Below, one piece after another: positions 1 through 64,000 of a stretch of 64,000 nucleotides of DNA; position 1 is the first letter of the stretch, and each line of letters starts with the position of its first letter. This stretch comes from Latrodectus hesperus (lineage: Eukaryota; Arthropoda; Arachnida; Araneae; Theridiidae). The stretch spans positions 131,635,968 through 131,699,967 of the forward strand of contig CM075850.1 in assembly GCA_037975125.1 (NCBI GenBank), in the 5' to 3' direction. Under the pieces are notes generated by a model. The model saw only the letters and a list, made by a program, of their open reading frames with translations. It was not told the origin of the DNA and searched no databases. The position numbers and the translations under genes were made by a program.

Positions 1-140
1 ATATATATATATATATATATACATACATATATATATATATACATATACATACATACATATATATATATACATACATACATATACATACATACATATATAT
101 ACATACATATACATACATATATATATACATATATATATAC

Positions 141-173
<33 letters not shown>

Positions 174-285
174 CATACATATATATATACATACATATAT
201 ATATACATACATATATAGATATATACATACATATATATATACATACATATATATATATATACATACATATATATATATACATACA

Positions 286-353
<68 letters not shown>

Positions 354-362
354 TATATACAT

Positions 363-424
<62 letters not shown>
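1..424. repeat. AT / ACAT microsatellite
   Basis: The window opens with uninterrupted alternating AT and ACAT units, with a pure CA run at about 370-396 and a pure AT run up to 424. It is simple-sequence DNA with no coding content. The left boundary is cut by the window edge. Confidence 0.97.
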
Positions 425-426
<2 letters not shown>

Positions 427-469
427 CAAACTCTTACTGAACTCTTGCTCATAACAAAATCCATCGCTT

Positions 470-2395
470 ACAGATTTCACAATAAGCAAATTTCTAAATT
501 ATTATTAGATAGTGAGTTTCTAAATTCATTTTGATTCTTTTTCACTAAACTAAAAATTCTTTCACTCTGCAATGCTATGGGGTATCACTAATAAAGATAA
601 CATGAATTTAGATATTCTATCATATTTGTCAATTTTATCTACTCTTACTTTCAGCAATTTGAAACTACAGAGAATCAATCTTTTCATTTTTCAACTTAGA
701 TAACTTCAGTTTGCAATGAAGAAAACTGATTTTCTAGTTCATTTATAGCCACATCCTCAGATTCATCATCATTAACATGCAGCAAAAATGGAAACCTGAA
801 CAAAGTGCCTTACACTTGAAAATTTGGCCTCATCCAGTTTATCTGCATCTAGCAACTGCAAACGATGCAAAAGATCTTGTTTCATTGGAAATTTGTTTAT
901 AAAATTGTGATTATATTATCACAAAAAGTTGTGAAATATTTCTGATTAGAAAGAAATTTTTTTTTTCATCAGATAATATTGCCACATTATTAGATGTACT
1001 ATTTCCAATGATTAAATTACAAGATTCTTTTTGATTATCAGAAGTATGATAACCCACTTCAAACAAAGGTACATTTTGAATCATGGATGAATTAACAAAC
1101 TTAGTTAATAGTTCGTTTAGTTCTTTGAACAAGCTATTATTATCTTTGAGTTTATGAATTTGTGGATGACTGGACTTAATAGAGATTTATGGAAGATAAT
1201 AAGAAAAGGAAAAGTTTCTCTTCTCTAGACATAATTTGAGATTTCAGTTTATTTTTTTTAACAAACGATTTCTTGGTACTATTCTCCGACTCCATTTCAC
1301 ATCTTCATTTTAAACTTGGTTTGACGCATCGTATGTCCAATTCAGAATTTTTTACTCCTATTCTTGGTATGCTGAAAGATGCCAGATTTTCAGAATTAGT
1401 TTATTTTCCCACTTTAACAATAGCAAGAAAAAAGTTCTTTAAAAGAGGATTCCATTCTTTGAAAACTTTTTGGTAGTGAAAATCGTGTGCAAACAAGTTT
1501 AAGAATTTTTTAAGTATCTTTGTTGCACAATTCTTGAAATTTTTTCAGACTTTTTTTTTAGCTCAAATTTAAATAATAATAAATATCAATTATGATTTCA
1601 TAAACTTTAATTGGTAAGCTTGCCGCACCTTTCACAAAGGCAAGATTTATCAAATGAAAAGAGCAACCAATAGCTATCAAATTTTCTTGCTTTGTTCTTA
1701 AATAGGTTATCACACCTTTTTTCTTCCCTTGCATTACTGCTGCAATATCAGCACCAAAGGCTATACAATGTATAAAAAGAAAATTCAATTGTTCAAATTT
1801 GTTTAAAATTAAAGTGCTTATATTTTCCCCTGTTGCATCCCCTGATAAACTTAGAAGTGACAATAAGCAGCTTTGAATAGATTTTCGAATGGTATTGAAA
1901 AAGTTTACAGCGATTGGATAAAATTTCGAATCACTATCATTAGTGCCATCACATGCAGCAGAAAATGGTGAATTTTGTAAGTTTAACAACGTGCTCCTTT
2001 TTCTCCAATGCTAATTCCTCTATAATGGCAGAAGTTTTGGTTCGAGCACATCCATAACGTTTTGCAGTTTCACATTTAGAAAAAGTTTTCCGAAAAAGGG
2101 GACCAGCATCATCAGAAACGCTGAGTGGTATGTTGTGCTCAATCAAGAATGAAGTAAAATATAATTCTGATCAAGTGACTTCTTGAGTATCATTTTAAAA
2201 GTGCTTGCTGTACTTTTTGTTTCCTGTACATGTTTTGGGCCTTTGACATGATGAGAAATATCAAAAAGACCGCTGTGAGATATATTAAAATTACAATTGC
2301 AAACTATGCAGTGAGCAAACTTAATGCATGGAAATTTGACACTATAACTATTTTTAAAGTTAGAAAATAAGATTTATTAGGTTTACTAACAGCCA
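470..2395 (-). pseudogene. hAT-superfamily transposase remnant (BED-finger, KIAA1586/ZMYM-like type)
   Basis: Reading the minus strand from 2395 down gives successive blocks of one transposase-like protein. First comes an N-terminal zinc finger (CIVCNCNF...HHVKGPKH, about 2330-2230). Then comes a block with IEHNIPLSVSDDAGPLF (2146-1960), and a long catalytic-core block (1989-1558) with CDGTNDSDSKFYPI, LSGDATGENI, CIAFGADIAAVM and SFHLINLAF. A further block (1132-911) follows, and last an hAT C-terminal dimerisation motif (IPHSIAE then SERIFSLVKKN, about 590-490). The blocks lie in different frames: shifts are visible near 2330, 2155, 1985 and 570, and stops fall in the 1150-1500 stretch. The order and spacing match hAT-derived proteins with a BED-type finger. 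No terminal inverted repeats or target duplication were recognised, so the element boundaries are approximate. It is an old, non-functional copy. Confidence 0.82.
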
Positions 2396-3734
2396 TTTTC
2401 ATAAATTATCAACAACCACATGAGTCACAATACAGCGCAAATATTTGCTTTCACCCAAGAGAGCCTCAGAGTTAACTCCGCCCATCTACAACAGTCCACT
2501 AATCACAGTAGTTAAAATGAATGGCACCGAGTTTGGATCTGTGACTAAAGGAGAACAAGATTATATCTCTACCATTTCTTGTCTTCATCTATAGTTTCTC
2601 AAGCTGGAGCCTTCCTCCCCCGATAGGAAAAGATAGGTTGTCATGTTCATTCTTGGACTGTTCGGAGCCTCCATGACCACAGAATCTCGGAAGTTATTTC
2701 TCTCCTCCCACAGATGGGTTGAAAGGGGATGCTAATTTCCGTTTCTCATAATGGTTAATGAGAAAAGATCGCCATAATGTGCTAAGGAATAAAAAATTTT
2801 TTTTCTTTTTCAACTTTGCACAGAAGAACTGAAACGCGTAAAATAATTCATGCGATTAGTAAAAGCGTAAAACCTGGCGATTTTGCATAAAATTTACACA
2901 CAATGCATAAAGGTTGGCAGGTCTGCATATGAGTCAAAAAAAGCCAACAAATTTTTTTTACTCTGAATTTAATTTATTTTGCACAAAAATTCAGTATATA
3001 TACACACAGTAAGCAATGAGAACAGTATAGAAAAAATAGATTCTGAATAGACATTTTTGTAAAGAATTTTAAGATAAATTAAGTGCTTTACATAATGATT
3101 ATCATATTTATCTCATTCAAAATGTATTAAATGCTTTAGCTAATGAATAATATATGTTCACCAAGCTTATGTTAATCTATAAATGAAAACTGACCTAATA
3201 TTTTATATTTAGAAATACTCGCTCAGAAATTTCAGATCAATCTTCTACTGTAAATTAAGGTCAGTCTTCTATATTAAATAAGGAACTTTTTTATTACTAT
3301 ACTAAGACAATATTCTTCACAGGTAAACAGTTAGTTCACATAAAAAAAGTTGAAGCAAATTTAACAATTTAAAAATTATGTATGGAAAAACTTGATAGAT
3401 ATTTTCCTTTTCAGAAATTTTGATTTCTAATCTACATTTTCACTTATATTAATTGTGTTATCCAAATGTTTGATGACAATGTAATTAATCTTGATTTTTG
3501 GCTTCCATTAGTTCTTACAAAGATTATAACTTATATTGAGGAAATTCGATGCAATTAATATCATTTTTTCCAAAAATCTTTTTAAATATAAGTAAATGAA
3601 TTTCCCAAAATAATCTTGAGATTCATTTAGATATGCAATAAAAATATACATAGTGAGCCTTTGATATTAAATAAAAATATACAAAGTGAGTCACTGATAT
3701 TAATTTATATTCATTAGAATCAGACAAATCTTAC
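2396..3734. other. Non-coding, separase intron side; GC-richer patch
   Basis: No exon was recognised here. The part from about 2440 to 2780 is less AT-rich than its surroundings and has no coding frame, so it is probably an unclassified repeat fragment. The rest is AT-rich intron-like DNA. The next separase exon must lie to the left of 3735, but I could not identify it in this stretch. Confidence 0.5.
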
Positions 3735-3833
3735 CTTTCAAATTTACAACCTTTTAGTTCTTCAAACAATAAATTTATTTCAGTTGTTTCACTGACATGA
3801 ACATTCATATTTGATATAACATCACTAATTGTA
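3735..3833 (-). CDS. ESPL1: Separase, exon 7 (partial gene; continues left)
   Basis: On the minus strand the exon follows a good acceptor (TTTCATTTGCAG) and ends at a GTAAGA donor. It is open in the one frame that fits the 2-nt overhang of the preceding exon, and gives about 33 residues including SDVISNMNVHVSET and LLFEELKGCKFE. This matches in position and character the helical segment that follows the FW-V/F-KVK motif in animal separases. It leaves an AG overhang, so at least one more exon is required downstream; none was identified before the left edge. The intron upstream is about 3.3 kb and holds a LINE remnant. Confidence 0.6.
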
Positions 3834-4399
3834 CTGCAAATGAAAATATTAAGAAACAATTTAAAAATTTTACAAAGGTTAAGCTAACAATTAGTTATAA
3901 GTGGTATTATTAAATAATTTTAAAAAGGATGACAATTGTCATATCATATTCATCCATACAAATGTAAATAACTAAATGAATAGTTATTCAAATATTTTCC
4001 TTTCTATAAAATAAGTTTTTAATAAACTTTTTTACAATAATAAAAATTTTCAATGCACTATAACCAATTTATTTTCAGTATTTTCAAATTTAATACTTGT
4101 GATAATATTCTTGTTTAATTAAAACAACAATCAAAAAAATTAATTTCAGTAAAAATCCAGAAATTTGCAAGAATGTAAGAAAATATTAGTAAAACAGTGA
4201 AAAAAAATTCAGAACATTTAAAGTAACTCTATAAAAAAATATTGAAGAACTGATACATTTTTGACGCCACATATTGTGTATAAAATTATTGAATATTTTG
4301 ATCTTATTATTGATGATTACCTAGCTTATCCGGAGATTTACCTAGCTAGAGTTGACTAGGTATTAAATAGTATCATTAATTTTTCTGATGTAAGATCTA

Positions 4400-4935
4400 C
4401 ACTACAGGCGATACAAAGGGGTAAGTGTCAATTCAGTCATAAAATTATTGAGTTAATCCACAAAGTCATTGCTATCTAAAGATCCAGCACCTTACAATAG
4501 AAACCATTGATATCCCTGGCAATGAAATAGCCGATGAGCTTGCTAAAGAGACCAGTAATTCTCTCCTCAGCTATCTAAATGCTTGATCCTCATTGACATC
4601 AATAAAGTTGCCAGCCGAAAATTAATTTGCCAGCAAGTTAAAAAGTTCCCATTCCAGAATTAAACAGCGTCAGAAACATTTCAACTATAATAGCCAGACT
4701 TAGAACAAAACATTTGAAAGGCATGAAAATTTCTACAGATGGACAAAAGAGTTACACCAGGCTTTGTCCTCACTGCCTGGATAACACCCAACTGTCTCCA
4801 CAACACATTTTCAGTTTTCCAGCAATGCTGGCCAGGCTTTTTACTATCAGCATAGAGGATCGTGTGGAGTTTCTTTTTACAGATAAAGCTGTCGAGATTG
4901 CCAGGGTTGTCTTCGACAGCTTCAGGGACATTTAG
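4400..4935 (+). pseudogene. Non-LTR retrotransposon tail: RNase H C-terminus and Cys-rich end
   Basis: Plus-strand frames give the end of an RNase H domain, IDIPGNEIADELAKET, near 4505-4555. A 73-residue open stretch (4714-4935) follows, with CPHC...LSPQHIFSFPA and LFTDKAVEIARVVFD, ending in a stop. This is the usual 3' end of the RNase H-bearing (Jockey/I-clade-like) LINEs abundant in spider genomes: RNase H, then a CxxC...H...C-type tail. Stops and frame breaks separate the blocks, and nothing of the reverse transcriptase is visible, so it is a 5'-truncated dead copy. It lies in a separase intron, opposite to the gene. Confidence 0.78.
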
Positions 4936-7149
4936 GGTTTTCACATATACTCCATGGACACAACATCATCCTCACTAATGCTAACCAGAATAAAAAAATT
5001 GACAGAAATTGATCAATTATTTACAATAAAAGACAAATTTCTATATTTTATGAAACAGGAATTTATATATTTTAAAAATTATTAAAATGTAATTTTTACA
5101 GTTACATTAACCCTTTTGGAAAAATCTATTTAAGTGGTAAAAACTATAATTCAGTTTAGAAATTAGTTTAAAAGCATACATCCCACTTTAAAACGAATAT
5201 AAAAACAAATTTAAATTGCAGAAAGATTCAATATTTCAGCTTCACAAAATTATTCTTATGATTTACTACTTCTTTTTTAATAAATATATAATTCATAATT
5301 CAAATTATATAAAAATCAAAACAAACAAAACATAAAATAAATATTCATGTTATTTTAATAACATACATTTGAAGCGTTTAAAAATTCTATCATAATATAC
5401 ACAATAATTCACATGTTTATGTAACAATTAAAAATTAAAAACATAATTATGCAACACACGCACATAGGACATACAGTAAAATTTGTTAGCTCAAATAGAA
5501 TCTGTTGTACCAAAAATATTTAATTGAAAATAAAAAATTATTTCTACTAAATCAAAAAAATAAAGGAAATTTAAAAACCAAGTTTTGTCAATTAACAATT
5601 ACTTTATCCCAGACTGGCAAATACCACTGAGTCATGTGACAATACTATTTGCTATGAAAATGTTTTTAATTAATAAAAAATATTTCTATTTCAAAATAAT
5701 TTAAGAATTACTAATTGCCAATCAATTTAAAATTATTTTTCATCATTTATCATCTCAACTCATAATAACATTAAAAACTTCACCTGAAAGTCACTAAATA
5801 CCTAACTGAAATCTTCAAATATGTATTTAAAGTAATAAAACTTACATTTATTACAGGATGGTGAAGTGATTCTCAAAATTAAAACTCCTTGAAGTGTCGC
5901 CAACTTATCATTGCTAGCTCTATAGTATTTAACACAAACTAAAAAGGAGTTAATTAACAAACATTTCCAAAAGGAAAAGCTATTATTGAAAAGAGTTACA
6001 TAAAAGGACAATTTCCAAATATAAGATGAGAATATGCAACAAATCTGAAGTTTTTCCCAAATGAAAGCCTAGTTGTTCAAATGAGTAAATCTAAAAGCTC
6101 TCTTAGAAAAACCAGAATTACATATGTGTATTAAAGATTTTGAATCAATAAACATTTTTGAAAAACATCAGAATGATTTTGCAAGTAAATTAGCTGCATT
6201 TTGTGAAAGCAATTCAAGTTTTATCAATCTTGGATCGTGGACATATAATGAATTGACTTATGTCAGTTTTTAAGCTTTTTGTTGAATTTTAAATCTCTTC
6301 TGGTCCACTGGAATTGGGTTAATTGATTTTCTCAGTAATATTTTAGAAAGTATTTGCATAACTAATGTCTTAACATGTAGCTTTATTAAAGATAATTCTT
6401 GGTTCTTAAGGAATTTTCTTTTATTTTCATATTGTTTTGGAGGGTTCTTTGTTAACATTAGTAACTCACTGATTTTTTTTAGTATATATCAAATTCAATA
6501 TACAACAAAAAGAAAACCCACTGCTGCATTTTACTGCATATGTAAGATATGATAGACATTTCATCTACTATATCTACATTTTTTATTACATTATAAAATG
6601 TAATGTTTGTAATCAGTTTCATCAATGAACAAATTTTTAGAATGTTTTAATTTTTTGATTAAATTTTAATTCAGAATCTTTCACATTTTCATCACTCTGC
6701 TCAAATTCCTTGTCACATGTTATGAGAACTGTATAATTTCTTTCAGGTTCATATTCACTAGATTGATCAATATTTACTGCAAAAGATTGTTTCATCTAAT
6801 AGAGATCTCATACATTCAATCTTTTTCATACTGTTAATATTTATAGACAACTGCTTGGTAATAAAACAGCAAACAAAAGAAAGAAAACAATTGAGAACAT
6901 AAAATGGAGCTGCTTATGGAAGAAATTTTGAAGCAATGCTGGTCGCATGGGCAGAATCACCCTGTTATCATATGAATTCCAAGAAACAATTGGTGTTTTC
7001 TTTTAAAGATACTGAAAGGATAATTATTAATACATAATTTTCCCAGTTTTGTTGATTTTCTAAGCACAGGGTGACTGTGTCTCACATGACCTCCAACAGG
7101 TTAACAATAAAAAACATGCATTTCAAATAAAAACTTAATTACATATTAC
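4936..7149. other. Separase intron 6 sequence, no gene seen
   Basis: AT-rich DNA with many stops on both strands. Short open stretches, such as minus 6270-6458 and minus about 6660-6810, show no recognisable motif or matching splice context. I see no exon, RNA gene or structured repeat here. Confidence 0.5.
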
Positions 7150-7337
7150 CAGCACATAATTCCTTTGTCTTCAATCCGTACAACAGCTCTTTTTACTTTA
7201 AACCAAAATTTTATACTTTCTTTTATTTTATCACCATGAGATAATGCCATCTGAACAGCAGTATGAAGAGCTTGAGAATAATTTGAAGACAAATAATAAG
7301 AATAGGCTAAAACTTCTTGTTTTTTCCACAAAGAACG
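7150..7337 (-). CDS. ESPL1: Separase, exon 6
   Basis: The exon starts after a TTAATTCTAG acceptor in phase 0 and ends at a GTAATA donor in phase 2. Its 62 codons include KKQEVLAYSYYLSSNYSQAL and IKFWFKVKRAVVRIEDK. The second motif aligns with the FW-x-(R/K)VK...AAR-x-DK segment of vertebrate separase, in the TPR-like helical N-terminal domain. The reading frame joins the previous exon without adjustment. The apparent ATG-less beginning (R-S-L-W) is expected for an internal exon. Confidence 0.78.
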
Positions 7338-10201
7338 CTAGAATTAAACATTCATAATTAATTTACGAAATTTGCAAATAATTACATTTAGAAAGCTTTC
7401 TCAAACATTAATTTTAGAATTATTAACAATATGCATAAAATAACTATTAAAAATAATTTTTGTAAAGTATGGAAATTGTTTCCTCTAAATAAATCTAGAA
7501 ATGAGCTTTTGCACCACCTAGTGAAGTTGTTATGGGACTGTTCTCCCTTTAATGGCTAGAAGAATTGATCGGTGAATTTGAGTTTGCAAACGACTCCAAA
7601 ATATTCTTTGATGAAGAAAAAATAGTTTTCTTTAACTCATTAGGTAGAAATTTTAAACAGGTTATGAATTAGAAATTACTAAGCCACTAAAGGAGTTAAG
7701 AGAATATAGATCCCTCTTCCATCCCAACTTCCACTTTCAATGTTTTGGCATAGATTTTTCTACACATTTTATCAATTTTCTAAAAAGGCTGTTTCCTTGA
7801 GGCAAAAGTTTTTATTAGCTCTCAAAGACAACATAGCTTTGTCTTTTGGACAAACATGGTAGCAAATTCTTTATACTGAAACTATTTTTGCTTTACTGAA
7901 TATCTTGATTAAGAAAATAAAAGAGTCTTTCAGTCTCACTTAATAATCTCACTTTCTGTTCTTGATTATATATTTATTTTTCAATACATCTTATCTTGTT
8001 TGATGTGAAATTTATCAAAAGAATTAGAAAGGAATCATAAGGATCCTAACTCCTTTTACATAAGAGAACCTAATATGACATTAAAATATTTGGTTTCCTT
8101 ATATGAAAAGGGAATTAACATCCCTAAAATTCCTTTTTGATTTTTTTTTTCATGTAAAAGATACTTAATAGATACTAATAAAATAATCAGGAAATGGAAT
8201 TTACTCAATACTTCATTTGCAAAAAATATTTTTAAAAATTTTTGCACAGTTTTAAATACATATTTATTTTAAAAAGTAATTGAGATTGGTAAAAAAATTA
8301 ATGAAAAATTTATTTAAAAAATTTTGTTCCAATATGTACAATTTCAAACAAGCTTATACTAGATTCTTTTGTTGATTTAAAGTAATGAGAATCAACAAGA
8401 AAAACACAATATATTCTATCAGGAAGTTTCTATTCTTTATAATAGCTTCCAAAATATATAGCTATTCGAGCATTACATAAAAATATTTTCAATCCTTTTT
8501 TTAAACATCTTCCCATATAAAAAAATATAAGCATATATTTATTGCACATATTCATCATAAATGCTTAAGATTTTCTATTAAACTCTTATTCCATTTTATT
8601 AATGGCATCAATGAAAAATTAAAATCAATTTAGAGGTAGGACAAATTGCTTTAAATTAAAAACAAATCATATAGCATTTGTTTTTAAATAGTCTGATTCT
8701 TCTTCAGAGATCAGAGAAAATAAAACTAGAGGTACAGCTACTTAAAATGGGGATTTAAGGATGTCAAAAATTGCCAATATTTAAAGTAGTACCTCATGTT
8801 ACACTCAAAACAATCAATAAGGTAAAGTAGAAGCTTTTTTTTCTGGAAACTCCTGCCAAAAATGGAATGTTTTGTTCCTACAGCAACAGACAAAATTGTA
8901 GTAGCTATTCTCAAGATTAATTCATAAATGTTAATAATCTTATGCATTCATTTCAAGAATTAAAATCTAATGCAAAAAATAAATCAAAAATTTATTATCC
9001 AGAGGTAAATTTTCCATCAATTTTGAGAATTTTTTCATAAGATGTCTAAAAGGATTTGAATAGAAATTCTGTTTTAATCTATGGCATTTGATAAAGTACC
9101 CAAATTATATGGTGGATAAGTCTTGATCTAAAGAATAGCTAAATTTCAAATAAAAATAGTCCTAAACAATCTAATTCAATAATTTTAACATGTCGATTGA
9201 AAAATTTTTTTAGACATAATCAAAAATACTTACTTCCAGGATGAAAATACCAGCTGGTGTGCAGTGAGACCTATAAATGCTCAATATAGAAGTCAGCACT
9301 TAAAATTGACCAGCTAAGAGGGTAAATTTATAGAGCATTTATGTAATAAGTTGGTGTTTTGAATTAAAGAATGCTGTGAGTTATTTTATGTATTTAATTA
9401 ATATTGCTACAGTATGTAAAATTTTATACTATATATTAAGTATACTGTTTATATATATTTCATACATTTGTATTGAGATTTATTCAATACAATAACATTG
9501 ATAAATTAGAGTCCAATTTTTGTAAGAGTGTTTGTTTACGTTATAGATTTATTTTTACTGCCTGTTTTATTTAAAACAGGCAATAAAATTTAATATAGGT
9601 GAAAATTGGGGCTATATAACCTGATTAATTAAAATTTGAGTTTTCATAAAAATGCATTTTATTTATGTAATAAATTTAGCTTTATTGCCCAATTGTCACT
9701 CACTGTAGACTAAGTGACACTTAGTTTATATTTGTATTTTATTATGTAATCTTTGTGAAATTAGTTTATAGTTATTAGTGTTTTAATACTTCTGTAGTAA
9801 ATAATTATAATGAAATATTCAAAATTTTGATATTTGAAATAGCACAGGATTGCAAAGCTAAAGTTCGAGCATGATCGGTATTTGGTAATTGGATATTGCG
9901 CGTTGTGAGGTAATTTAGGTTGACGAGATAACTGTGCTTGGCACGAAAATTGGAACTCGCACCAAACCTTCACACTTACTTAGATTTTTATCCTGAAATC
10001 AATCACATAGTTAAATAATATATATAAAATTATAACAATGAGATTCATAGTTATTTATATGTTTAATGAATACATTAAAATAATATTCAAGAAAAGTCAA
10101 AATTTAAAAATCTAAAAAACAGCAAAGCAGTATTTCAAATAATAGTACCAATTTAAAATAACAGAATACATTTAAAATAATTTAAATATAATTAAATCAA
10201 C
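7338..10201. other. Separase intron 5 sequence
   Basis: AT-rich intron of about 2.9 kb. It contains an imperfect hairpin around 9551-9590 (see the separate entry). No exon, RNA gene or transposase fragment was recognised; the short open stretches on the minus strand (8056-8247, 8738-8947, 9761-9973) have no supporting motif. Confidence 0.5.
9541..9712. repeat. MITE-like palindromic fragment
   Basis: A 10-bp perfect stem (GCCTGTTTTA / TAAAACAGGC, 9560-9581) extends outward imperfectly to about 20 bp. A second segment, 9672-9705, is present in inverse orientation near 17962-17996, sharing GGCAATAAAGCTAAATTT and a preceding GTGACAA. The repeated motif and hairpin suggest a short inverted-repeat element or its ends. 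The class is not determined. Confidence 0.35.
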
Positions 10202-10335
10202 CTTTGCATCTTCACTGCTATAGTCAGACAATGGATAATTGGACAATAAATCACATGTTGTCTCAAGAAAATAACTGCTTTCAACATATGATTCAGAGGA
10301 ATACAAAATTGTTCCTAGGTTACCAATAGCATTTA
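10202..10335 (-). CDS. ESPL1: Separase, exon 5
   Basis: The exon opens after CTTTTCTTTCAG. Its first two bases (TA) complete a valine codon begun by the G at the end of exon 4, and it closes in phase 0 before a less usual GTTGAT donor. It encodes NAIGNLGTILYSSESYVESS, then a C-x-LL helix and a YSSEDAK end. This corresponds to the 'TSNLAYSFYSHKLYAEA' TPR-like segment of human separase. The open stretch running past the donor (to 10172) is intron. Confidence 0.78.
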
Positions 10336-12810
10336 CTGAAAGAAAAGTTTCATTAAATAAATTTTTCAATTATGATATTTCATATAATTTTGGAAATAAT
10401 TGTTCAAGATAATGAATCTCACATTAACAAAATACAAATTGAAAATTATTATCTTTGATAGCTGATATCAAAAAAATACAATAAAAGTAACAACTAATAA
10501 AAGTTCTTAAATTTGCAAATAGTATACAACAATGAAAATAATTTTAAAAGATATAAGAAATATTGATATCACATAAAGATTTAATATGCAAAGAAAAATC
10601 ATAAAATTGCTATTTAATACCAATACTTTATAAAAATGCAACTTTATTGCAATGTTATTTAAAAAATCAAATTACATGACAATTTGTAAAACAAAAAATA
10701 ACCAATAAAATTTATTTGGTGTAAACAGGATATTAAAAAAAATAGTTTAATTCAAATATAATATGAACGCTAAAGTAGAATTAAAATACATTGATTTTTC
10801 GATATTATTAGTATTAATAATCAAACTACACAGAAGTAAATATTTGTTAAAATATGCAATTAAAAATAATTGTAAATAAAAAATGGATCACTATTTATAA
10901 TGCATAAAAAATAATTAAAAAAATCACTTCGTTTGAAAATGTACATGTCTTGTTTGCATAGGGATAAGTCTAATTTAAATAAATGTTCTGCCTGTACAAA
11001 AATAGACATTCTTGTTTTCTTATTTTCACTAGAAAATGAAAACAAAATATATTTTAGTATTTCTTTGTCTGCAGTAAACAAATAAAAAATTATTAAATTT
11101 TTTATTTGTTTACTGAAATAATAAATATTTAACTCAAGGCCTCATCTAGATCCCAGCATTCAACAGTGGATAGGTTTTGGTTTGGCTTGTTTGTTGCTCA
11201 ATTGTGGTTTTTTGCTCACAAAACTCTACAGCAATCTATGGCTTAAATAGGATACCGAACCTCTACAAATATCCAACCCAAGGAGAGATTCAAGCACAAA
11301 AATGACATAACAAAAGTAAATATAGTGAAATGAATGAAGTAATTTAGGAAAATAGTGTAAGTAGTTTGAAAATAAAGAAATAAGCAAATAAAGAATTGAT
11401 CAAAAATATAGAAGAAAGTTATTTGTGAAAAAATTAATATTCAGGAACTAAATTAATTTTTAAAAAACTTAGGAAAAAAATTGCAAAATATAAATACTTT
11501 TCATTTTAAGAAAAAAATGATTAAAAAATTTCACCTTTACTTATCCAAGTCATTGTAAATATTTGGTGTCATTTACTGTAAATTACAGTGCATTGAAATT
11601 TTATAGGAACATTACTATATTTAAATGTGGAAAAAATGTTTTATATAAAAAATAATTATAAAATGTTATTTTTTGTTAGAGAAAGAAATTAGTTTAAAAA
11701 TGGAACCCTGTAGAATATTCTATGATAAAAAGTGGCTTTATTAAGCTAAAAAACTGATTGCTCAATAATTAATAATTGTTAATTAACTGCAGATTTATTA
11801 AACTGTTTAAATATTTTATACATATTAATGTGCAGCTATGTTTTACCTAAAATTTCACTATAGTTATAAAGAATGATTTCAAGGTTTAATTTAAAACTTT
11901 GTTTCTTAGTTTTGTGCAAGATTTTAAGCAATAAAGTTCTTATCATAGTTTAGTTATCTCTAAAATAACATTTGATTATAAACATTTACAAATTAGATGA
12001 CTATATTCAATATGAACTATAGGTGATAAATATTTCACTTAGAAGGAAATCTATAATTTAATAAAAAAGATTTATCTTTCCAAATAAAATATTAAGTAAA
12101 TTACATTTACAATAGGTTTAATAGAAAATTTATATTTGCATGATACTCTTACATAAAACTTACATATTTTGAAATTCATATATCTCATTTTAACTGAATA
12201 AGCTAATACAAATTTTAGCGATTTCTTCGCAATACTTTTATTGAAAAAGATTTATAGTCAATGGATTGCTTGAAATTTTAATGACAAAATATAATTTGGT
12301 AATAAAATTTCAATCAATCTAAGAGGAAAGTTTTTTGAAGCATCTTTCAATATATTGAATTATTCAATCTAAATGTGCATTTTTAACTATTTTTAATTCT
12401 CTCTTATATTTGTAAGCAAAAATAAGCAAATGTTTAATTATAATTATAGAACATTTAACCCACAATCTCAGTTAATAGCATCAGTAAAAAGTTAGTCAAT
12501 TAACAGTAAAATTTTTTTAGTTAATAAAATTTTTTAGATGTATAAATTACAAAGTATTGAATTTCATAAATGATGAATTTCATAAATATGAATGAAAGAT
12601 CAGACATTTGTATCATAAATATGAATGAAAGATCAGACATGTATGTTCAAACATATGAAAATCAGTAAATTTACAATCATAAAATTAATTTGCACATAAT
12701 CTAAAGCCCAATACTTTTTCTACAATACTTTCATTCATATTTCCTATTTTACAAAATTATATTTTATTCATCAAACAGTGATATATAATTTGTAACATTT
12801 GAATAGTTAC
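10336..12810. other. Separase intron 4 sequence
   Basis: About 2.5 kb of AT-rich intron with no exon recognised. A slightly less AT-rich patch at about 11140-11310 has no coding frame or known repeat signature that I can identify. Confidence 0.5.
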
Positions 12811-12924
12811 CACAGCCAGAATGTAGCTTTTGAGTAGGATCAGAGGACAACCTCTGCTTTATCAAAGGAACAGTATATTTAACAAAGTCTTGAGCCATTA
12901 AAATAAGATCAGATTTTTTCAAAT
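12811..12924 (-). CDS. ESPL1: Separase, exon 4
   Basis: This 114-nt exon lies between a TTTTTTTTTAG acceptor and a GTAACT donor. The two leading bases complete an aspartate codon (G|AT), and the exon leaves one G for the next codon. It encodes LKKSDLILMAQDFVKYTVPL and then KQRLSSDPTQKLHSGC. This corresponds to the DLADLTQLVD...W-LE-L segment preceding the NLAYSFY region in vertebrate separase. It has no start codon and was recovered from splice signals and frame continuity. Confidence 0.75.
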
Positions 12925-13039
12925 CTAAAAAAAAATTTATGAAAAATCAAATAAGAAAACATTATTTAATAAGTGCAGAGTTAAATATTGCTTTAAATAC
13001 AATATATAAAATAAAGCAAAAAAGTTTAATATCTCTTAC

Positions 13040-13922
13040 CACACTCATTTTTGAGTAGAAGCCCAATTATGTTCAGAAAACTGCACGTTATGCTCAAGTC
13101 TTGTTGAAAAGAAAAAGGTAAATCCTGTGATTCAAATGAAGAAGACATGTATAAATAGTTACAAGTCATATGGAGGCAAAATTCCAAATTTTCTTTTGTT
13201 AAAAATGAATAATTTCCTTGACAAGATTCAGATGGAGCAAAATATCCAATAAACATTAAATAAAAGATAGCAAGTGTGTATGAAAACAAACAAATTTCAA
13301 GCTGGTCTTCATTTTTCAGTAGCTTTAGAAGTTTTTCAAATTGTTTAAGTTTTGTTTTAGGAATGGATTCATTTTGCTTCAATATGAATGATTTTAAAAC
13401 AATTTTCAAGCAATCAATACAGATAAGCAGAGCATTTCGTTTTTCAGATTTTTCTAGATTACAATTAATGTTTGAAAGCCATTCAAGAAATGAATTAAAT
13501 AAGAGGTTATCATTTTTAAAATACTTTAATAAAATCTCCATCCAAGAATGAATAAGTTTCACTAACATCAAAATATATTCAAAATCTTTATTTTTTCTTT
13601 CATAAATTTGCTTCCACATATCTTGCAGAAATTTTATTATTTCAGCAGAGTCTTTTTTCTCTTGAAAATGACAATATCTTTTAAGAGTAAGTATAATTTT
13701 TTCATTAACTTTTGATTGATCATCTAAAATCAGAAATCTAATAGATTTACATCTAAATTTAAATGCAGTCAGAAATTCGTTTTGTTTTTCATATTCTAAA
13801 GCTTGGTTCCAAAAACAAACCCACAAATTATTAATATATGCATCCTTTTCACCAATCACTTCAGATTTGACTAAAAAATTCCTCATACATTCAGCACATA
13901 ATAAAGCAGAACTAGAAAATCC
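13040..13922 (-). CDS. ESPL1: Separase, exon 3 (largest exon, helical repeat region)
   Basis: Separase is the cysteine protease that cleaves cohesin kleisin at anaphase. This 883-nt exon supplies 294 residues of its N-terminal alpha-helical (TPR/HEAT-like) domain, which binds the inhibitor securin. It opens in phase 0 after ACTTTTATTTTAG with GFSSSALLCAECMRNFLV and ends at GAGTGTG before GTAAGA. The block CFWNQALEYEKQNEFLTAFK followed by FRCKSIRFLILDD matches the SLLWKGAE...RLKALSFLVL segment of the human protein in order and spacing. The rest is Leu/Lys-rich helix with no catalytic residues, as expected. An antisense open stretch (13276-13551) is a shadow of this exon. Confidence 0.8.
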
Positions 13923-14271
13923 CTAAAATAAAAGTTAGCAAACAATTAAAATCTTTATAAGTTAATTACAAACAGGTTCAATTAATTTATAAAATCTAGT
14001 CATGAAATCTCAGTTATTTTTTCCAAATTTTTTATCCATTTTTAATACAAGGAATACAATGTAAAAAAATAATGTATAAATATGGATTATAAATTTTTGA
14101 TAAACATTTTTACTGAAAAGATATCCCATGGTTTAATGCCCAATTTAACAGGGATATTAAATAAAAATGCCTATTATTTAAATATAACTTTTCAAAATTT
14201 AACAGATAGTTAAATTTCTTTAAATAATTTAGCCATTCTAATATATAAAAATAAACAAAAATTTTACTTAC

Positions 14272-14517
14272 CGCTTTGATAAAAAATTTTATAATATGAT
14301 ACAAAATGGAGAAAAACTGATGCGTATATAAATCTTCAGCAGTAAAATGCTTTTGTACATATTGCAAACAATGATTAAGGATGGGAATTAAGTCTGATAC
14401 ACAATTAGACTGTGCACAATCTTTTTTGTTTTCATAGGTTGACAGCAAATGATATAAGCCTTTAAATATATTACAAACTTCAGAAGCATTAACTTCTCGG
14501 TCATCTTTCAGGAACAT
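14272..14517 (-). CDS. ESPL1: Separase, exon 2
   Basis: The exon follows an ATATTTCAG acceptor (14518-14519) and ends at a canonical GTAAGT donor. It is 82 codons long and in phase 0 at both ends. It encodes MFLKDDREVNASEVCNIFKG, then helices ending in FFSILYHIIKFFIKA. The apparent ATG at 14532 lies in the intron; continuity with exon 1 is through the acceptor. The join FIKA|GFSSSALL matches the human separase stretch before the Cys-containing LHACL helix. Confidence 0.75.
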
Positions 14518-14948
14518 CTGAAATATTTTCATATTAATTAATCTATAAAATTAAACAAAGTATTTAGCACTCGTGTATTATCCCATCAATCATTTTTGAA
14601 GAAAAATATGTGACCAGATATTGCAATTTAGCACAAATGTTACCTTTTAGTGACTGCACTATTTGATCTACTAATATGTTCTTGTTTTTTTTTTTTAATT
14701 TATTTTTAGCACATGTAAGTTTTAAACTTATTTTTATATTTTTTATACTCAGCCTGCTGTATAAATTGCAATATGAATTAAAAACTTTTTATCTTTGTTT
14801 TCATGACAATATAATCTGCTTTTTTTGTGACATTTTAAAAAAAAATTATTAAAATTTGCAACATTTGATGACATTTTTTTGGTAAAACTGGCAGACAGAA
14901 TAATACATTACTCATCAATTTATACTGAATAAAGTATTTCTTATACTA

Positions 14949-14964
14949 TATATATATATATACA

Positions 14965-15000
<36 letters not shown>

Positions 15001-15230
15001 TATATATATATATACATACATATATACATACATATATATATACATACATATATATACATATACATATATATACATATACATATATATACATATATATATA
15101 TACATATATATATATACATATATACATATACATATATATACATATATATGTATATACATATATATATATATATATATATACATACATATACACACATATA
15201 TATACATATATATATATACATATATATCAT
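14949..15230. repeat. AT / ACAT microsatellite in separase intron 1
   Basis: About 280 bp of alternating TA with interspersed TACATA units. Open frames through it translate as long Tyr/Ile/Met/Val runs in every minus-strand phase, an artefact of the dinucleotide repeat. It resembles the array at the left window edge. Confidence 0.97.
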
Positions 15231-15679
15231 ATGTATAAAATAAAATTCCCATATTTTATTTACCTTTGTGTGTGTGAGAACAAAAATTAACAAACACATG
15301 AAATGAATTATATTTATTAAACATGTATATCAATGATTAACCAAAAAGTTCCATTTAGTAACTTTAGCAATGTCTATGTCCCTTTACTTTTTAAAAATTC
15401 CTTATTACTTATATGTTTAATTTTGACAAGTTTTTTTTATGCATTTAAAATTTTAGCTTTAAAAGTTGGAAATACTTTAATTTTACATTAAATAGCTTTT
15501 ACAATACATATCAATTCATAATAATACTAATTAATGATTAATTATGTTCTAAAAATAAAAACTTCTATTAAACAAATGAATATATTAATTATAAGTACTA
15601 ATGAATATAATAAAATTTATTTCTAATGTTTAATGTTCATCATTATAAAATAAAATTGAGGTATCAATTAAGATATTAC

Positions 15680-15751
15680 TTGAATTTCCTCAGAAATAGA
15701 AACTACATCCTGATTTTTAAATTTGCTCATTAAACTCTTGAATGTAACCAT
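15680..15751 (-). CDS. ESPL1: Separase, exon 1 (start codon)
   Basis: ATG at 15751-15749 begins MVTFKSLMSKFKNQ...SEEIQ, 24 codons, ending in phase 0 at a GTAATA donor. The N-terminus resembles the vertebrate separase start (M-x-(S/T)-FK-x-hydrophobic). An acceptor (TTTCTGTTACAG, 15766-15767) lies only 14 nt upstream of the ATG, so the transcript probably has an upstream non-coding exon. The seven recognised exons together give about 578 residues of a protein that is usually 1,200-2,200 residues long. The identification rests on several aligned motifs and on every exon junction agreeing in phase. Confidence 0.72.
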
Positions 15752-15765
15752 TTTGAAATTTTATC

Positions 15766-17065
15766 CTGTAACAGAAAGAGTAACTATGAAAGAATGAACA
15801 CAAATGCATAAAAAATAGAAGTTTTATATTAATATTAAAAAAAGATTATATTCAGTAATTCAGTGTTACACCAAAAAATTATTTCATGAAATATGTTTAG
15901 TAAATGAATAAATATAATAAGCATTTTTTCATAAGTTAGGTATTAATCATAGTAAAATTAAAAGTTGGTAAACTTCTATTAATTCTGATTATTGTAGAAA
16001 ATTTGTTACTAGGTATGAAGGTTATCCCTAAATGGAACAATCATACCGAGCGATTTGCGATTAATACAATCATAAACACAACTTTGTTTAAAATAAACAG
16101 GAACAAATCATTATTTTAAATAAATTTTCAGCAAATTTATTTTTAAAAATAAAACTCCAAGCTCATACACTTCCTGTATTTTTCATTTTTATCTTTCGTG
16201 CCATTATTTGTCGAGTTTTCAATTCTTAGGCAGGTGCTCGAATTTGAATTATATATACCTACTTTGATGACTAACTATAAACACTAAAAAAATTTATGAA
16301 TATGTTTAACAGATTTCAATTTATTCTACCATAAATATATATTTTTTATTTATATATGTTAATGTCCATTACTTTCCAATTAACATTTCAAAAGATTTTT
16401 AAAAATTTAAGAAATATTTAACATAAAAACATTATGTTTATTTAATGTTAAAAAAATTTTTAAATTGTATGAAATAAATATAAAGAAATTTGTAAAATGG
16501 GGTGTTTTCTAACTTTTATGTAATAATAATTATTGTAAGATGACAAATTTGATTTAACGAATCTTGTAATTTTATATAACACAATATTTAATAAAAATTC
16601 ATTCTAGGCAAATTACTTACTTGCAATGTGTTTTAAACCTTGTATTACTGATAAAAAAATAGTTGTGCATAAATATTATTTTACAAATTTGTTTACCCTT
16701 CAATTCAAATAAATACCGCGCCACAAACTTCAACAAAAACAAAATTTTCAGAACTGTTGCCAAAGGAGATACTAAATTCGAAAATCAATTTTAATACAAA
16801 GCGCATACTAGGGAATTAAACGATTGGCATTCCACATCCTGTTAAACATTTACTGATTCATCTTTAGGAAACAGCTCATCTCTGCACTCTCAATCAACGA
16901 ACTTTTAAGTTAATTGAGATCGAAACGAATAAATTCGAACGTGACGGTATGCAAGCATCACTAAGGCCCAGTGCAAACTAAAAGACTAAGTGAAGTCATT
17001 GCTCTGTTAAACCATTCCATTTATTCCTTATTATCGGCAAATCAATGAAACAACATAAAGAATTC
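15766..17065. promoter_or_regulatory. Separase 5' region, candidate non-coding first exon
   Basis: The acceptor just before the separase ATG implies an upstream exon on the minus strand. The best donor seen is GTAAGTAATT (GT at 16620-16619), which would end a non-coding exon lying above 16621. No TATA box or initiator is convincing. A plus-strand exon starts at 17540, so the interval could serve two divergent genes, but a SINE now occupies much of it. Confidence 0.3.
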
Positions 17066-17490
17066 TTGTTGTTGTTGTTACTTATGACATATGGACGAGT
17101 CAAGCTCCTTATGCTGTTGGCTATGCGAATTTAAGTCAGTAGGGTTTGTCTTTCGTTTAGCCAGACCACCACGACGGTGAAAGTAAGACTTAAGCAACTC
17201 TAAGCAACCCTGATAGATGGAAATACCAGAGGTTACACTTCCTCAATTTTGACATTGATCTTAACGGAGAGGAAATTTTTTCCAGACCATTATACACCCA
17301 TGGTAACTGCTTAACGACCGGACACAGGACTTTCGATTCCACAGATTTAACATGCACGTATATCGCATGTACTCAGTGGGTCTTTGGTGGCATTGGAATC
17401 AAACCCCACCTAGAATCAGATGATATGAGATTGGAAGATAAAGTTTAAGTGAGGAATGCCGAAGCCCTAACCACTAGGCTACCATGGCCC
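17066..17490 (-). mobile_element. tRNA-derived SINE with (AAC)n tail, minus orientation
   Basis: On the minus strand the element begins with a tRNA-like head: an A-box-like TAGCCTAGTGGTTAGGG and a B-box-like GGTTTGATTCC. A unique body follows, and it ends with an AAC repeat (GTTGTTGTTGTT on the plus strand, about 17068-17081). A second copy in the same orientation lies at 58787-59146. They share 'ctccagaccatta', 'cacaggactt', 'cagatttaac', and 'actaggctaccatgg'. This copy carries extra sequence between the two boxes (17411-17450) that the other lacks. Confidence 0.8.
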
Positions 17491-17539
17491 AAGAACTCTT
17501 GTTTTGATTGTGATTGAAAAGATCTGATTTTACTTTAAA

Positions 17540-17745
17540 ATGGAAAATAAAGATATCATACCTGCAGCTGCTACTGTTATAATGGTATCTGTAAAATCAT
17601 TAATTGACGAGGATAAAAGTAAGCCGAAGAAGAAAAATACTCGAAGTAGAGGTCCTGACAAAAGTTGGATACGAAGGAAATCTGATCGACCTGCTATGCA
17701 AACCCTTGCAGACGATATGAGATTGGAAGATATTCATTCTCATCG
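17540..17745 (+). CDS. Orphan first exon of an unrecognised basic protein
   Basis: ATG at 17540 opens 68 codons ending in phase 2 at a consensus donor (CATCG|GTAAGC). The predicted peptide has a hydrophobic AAATVIMVSVKSLI stretch. A strongly basic segment follows (KSKPKKKNTRSRGPDKSW, then RRKSDRPAMQ), and it ends MRLEDIHSH; it looks nuclear or DNA-associated, but I recognise no family. The first in-phase acceptor seen is at 20828-20829 (ATTATATAATTGCAG), giving only RTFSLF before a stop at 20846-20848. That would make a 74-residue protein spanning the Tigger insertion, and it is unproven. The 24 bases at 17709-17732 recur with one mismatch inside the SINE at 17417-17440. It could also be a fragment of an old mobile element. 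Confidence 0.4.
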
Positions 17746-18390
17746 GTAAGCATTTTTAATATTTGAAGTACATTACTAAATAAACGGCTATGAAATATTA
17801 TTAAAGTTTCTTTAGTTTATTTAACACTTGTAATTTCTCATTTTGCCAAACATAGCTGAATTTATCCTAACTCGTACATAAAGATACCTAACTATTTATA
17901 GTTAGAATACATCTTTTCAAATATAAAATAGTTATAATTTTAATAAAATTATCACATTTGAGTAGCTGGTGACAACCAGGCAATAAAGCTAAATTTCTAA
18001 CTTTAACAAATAGCATTTTTTTGTTGCATTTTTAAATTGCATTTTTAAAAATTGCAAATTGCAAAAACGAAAATAACGTCATGCAAACGCATACCGAAAT
18101 GTTCAGCCCATTTGCCGCACTTTATCGCTGGCTTGGCGCATTTTAAACATCGCACAGCTCCCGAGTCTTAGTCTTAGGTCAAATGTGATTCTAAAATTCT
18201 TCTACTTTTTAATGTCTTCAACTCTTTTCATTTCTTTTTTTATTCATATATTTTTTCTTTTTATTTGTGAACATTAAAACAAATGAAAATTTAACATTTT
18301 TCTGTTATTGCATTTATATTGAAAGGTTAAATAAATTTTTTTGATGCAGAATCTGAGTTTTGTGAAATTATATCTGCTTATTTATGTATA
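17746..18390. other. Non-coding stretch before Tigger element
   Basis: AT-rich. At 17962-17996 it has an inverse copy of the MITE-like motif found near 9672-9705, and at 18060-18180 a somewhat GC-richer patch without a reading frame. It probably consists of intron plus repeat debris. The last two bases (TA, 18389-18390) are the left target duplication of the adjacent Tigger element. Confidence 0.45.
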
Positions 18391-18886
18391 CAGTGAAAGG
18401 TCCTTATTCGTGCTTCCTTCATTCGCTTTTTCACTATTCGCTGATTTAAAAAATGCTGCCCAATTCCTATATTAGCAGCTAAAAATTTCTTTATCCGCGA
18501 ATCTAATATAAATACATACATAATAATAAAAGGATTCCACTAGGTATCCAACCCAATATCCTTTGTAAATGCCGTCAAATGGACTAATAAAAAAGAATAA
18601 TAGATCTTATTACAACTTTGCCTAAAGCATGTTGTTAAATGATATCACCGAGGACTTTGACATAAGCCGCCTACGCCGTGATCGGTATTTTTGAGAATGT
18701 AGACAAGCAGAATGGAAGCAACTTTATTACTCAATGAATAAAGTATATTTTTAAATGTTGATGTTCCGTGCTATGGTAAAAGCCACTTTGCCTGTTTTAT
18801 TGTTTCGTGCATATTCGTTACAAAAATTGTGATCGAGTAACACGTCTCAACCGCTCTTTTTCTAATTTATAATGTTAACTAAAAAA

Positions 18887-20561
18887 ATGAGATACGAGTT
18901 TCGACGCGAAAAAAAATCTGTGTTACCTCTTAAAGTGAAAATAGAAATGTTTGATCGTTGACGCCTTGGAGAGTCATTTGCATCCAATATCCACTCGTTC
19001 AAGGTCAACGAATCAACTGTACGATCGATAAAAAAATCCAGAGATAAAATAAGGTCGTCTGTAGCTTCAACTTCACTGACAGCGAAAATTGTTCGTGATC
19101 CAGCAATAGGAAAAATTGAAGGGGCGTTGTCATCATGGATCAGAGACCGCAACCAAAAAGTGTGCCCCTAAGTGGTCCAATGGTCCGGGAGAAGGTGAAA
19201 CATCTTTACGCTCATTTTAAAGAACCTGATCGTAGTTATAGTGGTGAATGTACAGATGGAGGATTTCAAGCATCGAAAGGTTGGTTCAATAAATTTAAAG
19301 TGAGACAATTATTGCACATCATTAAAATCATTTTAGAAGCAGCATCTGCAGACACTGCTGCAGCAGAACGATATCCAGAAGAATTTGCAAACATAGTTAC
19401 TGATAGAGGATACAAACCTAAGCAAGTACTTAAAGCAGTCGAAACTGGATTGTTTTGGAAGAGAATGGCAAAAAAAAAAACATTCATTTCTAAATGTGAA
19501 AAGTCTGCTCCTGGATTTAAGGCAGCGAAGGATAGAGTTACGCTGCTTCTATGTTCTGATGCATCTGGAGATTGTGTCACTAAGCCACTGATTCTTTACA
19601 TATCGCTTAATCCTCGGACTTTAATAAATCAAAACAAGGACAACCTGCAGTGTTTTTGCGTGCTAATAAGAAAACGTGGGTTACAAACGCTATTTTTGTG
19701 ACTGGCTCATGAAATTGTTTTGTTTCTGAAAATGAAACTTATTTAAAGAGAAAAAAACAGAATTTAGACTTTAAAGCACTTTTAGTTTTGAACAAAGCAC
19801 CAGGTCATCCTTGCGAACTTGAAACTAGGCATCCAAATATTTGTGAACTATATTTGGAACTTTGCATCCAAATATAGTGATATTTTTACCTCCCAACACT
19901 ATGGCATTGCTTCAACTTATGGACCAAGGAATAATCCAGACCTTTAAGCTCTATTATATTAGACGAACCTTCAAAATCATATTGGATAATATAGAATGTA
20001 ATCCTGATATGAATATTATGGAATGCTGGAAGAAATTTGACATAGCAAAATGCATCGTAAACATAAAAGAATCATTGGAAGAACTGAAGCCAGACATATC
20101 GAAGTCATGCTGGAAAAAACTATGGCCTGCTCTGCTGCGGAAAATGACGAAGAATCTGTGCAAGTTCAAACATTGACAGTCACATAGCCGAAATCGCGAA
20201 TGGAATAGGACGAGATGGTTTCGAACAGATAGAATCAAGTGACATTTAGGAATTGCTTGAATCGCAAGATGAAGATTTGACTGAAACCGACTTGGAGGAA
20301 ATGTTAAATTCACAGCCCATTGAATAAGAGACTTCAACAAGCACTGGAAACGTGAAATTTAATTTGAAAAATGTTGGTGAAGGTTTAAGAATGGCAAATA
20401 AGCTTTGCGATTTCTTTATGAACATTGATCTGTCAATGGAACGAAGCCTTATTTTTAAGATGCAAATTGCTAATGCGACTGCTGCGTATCAGTCGGAATT
20501 GAAGGAGCTTAAAAACTGCCAAGCAAGAGAAAATTACAAAATTCTTCAAACCATTGCCTAA
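18887..20561 (+). pseudogene. Tigger/pogo transposase (CENP-B HTH plus DDE), inactivated
   Basis: ATG at 18887 begins an N-terminal helix-turn-helix (LPLKVKIEMFDR*RLGES...KVNESTVRSIKKSRDKI) with a TGA at 18959. A CENP-B-type HTH follows (ALSSWIRDR, then VPLSGPMVREK after a frameshift near 19155; ASKGWFNKFK). In the DDE domain the first Asp motif, normally DETGLFWK, reads AVETGLFWK. The second, normally LDNAPGHP, reads LNKAPGHP. The third, PMDQG-type, is present as LMDQGII (about 19916). A frameshift follows CFCVLIRK (about 19650), and HPNI is partly duplicated at 19829-19875. The C-terminal part (MECWKKF, SCWKKLWP, then 20352-20561) is recognisable. Two catalytic residues and several frames are lost, so it cannot transpose by itself. 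Confidence 0.88.
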
Positions 20562-20607
20562 GACTTAAAATAATTAATCAAAATGTTCAAAAATTTCAAT
20601 TGAATTG

Positions 20608-20610
<3 letters not shown>

Positions 20611-20670
<60 letters not shown>
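20611..20670. repeat. (TA)n microsatellite inside Tigger copy 1
   Basis: About 60 bp of uninterrupted TA, 50 bp after the end of the transposase pseudogene. It lies inside the element, so it expanded after or together with the insertion. Confidence 0.95.
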
Positions 20671-20672
<2 letters not shown>

Positions 20673-20783
20673 CATCTAGGAATCCCTATAATCCCATATA
20701 AATTACCATCCCGTATTCGCAGTTTCTTTATTAGCGGCGTATTTATTTAACATATACTCCGCGAATAAAGAGCTTTTACTGTA

Positions 20784-21297
20784 TACTTCTTAATTTATTT
20801 GTATTAAATCTCAAATTATATAATTGCAGGACATTTTCTCTGTTTTGATCCTTTCTTAAAGAATATTCAAAATTATATTATTATCCAACTTATATTTCAT
20901 TAACAATTCATGTATAGAATTTGGCTAAACTCATTGAATTACACCATTACTTTGAATTTAATGTATTTTAAAAAATAGCTCAATAATATTCTACAAATAG
21001 TAGTATTATAATTTCTTAGAATAACTCAAAATTGTAATGCATTCCTGAATTTTTAAAATTTAATTAGTAAAGTTATTTATCTAAAATTTAGGGATACGCA
21101 AATAATTAAATCTATATAAAATTTCTCTTTATTAATTCCTCTTAATGCATTCTATAAATTAAATTTAAAATATTTATAATTATATAAATTCATAAGCCTT
21201 CACATGAAATTAGTCCTCGAATTAATTATAAAATTTTCATAATTCAAAGATTTCATATATAATTTTAAAGTTTTATTACACATTATATATATATATA
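20784..21297. other. AT-rich spacer between Tigger and mariner elements
   Basis: About 510 bp, AT-rich. It contains the candidate acceptor at 20828-20829 discussed with the orphan exon. The right end is a short TA run (21283-21299) into which the mariner-like element inserted. No other feature was seen. Confidence 0.5.
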
Positions 21298-21299
21298 TA

Positions 21300-21576
21300 C
21301 AGGGTGATTATAAAAAAACTTTGACAACATCTGCACTTCTAGCGTCCATTCTATTTAACCGATCAAGATGATACTTCAAATATAGTTCTTTTGAGATATG
21401 CGCTCGAGATTCTGTGAATGGCAACACAGTGGCCCTCGCGGTTACAGTTATAGTGACAGAAACTCGAAATTTTCGAATGGCAACGTCTACTTTTTACCAT
21501 CGCAAAATGTTCAGCACATGCGAAAACCCTAAATAGCGTTGAAACGGTACCGATATATCCGAAAACCGACGTGTTA
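21300..21576. repeat. Left terminal inverted repeat of mariner-like element 1
   Basis: It pairs with 22954-23230. Only about three mismatches occur in the outer 245 bp; the inner 30 bp (after GAAACGGTACC) are more diverged. Such long inverted repeats are unusual for classical mariners, which have about 30 bp. Confidence 0.9.
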
Positions 21577-21682
21577 TACACATACAAACAGTTCTTCAAG
21601 GCGCACGGAGGAATAATGCATACGACAGAGACAAGACACTGCTCAATGATGAGAACACATAGAGAAAAAATCTTTATTAATT

Positions 21683-22762
21683 TCAAACATTTTCCACATG
21701 AGTGCCATCACAGGCAATTACGCATTGCATGCGGGAGACGGTGGACAATGTCGCTGCACGCAACATGGCACGAGGGATGTTTCCAATCTCACGCCGTATA
21801 GAATCCTTTAAGTCCGACAATGTTTGAGGATTGCACAGATAAACTCTGGATTTGAGATAGCCCCAAAACCAGAAATCCATAGGCGTCAGATCTGGGGATC
21901 GCGCAGGCCACGGAAAAGGATAATAGCGTGAGATGATGCGATCACCAAAATGCTGATCCAGGAGCCTTTTAACTGACCTCGCTATATGTGGAGGTGCGCC
22001 ATCTTGCATCCAAACAATGTCATTGAGTGCATTCAGCCGACGCAACTCCGGTAAGACATAATTTTTCAGCATGGCTGCATACCGAGGGCCCGTTACAGAA
22101 CATGTTGCAGGGCCAGTCGGGGTCGTTTCCTCAAAGAAGAACGGGCCCAGAACAAATGTAGCTGTAATGCCGCACCACGCAGTCACTTTGGCGTCAAATA
22201 ATGGTACTGGCGCCACAGCATGAGGATTCGTCTTTCTCCAGTGCACACAATTCTTTGTGTTAATGCTGCCATTTAAGGTGAAATGCGCCTCGTCCGTCCA
22301 TAGTATGCGAAGTGGCCAGTCGTTATCCGCATCATATCGTAACAAAAATGCATTTGCGAAGTCCAGACGTTGTTGTGGGTCACCCGGCTCCAACATCTGG
22401 ACGCGCTGGAACCGATAGGGAAACATGTGAAGTACCGAGCGCAAGAGCTTGCGGACCGTTGAGTTCGGAATATCCAACACGCACGCTATGCCTCTTGCGG
22501 TTTCTGTGTGTCCTGCAGTCACTGTATGGTGCACTTCCATGACAACGTCCTCAGAAACAGTTGGCCGTCCGGAGCGCTGTTTGTCACAGGTGCAGCCTGT
22601 ATCTTCGAATTTCCGCACTAAATCACGCAGAGCTTGCAGAGTACATGGGCCGCGTCGTTGTCGATGATTGCGGCGATACACACGCAAGGCTTCCGCAGCG
22701 TTCATCCCATTTTGGTAATAGAGTTTGATCAATTCACCGCGAACTTTCATAGGAAGACTCAT
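21683..22762 (-). CDS. Mariner/Tc1-superfamily transposase, intact 359 residues
   Basis: A complete frame from ATG at 22762 to a stop before 21683. Residues 1-60 form an HTH of the DUF4817 type (KVRGELIKLYYQNGMNAAEA...LVRKFEDTG), followed by a GRP-type hinge (SGRPTV, about 64-69) and a second HTH (residues 85-112). The catalytic triad is visible: D157 in LWTDEAHFTL, D254 in WMQDGAPPHI, and D296 in SPDLTPMDFWFWG. Forty-one residues separate the last two, placing it in a DD41D-like group of the IS630-Tc1-mariner superfamily. It would bind the terminal repeats and cut and paste the element at TA sites. With no stops or shifts and nearly identical termini, it may still be functional. Antisense open stretches in this interval are shadows. 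Confidence 0.95.
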   Translation of the reverse strand: MSLPMKVRGELIKLYYQNGMNAAEALRVYRRNHRQRRGPCTLQALRDLVRKFEDTGCTCDKQRSGRPTVSEDVVMEVHHTVTAGHTETARGIACVLDIPNSTVRKLLRSVLHMFPYRFQRVQMLEPGDPQQRLDFANAFLLRYDADNDWPLRILWTDEAHFTLNGSINTKNCVHWRKTNPHAVAPVPLFDAKVTAWCGITATFVLGPFFFEETTPTGPATCSVTGPRYAAMLKNYVLPELRRLNALNDIVWMQDGAPPHIARSVKRLLDQHFGDRIISRYYPFPWPARSPDLTPMDFWFWGYLKSRVYLCNPQTLSDLKDSIRREIGNIPRAMLRAATLSTVSRMQCVIACDGTHVENV

Positions 22763-22953
22763 ATCGTCGGCATGTGCGAGTTCCCGAATGACGACTTCGC
22801 ATACCCGCTTGGTATTTTATAGGTTTCCTACGCTGAATATCTGGCGACCGGCGTTCTGTGATTGGTTTCTTGACTCTGTCACATGCAAATTTATTGCGTG
22901 CGCCCAGATCGTGTTTTATTGGCCGGTTTTCAGAACTCTTTTTTGTGTTTGCA

Positions 22954-23227
22954 GAACACGTCCGTTTTTAGACATATGGGTACCGTTTCAACGCTATTTA
23001 GGGTTTTCGCATGTGCTGAACATTTTGCGATGGTAAAAAGTAGGCGTTGCCATTCGAAAATTTCGAGTTTCTGTCACTATAACTGTAACCGCGAGGGCCA
23101 CTGTGTTGCCATTCACAGAATCTTGAGCGCATATCTCAAAAGAACTATATTTGAAGTATCATCTTGATCGGTTAAATAGAATGGACGCTAGAAGTGCAGA
23201 TGTTGGCAAAGTTTTTTTATAATCACC

Positions 23228-23230
<3 letters not shown>
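22954..23230. repeat. Right terminal inverted repeat of mariner-like element 1
   Basis: This is the inverse of 21300-21576. It lies upstream of the transposase start and therefore probably holds its promoter. It ends at the CACCCTG terminus, directly next to an expanded TA array. Confidence 0.9.

Positions 23231-23318
<88 letters not shown>
23231..23318. repeat. (TA)n microsatellite at right end of mariner-like element 1
   Basis: Eighty-eight bp of pure TA begin at the target-site TA. The left flank of the same element has only about 17 bp of AT repeat. Confidence 0.96.
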
Positions 23319-23319
<1 letters not shown>

Positions 23320-23397
23320 CTTTATAACTTTCCTCTTTAAAACACACAATGCAAAGAACATTGATAGCATATAAGACAAAATAATTTTAGGTAAATA

Positions 23398-23605
23398 TCT
23401 GAACTCAGCCTTTCATTCTTTCAGTGGGTCGATAAACTGAGTACCAAGCATGCTTAGGAACTAATCACTGGAGGTTTTACGTTAGGCGGACCACCTAACT
23501 GGGACTATGTTTCGAAACCCAGGAACCTCGGTCATGAAGACAGTTATGGGCACTGTAGGCCTTGGCTCACATGGGCTATCGTGCGACGGAGTTTAGTTTA
23601 GTTTA
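23398..23605 (-). mobile_element. tRNA-derived SINE fragment, minus orientation
   Basis: On the minus strand there is a tRNA-like head with TAGCCCATGTGAGCC (A-box-like) and GGGTTTCGAAAC (B-box-like). A GC-richer body follows, containing GGTGGTCCGCCTAAC. The plus-strand right edge repeats TTTAG units. It stands out from the AT-rich surroundings. The family is not the same as the AAC-tailed SINE at 17.1 kb. Confidence 0.55.
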
Positions 23606-25305
23606 AATATCTGAACAAAGCTGATATTAAAAAATTAATTGCTGTTGTATGTTTGCGCAATAAGAATGTCATAAAGAAAAATCTTTTTTTAGAAACTGGA
23701 TACTATTTGCCTCCAACATGTTCGTGATTTATAAAGTAACAAAAAGTTGATTTAGAAATATATTCTTATTACAATTTAAATGATAGCTGAATTAATCATT
23801 TACTTATCCCCTTCTAATTAAGACTATTATATTAAAATATCAATTTAAATAATTTAACTTTCAAATAAAATCCTATTGTTAAATAGTATTCATGTTAGCA
23901 TAATGCTAGCAAACATTATGATACAAGTAATAAAACTAAACTTTCTAGCATGACAGCCCCCATGGGACTAAGACTTACAATCCCCACATCTATTTTCTAG
24001 ATTGAGGATTCGGAGATGGAAATCATTTCTTAGTTAAGTGATCAGCCTAATGAATGAACATGCTTAGTACTCAATATTGCATTGAATGGATATTACCAAA
24101 CATATAGTATCATTTATTTTTAATTATGTGGCCAAACTATATGGCAGTCTATAAAACTTTATTTATGAATAAATTGCTTACAATATATTGAATCATACCG
24201 TTCAGCTATATTAAACATGCATTGTAAATAAATAATGACTTCCAAGTAAAATTTTGAAGAAATTGTAAAATATAAGATTGATATTTTATTAAAAAAAATA
24301 ATTGCTCCTTAGCATTTTCAACAATATAAATTGAAAAAAAAAAACATTGCTTATCAATCCTATATTTTTCATTATAAAATATATGATTGACATTTTATTA
24401 AAACAAATTATTTAATATTTTTCTTAGCATTATATCTACAAAAAAGTTACAAGTGAAAGCAAAGAATTATTATTTGTTATTATTGGCATTGACATCTGAG
24501 CTAAATTACGCTCTTTGCATTACAAAAATCTTCAATTTCTATTTTCATTTAGGAGTGCAATCTTGCTCTTAATTAACAAAAATAATATCTTGTCTTACTT
24601 TAGTCACTTAATTTGGGTGTCTCGGTACTTTGATGTTTCTAGTGATGGGTTAACTTAAAGGATTTAATCAACAATCTCTATAATTAAATCTGAAGCAACC
24701 TTAAGCATTTCAAAGTAATTTATCTGAGTTTGTTTCATTTTTGATTTCATCAAGAAACAATAATAATACTGTTACAAGAATAATGCAAGCAATAACGGTA
24801 CACTAATATAATTTTACAATAATATAGTTACAACAACAATAATTAATGCAGTTTCAGAAATTGGAAAATCAGAGACTAGCAATGAACGATGTACAAAAAT
24901 AATGTATATTCCACTTTCTTAAAACTTGAATAGCTTATTTAGAATTACAATAAAGAGTCAAGTAGAAAATCATATTGAACTACGTCTAGTGCAATACCAG
25001 TAATTTAGGGTGAGAAAATCAATAAACTGTATTGCCGAAGTAAAAAGCAGAAAAGACCATTGAAGTTTAAAAAAACTTTAGAAGTTTGCAATAAAAATAG
25101 CTACCTTAAAAGCATCTCACTTTCATTGTGATAGTATATTACCTAAATTTTCTTAAATCTTTATATATGGTGGAAACATTACTTAATATCTTTTATGAAT
25201 GGAAAAACTTTCTACACATAGATGTGAGTACTAAGATCAACATAGAGTGAGCATAAAAACTGAAGACTGTTCTTATCAAATGGCCGCCGAGTTTAATATA
25301 AAAGG
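23606..25305. other. Non-coding AT-rich stretch
   Basis: No exon, transposase or RNA gene seen in 1.7 kb. It ends next to the solo LTR. Confidence 0.5.
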
Positions 25306-25560
25306 TGTAGCGTGTAGCATGTAGCTTGTTTAATAGGAACAAAGAAATAAGTTCCTTAAATAGCTCAAAATAATTTATTACAATTTAAGGTACAATTTGA
25401 GCACAACACAGATACTACAAATAATACTAAGTTACATCTAAAACATTTAAATTTGAAGGAAATAGGGTAAACATGCGAGTCATATGGACATATGTCTCAT
25501 TCCTCCGGTTGTTGGAGAGGGACTGGCCTCCCCGTTGACGATGCCATGGGTGGCGCTACA
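25306..25560 (-). mobile_element. Probable solo LTR, 255 bp
   Basis: The segment is bounded by TGTAG...CTACA, the usual TG...CA ends in short inverted form. It is flanked by AAGG on both sides (25302-25305 and 25561-25564), which fits a 4-bp target duplication as in Ty3/gypsy elements. Its interior has a GC-rich block (25490-25560), unlike the neighbourhood. On the minus strand an AATAAA lies in the 3' half, suggesting minus orientation. No internal retrotransposon genes adjoin it, so it would be a recombination remnant. Confidence 0.6.
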
Positions 25561-28500
25561 AAGGTGCATTTATCAAAACTGTTTACGCGCGGTTGCTTAA
25601 ATTTATTTCTCAAATAAATTTAAAACACACTTAAAATTCAGAATACATTTCAGAATAAATTTTGAAATAAAATCTGTTATTTTCCTGTTTTTCCAAGCTG
25701 TAATGAGCTAAATATTAGATTCATTACAAATGCTTTCATAAATTAATATTAATAAAATATCTCATTCCATTTTTTTTAACTGATAAAAAATTTTTGTAAC
25801 TGCATAAGGTATTTTGATTATTCTGGGGAATTGTTCAAACTCATGATTGGATAGAGTTTCTTTTTCCGTTTTATTTTCCGCAGAAATTATTATAAGCGTT
25901 TTAGCTATATATGAAATAAAAACAAGCAAAAAAAGTACGACAAGCATCAATATAATTCAGAAAAATCAAAGCTGTTGAAGTTAATTTTTCTTCTTTTCCC
26001 TAAATTTCGGTATTCATAAAATAATGATTTCTCTATTCAGCGGTAAATTTTGATTTCTTAAACAAATTTTAAGGGCTTAAATAAAAGTTCTTGAATTTAA
26101 TCATTCAGAAATAAAATTAGAATGTTGTTTTCTCTTCACAAATGTTTGCTTTTATTTTACTGCTTTACAAAAACAAATATATGAATAAACATTGTTAAAA
26201 ATTCTCACATACATGTTAGAGAAAATTTGATGGGTGTGTTTCTCGAATTGTTATATTGTTAATGAACTCTAATCTCGTTAAAAAGAAATATTATACCTTA
26301 AGAGGTAAAAAAAAATTTGATTTTTAGTGAAAAAAGCTGAGCTAGTAATATAAACTATGGATTCATCTTTTCTAAGTTTAAATTATTTTTGATAACTGGT
26401 TTGTTAAATATTTGAGGAATAATTTGGAACTTTTTGTGTAACATTGCCGCTATCCCCAAATTTATTTTTCGATATTTCAGTTCACTCATATTTTTTAAAA
26501 AATCTAAAATTTAGTATAGATAATTTTAAACACTGTTGAGAGAAAAATAAATTGTAATTTTTAATTTCGATAATTATATTCCATACATTTAAATAAATTA
26601 CTTCCCATTACGTTATTCATAAAATGTCTCGCATTTTTTCTTTAAAAATTTATGCTGCTAGGTCTATTTTCATAATATGATCACACTATAAAATTTAAAA
26701 GTTAAATGTAGAGTTATTTTTGTATTGTTTGGTAAGTAACTATCCAGGGATTTTTTGTTTAGATTGTGTCAGATATATTTTTCAGTTCTATATGATTAAC
26801 ATTTTGAACAAATTTTATACTTCAGCATGAACATTTTTTCACTAATCAACCGATTTAAAACATCGAGTTTTATTTTTGCCGTAAGAATATATTTTGAAAC
26901 TATTTCTGTCACAATAATTTGAAATTATTTCTGTATTGATCAATAATGAGCAATTTTTCAGTGCATGTAATTTTTTTTTTTTTTTACAATTTCTTTTACC
27001 AATTTACCAATAACTTTTTGATGTTATTAGAGGTGAAATAAAACAATGCATGTTTTTATTGTGCGTCTTGAAGTATCTGAAATGTCATTGAATGATAAGT
27101 AAAATTTGTTACTAGAGAAAGAGAATTGCTTCTGACATCACACGTAATGTTAGTCCCATAGAAATTGGTGATACTGATAATTTTTAGTTTCTAATATAAT
27201 AAGAACTTCAAATATTAATTAACTTTGCTTTATTTTTTGAGAGAGAGAGAGTTGATTTTTTATGCTTTACTCAATAATAGAAGGCAATTGGTAAAATAAA
27301 ATTTTGATTACTTTTTCAGAAACATCAATTAAATGTCTTGTTTGATTCTCCAGATTGGTAATAAAGATTTGAATTAAATGAATTGACAATGGATGTTATT
27401 TTGTATTTTTGCTGTAAAATTTTTTGACTGAAATATTTTAGAATATGAGCTAATGTTATGAGAGTTGCATAGTCTTATGATTTCCAGTAAAATAGAGAGC
27501 ATTTTATATTTGCTTTTAAAAAATTTATTTTTAAGTAAGAATTTAGATTAGTTTATTGAATCACAAGACTTGATTTTTGACAGTTCTCTCATTTTACAGA
27601 CTCAACGTTGTATTACAGCACTTGTAATTAATTTAAACCATATTTAATGCTGATTTAAAATTTCTGTAAAGTTGCTCATGCTGCGATGTTATTAAATTAT
27701 GTAATTTTCTTAATTTCGAAACTCTTCTCGAACCAAGAACATAGCTATGTGGTTCTTATATTCTTTTAAAAATTGCCATTTATACGTTGTAATCATGCCA
27801 TTGACATTTATGTGTTATGACATTAAGATCAGAAAAAATATTTACAGCATCGGATGTATCTCCTTTTTTTCATTTTTGTAGAATAATTTTTCTTAAAAAT
27901 ATTGGCTACATTTGTCTGTTTTTAGAAAATAGCTGTTTTGCTCATTGCAGCGTATTCGCTTACACTTTTTCCATAACGTCGTGATTAGAAAATGTATTTC
28001 AACGCAAAGGGAAAAAGTAAAGATTTCAATATTTGATACCTTCATAATTAATAGGAATTTGCAATAGTTCAGCGTTTTTTTAGATAGACGAAAAATTTTC
28101 CTTGAATCCATATTGTTGACTTAAAAAGATATGTAAGGAACTGATTATTGCTATCATTCTATAACTTGTTTCATAAGAGAATGTAACTAAAGTTGATGTT
28201 CTTAATTCGAACAGATTCAGTTCAATGCGAATGTTCAAAAATGCATGCGCATGAGGAGGATTCGAAAATAAACATCATGAATGAAAAGAATCGTTTGTTC
28301 TATGATGAATTTTATTTGTGGAATACAGTTCCGAACTTTATAAAATTAACAACTTGCTTCTGTAACGTATTCTGAAATTTTAATTATAATAAGAGTTTTT
28401 TTTTAAATTTTCATTCTTGAGCTACTTCTATGATTTAATCAGCAAATAAATATTTTTCATGTATATTTTATAAAAAAATTACTTTATTGTTAATTTATAA

Positions 28501-31500
28501 GAAAATTTAGGATTCAGGAATCAACAAGAATTCATAATAAATTTCAGCATGTACAATGTCCCAAGAAATTTTAATTACATATTTTAAGAATGATTGGAAT
28601 TCGATGTATCAGACATCCTCCTAAATTTAAATGTTTAAAAGCTGCGTTTCAATGTTTTCAAATTTTTAGCTCTTATGTTTTTAAAAAGAAGTAGCATTTT
28701 CCAGTTAACCAGGATCTAAAAATCGCTAAACGCAAAACACCACTTTTGTAAAATTAATAATTTAGTAATTTCAGCCATAATATATTAATCTCTGTAATAA
28801 TGATAAATCATCCCTATAAATATAAAACGTATTCTCGTGAAAACAATCATATTTAATTACTTTGTTATTAGTTGATTTTCATGGTCCACACTTAACTAAA
28901 ATGTGGTCAAGATTATTGCCACGATAATTTAATGCAATATTATCATTTGATTATTTATGTTTCTTTTTATTGATTTTTAATAATGTTATATTTAATAAAG
29001 ATTTCCTTTATTACTTAAATTTCTTAAATGTATGACTGTATATGAACAATTTGAACTTGGTAAATATTTTAAAGCCATCATTGTGATTGTAATGTGGCAA
29101 ATAATAGTGGTGCCATCATTTTGATCATAAGGTCCTGAAAATTAACTGCAGAATCATTATCTAGAAAAAAATATGGACTACCGTTCAACTTTTAAAAATA
29201 TCAGAACTATATATTAAAAAATGATTGTTATGTGTGCTTCCCAAACAAGACTTTATGTGACATAAATTGTAAGTGAGAGATAAAATAATATGAAATAGAG
29301 TGTCCTTATGTAATTTTTAATTAAAAATTAATGACTTTCAATATCCCTCTTTGTCAATGTTTCATTAGCTTTTTCACTTCAAGAAATAAATTTAATAGAC
29401 ATTTCTATTGAGATTATTCTATACAGTATCACTTTAACCCAGTTCTTATTGATATAAAATAAAATTTTTAAAAAATTAAGAAAAAAAATATCTATCCCAA
29501 AACTGGCTAAATGGATTTTATCGCATTTCGCGAATATGTATGGCTTCTACCTTTGCTAGTGGCTGAAATTCGTTAAAGAATACGCGTCTTCTGTAAATTG
29601 AAACGACCTTCGAATATTTAAGACGTGAATAATTCTTTGAGAGATAGAGCGGTAAGTCTCGTATTTAATTTTTACAAGTTCCATCTTACTATTGTTTTCC
29701 TTGAAGATATGTTTAACAATTTAAGCACTCAATTTATTCACTTTCACAATCATAAAATCAAGCTCGTAAAAGCAATAAAAAAATGAATTATAATTGTATT
29801 TTTTTTTCTGGTAAAATATGTGTTATGTAACGTCGAACTGCGTTAATATATAATTTAAACTATTTTGATAGCATTAATTCTACTCATTTTTATTTTCCAA
29901 ATTATTTTAATGCTTAAAAATATAAAAATCTTCAATAATTTTATTTTTCGTTTATCTCAAAACTCTAATATGCATTATTTTAAAGAAAATCAAAAATTGT
30001 AATATATTTAAAAATAATTTGATGATAATTCTTTCAATTCATTGACTTTTTTCGCACTCTCTCTTTGTTTTTTAAATTACTGCAAAACGTGAGAAAAATA
30101 TTTCTCAAGTAATAGTATTTAAATAAAAATTAATCATGATAATATTTTTCTTCAAATAAATCAGATGAAAATGCTCTTATTACTATTTTTTTTAAATTAT
30201 TTCTATTACTTAAGTATTGCTAGCCATAAGTACAGCAACCATACACATGTTATGATTTATGTTATCTATAGTTGTTTTCTAAAATAAATATTGCATAAAA
30301 ATCTCAAGATATTTTTCAAGAACTATAGAATCAGTATTTCAGTATTTTATTCTACGAGTATCTGTTGTTATACTTTTGTTATTAAAGCTAGTATAGCATT
30401 GCAAATATATTAATTGTAAAGCATAACGAATTTAAATGTTCTGTTTTTTCATCTAGTTAAGAATTATTTCTAATTTTATATAAATTGATTTTTTTGATAG
30501 CTTTCAAATAGGCTTAAGAATATTCGGTCCTATTTCTTCTTTTTTTCTGAACTTTAATTTATGATAACAAAACTTTTAATGATTACTTAGAGATTGCCTT
30601 CTTTTAATAAATATATTTTGTAATGCATAAAGTTAATTGACAAAACATAATTGAAAATAGAAATCGTTAATCATTATTCGTATAAGTATCATTCGGAAAT
30701 TAGAGGTGAACTTACGTGAAAAAATAGATAGTAAAGCAAGTTATGTGTTCCAAAGTTCCATATTCTTATGAGATCTGAAAGCCGCAGAAAATAATAAATC
30801 ATGATAAACTCCATTATTCTTTCTTTTCAAACACTACACATAATCTTAAGAAATATGTACAGTAAAATTCATTTTAGCTTTTGTTAATTCAAGGGATCTC
30901 TGAATATATTTCTCTGAGAAATTTAACTTGCAATATTTTTCAGCTAAATTTAAAAAATTGTAAATATATTAATTTTAAAAAAATAGCTGCTAACTGATTA
31001 TGCATGACATGAGTTTAAAGTATAACATATTATGTAGGTGAATACACATACACAATTCATCCCAAATCTCAGAACTCAATAAAATTTCATTTCAGAAGGT
31101 AATTATTTGATATGCCAATTTTTAAATCTGATTAAACTCATATCAAATATTAAAATTTTTATTCTAATTGCATTCTATGATTAGCAACTATTTTCAGCAT
31201 TCTAACTTTATATAAATTATGGCAAAATGCATTAGAAAGATACTTTGCCCCAAATATCCAACACAAATTCAGAAGTGTATTTATTCAAATCTAAAAACTA
31301 CTCAGATTCAAAGATTTTCGATTTTATTAAATTATTATTATTATTCCGATTTTATTAAATTATTATATGTTGTTCTACAAATTATATAACTATGTAAATC
31401 TCAATAAAAAATTCCTAATAAAATGTTCTCAATCAATCAATCAACATAAATGCTTTAAATATGGAAATCTGTCGTATTTATGATTCGATTAAATAGTAGA

Positions 31501-31870
31501 TAAGCTCAAGGTACTTCTCCATCTTTCATGATTTTTGAGTAATTGTTAATGGGTCGAAACTTGTCTCTATTATAACTTTGTCACGTGGGAAGAACATGCT
31601 TTATGGATTTTCATTTAGAGAACTCCATAGCAGATGTGGCCTCAGTTTAAAAGTAACCTAAGAAATTAATAATGTACTGTAGGAGGAAACGATATGCTAC
31701 CAGTAAAACTTAGAAATAAAAGGTTCTATGATTTAAACTAAACAAGATATTGAAAATAATTCAGTTACAAAATTATAAACCAGAGTTATTTACTACCAAA
31801 CGACATAACTTGAGGAAAGACAGGAAAAAAATATAACTCGTACTAGTCTGTAACATTGTTACGTCAAGCA
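25561..31870. other. 6.3 kb without recognisable gene
   Basis: AT-rich with many homopolymer runs and a short GA run at about 27238-27250. Short open stretches (25762-25950 minus, 27893-28111 minus, 28193-28375 plus) lack supporting motifs. A good plus-strand donor (GAGCG|GTAAGTCTCG, GT at about 29652) follows a slightly GC-richer patch (29540-29650) and could mark an isolated non-coding exon. No partner was found. Confidence 0.45.
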
Positions 31871-31889
31871 ACATTTCAGGTTAGTTTCA

Positions 31890-32050
31890 TCTAAAGCCTA
31901 ACTCTCGTAAGACTAAAGGCCTAATGGTAGAGCATGCTTTACGTTTGCAATAGGATCTGGGTTTGCCTTCAGTGAGAGTATACTAATTAACCCTCATAAG
32001 AGAGTATCTTGAACTCACTCAAGAATCATAGTGATATTAAGGGACTAGCA
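31890..32050 (+). mobile_element. tRNA-derived SINE, diverged copy
   Basis: It has a tRNA-like A-box region (GGCCTAATGGTAGAGCATG) and a degraded B box (CTGGGTTTGCCTT). The body shares CTAATTAACCCTC with the SINE at 55262-55450. The copies are diverged, so this is an old insertion. Confidence 0.5.
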
Positions 32051-33504
32051 AAAAAGCGTTATATTCATGTATTAGTAAGACATAAATACAAAACAAAGCA
32101 ATCAACACAAAAGTGATTAAGACAACTCAACTTGTAGATGACTCTTGAAGAAAAGACAAATAGTGTGTTATACAAATAAATATGGTACGTAATATTTTCT
32201 CAACAGGTATGAAATCCGATTACTCAGATGTCAGTCAAGTGTTGTGGTTATAGAAACATACTTCAGTTAAGAATATAAAGATATCATACTCCTAGATGAG
32301 GAATATAAACTGTGTAACAGAATGTTTGCAGGGCTCTACATGAATGTTTTCCTGGAGGACTGCAATCTTTATAAGATTTTCTTCCGTACTGTGGAATGGT
32401 TCAAAGAGACTGACTAAGTAATCAACTGATTACTATCAGGCACAACATCCATAGTAAATTCTTATTGTTTTACAACTTTTCAATTAAATTCTTTCAGATA
32501 TTAATATAAAATCACTAACTTTCAAATTTTACAGCTAGTGACGGTGCCAATCGCCTTGTCTTATAGCACATAATTATTTTCTTATACTTCGACACCTTTA
32601 TGATGAAAATAGTTATCACAGTTTCAAAATGATATGAGACGAAATATACTGGGAACCTTACATATTTGACAATGTTTTTGAAAGACTTTTATAAAAATAA
32701 CGAAACTGGTTCTTATAAATGATGCATTTACTTATAGATTTGACAATAATAATAATACATAATGAGAATGAAATGAATGATTTGTGACTGGAGAAAGCAA
32801 AATATTTTACAACCTTTTTTACACGAATGGATAGAAGAGCTAGTCATTTTAATTTCAGTGCAATTTTTATCCTGTCTTGTAAATTTTACGTGCGTAGTTT
32901 GTCACCATCTGGGAGTTTCAATTTTAATGATCAGCATTGTATATTAACTAATATAGTAATTAATGAAATGTTAGGAAATTTTAAGCATGAAATTTAGAAA
33001 GTAAAATAATTTTGATTCTAAATTAAAAGACTAAAATTTTAAATTTTTTAAAAAGTAATAAAAATTTCACAAAATAACTAGAAATTCTATAAGATATTGA
33101 AAATAAAACTTTCCTATAAAAAATTTAATTGAGAAATATATTTGATAAAAATGTGAAATATTTTATAATTGAGTCATTAAGTATCAATAATTTATTAAAA
33201 TTTGACTATAAGTTTGATAATTTGATTGAAAAATCTTTGATATAAATATCATTCATAGCAAAAATTAATCAATTTTTGATAAGCACAAGAAATTGTTTAA
33301 TCGAAGAAATTCATTTTTTATAGTATTATGGTATTCTCTAATTGTATACTTATTTTATTATATGTATGATTGGAAAAATAAATAAACTTATATAAAATAA
33401 AAAATAAAAATTCTCTATTAATGCTATAGTGGAAGTTCACAAACGTTAAATCTTTTACATAGGATGTTATTTTTAATAATGAATTAAAAGCTATATGTGT
33501 TTAT
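32051..33504. other. Non-coding AT-rich stretch
   Basis: No reading frame, repeat or RNA signature recognised. Confidence 0.5.
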
Positions 33505-33800
33505 TATATGCGCATATTGCCAACCAACTTGTCTAGTGGTCAGAGGCCTGATTACGGATAAGGAGGTCCTGAGTTCGAATCCCGGTTCGCGCATGGATGT
33601 ACTTTCTCTATCTATCCTGTATTTGTCCTTTCCTTGTATGAATGAGGCGTAAATGGTTGCCTATCCTATAAATGGGTCCCTATGACATGTGTGTACTGAG
33701 GAAGTCGGACTGCACACCAAAATATGGTTCAGTTGGAAAAGTGGAGCAGCGCACCCCATGTTGCCAGCCTAGCTGGCACAAGACAATGAATGAATATGAG
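33505..33800 (+). mobile_element. tRNA-derived SINE, well-preserved head
   Basis: The A box (TTGTCTAGTGGTCAGAGG) and a perfect-looking B box (GAGTTCGAATCCC, about 33572-33584) are spaced as in a tRNA. A GC-richer body of about 200 bp ends near GACAATGAATGAAT. The T stem has a mismatch and the acceptor stem does not pair properly, so it is not a functional tRNA. It is probably the least decayed SINE here. Confidence 0.75.
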
Positions 33801-35381
33801 CATATTTTAATGAATATTTATTTAATCATCAATGTATATTTTAATTGCAAAAGAAAATAACTCAGTCTTGGCATTTGTAAAAATGACCATCTTAGCTGAT
33901 ACCGAAGTTTTACATATTCCTATGAATCGGGAATTTAAACAAATACTCCCCGAAATATATTATTATTATTTATCAATAATAAATATTAATCCCTAACGGA
34001 AAACTTTTTAAATTTTTTTCTTGGTTCATTATATGAAAAATTCTGACTATTTCAGTGATCTGAGATTTTTCTCCAAATTGACTCAAAAGCTCTATTGCTA
34101 TTGAAAATCTAAAGAGCATAAACACTTCCTCAGGGTTTTTAAACTATGTACAGAAAAATGTGAAATATTATGTCTATTTCCTATAAAAAATTTTTTTCAT
34201 TGAATTCAATTAGTTTATAGGATGTCGCTACAAGCCAAGGAAGACTGAAAGTTTTCAAATGTTTTTTTTTTCTTTTTTCCCTGTGTGAATGATATGTAAT
34301 GTGTTTAAACACTATTTTCAATTAATCTGCGTAATTAAAAATAGGCCTTTGTAAATGAAATTCGATTTTGTCCCAAAATCAATAAACTGAAACAAAAAGT
34401 AGATCTTGCAGATGAATAGCTAGTATTGCTTCCATTTTTATATTGGATGATTGTACTGTTTCAAAATCCACTTTAAATAATATAGGCCCCAGTTGAATTT
34501 ACTTCAATTTTCAAAAAGTGACTTCAAAGAAATAAACCTATGAGATAGAAAGTACTGAGTTTTAGTTTCAAGAAAATCTCATATCCTTAAATAATTTGAA
34601 TTTTTATTTTTGTAATATTATGTAAGTGTGAACTCTTTAATTCATATTGTCATAAATATTCATAATGAGATAAGATATGAAATGTTTATTCCGAATTATT
34701 TTTAATTTAAATGCTTTGGGACAAGTAATATTGTAAAAAAACAGTGCTACTTATAGCATAAAATAAAAAAATAAATAAATACTATTCATAAATTTATCAG
34801 ATTAAACTGGGAAAACTGCATTTATTTAACTTTGAATTTAAGTAGAGTTGAGTTTACGTGAAGTAAAGGTTTGTAAATGTACCAAATTATTTTATGTTTT
34901 ACGCGAAACAGAAGAATGTTTGTTTATAGTGACCAATTACTTAAGTTACATAGCTTAATGTAAAATTTTTTGAATATATATATATATATATATATATAGT
35001 AATAATAAAAAATATAGATTATTATTTTGTTGCGATAAAAAAGGTAGTTTTCAGAATGTCACTTATATATACTGCAATGTATAATGTATACGTCTATGTT
35101 TTTTATTTTTAATTATTTTTAAATTTTAGAGCCATTGCTTTTAATGAATTTACATCTTGTTTATTTATGCGAAAAAGAATTATAATGTTTCTATAACGAA
35201 GAAATTAAAAGATTTTTCATGTTTATTAATAAATTGTTATCATTATTCTTACATTCTTACAGATGAAGAATAACTAAAATTTTCAATTCCATGAAATACA
35301 GCAACAAAAATTCCAATTGAGAATCTAAAACATTAAAATATTGCTTCGAGAATTATTTCTTCAATAAAAATTTTCTATAAA
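33801..35381. other. Non-coding AT-rich stretch with short TA array
   Basis: Contains a 25-bp TA array at 34974-34998. No gene or other repeat recognised. Confidence 0.5.
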
Positions 35382-35635
35382 GACTTCTATTAAAAATTTT
35401 TTTTAAAAAGTGCCTTGCCTTCCATAATATATCGTAATTTTTGCGGTAAAGCTGGAGCTAAAATATTTTTTAAAATTTTTAGGACAAAGCAGAAAGAATT
35501 TAAAGAAATTTTTTGGAATGCAAAATTTTCTACAGCAAAAATTATCATATATCCAAGTTGTTTCTGTCTGCTGGTATAAATTACCTGATCCATTGCCTAA
35601 GATTTTGAACAATATCTCAATTTAGCCAACACAAC
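35382..35635. repeat. Direct duplication, copy A (about 254 bp)
   Basis: It is nearly identical to 36621-36870: only a few substitutions and a small indel in an A/T run near its left end. The duplicated unit runs from GACTTCTAT to TTTAGCCAACACAAC. Each copy has an open minus-strand frame beginning MDQVIYTSRQKQLGY, but each also has a plausible GT donor right after MDQ. I do not claim a protein. The near-identity shows a recent event. Confidence 0.85.
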
Positions 35636-36424
35636 ACAACAGTTTCAACGAAAGAGGTTATGTTACATGATCAATTCATATAAGAAATTTTGACTGTGAA
35701 AACATAGTTCTCAAACATCTTTTTACAAAGACAAAAACATTTAAAAGTTATTGATTATATAAATTGAATTTCGTTGCATGAAAAGGAATGAAATTTGCAT
35801 CAGGACTTTAGTATCTGATTAATTAAAAACATAAATTATATTTCATTTTGAAATTTTAGTTACAGTGTTCGCAACTAATTTTAATGGTAATTAAAATTGG
35901 TTTGAACTCATTGTAGAGTCACAGCACAGCCGATGTGTTAAAAACAAAACTTTTAAACACAAAGATATTTCTTCCGAAAATTACTTTACGATGAAATTGT
36001 ACAGGAAAAATCAGATCATATGGCTTTTTCACAATTCTTACTGAAGCTGCGATAAATATTAAAGCCATCAAAATTAATATTATATCACAATAAATTTCCT
36101 TTATTTCATCTGCCATTGCTTTCATGACGAAAAATTTTAATTCATATCACTAGAATACAGTGAATGAATAGTATAATAATATTAGAAATTAATTCATAAA
36201 ACACTGTCAACCATAAGAAACTATCATTAATTACAATGAAACAAAATATTAAAATTCATTTAAACTTAACGCTTGTATAAAAAATGGAAAAGAACTATAA
36301 GAAAGAGTATATTCTGAGAGGAGAGGTGAATTTTTCTAATTGATTAGTTAGTTGAGATTATAATTTAATAGTAAACTCTTATGAGACATTAAAATCAAGT
36401 TATACTATGTCAATCTGAACAGCA

Positions 36425-36572
36425 GTTACACATATTTACTTGATGATTAACAGAGAGAAATAGATTATAACTGATACTGTGCATTATAGTAGTCTAATAG
36501 AAATTAGACTACTTTAATGCAGTATCAGTTATAATCTATTTCTCTCTGTTAATCATCATTAAATGTGTAATT
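36425..36572. repeat. Large imperfect hairpin (about 55-bp arms)
   Basis: Arms 36442-36498 and 36503-36557 are inverse copies: GATGATTAACAGAGAGAAAT begins one, and its complement ends the other. They are separated by only about four bases. A two-base indel and one or two mismatches interrupt them. Weaker pairing extends outward (TTACACAT / ATGTGTAA). It lies between the two direct duplications. It could be a snap-back MITE remnant or a product of template switching. Confidence 0.88.
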
Positions 36573-36620
36573 ATTGTAGAAACAATAAAGCGATACAGAA
36601 AGCACAAATCACTAGTAATA

Positions 36621-36870
36621 GACTTCTATAAAAAATTTTAAAAAGTGCCTTGCCTTTCATAATATATCGTAATTTTTGCGGTAAAGCTGGAGCTAAAATA
36701 TTTTTTAAAATTTTTAGGACAAAGCAGAAATAATTTAAAGAAATTTTTTGGAATGCAAAATTTTCTACAGCAAAAATTATCATATATCCAAGTTGTTTCT
36801 GTCTGCTGGTATAAATTACCTGATCCATTGCCTAAGATTTTGAACAATATCTCAATTTAGCCAACACAAC
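36621..36870. repeat. Direct duplication, copy B (about 250 bp)
   Basis: Second copy of 35382-35635 in the same orientation, 1.24 kb away. Flanks outside the unit do not match (ACAAC continues as ACAACAG in copy A and CGCTCC here). The duplication therefore ends sharply. Confidence 0.85.
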
Positions 36871-37779
36871 CGCTCCTAATCACATTTTGATTAATATTAT
36901 AAGCTCATAAATAGTAAAATAAATATTAAGATAGGAAGAATTATTTGCTCAAATTTCAAAGTGAAGGAAAATTTATCAAATAAAATCAATATAAAACAAA
37001 CAACAAAGATCATTGCGACATTTAAGAAATTTCTCGGATAAAATTTAAAATAATGATCAATTATTTTATTTTTTAATAAAACGTGAGTGCACTATTTAAG
37101 TTTCCTATATTGTATCCCTCTCTCTCTCTCTCAAAATTACACACACAGATTCATTAAATTTGTATATTAATAAGTAAATCTATTTAATGAAGCAGTTATA
37201 AATAATGAGGAATGATAAATTTTGTCATTAATATTAAACACAATAAAAAGGTTATTTAAAATGAAATAATGGTCACTAACTAGTAAAAAAAAAGCTTTTT
37301 TGATTCTTTAAAAAAATAAATAGTTATGGCTAATAAGAAGGAAATTGAAATAAGAATGTTTTCTATGAAATGAAGTTTTATGTGAAAAACAAAATACTAA
37401 AAATTTTTAAGAACTCATGTCACAATTTATTATAAGTAAGAATGAAATATATTTATTTTATTTGAAAAATTCGTGTACAATTTGAATTGAAAAAATAAAA
37501 ATCATGTAGTATTTAAGCAACTATCCTAGTTGAGTAATATCAAATAGCTATTTATTTTATAAATATACAATTTCAATATTGTTATTTTTTTAAAAAATCC
37601 ACATATGATTCAATTAATATTAATATATCTATATATCTATACATTAATTATTATTAATTATTCTATTAATATATCTATACATATTAGTTTTTTCCTGTGA
37701 TTATGAATCATCAAAACATTCTGTAACAATTAAAGGTATTAGAATTATTCCAGTAAAAACATTAAAAGTTTTCTATACA
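36871..37779. other. Non-coding AT-rich stretch
   Basis: A short CT run occurs at about 37119-37132, and an ATATCTAT-rich patch at 37620-37685. No gene seen. Confidence 0.5.
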
Positions 37780-38640
37780 AGGTGATTTAAAAAGTGCTGC
37801 TCTTGCTACTATGCATTGCAGACATCCTTTTGACAAATGCCTCCACGTGTACACAGATGGTTCAGCAGATGATGCTATTAAAAACGCTGATGCATGAGCC
37901 TATTCAAATGCTTTATTAGTTATCTTGTTGAGAATTATTGTGACAACTATGATGGTGAGATATCATCAATATCATTTGCGATCGATAAATTGGAAAGTTT
38001 TTCTAAACACAGTATTGTGTTTCTTATCTATTCTCAAGCAGCTATTTTGTCACTTACAAATTCGAGGTAAAATGAAAACGCACTTGTTCATTCTGATGGA
38101 ATGAAGTTAATTAAGATTAAAAAGTTTAGGGAAAGTATTGCCCTCCAGTGGATTCCTAACCACTGTGACATTCTTGGAAACGAGCAGGCTGATAGTCTTG
38201 CTAAAGCTGGATCTCTCATGTAACACCTGGCTTTGTTCTGTCTCTGCGTGACATCCAAAGAATCATTTGCAGTAAATTCAAAATAATGGAACTTCCGTAT
38301 ATAGTGATGCAGCTGTTAGTAAGATGGGGTGTGTCTTGCTCAACAAAAGTAGCGTGATCCACAGTTCCTTGACCTGATTTATTGGAGCTTTCATTTGCTT
38401 TCTGGACATGACTACTTGCAGAAGCATTTGCGTCTTATCGAAGTCAAGGATTCGGCTTGTTGCCCGAGGTGTCATCAGGAGGACATAGAAGGTGACCCCT
38501 TCAGGTTTTGCCCCATTATTTTAAAGTTTCATTAAGACAATTCTACGGAGGCTAATTTTAAATCTTTTTATGCTTTATCATTACTTTATTGGGCTGCTCG
38601 TCAACTCGTGGTAGAGATGCTGAAGATGGGTGTAGGATAA
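37780..38640 (+). pseudogene. LINE RNase H domain and 3' tail, broken
   Basis: Plus-strand frames give, in order, LHVYTDGSADDAIKNADA (an RNase H beta-strand with the first Asp), and AISFAIDKLESFSKHSIVFL. IALQWIPNHCDILGNEQADS then LAKAGS follows; it carries the His and last Asp. The tail has CPRCHQEDIEG and ALSLYWAARQLVVEM. Stops (for instance after NADA, and in the middle) and shifts break it. The order is that of Jockey/I-type LINE ORF2 ends in spiders. Upstream reverse transcriptase is absent, so it is 5'-truncated. Confidence 0.82.
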
Positions 38641-41339
38641 AAAAAAATTCCCTCCAGTATTATAAGTATTTATAAGAGACATGTTGAAACTGGGAAATAA
38701 TTGAATTCATAAGACCCCTGAAATTGTTCAAATATGGTTTGGCACACATTTTTTGTTAAACAATTTATGTATAAATACATTTTCTTGCCCTTTATGCGAA
38801 TTAGTTTGTCATATATATAGAATAAATTTTATTAAATTAAATGAATTAAGCGTAATGATCTAATTAGATTACTAATTAGTTTAAGCTGGCTTGCTTTAAG
38901 TTAATGAGCTATAAATATAAGCGGATAAATCATAATATAATAATCATAAAGAAACAACTTCAAAAGATAAATCATAAGTTTCAAATAAGTATATTGGTCG
39001 AAAAGATGTGTGAATGATTTCGAATTTTGCTTACATCTGGGAAGACAAATATACATATACCTTAAGAATGCATCACGAAACAGTGGCTAATTTTAAAAAA
39101 ATTTAATATTCAGCAATGAGTTCCACCCTTCTCTCAGTCATTCTGACAAGTAGAATCAGGGAAATGAGAAACATTTGTTATTGAACACCATGCTGCCACG
39201 ACATCTAAAGTTACTGTGACAGACTGGAAAATGATCTGCTTAGACAATTAAGCTTCTTAGTTGAGCTGCAAAGTACACGTTAATATTTAAACATCATTTT
39301 AAAGTTACTGGTACTGTTTATACTATGAAAGTGGCCAAGCGAAATTGATCAGAACGACAAAACTCAACATACGAATTTCGCAACAATGTTTGCAAAAATA
39401 AAAAATTTTTATAGTCAAATTTAGCATGTTTTGAGCATGCTAAATTTGATATCCTATCAGGTCATATTTAACCATTTCAGAATATTGTTGAACTAAGTTT
39501 CTCCCCAGAAATATTAATGACAGAGTTCATCACGATTGAGGAATGGCTATTTAATAAACTCCATGCTCCATCAAGTATCAAATTTTAAAATATTCCGAAA
39601 ATATTTTAAAATCTAAATAAATATTATTGTTTTTGCAGTGACTAATCAATAAAACATTTCATCATTTTGAATTCATATTATGATTAAAGAGCACAGATTA
39701 TTATAACAATTCTGAATGTTTATAAGTCTTGAATTTCACCAGTAAATTTTAGTGGAAACTTAGCTTTTTTGTTAAAATAAATAAATAAAAAGATTATTCA
39801 ATGATAACAAATGTGTTCATTTGAATTTAACAGCATTTCATTCGGACGTTTCGCATTGTAAAACTGATTTGGTACCCACACCTTTTTAAATAGAACGAAT
39901 TTAAACAAAAATTCTTATAATAAGAAAATTACTTTTTCTAATTAAAAGTGTTTTTCATAATTAGAAAAAGTTTTTCATTATAGGTTATATATTAATTTTA
40001 TTTAGGTTTTGGTGCAAAGTTGGCTGCGGTGACTGTAATATGTATAAGTACCCCAGATTATTTCTGGCTCTGTTAAGTTGACACCTGGAAAAATCTTTCT
40101 TAATTGAAATGTTTTACTGCTGTAAAAATTTCAAAAATGTATTGCATTCATACGTTTTTTAAAGAAACAACTTTATAAAAATATTCTCAATTTATGTGTC
40201 TATATATAATTTAATATATATACAGTATGGGGGATATTATTCTTTTTCTCTAATTTCATTTTGATATTCAGAATGATACTTTAGACTTTATAATCAGTAA
40301 TAATTTTCTATTGCTTTATTTTCAAATGCGTAAAATTAAGAAACTCAAAGGATAAATTCATTAGGCTTACTTTTTATCAAATACGGAAACTTAAAATTTT
40401 CTTTATATGATTTTATCACGATTTATATTTTTAAATTTAAATTTTGACACAAATTATTTTAACAGAAATAATGAAATGATCCTTCTTTATTAAAATATAG
40501 TGAATTAGAAACAAGTTTTATGTTAAAAAATTAAGCTCAAGAAAACTTTTTTTGTAAATTAGAAGAATTCCATTCAACAATCTAATATCTTTACATCTTT
40601 AAAACAAATTATTTTCTTAAAGAAATAAATATGTAAAACATAGAAATTATTATAAAAATGTTAACTTTCATGCATATATGTTCATTGATATGGCAAAGTG
40701 AAATGTTAATGGGATAAATATTTATTTCAAATATATAAAATTTTGCATTCTAATTTAGTTATTCTGCTATATTCTTAAAGTTTTAATTTGTGAAATTTAT
40801 CTTCTGAACAATGTTTATTCTTTTAAAATAGTGGCTTTAGTCATTCGACGATATTTTTACGACAAAAATTAATTTAATATTATCATAGAATACCTGTAAT
40901 ATTTGGCCTATTTATGAAAAGGAAAACAGGTTTAAAACAAATTAAAGATTTAATTTCGGTTGCAGTTACGGCCTTCCAAATATCGATTGTAGAGCAATTT
41001 TAAAGCTGAATGTAAGGTTAAGAAGCAAAAAGATCACAACTGTCAAAAACAAGCAGCAGGGTTGTATAGCATCCCTAGAATAAAAAATACAGGTCTTTGA
41101 ATGGCCAATAAAAACATCCTTGATGTTATCACCACAAGGAAAAATGGATATTTTTAAAGCAATGAATACTATCCCTTTTATCATGGTTAATCGTCCGATT
41201 TTAAAGCTTACTGCTTACGACGGAAAACAATCATGAAACGTCTTCCGGGTACAATTCAATATTGACTCAAAAGGGAAGGGTATATGACGATACAAAATCG
41301 AATAATTATCTATCTTTCTATATACATGCATAACGGCAT
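38641..41339. other. Non-coding stretch
   Basis: AT-rich. A less AT-rich interval at about 39000-39330 shows no coding frame. The short minus-strand open stretch at 40966-41184 has no recognisable motif. Confidence 0.45.
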
Positions 41340-42480
41340 AGGCGAGCCTCGGACTGTACTTTTAGGTTAATGGGTTTGGAATGATCGCCCATCACCAAGT
41401 ACCTCGTAATTTTGAACTACGATCAGGTGACGAGGTCACACCTGAGCTGATATCCTCCTCTCCACATCCAGTTATATCAATGGAAGGACTTTGGATGTCA
41501 CATATTACCACGTCTCTACAAGAAGAAACTGCAGATTTTCAACAAAAACTTCATAAAGCAAACAGTACAAATATTAAGATCTTGATTACGCACATTGGCA
41601 GAAGATCATCAGAAAGATTTCAATCATCTACAATTGAAAAACTAGGCAGTAAGAGCCTCTACATTTGACAAGATTTGCAGCGTTGAATGTGTAACTATTT
41701 TTTTGAGAATTGAATTTGAATTCTAAATTTGATAAGAGCTGAAAGCTGAATTGAAAGGCTCAAGAACAAGCCTTTGAAATTGAAAGGGAGTCCCAATTAA
41801 CGTTTACAGAGTGCCCTGCTATTATTCAAATATATTTTGGTACAAGAAGATTTCATGGATATCATTGAGGATTCCGAATTGCAAGCTGTACGAAATACAA
41901 AAGCTAAAGACATGGAATATGGCCTCTACAGGCTGCTTCACCGTGGCGAGTTGGTGCCACTGGGCGAAGTACGTCGGGTGTGTATTCTCCTGGTAGGGTC
42001 ACTCAAGGCTTGAAGGCCACTCCACTGTGCCCAGCTAAAGTCTGTAGGCTCTGGAGCTAAGTCAGACTTCTGCCACCGGTGCTCCAGGTCTCTGACCATA
42101 GAAGCTGCCTCTTACCCCATCCATGATTAATTCACCCAGTGTTTCTCATGGTGCCCCGATCGCCGCGCAGTCTAAAAAGGATCACGTTCCTGGCTTAGGT
42201 AGAGGGCCAGGTCCGGAAAATATATTACAGTTTCCAAGGTATATGAGCTCTTTGAAATTAATCCAGATCAATATAAATGGTATGTCTTCTTTGACCGCCA
42301 GAGTTAAATCAGACCAAGTGTTAGACCTGGCTGAGAGATATGGTGTGCAAATTATTGTTTTGCAAGAAACAAAGCTAAAGAGTGGTACTTTTCTCTTGTT
42401 CTTCGGCGCAGGCCTCTCCTGACCACATTTTTATCTTGTTTGGGGTTTACCAAGCACGATCTGATTCGAGATCTCCTTCT
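41340..42480 (+). mobile_element. 5' part of a non-LTR retrotransposon
   Basis: A GC-richer block that ends in the start of an apurinic-type endonuclease (42123-42422). The preceding sequence (41900-42120, with several CCACTG and GGTCTCTGACC motifs) looks like a LINE 5' region. The piece at 41340-41480, containing GACGAGGTCACACCTGAGCT, resembles dispersed sequence I associate with spider genomes. The element is not followed by a reverse transcriptase, so it is truncated at its 3' side. Boundaries are approximate. Confidence 0.6.
42123..42422 (+). pseudogene. LINE ORF2 start: AP endonuclease N-terminus
   Basis: From ATG at 42123, residues about 42-90 read LKLIQININGMSSL...DLAERYGVQIIVLQETKLKSG. 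This is the first strand and helix of the exonuclease-endonuclease-phosphatase fold, with the QINI-Asn and the catalytic Glu of LQETK. The frame then ends at FGAGLS followed by a stop. A shifted frame continues with VYQARSDSRSPSG, the expected next motif. Only the endonuclease N-terminal third is present, so it is a dead fragment. Confidence 0.8.
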
Positions 42481-43425
42481 GGTACCAGAAGCACGTGCTT
42501 GACTTTTTTAGGGTGAATGGACTCATGGACCTGATCTAGCTTTGCTGATCACGGGGATTGGAAAAAACAACAACAGAATGGCCTAATCTATGTGATGAAG
42601 CTTGAGGGTGCCCAGAGGGCTTCTAGAAAAGAGCTTCGATTAATTCACGATGTTCTCTAGAAGAGTAATATCAAGAACCAATGCAGAGGGAGGAGATAAC
42701 CCAATTAAAACGAAAGTTGGTCAGACTTTCCTAAATAGTTTATGGGAAAGTCCCAAAAACGAAAGTAAAATGCTAGTGTTGCCAAAAGGAATGGCAATTT
42801 AGAAAAAACTCCCTTTAACAGAAATGGATACTTCTCCCAGAAATGACCACCAAATCAAACTAAATAGTGATATTTTGAGGTGCGGGAGTTGTTTGATAGA
42901 GAAACTTCAGGCAAAGTTTACCAGATATCGTCATATCCCGTAAGAAATCATAAGAAAAATACATGGACGCAAAAATTGTTGGATGAGATTTTTCAAAACC
43001 AAGCTTATGTTTCTTGTAAACTTATATAACAGAAGAAAAAACATTGATTACATTGACATTATTTAAAAAGTATTTTATATAGTAACATTATATATACACT
43101 ATATATTTTCATACAGTGCAAATTTCCGTAAATGGAACTAGTATAATTAAAGATATATTGTATTAAAGTACAATAAAATATATTACAATATCTTATCGTG
43201 AATAAAACTGCTAAAGCTTCTTAAAAAAAGAAAACGTAATATTAAATATAAAGTAAATTACATTTATAATGAAGAAAAATTTAAGCAAAACTGATTAAGC
43301 ATTACAATACAGAAAATCTAGATTTATATAGCTTGCAATTTTAATTACTCTTAGATAATTTCGAGTATATAATTACTGAATTCTTTTAATAGAATTGAAA
43401 TAATATTAAGTTATCTCAATAATAT
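42481..43425. other. Spacer with possible LINE debris
   Basis: 42481-42900 is somewhat GC-richer and may be further decayed LINE sequence, but no motif is clear. The rest is AT-rich. The final AT (43424-43425) could be the target duplication of the large element that follows. Confidence 0.4.
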
Positions 43426-43770
43426 CCCAAACAACCACAAAGATCCACACGACGTCTAAGAGATTTGTCCTAGACATTTTATTGGATATCGTTTTGTCTC
43501 TGAGATGTCCACACGATATCCAAATATCTACGGCATATCCACCAGTTATCCAAAGGGTCGCAGCAAATAGATGTCAAGTGGATATTCGGATATTGCGACA
43601 TCTAGTGGATGTCGCTTAGAGATTTTGGATAACCCTTGGATATACGTTAGATATTTATTAGATATCTCAGATATGTTTTGATATCCATGGGATATCCATT
43701 TGGAATTAAATACGATCTCTATGAGACATCTAAATGAAATCTGATTGGATGTCATTTGGATATCTGTGTT
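43426..43770. repeat. Left subterminal GATATCC motif array
   Basis: Over a dozen GATATC-like heptamers occur in both orientations, for example TTGGATATCG, GATATCCAAATATC, GGATATTCGGATATT, TTGATATCCATGGGATATCC and TTTGGATATCTG. The spacing is irregular (roughly 15-30 bp). The array ends abruptly near 43770, and the sequence then becomes plain AT-rich. Such arrays in transposons are usually transposase-binding sites. Confidence 0.8.
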
Positions 43771-44841
43771 TATTTTTCAGAACTTTTAAACTTTCCATGT
43801 TAGAAAATTAAAATAAAGTTGTATTTTTTTTACTTATGAAATTTTTTATCAAAATGCTTACAAATCTATAATTTTTATAAAACTCATTCAAAATTTAATG
43901 ATTGAATATATATTTTTGCACAGAATGAAAAAATATAAATTTTACAATGTTTTGACTATTTTTTATAAATAATTTGATAGACAAATTTTTTCTCTAACAC
44001 TTTGTTAAACCAAAGTTAAATTAATTTTTTGTAAATATTGCTTGTATTTTTTTCTTACAAATAGACGGTCTTTATAACATTATTTACTTACTCTGCTAGT
44101 ACTTTGAATGCTCTTTTTCAATCCTTAATGGAAATATTTTTGATGTCTAAATAAGGAAATTTTTGTTTTTGAAACTAAAAATCATTTTATTTACTAGCTT
44201 ACACATGGTAATAAACTGATTTCTAAAATAAAATGTTTGAATTTTAAAAGAATTGCAGAAATGATTGAATTTGAATTCCTTTTTGTAAACTTAAGTAGAA
44301 TAGTTTTTACAAAGAAAAACAAATTCTCTTAAAACCCCAGTGACTAAATATATATATTCTGAGTCTTAAATAATAGTGTTAGTATAGTTTTTCAATTTTT
44401 GGTTAGAACACATTTGTTGTAGAATAAATTTTAAGTGTTTACTATCAACCTGAAAAGTATCAAAACGAAAATCTAAATAATCTTAAAAAGCTTAGCTTTT
44501 AAAAGTAACAGTAATTATTTTAAGATGGTTTGTTTTGCCTAGTGCAACAAAATTATTTATTTTTGATATCTTTAAGAAAGCTGCTAGTAAGCATTTTAAA
44601 CTTCTTACACTTTAATTTTTTAAACTTGATTGATGAATCTTTAGTTTTAAAAACTTTCACATTCTTATTGAAGCTCTTTTATAGATGTCTCAAACTTGAT
44701 TAATAGAATATTGCATAATTAGAATAAGTTCATAGAAAAATACATTATAATTTATTAAAAAGTTAGATTATCTGTTTTTTCCAAGGATCAATGAACAGGC
44801 AAGGAAGTATAGAAAAACAGCAATGTTTATTTTTACAAGAA

Positions 44842-46051
44842 TTAAACAAGTGATTGAGAATTTTCTTGAATACAAATATGTTTGCTGCATCTTGCTTTGG
44901 CATGTCTAAGCCAATTTTTAATTGCCAACTCTATATCAGCATCAGTGGCAGGTCCAATCAAAGAAGGATTTTTTCGGGCAGCAGCTGTGAAATAGAAAAA
45001 AATATTTATTAATTCAAAAATAATTAAAATATGCACTAAATTTTTGTAATTCAAGCTCCCTTTGTCAGCTGCATTCCATGATATGCAGCACACAAAGCAA
45101 AGGAACAATACTCTAGAATGAAGTCTCTAAGCCTAAGTTATTAAGAATTATTAAGCCTAAGTTAAGGAAAAAAACTAAGTAACAGAAGAAAAATCAAATA
45201 AAGTTTTAAAATAAGATTAATATTGATAATCTTAGAAAACTTTTTTCCTGGGTTGCATGTCAGAATTACTTCCTAGCTCCTTATAAACATGAATATTCAC
45301 TGTCATTCACTTAAATAATTCATTAATGAAACATTTTCATCCTCTGATAAATAATGTTTTACACAAAGTTTTTAAATAACCACCAAAATAATTTAAAATA
45401 TAACAAAGAAAAAATATAATACAATAAATCACAGTGTATGTAATTTAATTTATAACAAACTGACAAAAAACTAAAAGATTTGGAATTGTTACCAAATTAA
45501 AAATAAATAATAACAATCCTAAACAAAGTACATTTATCAAATAAGTGAACCAATCTCTTACTGATGCGATTCGCCATCTACCCAGATGAAAAACTAATTC
45601 TAAAATTATGTTCAATACACAGTTCAAATAAGCATTGCCTGCCTCAGCAATGATTTATATTCTAAGTAAGGAACAGTCATTTAATTCAATTCAAATATCG
45701 TGAGAATGATATTGAGAAGCTATTGACATACCAAATACAATTTCACATAATCCGAGACTAGAAAAAACTTCTTTTCCTTTCGCACCCAGCCAGCTATAAT
45801 TTTGGGCAATAAAATCAGTCATTAATTTCTTCATAATGCGTTTTACAGTTGAATCAACTGTGTGGCCACCACAATCGGAAAGTCTAAGAATCTAAAAGAA
45901 AATTTCATCACAAATTTGATTTTTGAATATAATAAGCATTTACTCAGCATGAAAAAAATAATACCAAACAATCTTTTATAGCTTCATCTTTTAAAGAACT
46001 TTCTATTTTCTGCAAATCTTCACTTGAATTAATTGGAAGCTTTACTGGTAG
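44842..46051 (-). pseudogene. DUF4806-like C-terminal domain (3 exons of the THAP gene)
   Basis: Three exons join in frame: 46051-45965 (LPVKLPINSSEDLQKIESSL, then KDEAIKDCL), 45891-45732 (ILRLSDCGGHTVDSTVKRIM, then LMTDFIAQNYSWLGAKGKE) and 44984-44842 (AARKNPS, then DADIELAIKNWLRHAKAR, stop). Donors are GTATTA and GTATGT; acceptors are TTTTAG and TTCACAG, with a weak one (CTATTGAG) for the first. The pattern of an LP-x-ED/LE helix, GG...V...M..L......Y.W.G, and I..WLR.A..R matches DUF4806, whose function is unknown. An AATAAA lies about 10 bp after the stop. These exons are themselves undamaged. They are called pseudogene because the upstream part of the same gene has stops. Confidence 0.65.
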
Positions 46052-46480
46052 CTCAATAGGTTGAAATTACAATAGTTATCAAATTATAAAATAAAATATT
46101 CAATATTTTTTGTGCATATGTTTCATCTAACATCCCTGTAAAGTTGTAAAAATTTATTTATTATTATGAATACATGGAAAATAATTACATACTTATTAGT
46201 AAACATATTTAATTATTTCTAAATACAAATATTATAAATGTTAATTTTACAAGCTGTAAATGTGAAAAACTTGTCTAAATGAAAAGAGCAATTTGCAATT
46301 TATAGAAAGCAAAATGTTTTAGTAAATTATTATTTATAACTTTTAATGAAATGGTAATAAATTGTTTAGTACTTGAAAATTACAATGAAGTGAAAAAAAA
46401 ACTGCATTCATATTCAGAAGATTTTAAAAAATACTAAGGAAAGATTTTTTTGATAAATTAATTTCTGTTAGAAACTTTAC

Positions 46481-47171
46481 TTTCATTTTAAGCCTTGCAT
46501 TTTGTCGTAAAGTATTATGAAAATATTGTTTCTTCTTCAACAGAAGAAAACTGTTGGAAGCATGTCTAGGGCCAATTTTAGGTTGCTGTTGGAAGCAATT
46601 TTTACAACGACCAGTTTTCTTGATGTAAAAATTACTAGGAACATAACCTGAGCAGTTTTTTCCTCTATAAATATAAAATAAGTAATTTTAATACATAACA
46701 ATATTTATTTGTATTTAATAAATGAGAAAATTATTTTACTTACATATTCCTAGCATCAGCACAGATAATATACTTCTCCCCATTTTTAATCAAATTACAT
46801 ATACTTTCCATTCCTGTTAGCCTACAACTGCTCCCAATTGTAGATAAAATTCCTTTTAAGAAAACCTAATAAAATTGAAAGCTTCTTAATAAATAAAATA
46901 AGTAACCGTGCAAAAATTTAAACAAATAGAATAATAGTAAGCATACTTTGACATTAAGATTTCCATTTATTACAATCCACCTTTCTAAACAATAATCAAT
47001 AGTCCAGAACAAAAGAACCACAGAATCCCTTGTGATAGAGTATGACCATTGAGCAGACAAAGAGATGCTGGTGTAACTGTGTTTTCAAATATTCAAAATT
47101 AAATTCAGGTGTTGGTAATGAGGATTCCAGTATATCATGGTCTATTTCAGGTAATGATTCTATAATATTTT
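46481..47171 (-). pseudogene. Middle exons of the THAP-DUF4806 gene, with frameshift
   Basis: Three exons continue from the THAP part. Exon 47171-46947 starts ENIIESLPEIDHDILESSLP and then shifts frame by one base near 47058 (the CTCTTTG run), where the reading becomes LSAQWSYSITRDSVVLLFWT. Exon 46865-46744 gives VFLKGILSTIGSSCRLTG and YIICADARN. Exon 46664-46481 gives GKNCSGYVPSNFYIKKTGRC, then KNCF and a basic KKKQYFHNTLRQNARLKMK. Splice phases agree (1, 0, 2, 0) apart from the one-base insertion. The Cys pattern (C-x15-C-x2-C) and basic helix suggest a second nucleic-acid-binding module. I recognise no named domain. Confidence 0.6.
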
Positions 47172-47632
47172 CTGTAATGGAATTTAAAAAGATTATGTTA
47201 ATTTTTAAATAAATAATTAGAAACAAATTCTAAAAAAATGCTTCAATCTAAGATCATAAATTCTAACAAAATTTTTGCATATATTTCATATCACCATTCT
47301 AGTTTATTGGATAAATTTTAAATAAAAGCAAATGACATTCTTTGATCAAATGTACGTAGCAAACTTTCACCTAAAAGCAACAAATCTTTAAATAGTAACA
47401 ATTTTCATGAATGCAAATTACAAATTTGCTAAGATGAAACAGTTAATTTGAATGAGATTACTTTTTAAAAATAACCTACTGAAATAATCAATTGAGATTC
47501 ATTTTGTAAATTACAATACACTTTGAATAATAATCTATAAAATATTTATAGAACTGAATGAGTTTGATTGGGAATCATTTAGTAAATATTCAATTACTGA
47601 TAAATTTTTCTTGACAGTGATAAATTGCTTAC

Positions 47633-48037
47633 CATGCATAGAAGTTTGCTTATTTTTTACTGATGTTGGAAAATTGTCACATACTTTCTTTGCTGTATTT
47701 CTAAGAGCAGGCAGTTTTCTTTTTCTTGTGCTTGATGAAAAGTACTTGGGCAAATTTGGGAAGATGCTTGGAATAGCATCTTTCATCAAATTTGGCTTGC
47801 CTTTTGGCAATTTTTACACCTAAGCACATATATTCACAAAACATTAAAAAATGTCTTAATACATTTCAAAAAATTTATACAACACAAATAACTTACAGTT
47901 CCATCTGATAACTTTTGTGTATAATAGGTATTTAAGTCTTCTTATTTAAAGTGCAAAGAACACACTACATCTGAAGAAGTCAATTGCTTATTAGCCCGAG
48001 GAATTGCCCGTCTCCATTTTTCAAGCAAGTTTGGATC
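47633..48037 (-). pseudogene. THAP zinc-finger domain, C-terminal half (2 exons)
   Basis: Exon 48037-47897 encodes DPNLLEKWRRAIPRANKQLT, then SSDVVCSLHFK, a TAA, and EDLN...LSDGT. This has the THAP KW motif, the C-x2-H zinc pair and the HF that follows it. Exon 47819-47633 begins V, TAA, KLPKGKPNLMKDAIPSIFPN, then LPKYF: the AVPxIF box that closes the THAP fold, followed by a basic stretch. Junctions are in phase. The two in-frame TAA codons show the copy is dead, unless they are sequence errors. The N-terminal C-x2-4-C half is not adjacent; a candidate lies at 50774-50833, beyond the Tigger insertion. THAP domains bind DNA, typically transposon ends or promoters. Confidence 0.75.
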
Positions 48038-48500
48038 CTAAATCAATAATACATTATAATATGCAGAATAAATTAAGAACAAAGTTATAATTATATGTTT
48101 ACTTATGAGTATATCAGCTTTGTTAATACCAAGTTATAATTATATTTTCCAGTTTTATTTAAATCAGTGAATCAGTCACTTAAGTGATTTACTTAATTTT
48201 AGCTTTTGTATTGATTCTAAATTATATTTACTTATAATTATATTCAATAAATACAATTTAATTCAATAAATAAAGAAGGCAATTTAAAATAAACAAGGCA
48301 ATAGAGAAATATGGGAGGTAAAGTTAGATTGATATATAAATATTTGATGAATTACTTACAAGGATTTTTAAATTTTTTCACAATACACAATATCCAGAAA
48401 TAAAAAAGAAAAACACAATCAACAACCTGAAATGGTTGCATTTTAATTAACCAGCAATTATTTGATTACAAAAAAGAACTAAACTAGATAATTTATTATA

Positions 48501-50771
48501 CAGTAAGACCCCGCTTAACGCGGGGGATACGTTCCATCAAAGTAGAGCGTAATGCGAAACAGCGCTAATCGAGGCTATCTTTACATGTAAATATTGGGGT
48601 TAGGGGAAGATGGCTAGGAAATTGGTTAGGTATTAAATTTAAAAAATATGTTTTTTTAATAAAAATAAAACCAAACATTTATTTCTTAAAGCCCAAATTA
48701 ATACCAGATTATATTTCTTGCAAAAATAAAAAGAAAATATAAATAACAAAACGAATATTCTTAAAAAAAAAAACAAATAAAATTCTAAGTCAGTCATATT
48801 TAGTTAGCCTTCCGCGTTTTCAGCATTCTGCCTTTTTGTGACAAAAGCATCTAATGTTGTTTGGCTTTTTCTTTTGCGTTGTTCTCTTAAAAGTTCTTCA
48901 TAAGCGGATAGAGCATCTCTAACACCACGCCTTACTTTTGAGCTCCTGTCAAAATTCGGATCATTTTCAATGAATTGATTCATTATTTCAGTTATGGTAG
49001 ACAAACTCCTTTTTACAAACGCCATCGAAAGTTCTTTTTGCTCTTCTTCTGAATCACTGCTGTCAACATTTTTGTTTTCTTCTTGTTCAGTTAATTCCTT
49101 GAGCTCATCATTAGAAAGACTAGCCGATGCTTCTTGAATTATTTCTTCGACATCTTCCACATTTACCCCTTCAAAACCGGTTTGCTTCGTTAATTTCTCT
49201 ATCTCTTCCACTATTTGATCCACATTGGCAGAGTGTCCAACGTCATCGCTCTTACTTAAATCCGGCCAAATATTCTTCCATATTCCTTTCAAAGATCTTT
49301 CTGTTACCTCATTCCAAGAAAGGCCTATGTTTTCTACAGCATCCACGATGTTGTAGTTTTTCCAAAATTCTCTTATGGACTGGTTCTCTTCTCCGTCTGT
49401 TTTTTCAAACATTTGCTTAAAGGTTCGCCGCAAGTAATAAGCCTTAAAATTTGATTAACGCCTTGGTCCATTGGTTGAATAAGGGCAGTTGTATTAGGCG
49501 GCAAGAAAACCACTTTGACTGGAATGCATGTTGTTAAGTCTGATAAATTTGTTGGGTGGCTTGGAGGATTATTAATTAACAGAAGTGCTTTTTGTTCAAG
49601 TTTTTTAATTTCGCAATAACGTTTAACTGACGGGCAGAAATGTTCAGTGAACCAATCCTGGAAAATTTTCGCAGTTATCCATGATTTTTTATTAGACTCC
49701 CAAATTACAGGTAAAGTTGATTTAGATATGCCTTTCATCGCTCTTGGGTTTTTGGAATGGTAAATTAGTAATGGTTTTAATTTAAAATATCCGCTTGCGT
49801 TAACACCTAGTAGAAGGGTTAAGCGATCTTTTGCAGATTTAAATCCTGGTGCCCGTTTCTCTTCACGGGATAGAAATGTTCGTTACGGCATTCTTTTCCA
49901 AAACAAGCCTGTTTCATCAACATTAAAAACCAATTCTGGAGGATAGTTTCCTTCTTCAATTATTTTTTTAATATCGCTGGAAATTCAGCCGCCGCTTTTG
50001 TATCACCACTTGCTGCTTCTCCTGTAATCTTTATGTTGTGAAGGTTACTTCGATGTTTAAATCTATTAAACCATCCTCGACTAGCAACGAAAGTTTCACT
50101 TGTGTCAATTGTCTCAGCCTGAATGTAATTAAAAATTCTTCTAGCTTTTTCCCTTATGATAGATTGGCTTAATGGCATATTGCGGTCAATTTCGTCGTCA
50201 AACCATATAGACAGTCGTTTTTCCATTTCCTGTATGATATTATTTCTAGAACGGGTAATTCTAGTTGCAGAGCTTGACGTAGTTGTAGTTGCCGATGACA
50301 GTACTTTTTCTTTATTCTTCATGATGGTCCTTATTGTTGAAGTTGGCAAATTCAATGAAGCACTAATTAGAGTTTGACGTTCACCAGAATCTAATCTTCT
50401 AATCACTTTCATTTTAGTTTTGAGTGAAATACTTTTTCTGGTTGCTTTCTTTTCTTTTTCATTATCACAAATAGTAAAAACTAAAGATCAAAATATTTGA
50501 CACTGTAATATAGTATTAAATATGTAAATTAATACCTACTTACAATAATGTCAACAAATGTTTCCAATAATAAAAATATGTCTGTACAATGCCGCACCAA
50601 ACAAGAAACACAAGTACACTCTTTCGGATATGTATTTGAAACCTATCGATGCATTATATTTCGGGGAATCCCCGTATGCTGCGAGCGATTTCGTGGAATC
50701 CCCGGTTTGAAATAAAAGAGCGCTAAACCGAAACAGCGCTAAGCGAAACAGCGTTAAGCGGGGTCTTACTG
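48501..50771 (-). mobile_element. Tigger/pogo-type DNA transposon, copy 2, nested
   Basis: The two ends share a perfect 21-bp inverted terminus beginning CAGTAAGACCCCGCTTAACG. TA lies outside each (48499-48500, 50772-50773). Subterminal GCGCTAA / CGTTAAGCG motifs are repeated near both ends. The transposase is on the minus strand and is broken. It interrupts the larger THAP-DUF4806 element. Length is 2,271 bp. The lineage differs from copy 1, whose termini are different. Confidence 0.94.
48804..50450 (-). pseudogene. Tigger/pogo transposase of copy 2, inactivated
   Basis: From about 50450 the minus strand encodes an N-terminal HTH (RKSISLKTKMKVIRRLDSGE, then TSTIRTIMKNKEKV) and a CENP-B HTH (RLSIWFDDE, REKARRIFNYIQ, ASRGWFNRFK). 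A frameshift occurs at an A run near 49962. The DDE domain then starts NVDETGLFWKRMP, followed at once by TAA. The second Asp motif reads LLINNPPSHP at about 49570, Asn replacing Asp. The third, IQPMDQGV, is kept, and a frameshift follows near 49455. The C-terminal part (48804-49433) is an acidic region with EEIIQEAS and DSSDSEEEQ, ending in a Lys/Arg-rich tail. With two frameshifts, a stop and a catalytic change, it is not functional. Confidence 0.9.
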
Positions 50772-50773
50772 TA

Positions 50774-50833
50774 TTTGATAACAAAATTCAATCGCCGATT
50801 GCATCCCAGATCGCAAAAATAATACAAAAGCAT
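50774..50833 (-). CDS. Candidate first THAP exon, cut by Tigger copy 2
   Basis: ATG at 50833-50831 opens MLLYYFCDLGCNRRLNFVIK, with a C-x3-C close to the start, as in THAP N-termini (M-x3-5-C-x2-4-C-x-N). The frame runs straight into the TA where Tigger copy 2 is inserted, and the THAP C-terminal half begins 460 bp past the other side of the insertion. If Tigger is removed, the frame meets a stop at once, so either a donor was destroyed or this match is chance. Position near the right terminus of the large element supports it. The evidence is short and weak. Confidence 0.25.
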
Positions 50834-51149
50834 ACATTTTATTCATTTTACAACATAGACTAACTTATCAAGATAAAAATTATTCATTGAAAATAAAAGT
50901 AGATGAAATATATTTTGCACGTTGTATACCTTTGGTGCACTAAAAAGGGTTGGTAGTTTTTGCGAGGTTAAATTAATTGCCGATTTTAATTTCACTTCAC
51001 TTATTGAGTTAAACTACAGGCACTTAACAGCTTAAATCTTTTCTTAAGTTACAGTAAGAGCCCCATTTAAAATCTAACATATTTAAACACAATAAAAATT
51101 TTAAATAAAAATTCCTTGTTTTCACTCGTGTTTACATTATACCATTCTT

Positions 51150-51480
51150 TAGATGTATAGGAGATATCTAGGCTTAAATATCTAAACAATATCTATAACA
51201 AGTACATCCAGTAATATCTAACTTTGAAATATCTAATAGATATCCATGTGAAGCGATTTTGAGATAGCCACATTGGAAAAGTTGTGCATATCTATGAGAT
51301 ATCCCTAGCATATCTCCATGTTAATATCTAAACTATGTTACCTCTGTGATATCTCATGGATATCTAAGTCGTGGATATCCAAATTGTAGACGTCTAATAG
51401 ATGTGTTTTATGTCTAACAGATATCTGGATCTAAATTAGATATGTTTTGGATATCTAAGAGATATCAATGGTTGTGTGGG
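51150..51480. repeat. Right subterminal GATATCC motif array
   Basis: GGAGATATCTAGG, AATAGATATCCATG, ATGAGATATCCC, CTCATGGATATCTAAG, GTGGATATCC and TTGGATATCTAAGAGATATC occur in the last 330 bp before the GTTGTGTGGG terminus. The array shares motifs with the left array, but the two do not align base by base. They are therefore motif arrays rather than long inverted repeats. Confidence 0.8.
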
Positions 51481-51835
51481 ATAGGATTTAAAATTAGCAA
51501 AGCATAACAGGGTATATAATTTAAAGTTAACAAAACATGTTTTTATTAGTATTATTTCATTTCTGAAATTCACCACTTCTTTTAGCATTCAGTAAAATAA
51601 TTAAGTTTTCTGTAAACAGAGGTATCATAATTACTTGTATGTTTCGATATATCTCTCGATATTGATATAATCTTATAATAGTATAAAAATAATTGTAGCA
51701 CAAGTAAAAACTTTTAATTTACATTAAAGACCTATCGATGAATTCATGCACTCTAAAAAAGCGAAAGTTTGCCAATCAAGAATAATATTACCCCTGTATT
51801 ATCATCCCTAATTATTAATTGATTATATATATATA

Positions 51836-51992
51836 CAGGGTGATCCAAAAGTCAGGACGAACTTTAAAAATGAATAATTCGAAAACGAATCACGATACAA
51901 AGATGCGGTTTGCACCAAACGGATGGAAAAGAAATCGTGTTTTGTGTGGCAATGAAAAAAAATAGTTCTGTTGGCGACCAACAGATGGCGCT
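51836..51992. repeat. Left terminal inverted repeat of mariner-like element 2
   Basis: It pairs with 53279-53435, ending inward at CAACAGATGGCGCT / AGCGCCATCTGTTG. Mismatches include a C/A near the tip (CAGGG against CCGGG) and a few around the AAAGAAATCG segment. Confidence 0.88.
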
Positions 51993-52087
51993 GTTGGATT
52001 TCTGATGTAGGATTATGCAAAGCAACAAACGATATAAAAAGAAGCAACTGCAGCAGGTAATGGTAGTCGAAGCTGGTATGCATCGCA

Positions 52088-53193
52088 ATGTTGTCCATAG
52101 TTGAGAAAGCCCTCTTAGTTAAACTGTTTTACAAGAATTCGGAAAGTGCCATTGCGGCATTGCGAGCATATCGCTACATGAAGGGTATGCGAGATAGCAA
52201 AGGACCAATAACGTCTTCTGCCTTGAACAAAATTGTGAAAAAGTTTGAAGCTACAGGTTCTTTGGCATCACGTCAAAGAAGTTTACGTTCCTCAACTGCA
52301 GCTGCTGTTGCCACGACAGTGGAGCAGACGGTGCAAGCCATGTCGGCGGTTGCTGCATATGGGGAGTGCAGTGCTCGAGAAGTTTCGAGGCAGACAGGAG
52401 TGTCGTACGGAAGTGTCTGGAGAGCGCTGCGAGTAACTTTGCAACGGTATCCCTACAAGTTGCAATATAACTAAAAACTGAAACCTCCTGACTTCGACTC
52501 TCGCCGACATTTTGCGAATTTGGTCTTCATTAAGATGGAAAAGCAGCACGACTGGCTTCACACTGTGCTTTGGACAGATGAAGCACATTTCACACTCTCT
52601 GGCGCTGTTAACACCCACAATTGTCGAGTGTGGACCACAGAAAATCCACATGCATTTGTTGAGGTACCCTTGCAACAGCCTAAAGTGACAGTCTGGTGTG
52701 GCTTCACTGCTGATTTCATAATTAGTCCATTTTTTTCGAGGAAGTCACACAGACAGGTTTCCAAACAGTTTCTGTCACCGGTAAGCGATATCTAGCACTG
52801 TTACAGAACAGCATTATTCCTGAACTGCAAGCGTGACAGGCACTCCAAACAGTCACCTTTATGCAAGATGGAGCACCACCTCATATTGCTCTGCCTGTGC
52901 AACCCCTGCTACGCTCAACATTTGGGGAGGATAGTATTATCAGTCGCTACTTTAATCACGCATGGCCTCCAAGATCTCCAGATCTCACACCCTGTGACTT
53001 TTGGCTGTGGGGGTTCTTGAAGTCAAAAGTGTACAGCGACCAACCGGCATCACTAGCGCCACTGAAAGATGCCATCCGCCAAAATGTGTCTGCCGTAACG
53101 CAAGAAATGCTACTAAATGTTGTGAATGGTGTGGTGACTCGTCTCACAGCTTTACTTCTGAATGATGGACAGCACATTGAACATTTACTGTAG
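52088..53193 (+). pseudogene. Mariner/Tc1-superfamily transposase of element 2, inactivated
   Basis: ATG at 52088 starts an HTH of the DUF4817 type (VEKALLVKLFYKNSESAIAA...LNKIVKKFEATG). A TAA after PYKLQYN (52472-52474) is followed in the same frame by KLKPPDFDSRRHFANLV and the first catalytic Asp (VLWTDEAHFTL). A one-base loss in the T run at about 52735 shifts the frame before FFEEVTQTG. A TGA follows in PELQA*QALQ. The last part has MQDGAPPHIA and SPDLTPCDFWLWG, with 42 residues between the second and third Asp. It ends near 53193. The domain order and acidic triad are those of element 1. Two stops and one shift make it non-functional. Confidence 0.9.
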
Positions 53194-53278
53194 TAAGTAT
53201 TAATTAACTGTAATTAATCTGACTTCATTAATCATTGTTTCATTTGTAAAACATCTTTTGTTGCAATAAAACACTATA

Positions 53279-53433
53279 GCGCCATCTGTTGGTCGCTAAC
53301 AGAATTATTTTTTTTTCATTGCCACACAAAACCCGGTTTTTTTTCCATCCGTTTGGTGCAAACCGAATCTTTGTATCGTGATTCGTTTTCGAATTATTCA
53401 TTTTTAAAGTTCGTCCTGACTTTTGGATCACCC

Positions 53434-53435
<2 letters not shown>
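53279..53435. repeat. Right terminal inverted repeat of mariner-like element 2
   Basis: Inverse of 51836-51992, ending at GGATCACCCGG just before a long TA array. Confidence 0.88.

Positions 53436-53519
<84 letters not shown>
53436..53519. repeat. (TA)n microsatellite at right end of mariner-like element 2
   Basis: Eighty-four bp of pure TA start at the target dinucleotide; the left flank has only about 12 bp of AT repeat. This is the same one-sided pattern as at mariner-like element 1. Confidence 0.96.
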
Positions 53520-53522
<3 letters not shown>

Positions 53523-55261
53523 GAGCAATCAAATAGTAATAAAGGAAACCAATAAAATTAAAATTGAGCATTTATCAGCATTTCTAGTCCATTTTCGATA
53601 TGTGTGAAATGGAATTATTATTCAAAAGGATTGGGATTTATCTAACTACATGCAAATAATATAAATAGAAGAAAAGCAAAATGAGATATTAAAAATTAAT
53701 ATTTCTAATGTCAATTCTCTACACTACGTTTACCAGATGTGTAGATCTCATTAATACTTTCATAATAGAAAATGTGTCCTGTAGTTGTGGGTTTAATCAA
53801 AACAGCCTTTAGTGAAACAATAATTTAATTATTCAATGCTAAGTTACACACAATAACAAACAGAAACACTAAATTAAAAAGATGATAAAAACACATCCGA
53901 AGAGATAGAAATCCAAAGCTTAACTGTCTTTCCTTTTCCCCGCTAGTGTTGCTCTTGGAAAGGAAGAGAGAGCGAGAGTGAAGTGTCACAGGCTTCCCCT
54001 CTGGCAGCGAAGTAGTCTCGATAGTTTGACTGTTCACTTTTTGGCAAGTTGCTTATTAGAGGAGTTTTAGGAGGTCGATCCTATCTTTTAATACGATTAG
54101 TTGGCACATTTGAAGTTTTGTGGGCTTCTAAGCATGGACGTAGAGCAGATGTGTGATAGGTTCCAAGAGATATATTGGGTTTGTCCAGGTATTGATGCTA
54201 ACTTGAATTCCTTAAAAATAATTATTTTCGATGCTACTGTAGCAATTTTAACAATAGAAAAAGGGAAAATAAAGGTAGTTTTGTTGATATTTGGAGGGTC
54301 ATGGATACGAAAAAATATTATTATAAAAAAATGATGGAACTTTAATGAGGAAAATTATGAACATAACTAAGTATTGTAAGTAAAATATATAGAAAAGATT
54401 TATTTATATATAAGGGGTCTATTGAAAGTAGCAGAAAAAAATCCAGAAAATTTTGCAGAGAGGTTAAAGAAGTTCCAGCCTTAATTTCAAAGTAACTGAT
54501 GTGAAAATCATTACTGATATTAAAAATACTGTTAAAGAGATAGAAGGATTCCTTTCATATTCTGTTTATATCGGGCAATGGAACAATATGGAATCATGCT
54601 TTTAAATACTTAAATCTGAAAAAATGTTTTCGCCATCTTTTGAGGATGTAAGATGGATCTATATAGAATCAAAATTATTGAAGTTCCAGGTAAGCTAAAG
54701 AACCAATGCAATTAATCAAAGAATATATTTTTAGGAAAACAAAAAAGATAAATTCCGTAAAAAAAATATCTACGAGTAAATAAAATTACAGATTTAATGC
54801 ATTGCTTAAAGTCTACTGCTTTCTTTACCATGCCTTAATATTGCTGTTTCTGAATTATCTAAATGCCTTTTACTTTTATTAAATCAAATTCGTAGCATTA
54901 AACGTTCTAATGACAGAAAATATTATTGAAATCATGTATTGAGAAAATCTGATTTAGTAATTGCAGTCATAATTTCCAATTCTAAGATTTTTGGGAGGAA
55001 TTAAGTTGTCTTAATTTATTCCACGAGAAAATTAAATTACAAACATATATTTTAAATAACAATACACTTTTTTTTTATTATTTTCAACATTTATATCCAA
55101 GTATCCTACTTTAATTCTATGAAATTATAGGAATCAAAATTCTATGCTCTCAAAGCCTTATCTTGAGTTATTAATTCAATTTGATGTTCATTTTATAAGT
55201 CCAATATTTACAAAGATGTTTATTTTATTTATTTTAAAATATTAATTTATTAATGACATAA
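53520..55261. other. Non-coding stretch with a GC-richer patch
   Basis: 53890-54130 is distinctly GC-richer (CTTTTCCCCGCTAG, GAGAGAGCGAGAGTG, CCCCTCTGGCAGCG) and could be an upstream regulatory or repeat sequence; I cannot name it. A 77-codon plus-strand frame (54101-54334) follows without recognisable motifs. The rest is AT-rich. Confidence 0.4.
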
Positions 55262-55450
55262 TTCCCGTTTAGTCGAGATGGTAGCTGAATGGTTAGCACT
55301 CTTGCTTTCGGTTCAACAGTTCATGGATTCAAATCCCACCTTGGGTTTGGATGTTTGTAGTGGTTCAGAATCCACTTTAAACCATAGATCCCTGTCTAAT
55401 TAACCCTCGTGTGCAAAAAAATGACCGTTGAGCGACAACCAAATTTCCGT
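55262..55450 (+). mobile_element. tRNA-derived SINE
   Basis: A box GATGGTAGCTGAATGGTTAGCA and B box GGATTCAAATCCCA, spaced as in tRNA genes, with a body containing TGGTTCAGAATCCAC and CTAATTAACCCTCG. The last motif is shared with the copy at 31890-32050. The tRNA stems do not close, so it is not a working tRNA gene. Confidence 0.72.
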
Positions 55451-57666
55451 TTATTATGAGGGTTTTATAATATAAATATATATTTTGTAATTTCATACTT
55501 TATAAATTAAATTTGAAAGCAGAAATTTGGAAAGCTATTTGCAGTAAATATCTTTCGAACTTTATCAACTATTTAAGTCTTGGATGATGATATTGTTAGC
55601 TGAAATAAAATAAAAAAAAATAGAATGAGAAAACTTTAAGCAAATTTCAATTAAAGCTTATTAAATTATATTTGTCAGAAATAAATCTGTTAAATGTAAT
55701 GTGACAGATTATAAAAAGTTAGAATGCCTTGTATATATTGCTAATACTGTTCAGAGGAAATTCAACAATTTCTTTTTTTATTTTGTTTTAAGGGTCTTAA
55801 ACTGAATTAGTACTCAAAGTTCAATTAATAATGAAAATGTTCCCACATGTAAAGTTATCTTGGATTATAAGATAATGAATTTAGTGATGGATAAATGTAC
55901 TCCTTTTTTAACTCATAAGTTAATAAATTTTAGTTTGCTAATTCAATGTGCAAGTCACATAGTAGGAGTCAGTCTCAGGAAGCTTAAATAAAAATATTCC
56001 AGATTAGGGTTTAAAAAATTTGAAATCCTTTCCACTAAATTTGTGTTTGCAAATATTAAATATATTTAACTCAGTTTTTTGAAAATTGACTTTCCAAAAG
56101 TCTAACTACCACAAACATTAGATTAAAAGCAGTTTAACTCTGATTGAAGAATTGTTCCTGTCTTACGACTAGTTTCCATGAATTTTATCATGGTAACTAG
56201 TCGTCAACTACCTTTTGCCATAAATCTCTAATAAATATCCGAAATCTTATAACTGAAAAACTTCAGGGGAAAGAAATTCGGGAAGTTTTGGATGAGGTAA
56301 AAAAATTCTCTGGGAACAGTTATTAATTCTATTGGTACTGCTATTAACACACTCATCAGAGCTAGATTTTTGGTTGTCGTTCCAATTTCCTTCATTTTTT
56401 TCCAGGAGCACTTTTACTTAGTTATACAATATATCCTAAGATATATTGTCGTACAATAAAAAATTATGTTGGACCCTGTGGCCATTTTTCAAATAATTAT
56501 GGATCAATATTTACAATATCAAATTGTACATAATATTTAATAGGAAGAGTCAAGTTGTTTCTCATTGGATTGAGTATTTTAGTGTGAACAATAGTAACAC
56601 ACCAAAAAGAAATTCCTTCGGAATAGAAGACCTAGTTAATTAACAAGGAAGTTAAGCTATCGAAGTTAAGCTTAAGTTTAAAAGAAATTTGGGTGCGGGT
56701 TGAGCTGATTGGAAATGTCATATTCAGAAGGCTTTGATTCAACATTGATTGTAATGGTTGACGAATGATGATTGATTCATTAATAAATCAAAGTAAGAAA
56801 TTGTAATTTAACATCAATAAAAAGAAAAAATCAAGGTTATTCTTTCATAGAAAAGAAAAGTGAAGGCAAAGAAACTATATGTGATGCTCATTTTTTTAAC
56901 AGTTAATAAATGAATTTTCTAAGGCAGGTTAAAAGAATTGAAAAACATGGTATGTATTAGGGACATTTTGTATAAAATGAGTTTGGGGACACACACAATA
57001 AATTGAATACCCATTGATTTCGATTGACAGCAAGTGGCAAACAGTTAACCGTGATACGAAGATTTTCTTAGAGGGAAGGGGGAGCTTGCTCTCCTTGTTT
57101 TTGTATACACTCTACTACAGTCACATAATAAGAGAACTTGCTGGTTTATACTGCCATTGTTTTGTTTATTGTTTCATTTCCATAGTTAAAGACTATTATG
57201 TATTTTACACATATTTGGATGTAGAATTTAAACTACATCCAAGATCTCAGATTTATCCATCACAGATTAGGCTTAGCCACACCCCATTGCGGCGTTTAAA
57301 GACTTGGATGCAATCGGCTGATTCGAAGATTTCTAGTTGAGGTTGACATTTTTCGTTTTCGTATAGATTAAATTGTTTGAAATTTATACATTAATTAAGC
57401 TATTGTATACATATTTGTCTACTTTCATATTGTCGAATGTCTGTTTACGTGCGATAATGTAAATTTTCATTTTAATACTGTTTTTGATTAAAATGTTCAT
57501 ATGTCACGATGATATATTTATATTTTCTTGAGTGCTTAAAAATCAATAGGCTCTGTATATTAAAGTGCCATAACATTGGGATTTCATTTATAATATTACT
57601 TAAGTTCATGGAGTTTGGTTTATACTTTTATATACTGATCACCCCTATTATTTCCCTATATTTCAG
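55451..57666. other. Upstream region of Galphaq, no coding exon recognised
   Basis: AT-rich with a strong hairpin at 56165-56204 (separate entry). A 108-codon plus-strand open stretch (57014-57340) has no motif. Its end (57270-57340) is GC-richer and could hold a non-coding first exon of Galphaq, because an acceptor (CCCTATATTTCAG, AG at 57665-57666) precedes the Galphaq start by 35 nt. Confidence 0.4.
56165..56204. repeat. Hairpin, 17-bp stem, 6-nt loop
   Basis: ACGACTAGTTTCCATGA (56165-56181) is complementary to 56188-56204 with one mismatch, around the loop ATTTTA. It is isolated in AT-rich DNA. No terminator or RNA-gene context is evident. Confidence 0.85.
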
Positions 57667-57701
57667 GTTGCTTTAGGAATTAGATATCCATAAGCAACAT
57701 A

Positions 57702-57819
57702 ATGGCTTGTTGTATGAGTGATGAAGCCAAGGAACAAAAACGCATTAATCAAGAAATTGAAAAACAACTTCGGAAAGACAAGCGTGATGCACGGAGAGAA
57801 TTAAAACTTTTGTTGCTAG
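57702..57819 (+). CDS. Galphaq: G protein alpha-q subunit, first coding exon
   Basis: ATG at 57702 opens [20 protein letters not shown], then [19 protein letters not shown], and the exon ends with the first base of a Gly codon at a GTATGT donor. This is the N-terminal alpha helix of Gq-class alpha subunits. It has the palmitoylated Cys3-Cys4, the acidic/basic helix that binds G-beta-gamma, and the start of beta-1 leading into the P loop (GTGESGKST). The split G|GT at this Gly is the expected junction. Gq activates phospholipase C-beta, for example in phototransduction. Sequence upstream to an acceptor at 57665-57666 is 5' UTR. The remaining exons are to the right of the window; the intron exceeds 6.1 kb. 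Confidence 0.96.
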
Positions 57820-58786
57820 GTATGTGAAAATAAATGTATTCGTAAAAAGACTACATTCATTTTAGTTTCAAGTAAACTATTTAACAATCTATGAAAAACA
57901 TTATTGTGAAAGGAAATATTTGCAAAATGTGTTACACATGCAAACAATTTTATCTTGCAAGTGTTGATTTGTGTATTTAAATAGTGAATAATTTATGATC
58001 ATTTCCTTTATAAAATATTGAGCAATCAAAATTATTTTGTGACTGGGTAAATCTATAGGAATGATTTTTAAAAACATAATTTTTTCCTTTCTTATTAAAA
58101 TTTTTGTTTTATAATTCTTGGATTGATGTTTGAGTGAATAAAATGCAGAGCCATCCAAGGGGACGTATTTACATTTTTTAAAAACTTTAGAATTTGAGAT
58201 TTCAATTCAAAAATTGTATTTTGTAAGAAATTTTCAAATTAGTGTCAAATTTTGTATCAGTCATTTGTGTTAAAATAATTTAGTTAAAGGGACCATAATT
58301 AAGACTCCCATTATTGCTCTTCAGAAAAAGGTTTATCATCCTCATCACATAACTGGATATTCTAATAATGAGACTAATTGTGATGTTACCTTCTTTAAAA
58401 ATCTGAGAACATTTTGTGTAAACTGTTCTGAACAGAAACAAATTGTCATTATTACTGTATTTATAATAAAAACTCTTTTATTTTAACTTTAGCTCTAAAA
58501 ACTCAGTTTACATTTTATAAGATAATAAATAAGCTTTGTTGAAACAAATATGGGAGACACTTGCTTGACCAGTGGTGTGACTAAAAGCTTGAGGAACTCT
58601 TTTTGAGCTAGAATTACAATTTTTCATTAAATTTTGATGAATCAACAGATTAAAAGAATGTTAAATAATAACTAATATGGTTAAAATTTTTGATGATGAG
58701 AATATATTGATTACTGCACATTTAGGTTCTAAAAAAATTTATCTTCTGTAAAATTATATATTTTAAAAGAAATGAAAATACATTTT

Positions 58787-59146
58787 ATATGTTGTTGTAG
58801 TTATTTATGGCCCTACTCGCTAGCCAACTGCTCTTTGAAATTAATTCAGAAAGGTGGATTTTTCATTTAACCAGAGCATCATGAATGTGAAAGTGTCTTT
58901 GCTCTAATACTCATCTAGTAGATGGCACCACCAGAAGATCCACTTGCTCAATTTTGATTTTTATGTGGAGGGATAAAGAAATTTTCTCCAGACCATTACA
59001 GTCATAGTAATTGTCCAACAACTGACCACAGGACTTTAGATTTCACAGATTTAACGAGCATGTAATCGGTGAGTGGCATTTGGAATCAAACACAGCCCTT
59101 CTGGATGGAAGGCTGATGCCCTAATCACTAGGCTACCATGGTCCAC
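58787..59146 (-). mobile_element. tRNA-derived SINE with AAC-type tail, minus orientation
   Basis: Second copy of the family at 17066-17490. On the minus strand the head has ATGGTAGCCTAGTGATTAGG (A box) and a diverged B box (GTTTGATTCC), and GTTGTTG at the plus-strand left edge is the tail. It lacks the extra sequence found between the boxes in the 17.1-kb copy. Confidence 0.78.
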
Positions 59147-61639
59147 ATTTTATATTTGTGAAATAATCTGTTTATTTTTAATATTTATGTATCCAGACAA
59201 AGATTAGTAAATGCTGAAAAACTTTTCTATGAGGAAGATAACTTTCTTTGATAGAGATTAGGCTTTTCAGATAGATTTGAATATAATTCATAAATTGCAT
59301 AGTTCTTTGAAGCTTTGGATTTTTAATAAATTAGGATAGTGTTTGCTTAACTGGAGACAGAAAATGAATTTTAATCAAACAACTTTTGAACTTTTAAGCA
59401 CCTAATTTACTTTACTTACCTAAAAATCAATTTATATAAATGTTTCTGTATGCAAAAGGTTTTATAATTTAAATGGTGTATTCATATTTTACTATATGAA
59501 TTTTTTGTCACATCAAAAATAAGAATTTTTAATGTATGAAAGAAAATTTCAGTACTAATGTATAGAAAAAGAAGTCTAATGGGCATAGAAAAAATGTTTA
59601 ATATTATTTGATACATTTTATGAAATGAAAATTTTTTCAGAAAGAAAAACATTTTCTTCAATAATTCATGCTGAATTAAAAGATTTTAAGCTTTCCTTTT
59701 TTCGTATAAAACCTGAGTAGTGCATAAATTTTTTTTATCATTACTTTATTTGATTTAAAGAATATCTTAAATATTTTGTAAGCAGTATGGGGATAGATTT
59801 GATATGTATATTATGTATAGGTTTATATATAAATTTTTATTGTCATTACTTTATTTTAAGTATGTCTTTAAGCAGTAGGAATGTGAATGTTTGCATCCAT
59901 GCTACTCATAGAATTTGTGGAACATCTATCATGCTTTAGATGCTAGGAAGCATTCAGATATAAATTTAATATATGAATCCCTCTGAATTGCTTATTAGGA
60001 AACAATTGCAAACTTGATGGAAAAACTTACCCATGGTTAATAAATATTTGATTTACATTTTGCTTTAGATTTAAAATGCAAAAAAGTATGTACTAACTTA
60101 TCAGCTTTTATTAATTTAGCTTATAGCTTTCCTTCTTAAAGAATCAGAGTATTTAAAACAACTACAGCAAAAATTAATTTAAATTGATGACCTCATATAG
60201 TTATTCAAGATGCTATTGTCAAATGTAAATTTTTTAATCTTAATTAAAGCTGTTATGACTATTTTCAAGACTGCATGTTAAAGGTCTCTTTCAATACTAG
60301 GGATGTTATTATTACCAGCGACTGAACTTTTTTAAATGGAAAAGATTATGAAAGGTTTGCAAAAACATAAATAAAAAAATTTCCAAGCTTTCTCTAGTTG
60401 AAAAAACCAATTGAAATTTTACTCTGCCCTCCCCCCAAAAAAAAATTAAATCATTTTTTTCAGTCAAATATTTATAAAATCATAGTCCCTAATGTCAAAC
60501 AGTTTCATAAATAATCAAATTACTAAAACAAAGAGAAAAAATCATCAAATTTTGAGTCTAGTGTTAAAAAATGTTTGTGCAATAAAAATTAGTAAACAAA
60601 AATGCTAATTTATCTAAAAAAAATTACATTCTTTTGTGTAATAAAACACTGATTTATATAGTACAAATAAATCATATTTTAAAATTGCTGAAAAAGATAA
60701 ATGAATACTTTAGAAATTTTCCATCATGAAAATTTTTTGAAGTGGCACCCCTGTAAATGTTATTTATATTTCTAAAATGAAATCATATTTTAGTATTTTA
60801 AATACTAATTCATTGTAACCAAATTTATTTTAAAAAATATTAAAGCGTGTTATCACAAATTATATTAGAGTTTGTACAAATTAAACTTTTAATCTATAAT
60901 TTATACTATAAATATTTTTAAAAATTATGAAAGCTTTCTTTTCTTTTTTAATAACATTAATTGTGAGTTCCATTTTATCACCAGATTATAAATTTTTTAT
61001 TTTGTATTTTTCCCAAGGCATGCTCTATAAAAATTAATTTAAAGCTTTACTAAGTGTAAAACTTTTATTCTAATTTATCTTACTATTATGAAAAGCAATG
61101 GGAGTTTTCTGTGTTTCTTTCCTTAAACCACTTAAATATAACTCATTTATTATCAAGGCAAAGTCCTTTGGGAAAGCAATTATGTTCTGGATCTTAAATA
61201 TGCCTTAAGCTGCTAGGCAGTTCACAACTGTGTTGAAAAATATTAATTTATATAAAACCAATTTTTTTGTAAATTTAATGTTCTTAATTCTATTATTTGA
61301 AGTTGAGATAGCAATTTTCTTAGTCTTTTAAAACAAGTCATACTTATAACCTATGTAAGAACTTCATTTAAAGTTGAAGTTCACAATCATTTTGAAGGAA
61401 TCGATCATTAGTATTTGTAATTTTTTAAAGTGTATATGGCTACTATGTTTACTATTTAATTACATAGGATAACAGTGATCAGTTGATTTCTAAATCAGGA
61501 ATGTACACTGTTGTATTTTATAAAAACTACTCTTTTTAATAAATAAAATATTTCGACATTTTTAGTTATCTCACGTTTTTAAGAATTAGTGGGTAGTCTC
61601 TACTTTGACACTATAGAAACGATGTTAATTTCTTCTTAC

Positions 61640-61950
61640 TAATCCCTCTGATCTGAAATCAGATCCATGAGGTCGTCCGCTTTTAATTTCAACATAGCCA
61701 ATCTGGACACCTTTCGGAGATCCTCACAAAGTATACCACCACAGTCTAAAAGATGTTTGGGACTAGCCTCTTCAATGTGGCATTTGGTGCAAACTCGGAA
61801 GGTCTTGGCACCATTGAAAATATTGAAGGGTTTTTAAATGTCCAGTGCATAGTTGAGCCAAAGCAGTTTGGTCTCTCCTATCGCTGACAAAGCCGATCCA
61901 TGTACCAAGGACCCTTACTTATATACTATGGGAGTTCTGGTGGATGCCTC
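61640..61950 (-). pseudogene. LINE RNase H C-terminal tail
   Basis: The minus strand encodes DQTALAQLCTGHLKTLQYF (about 61900-61840). After a frameshift come KTFRVCTKCHIEEASPKHLL and DCGGILCEDLRKVSR...MDLISDQRD, then a stop near 61640. The order G-x-QTALA-x-L-x-(S/T)GH, CxxC...H...C is the end of ORF2 in RNase H-type LINEs of arachnids. Only this tail is present, as in a strongly 5'-truncated insertion. It lies antisense in the Galphaq intron. Confidence 0.8.
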
Positions 61951-62269
61951 CAAAAGATGGTTATTGAGACTTTACTTAAAATTAATTCCATTTTTAATAA
62001 GAATAACTTCATTTTTAATTTTAACTCCCATTTATGAACTAAAATTTTGAAAAATCTCTTTTTTGCAAACTTTAGTTTCTGACTTTTTCTGTTTTCATTT
62101 TTTACAATTTGATATACTTTTATTTTAATTTCTATTTTTTTTATTATTTTGTTTGATTTCTCTTTTATGTAATGCCTATGAACTTGATTTATTCTTGAAC
62201 AACAAAACAACAATTGCAGTCCTTTTTGACATTGTGGGAATAGGCACTTGATGGTAAAGAATTATCTGG

Positions 62270-62400
62270 ATAAATTAGATTCCTAAGAGATAAAGGAAAG
62301 TATAAAAGGAATATAGGAAAGATTCCTAAGAGATATAGGACAGTAGAAAAGGAATAAAGGAAAGGAAAGATATAGGAAAGTAGAAAATTATGTAGGATAA
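62270..62400. repeat. Degenerate purine repeat (ATAGGAAAG / AAGAGATA units)
   Basis: Imperfect repetitions of TAGGAAAG, AAAGGAAT and CCTAAGAGATA over about 130 bp. Low-complexity sequence without coding potential. Confidence 0.7.
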
Positions 62401-64000
62401 CAGTGATCAAAATAACTCTTTGCTCTTTGTACATAAGAACATGAACAGAGGAAAAAGATTCTAAAGTTTGAACTATGTGGTTCTGTAGTTCATTTTATTT
62501 GAACAACTTAATTTATGAAGTTTCTTTTGTCAGATAGTGATTTAGTCAGTTCCATTGGAAATTTGTCATAGTGGAAAAAAGAATGTGTTTATCAGTCTAT
62601 GTAAAATAGAAAATTCTAAAAGAAGTAGACAAAAAAATATGCGAGGTAAAAATTGCAAAAAAATATAGAATCCCAAAAAGCAGCCCCTTGACAATTTTAA
62701 AAACTTATAAAAATGCTTGAATGAGGAAAAAAATATCAACAAAAGTACTCTCCCTTAGAAATATTGAAGAGAAACAAAGCATTTTAAATTGAAAAAAGGT
62801 TTGCTAAGAGAAAAAACAGAGGAACGAGAACATTTTTGTTGATTGTAATATCATTGAAGATAAATCTAACTACTTTGCTATGATTCTGAATATAAAATAT
62901 TTCAAAGCATCAGATGGTTGGCTCTAAAAACTTAAAACCAGACATGGCTTGAGCTTTAGAAAATTGTATTTTAAATGTGAAACATAAATAAAATTTCGGA
63001 ACTTTAATCGAAAGAAGAAGTATTGAAATTTCTACCTTTCAAATCTGATCCATGGATAAACATCAAATGATACAGGTTTGTTTTTTAGGATCTTACTTGA
63101 AAGAAGGTCATAAATATAATGAGATTAAAATGTTGGATGTGTTTGGACAGAAACTACTCTCATAAAAGAATAATTATATTTCTGTCATGATAATTATATC
63201 ACATCTGTTTTGACAATCAAGTTTGCATTACTGGATTTACAAAAGTCTTCTTTAACTTCTGTTCTTGTCTGATAATGCCTCTTAACTCTGTGCAGATTGG
63301 TTAATAATTCCCTTACCTTAATGTGGGTGCTTAGGCACTATGGTTTTCCTGGCACTGAATTGGTATGGGCTTCATCAATAATTTTTTGGTCTTGAAACTA
63401 ATACTAGGTATTTTCAAAAGAACTAATTAGAAGCAGTGTTTTTAATCTCTTCAGGGAATAGCAGTTCTTAAACTGGTATAGTGTCAGTGATCAAAGACAA
63501 GCAAAGCTATTGAATAGTTTATGTACTAGTTAAAGACAAAAAGAGTTACTAAGGCTCAATAAAACCTGTTTCAGGAGAGCAGTGGGAGTTATAAGACTGC
63601 CGCCTTAAGAGCTGTTTCACCATAGTAGGAGTATTAGATGATTCTACATGCTGAGGTTGTATATGGAGAAAACTTTATTACCTATTCTATGTGAATGTGG
63701 TACTTCCTCTGCATGTAGATTTAAGCACTTGGATCTGCATTTAATTTAACTTTGGAGCCTTGTTTTTGGGGTATAGTACAAAAGATTTATGTTCACAGTG
63801 TAAGATTCTTTTGGAATCACCCTACTTTAAATGTAATTGGTGGTTAAAATTCAAAGCAAGAATTAGTGTTACTTGCAGCCAACATGAATGGAACAAAAAT
63901 ATTTTTCAGAATGAAACTGCTTAAGTCAAAACAAAATGCTAAATGACATTAGCCAATAGCAACTGTAATCTCTTAGAAGAACCTAGTTCTTTCTTGAATA

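Follow-up and report, generated by a model that had tools for sequence, protein, structure and literature searches.

A non-autonomous DNA transposon, probably of CMC type, with apparently captured THAP exons and a DUF4806 gene remnant in Latrodectus hesperus

The window analysed here, a stretch of 64,000 nucleotides from contig CM075850.1 of Latrodectus hesperus, contains a 5,782-bp DNA transposon and, nested within it, a 2,271-bp pogo/Tigger transposon, together filling positions 43426–51480. The outer element begins with a 12-bp left terminal inverted repeat, CCCAAACAACCA (43426–43437, plus strand), and closes with its inverted partner, read as CCCACACAACCA on the minus strand (51469–51480). 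Directly outside the repeats lie the two AT copies of a target-site duplication (43424–43425 and 51481–51482). The Tigger (48501–50771, minus strand) is bordered by TA on both sides and carries DDE_1 and CENP-B_N/HTH_Tnp_Tc5 domains. The first-pass annotation had described the inverted termini, the AT flanks, GATATCC-type arrays at both ends and a nested Tigger inside a single element of about 5.8 kb; all of this is borne out by the window, the copies elsewhere in the genome and the simulations given below.

CCCAAACAACCA and CCCACACAACCA are the only two exact matches to the repeat within the window, though with up to two mismatches there are five matches against 4.5 expected, so that the 12-mer pair by itself is no proof of a transposon. 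The adjoining sequence is far more distinctive. At the left end (43426–43770, plus strand) lies an array of the palindromic motif RGATATCY in 11-bp phase, and at the right end (51150–51480, minus strand) an array of GATATC with the same phasing, the last 520 bp on this side being common to the transposase-bearing copies described below. ATATCY/RGATAT occurs 16 times in the 345 bp of the left array and 24 times in the 331 bp of the right, against five times in the 7,300 bp of the interior. In the consensus ends we counted 12 and 13 GAYRTC motifs, whereas 5,000 first-order simulations averaged 0.89 and 0.78 and never exceeded 6 and 5. Self-matching at a lag of 11 bp was 0.446 on the left and 0.400 on the right, values reached by none of 3,000 simulations.

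The first-pass annotation had named a lack of further copies with the same two ends as grounds for abandoning its reading; both ends are in fact common to many copies. Searching the genome with the left end gave 134 candidates, and all 40 that were scored are 95–100% identical. The end pattern returned 27+51 rows, in which some ends figure twice, and its reversed control none (0+0); CCCAMACAACCA by itself was counted 338+325 times, its control 64+55 times. Among 100 listed places of CCCAMACAACCA on contigs C1 and C2, all 17 neighbouring pairs no more than 12 kb apart point inward. In 13 of 13 both-ended copies the 2-bp flanks are identical on the two sides, being AA, TT, TA or AT across the family; L009, L011, L013, L014, L017, L018, L019 and L027 were excluded from this count because the fetched stretch did not hold both ends. 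The left repeat is exact in 11 of the 13, with a single-base difference in L016 and L024. An empty site for the insertion L020 is present in L019. Matching 2-bp flanks are also seen in L031, L033 and L034, and in L036 if a mutation is assumed at one terminal base, and are absent in L029, L030 and L035. Five copies measure 5,781–5,783 bp, and the window copy minus its Tigger 5,782 bp; the remaining both-ended copies range from 3,935 to 6,371 bp through deletions and insertions. The Tigger is absent from all 12 other both-ended copies. Five copies are 99.95–99.98% identical, which indicates recent movement, and since the family has no transposase of its own, an active transposase probably existed in this species very recently.

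Between the ends, the first-pass annotation had read one split minus-strand gene with the order THAP, Cys/basic middle, DUF4806. The pieces and their order stand; a working gene does not. The THAP exons (47632–48037, minus strand) match the Pfam profile at E=1.4e-8, covering only its positions 26–87 of 87, and the exon with the first zinc ligands is not recognisable. The middle-region exons (46460–47172, minus strand, ENIIES... to KVKFLTEI) align with the THAP proteins P0001–P0005. The DUF4806 match (E=1.5e-8, minus strand) belongs to 3′ exons at 44842–46063, which are homologous to the block 6239–7760 of the transposase-bearing copy L036 (89.7–90.5% identity) and which we read as inherited from a transposase-bearing ancestor. 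Besides THAP and DUF4806, Pfam scans of the gene pieces gave nothing above cut-off, with neither a P-type catalytic domain nor a YqaJ exonuclease (the second gene of ISL2EU elements) among the matches. An in-frame TAA at about 47943 in the THAP exon is common to the 13-copy consensus and L020, taken as representative of the youngest subfamily, and in both of these the first zinc exon is likewise unrecognisable. The THAP and DUF4806 parts join at about 46063, where homology to L036 stops, and the splice acceptor that precedes the DUF4806 exon in L036 is, as read by eye, missing at this junction. The stop, the unrecognisable zinc exon and the lost acceptor mark the THAP-DUF4806 ‘gene’ as a dead passenger. 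The segment with the THAP and Cys/basic exons (46063–50962, minus strand, about 2.63 kb minus the Tigger) is absent from L036, where the transposase gene and the accessory gene's 5′ portion stand in its place. These exons appear to have been captured from a THAP gene, itself perhaps of transposon origin. A homologue search with the DUF4806 region gave 159 candidates, none at E<=0.001, and the structure model of the DUF4806 exon (pLDDT 58) was too poor for a structure search.

Five transposase copies (L036, L037 and L039–L041) were chosen for a nearby family end; close transposase matches at C69, C9:50.06M, C11:78.94M, C6:83.6M and others were left out, having no exact end nearby in the pattern listing. 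Among the five, only L036 combines both ends with genes for a DDE transposase and for DUF4806, the latter without THAP. It is 93.6% identical to the family over 0.52 kb at one end and 88–91% identical to the consensus over about 2.6 kb at the other. The right end is also shared by L037, L039, L040 and L041, in each of which the transposase comes next; the terminal repeat of L041 is inexact, DUF4806 exons were not detected in L037, and L039 and L040 were covered at this end only. A composite transposase read from L036 and L037 has the motifs D90, D169, C188..C191, H369...H373 and E393, and the relative L038, with an open frame of 680 aa, has D196, D272, C291..C294, H489...H493 and E513. The long open frames are only 38–48% identical to the composite. 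L038 is known without its own ends, and the listing of contigs C1 and C2 has no exact CCCAMACAACCA repeat for millions of bases around it, which makes different termini likely for its family. Among the copies examined we found no intact transposase inside an element with CCCAMACAACCA ends.

Against Pfam, the composite matched no transposase profile, and the best match of L038 was DUF1258 at a subthreshold 13.4 bits (E=0.057; cut-off 33.1 bits). Genome profile searches with PF02992 and PF16064 gave no matches, but control genomes were equally silent, so that absence does not follow. In a search of sequences with solved structures the composite gave no matches and L038 eight at chance level (best E=0.47); the transposase structure model, at pLDDT 38, was unusable.

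Related families were also considered as autonomous partners. L029 was dismissed, its 7.5 kb being made up of a 2.5-kb element and a LINE inserted in it, as were families C and D (L031–L035), in which tblastn found no transposase match at E<=0.1. The only row at E<=1 in the THAP/middle/DUF4806 search of these relatives is in L029 (E=0.010), within the LINE; rows at E 1–10 are apparently chance.

For the CMCT clade (EnSpm/CACTA, Mirage, Chapaev, Transib), PMC12730594 gives the ordered transposase residues D, D, C(2)C, H(3-4)H and E, target-site duplications of 2 to 5 bp and 5′-CA..TG-3′ termini ‘in most cases’, hence not obligatory; PMC3985635 equates DUF1258 with Mirage transposases. This motif order is present in the composite and L038, a likeness by motif only, the window copy being without transposase, and the 2-bp duplications of all 13 copies lie within the stated range. 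These features liken the lineage to CMCT, and a possible tie to Mirage in particular comes from the subthreshold DUF1258 match of L038. The CCCA..TGGG termini, DUF4806 companion gene and 11-bp-phased palindromic arrays are points of difference. Plant En/Spm elements are described in PMC2613891 as having short terminal repeats, dense subterminal arrays, a transposase plus a second gene, and deletion derivatives mobilised in trans. Our lineage shares with En/Spm (TNPD and TNPA) the short repeats, dense arrays and two-gene content, but its second protein is DUF4806, comparable with TNPA in its putative role, and its motif is a GATATC palindrome in 11-bp steps. As a transposase-less copy that is filled with the exons of another gene and has multiplied, the window element also resembles gene-capturing elements, although the exons here are apparently THAP-derived and perhaps of transposon origin. 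Gene capture by non-autonomous elements is familiar from CACTA capture and Pack-MULEs.

The THAP domain raises the question of membership in the P superfamily or in ISL2EU. THAP domains occur in both, the window copy has AT flanks, and its THAP and middle regions are alignable with P-like THAP proteins, one of which (P0005) also carries PF21787, a P-type catalytic domain. P elements, however, make 8-bp target-site duplications; the duplications here are of 2 bp, the element has 5′ exons only and no recognised P-type catalytic region, and its ends are not of P type. ISL2EU (PHIS) elements, according to PMC4482050, have THAP domains, an AT duplication and termini usually starting with GG, whereas this family duplicates AA, TT, AT or TA and starts with CCC. 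With CMC motifs in the linked transposase as well, we rejected both memberships on the flank and terminal tests and regard them as very improbable. Still harder to credit is a THAP-DUF4806 protein that moves the family as a factor or, as the first-pass annotation had offered, a new type of transposase. The family did move very recently and no further gene was recognised in it, yet both the consensus and the most recent copies have a broken gene, L030–L035, whose ends and arrays are of this type, show no THAP, middle or DUF4806 match at E<=1, and L036 has a DDE transposase enclosed by matching ends. This idea is thus largely refuted, and recognition of the arrays by the THAP-DUF4806 protein, also put forward in the first-pass annotation, is not supported.

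More room exists for a milder version, in which a THAP head replaced the N-terminus of the DUF4806 protein, served for a time in a working accessory chimera and then decayed. The THAP, middle and DUF4806 exons are co-oriented and in order, with both domains still recognisable; the missing acceptor at the junction, the stop and the unrecognisable first zinc exon speak against it, and we consider it unlikely. Bolder, and in our view rather doubtful, is the proposal that DUF4806 may be the array-binding accessory of a large animal CMC-type lineage, as a counterpart to TNPA, whose head was here exchanged for the THAP head of another class before decay. If true, the exchange would be a swap of DNA-recognition modules between superfamilies.

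The DDE transposase between related ends and the CMC motifs of L038 instead argue for a non-autonomous member of the CMC-type (EnSpm/CACTA-Mirage-Chapaev) lineage; a non-autonomous carrier was the other option of the first-pass annotation and is the one that the dead gene and the transposase of related copies favour. The parent would have had 12-bp CCCAMACAACCA repeats and 11-bp-phased GATATC arrays around two same-strand genes, for a DDE transposase and DUF4806. About 2.6 kb with 5′ exons from a THAP gene would then have taken the place of the transposase gene and of the DUF4806 gene's 5′ portion, and the derivative, retaining both ends, would have stayed mobile. A CMC-type transposase acting in trans would cut at the terminal repeats, and the parental DUF4806 protein would, by analogy with TNPA in plant En/Spm, bind the arrays and assemble the ends. 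We hold this account as a whole to be highly probable: a single cut-and-paste copy of CMC type, later interrupted by the Tigger, derived from a two-gene parent by THAP-exon replacement and mobilised in trans. The window element is most likely still mobile through the enzyme of related elements.

The relatives suggest that DUF4806 is a helper protein for a group of animal transposons. The domain is reported as enriched in the beetle Trypodendron lineatum and as present in four genes that are specific to zebrafish and located on chromosome 4, and its row in a domain table of a Hydra viridissima paper reads 69, 54, 6, 0, 1, 0, 0. Its occurrence next to a CMC-type transposase, with matching ends on either side, gives such genes a testable explanation: they may be carried around as accessory genes of transposons. 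The palindromic arrays in 11-bp phase are a candidate DNA target suited to a binding assay, and the family itself combines captured exons and the lack of a transposase with youngest copies of 99.95–99.98% identity.

Re-checking the sequence of the window confirmed the positions that the first-pass annotation gave for the termini, AT flanks, arrays and gene pieces of the DNA transposon at 43426..51480. Its reading of the interval as one element of about 5.8 kb plus a nested Tigger also holds: without the 2,271-bp Tigger, which lies at 48501-50771 between TA dinucleotides and has DDE_1 and CENP-B_N domains, the element measures 5,782 bp. The terminal 12-mer pair alone is within chance with two mismatches allowed (5 matches in the window versus 4.5 expected), and the termini were accepted as genuine because the arrays and genomic copies support them. 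In the family consensus, made from 13 copies with both ends, the arrays are palindromic RGATATCY units at an 11-bp step, with a lag-11 self-match of 0.446 at the left end and 0.400 at the right end versus simulated means of 0.268 and 0.281, levels reached by 0 of 3,000 simulations. Elsewhere in the window, inverted repeats at 21284-21588 and 22942-23246 (305 nt, 96% complementary, spacing 1,353 nt) are a candidate for another DNA transposon with long terminal repeats, and direct repeats at 35401-35635 and 36636-36870 (235 nt at 99% identity, their starts 1,235 nt apart) possibly bound a small element as its long terminal repeats. Just beyond the right end of the element, an ORF at 52067-52474 (+) matches the helix-turn-helix domain DUF4817 (E=1.6e-8) and is possibly a mariner-like transposase fragment.

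A genome search with the left end, as had been proposed for finding further copies, established the family: 40 of 40 scored matches, among 134 candidates, were 95-100% identical. Loci were fetched for 20 of the 40, with both ends inside the fetched stretch in 12 and not in eight. In all 13 copies (these 12 and the window copy) the flanking 2 bp are identical on both sides, the duplications being AA (4), TT (1), AT (5) and TA (3). The two flanks of each of the 13 copies were joined and aligned to the fetched loci and the window. The insertion in copy L020 lies in a repeat, and the uninterrupted paralogue in locus L019 has TA once, providing the empty site that had been sought. For L026 the joined flanks align over their full length to L018 (97.7%), and for L012 a weaker match lies within the copy's own locus (82.7%); for the remaining copies, no full-length paralogue was found among the fetched loci and window. 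Five copies (L020, L021, L022, L024, L026) are pairwise 99.948-99.983% identical, and the family therefore moved very recently. Copies L011, L012 and L014 have in common about 235 extra bases at element position about 1358; the longer copy L036 has 429 extra bases there, so that, instead of these three having gained sequence, the others may have lost it.

The first-pass annotation had regarded the THAP-DUF4806 protein as that of a non-autonomous carrier or a new type of transposase. The pieces of its gene are present, but a working gene is not: the family consensus, L020 (of the youngest subfamily) and the window copy have in common an in-frame TAA in the THAP exon, the exon with the first zinc ligands is not recognisable in any of these three, and the Pfam THAP match begins at profile position 26. 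As judged on the consensus and L020 rather than on each copy singly, the gene is a dead passenger. That a copy with a dead gene has multiplied points to its mobilisation in trans.

Pairing left-end search matches with right-end pattern matches located two longer copies, L036 and L037. L036 spans 9,538 bp with both ends. One end is 93.6% identical to the consensus along 0.52 kb; at the other, identity is 88-91% along about 2.6 kb of the consensus, which corresponds to 3.4 kb of L036, insertions included. The flanks of L036 are AT on both sides if the last terminal base is taken as mutated. Its interior holds a transposase gene and a DUF4806 gene on the same strand, both broken. Read through and extended by the window copy's downstream exons, the accessory gene gives a DUF4806 match (E=5.3e-6), and its N-terminus is unlike THAP (VNFTDTNEIEGVPLT...CLWPPFKR). 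The genomes of Hydra and of insects commonly encode DUF4806 proteins whose N-terminus resembles this one. Within the transposase gene lies a nested Merlin/ISXO2-type transposase (L036 2249-3097 (-); DDE_Tnp_IS1595, E=1.2e-12). L037 shares this right end and the transposase, and retains the first accessory exon stretch (L036 4552-4685) at 95.5%, with no DUF4806 exons detected. It also carries a nested LINE and a Tigger-like piece. The DNA flanking the L037 insertion (L037 9873-9965 (-)) codes for a portion of another transposase from this lineage, so one element sits inside another. Three further copies (L039, L040, L041) share this right end, at 88-96% identity over 520 bp, with the transposase about 1 kb inside; the terminal repeat of L041 is inexact. 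For L037 and L041 the left end, too, is among the left-end search matches, and L039 and L040 were seen with the right end only. These five copies were selected by a family end near a transposase match; other close transposase matches have no exact family end nearby among the right-end pattern matches listed.

The genome search with the composite transposase, read from L036 and L037, scored 121 match rows of 712 candidates, some genes standing in more than one row. Among the rows scored, the closest copies (75-95% identical) are broken or partial, and long open frames (541-724 aa, uninterrupted by stops across the match) are confined to relatives 38-48% identical to the composite. Those of 630-724 aa lie in the window's own assembly (G000, 1.64 Gb) at C2:50619680, C17:7745541, C8:91678925, C8:91689912, C5:10721664, C11:3424220, C12:18477764, C3:59390310 and C11:47576208 and on contigs C2059, C1946 and C2166. 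One frame, at locus L038, runs 680 aa from an ATG with D196, D272, C291..C294, H489...H493 and E513, a motif order identical in the composite. The family of L038 probably has other termini, because no exact CCCAMACAACCA stands near L038 among the 12-mer matches listed. No Pfam transposase profile matched the composite, and the best match of L038, DUF1258, is below cut-off (E=0.057); PMC3985635 identifies DUF1258 with Mirage. Its motifs and duplication place the lineage with CMC-type transposons; termini of the form CCCA..TGGG are unusual for these.

How the window family arose can be read from the minus-strand consensus. Positions 1 to about 520 match all five transposase-bearing copies, and the match to L036 resumes from 3147 onward, entering the DUF4806 exon there. 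Between them lie about 2.63 kb absent from L036, holding the THAP exons and those of the Cys/basic middle; the corresponding 5.6 kb of L036 contains the transposase gene, the 5′ part of the accessory gene and the nested Merlin. By eye, the acceptor AG before the L036 DUF4806 exon is missing from the consensus, which argues against the chimera splicing as one protein. Five THAP proteins from the database, of which P0004 of the spider Oedothorax gibbosus is the sole named one, can be aligned to the THAP-middle exons. Another of the five, P0001, seems by eye to run on into a P-element-like region, but THAP is the only Pfam match in this protein; a P-like donor of the THAP exons is thus a lead, not a result.

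Related ends are widespread in the genome. The bare terminal 12-mer has 338+325 matches versus 64+55 for the control, and the terminal repeat with GATATC within 30 bases has 27+51, a count including some ends twice, versus 0+0 for the reversed control. Among the first 100 12-mer matches listed, 17 of 17 neighbouring pairs within 12 kb face inward. Other element sizes recurring among the matches listed are mostly about 2.5 kb (L030), with single fetched examples of 2.9 kb (L031) and 4.0-5.6 kb (L033-L035). Where blastn gave matches, the ends of these related families are 66-78% identical to the consensus; those of L032 gave none among the matches listed. L030-L035 have no match to THAP, middle or DUF4806, and the interiors of L030, L031 and L033-L035 hold no recognisable gene of the window element's lineage. 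Matching 2-bp flanks are absent from some of these last five.

In the DUF4806 passages of papers that name it together with transposon, THAP or BEN domain, a transposon role for DUF4806 is not described; Repbase reports lay outside this scope, and a database-only description is possible. In the plant En/Spm system, as described in PMC2613891, subterminal repeats are bound by TNPA, TNPD serves as transposase, and derivatives with deletions are mobilised in trans. On this model, the terminal repeats of the window family would be cut in trans by a CMC-type transposase, and the parent's DUF4806 protein may bind the phased arrays.
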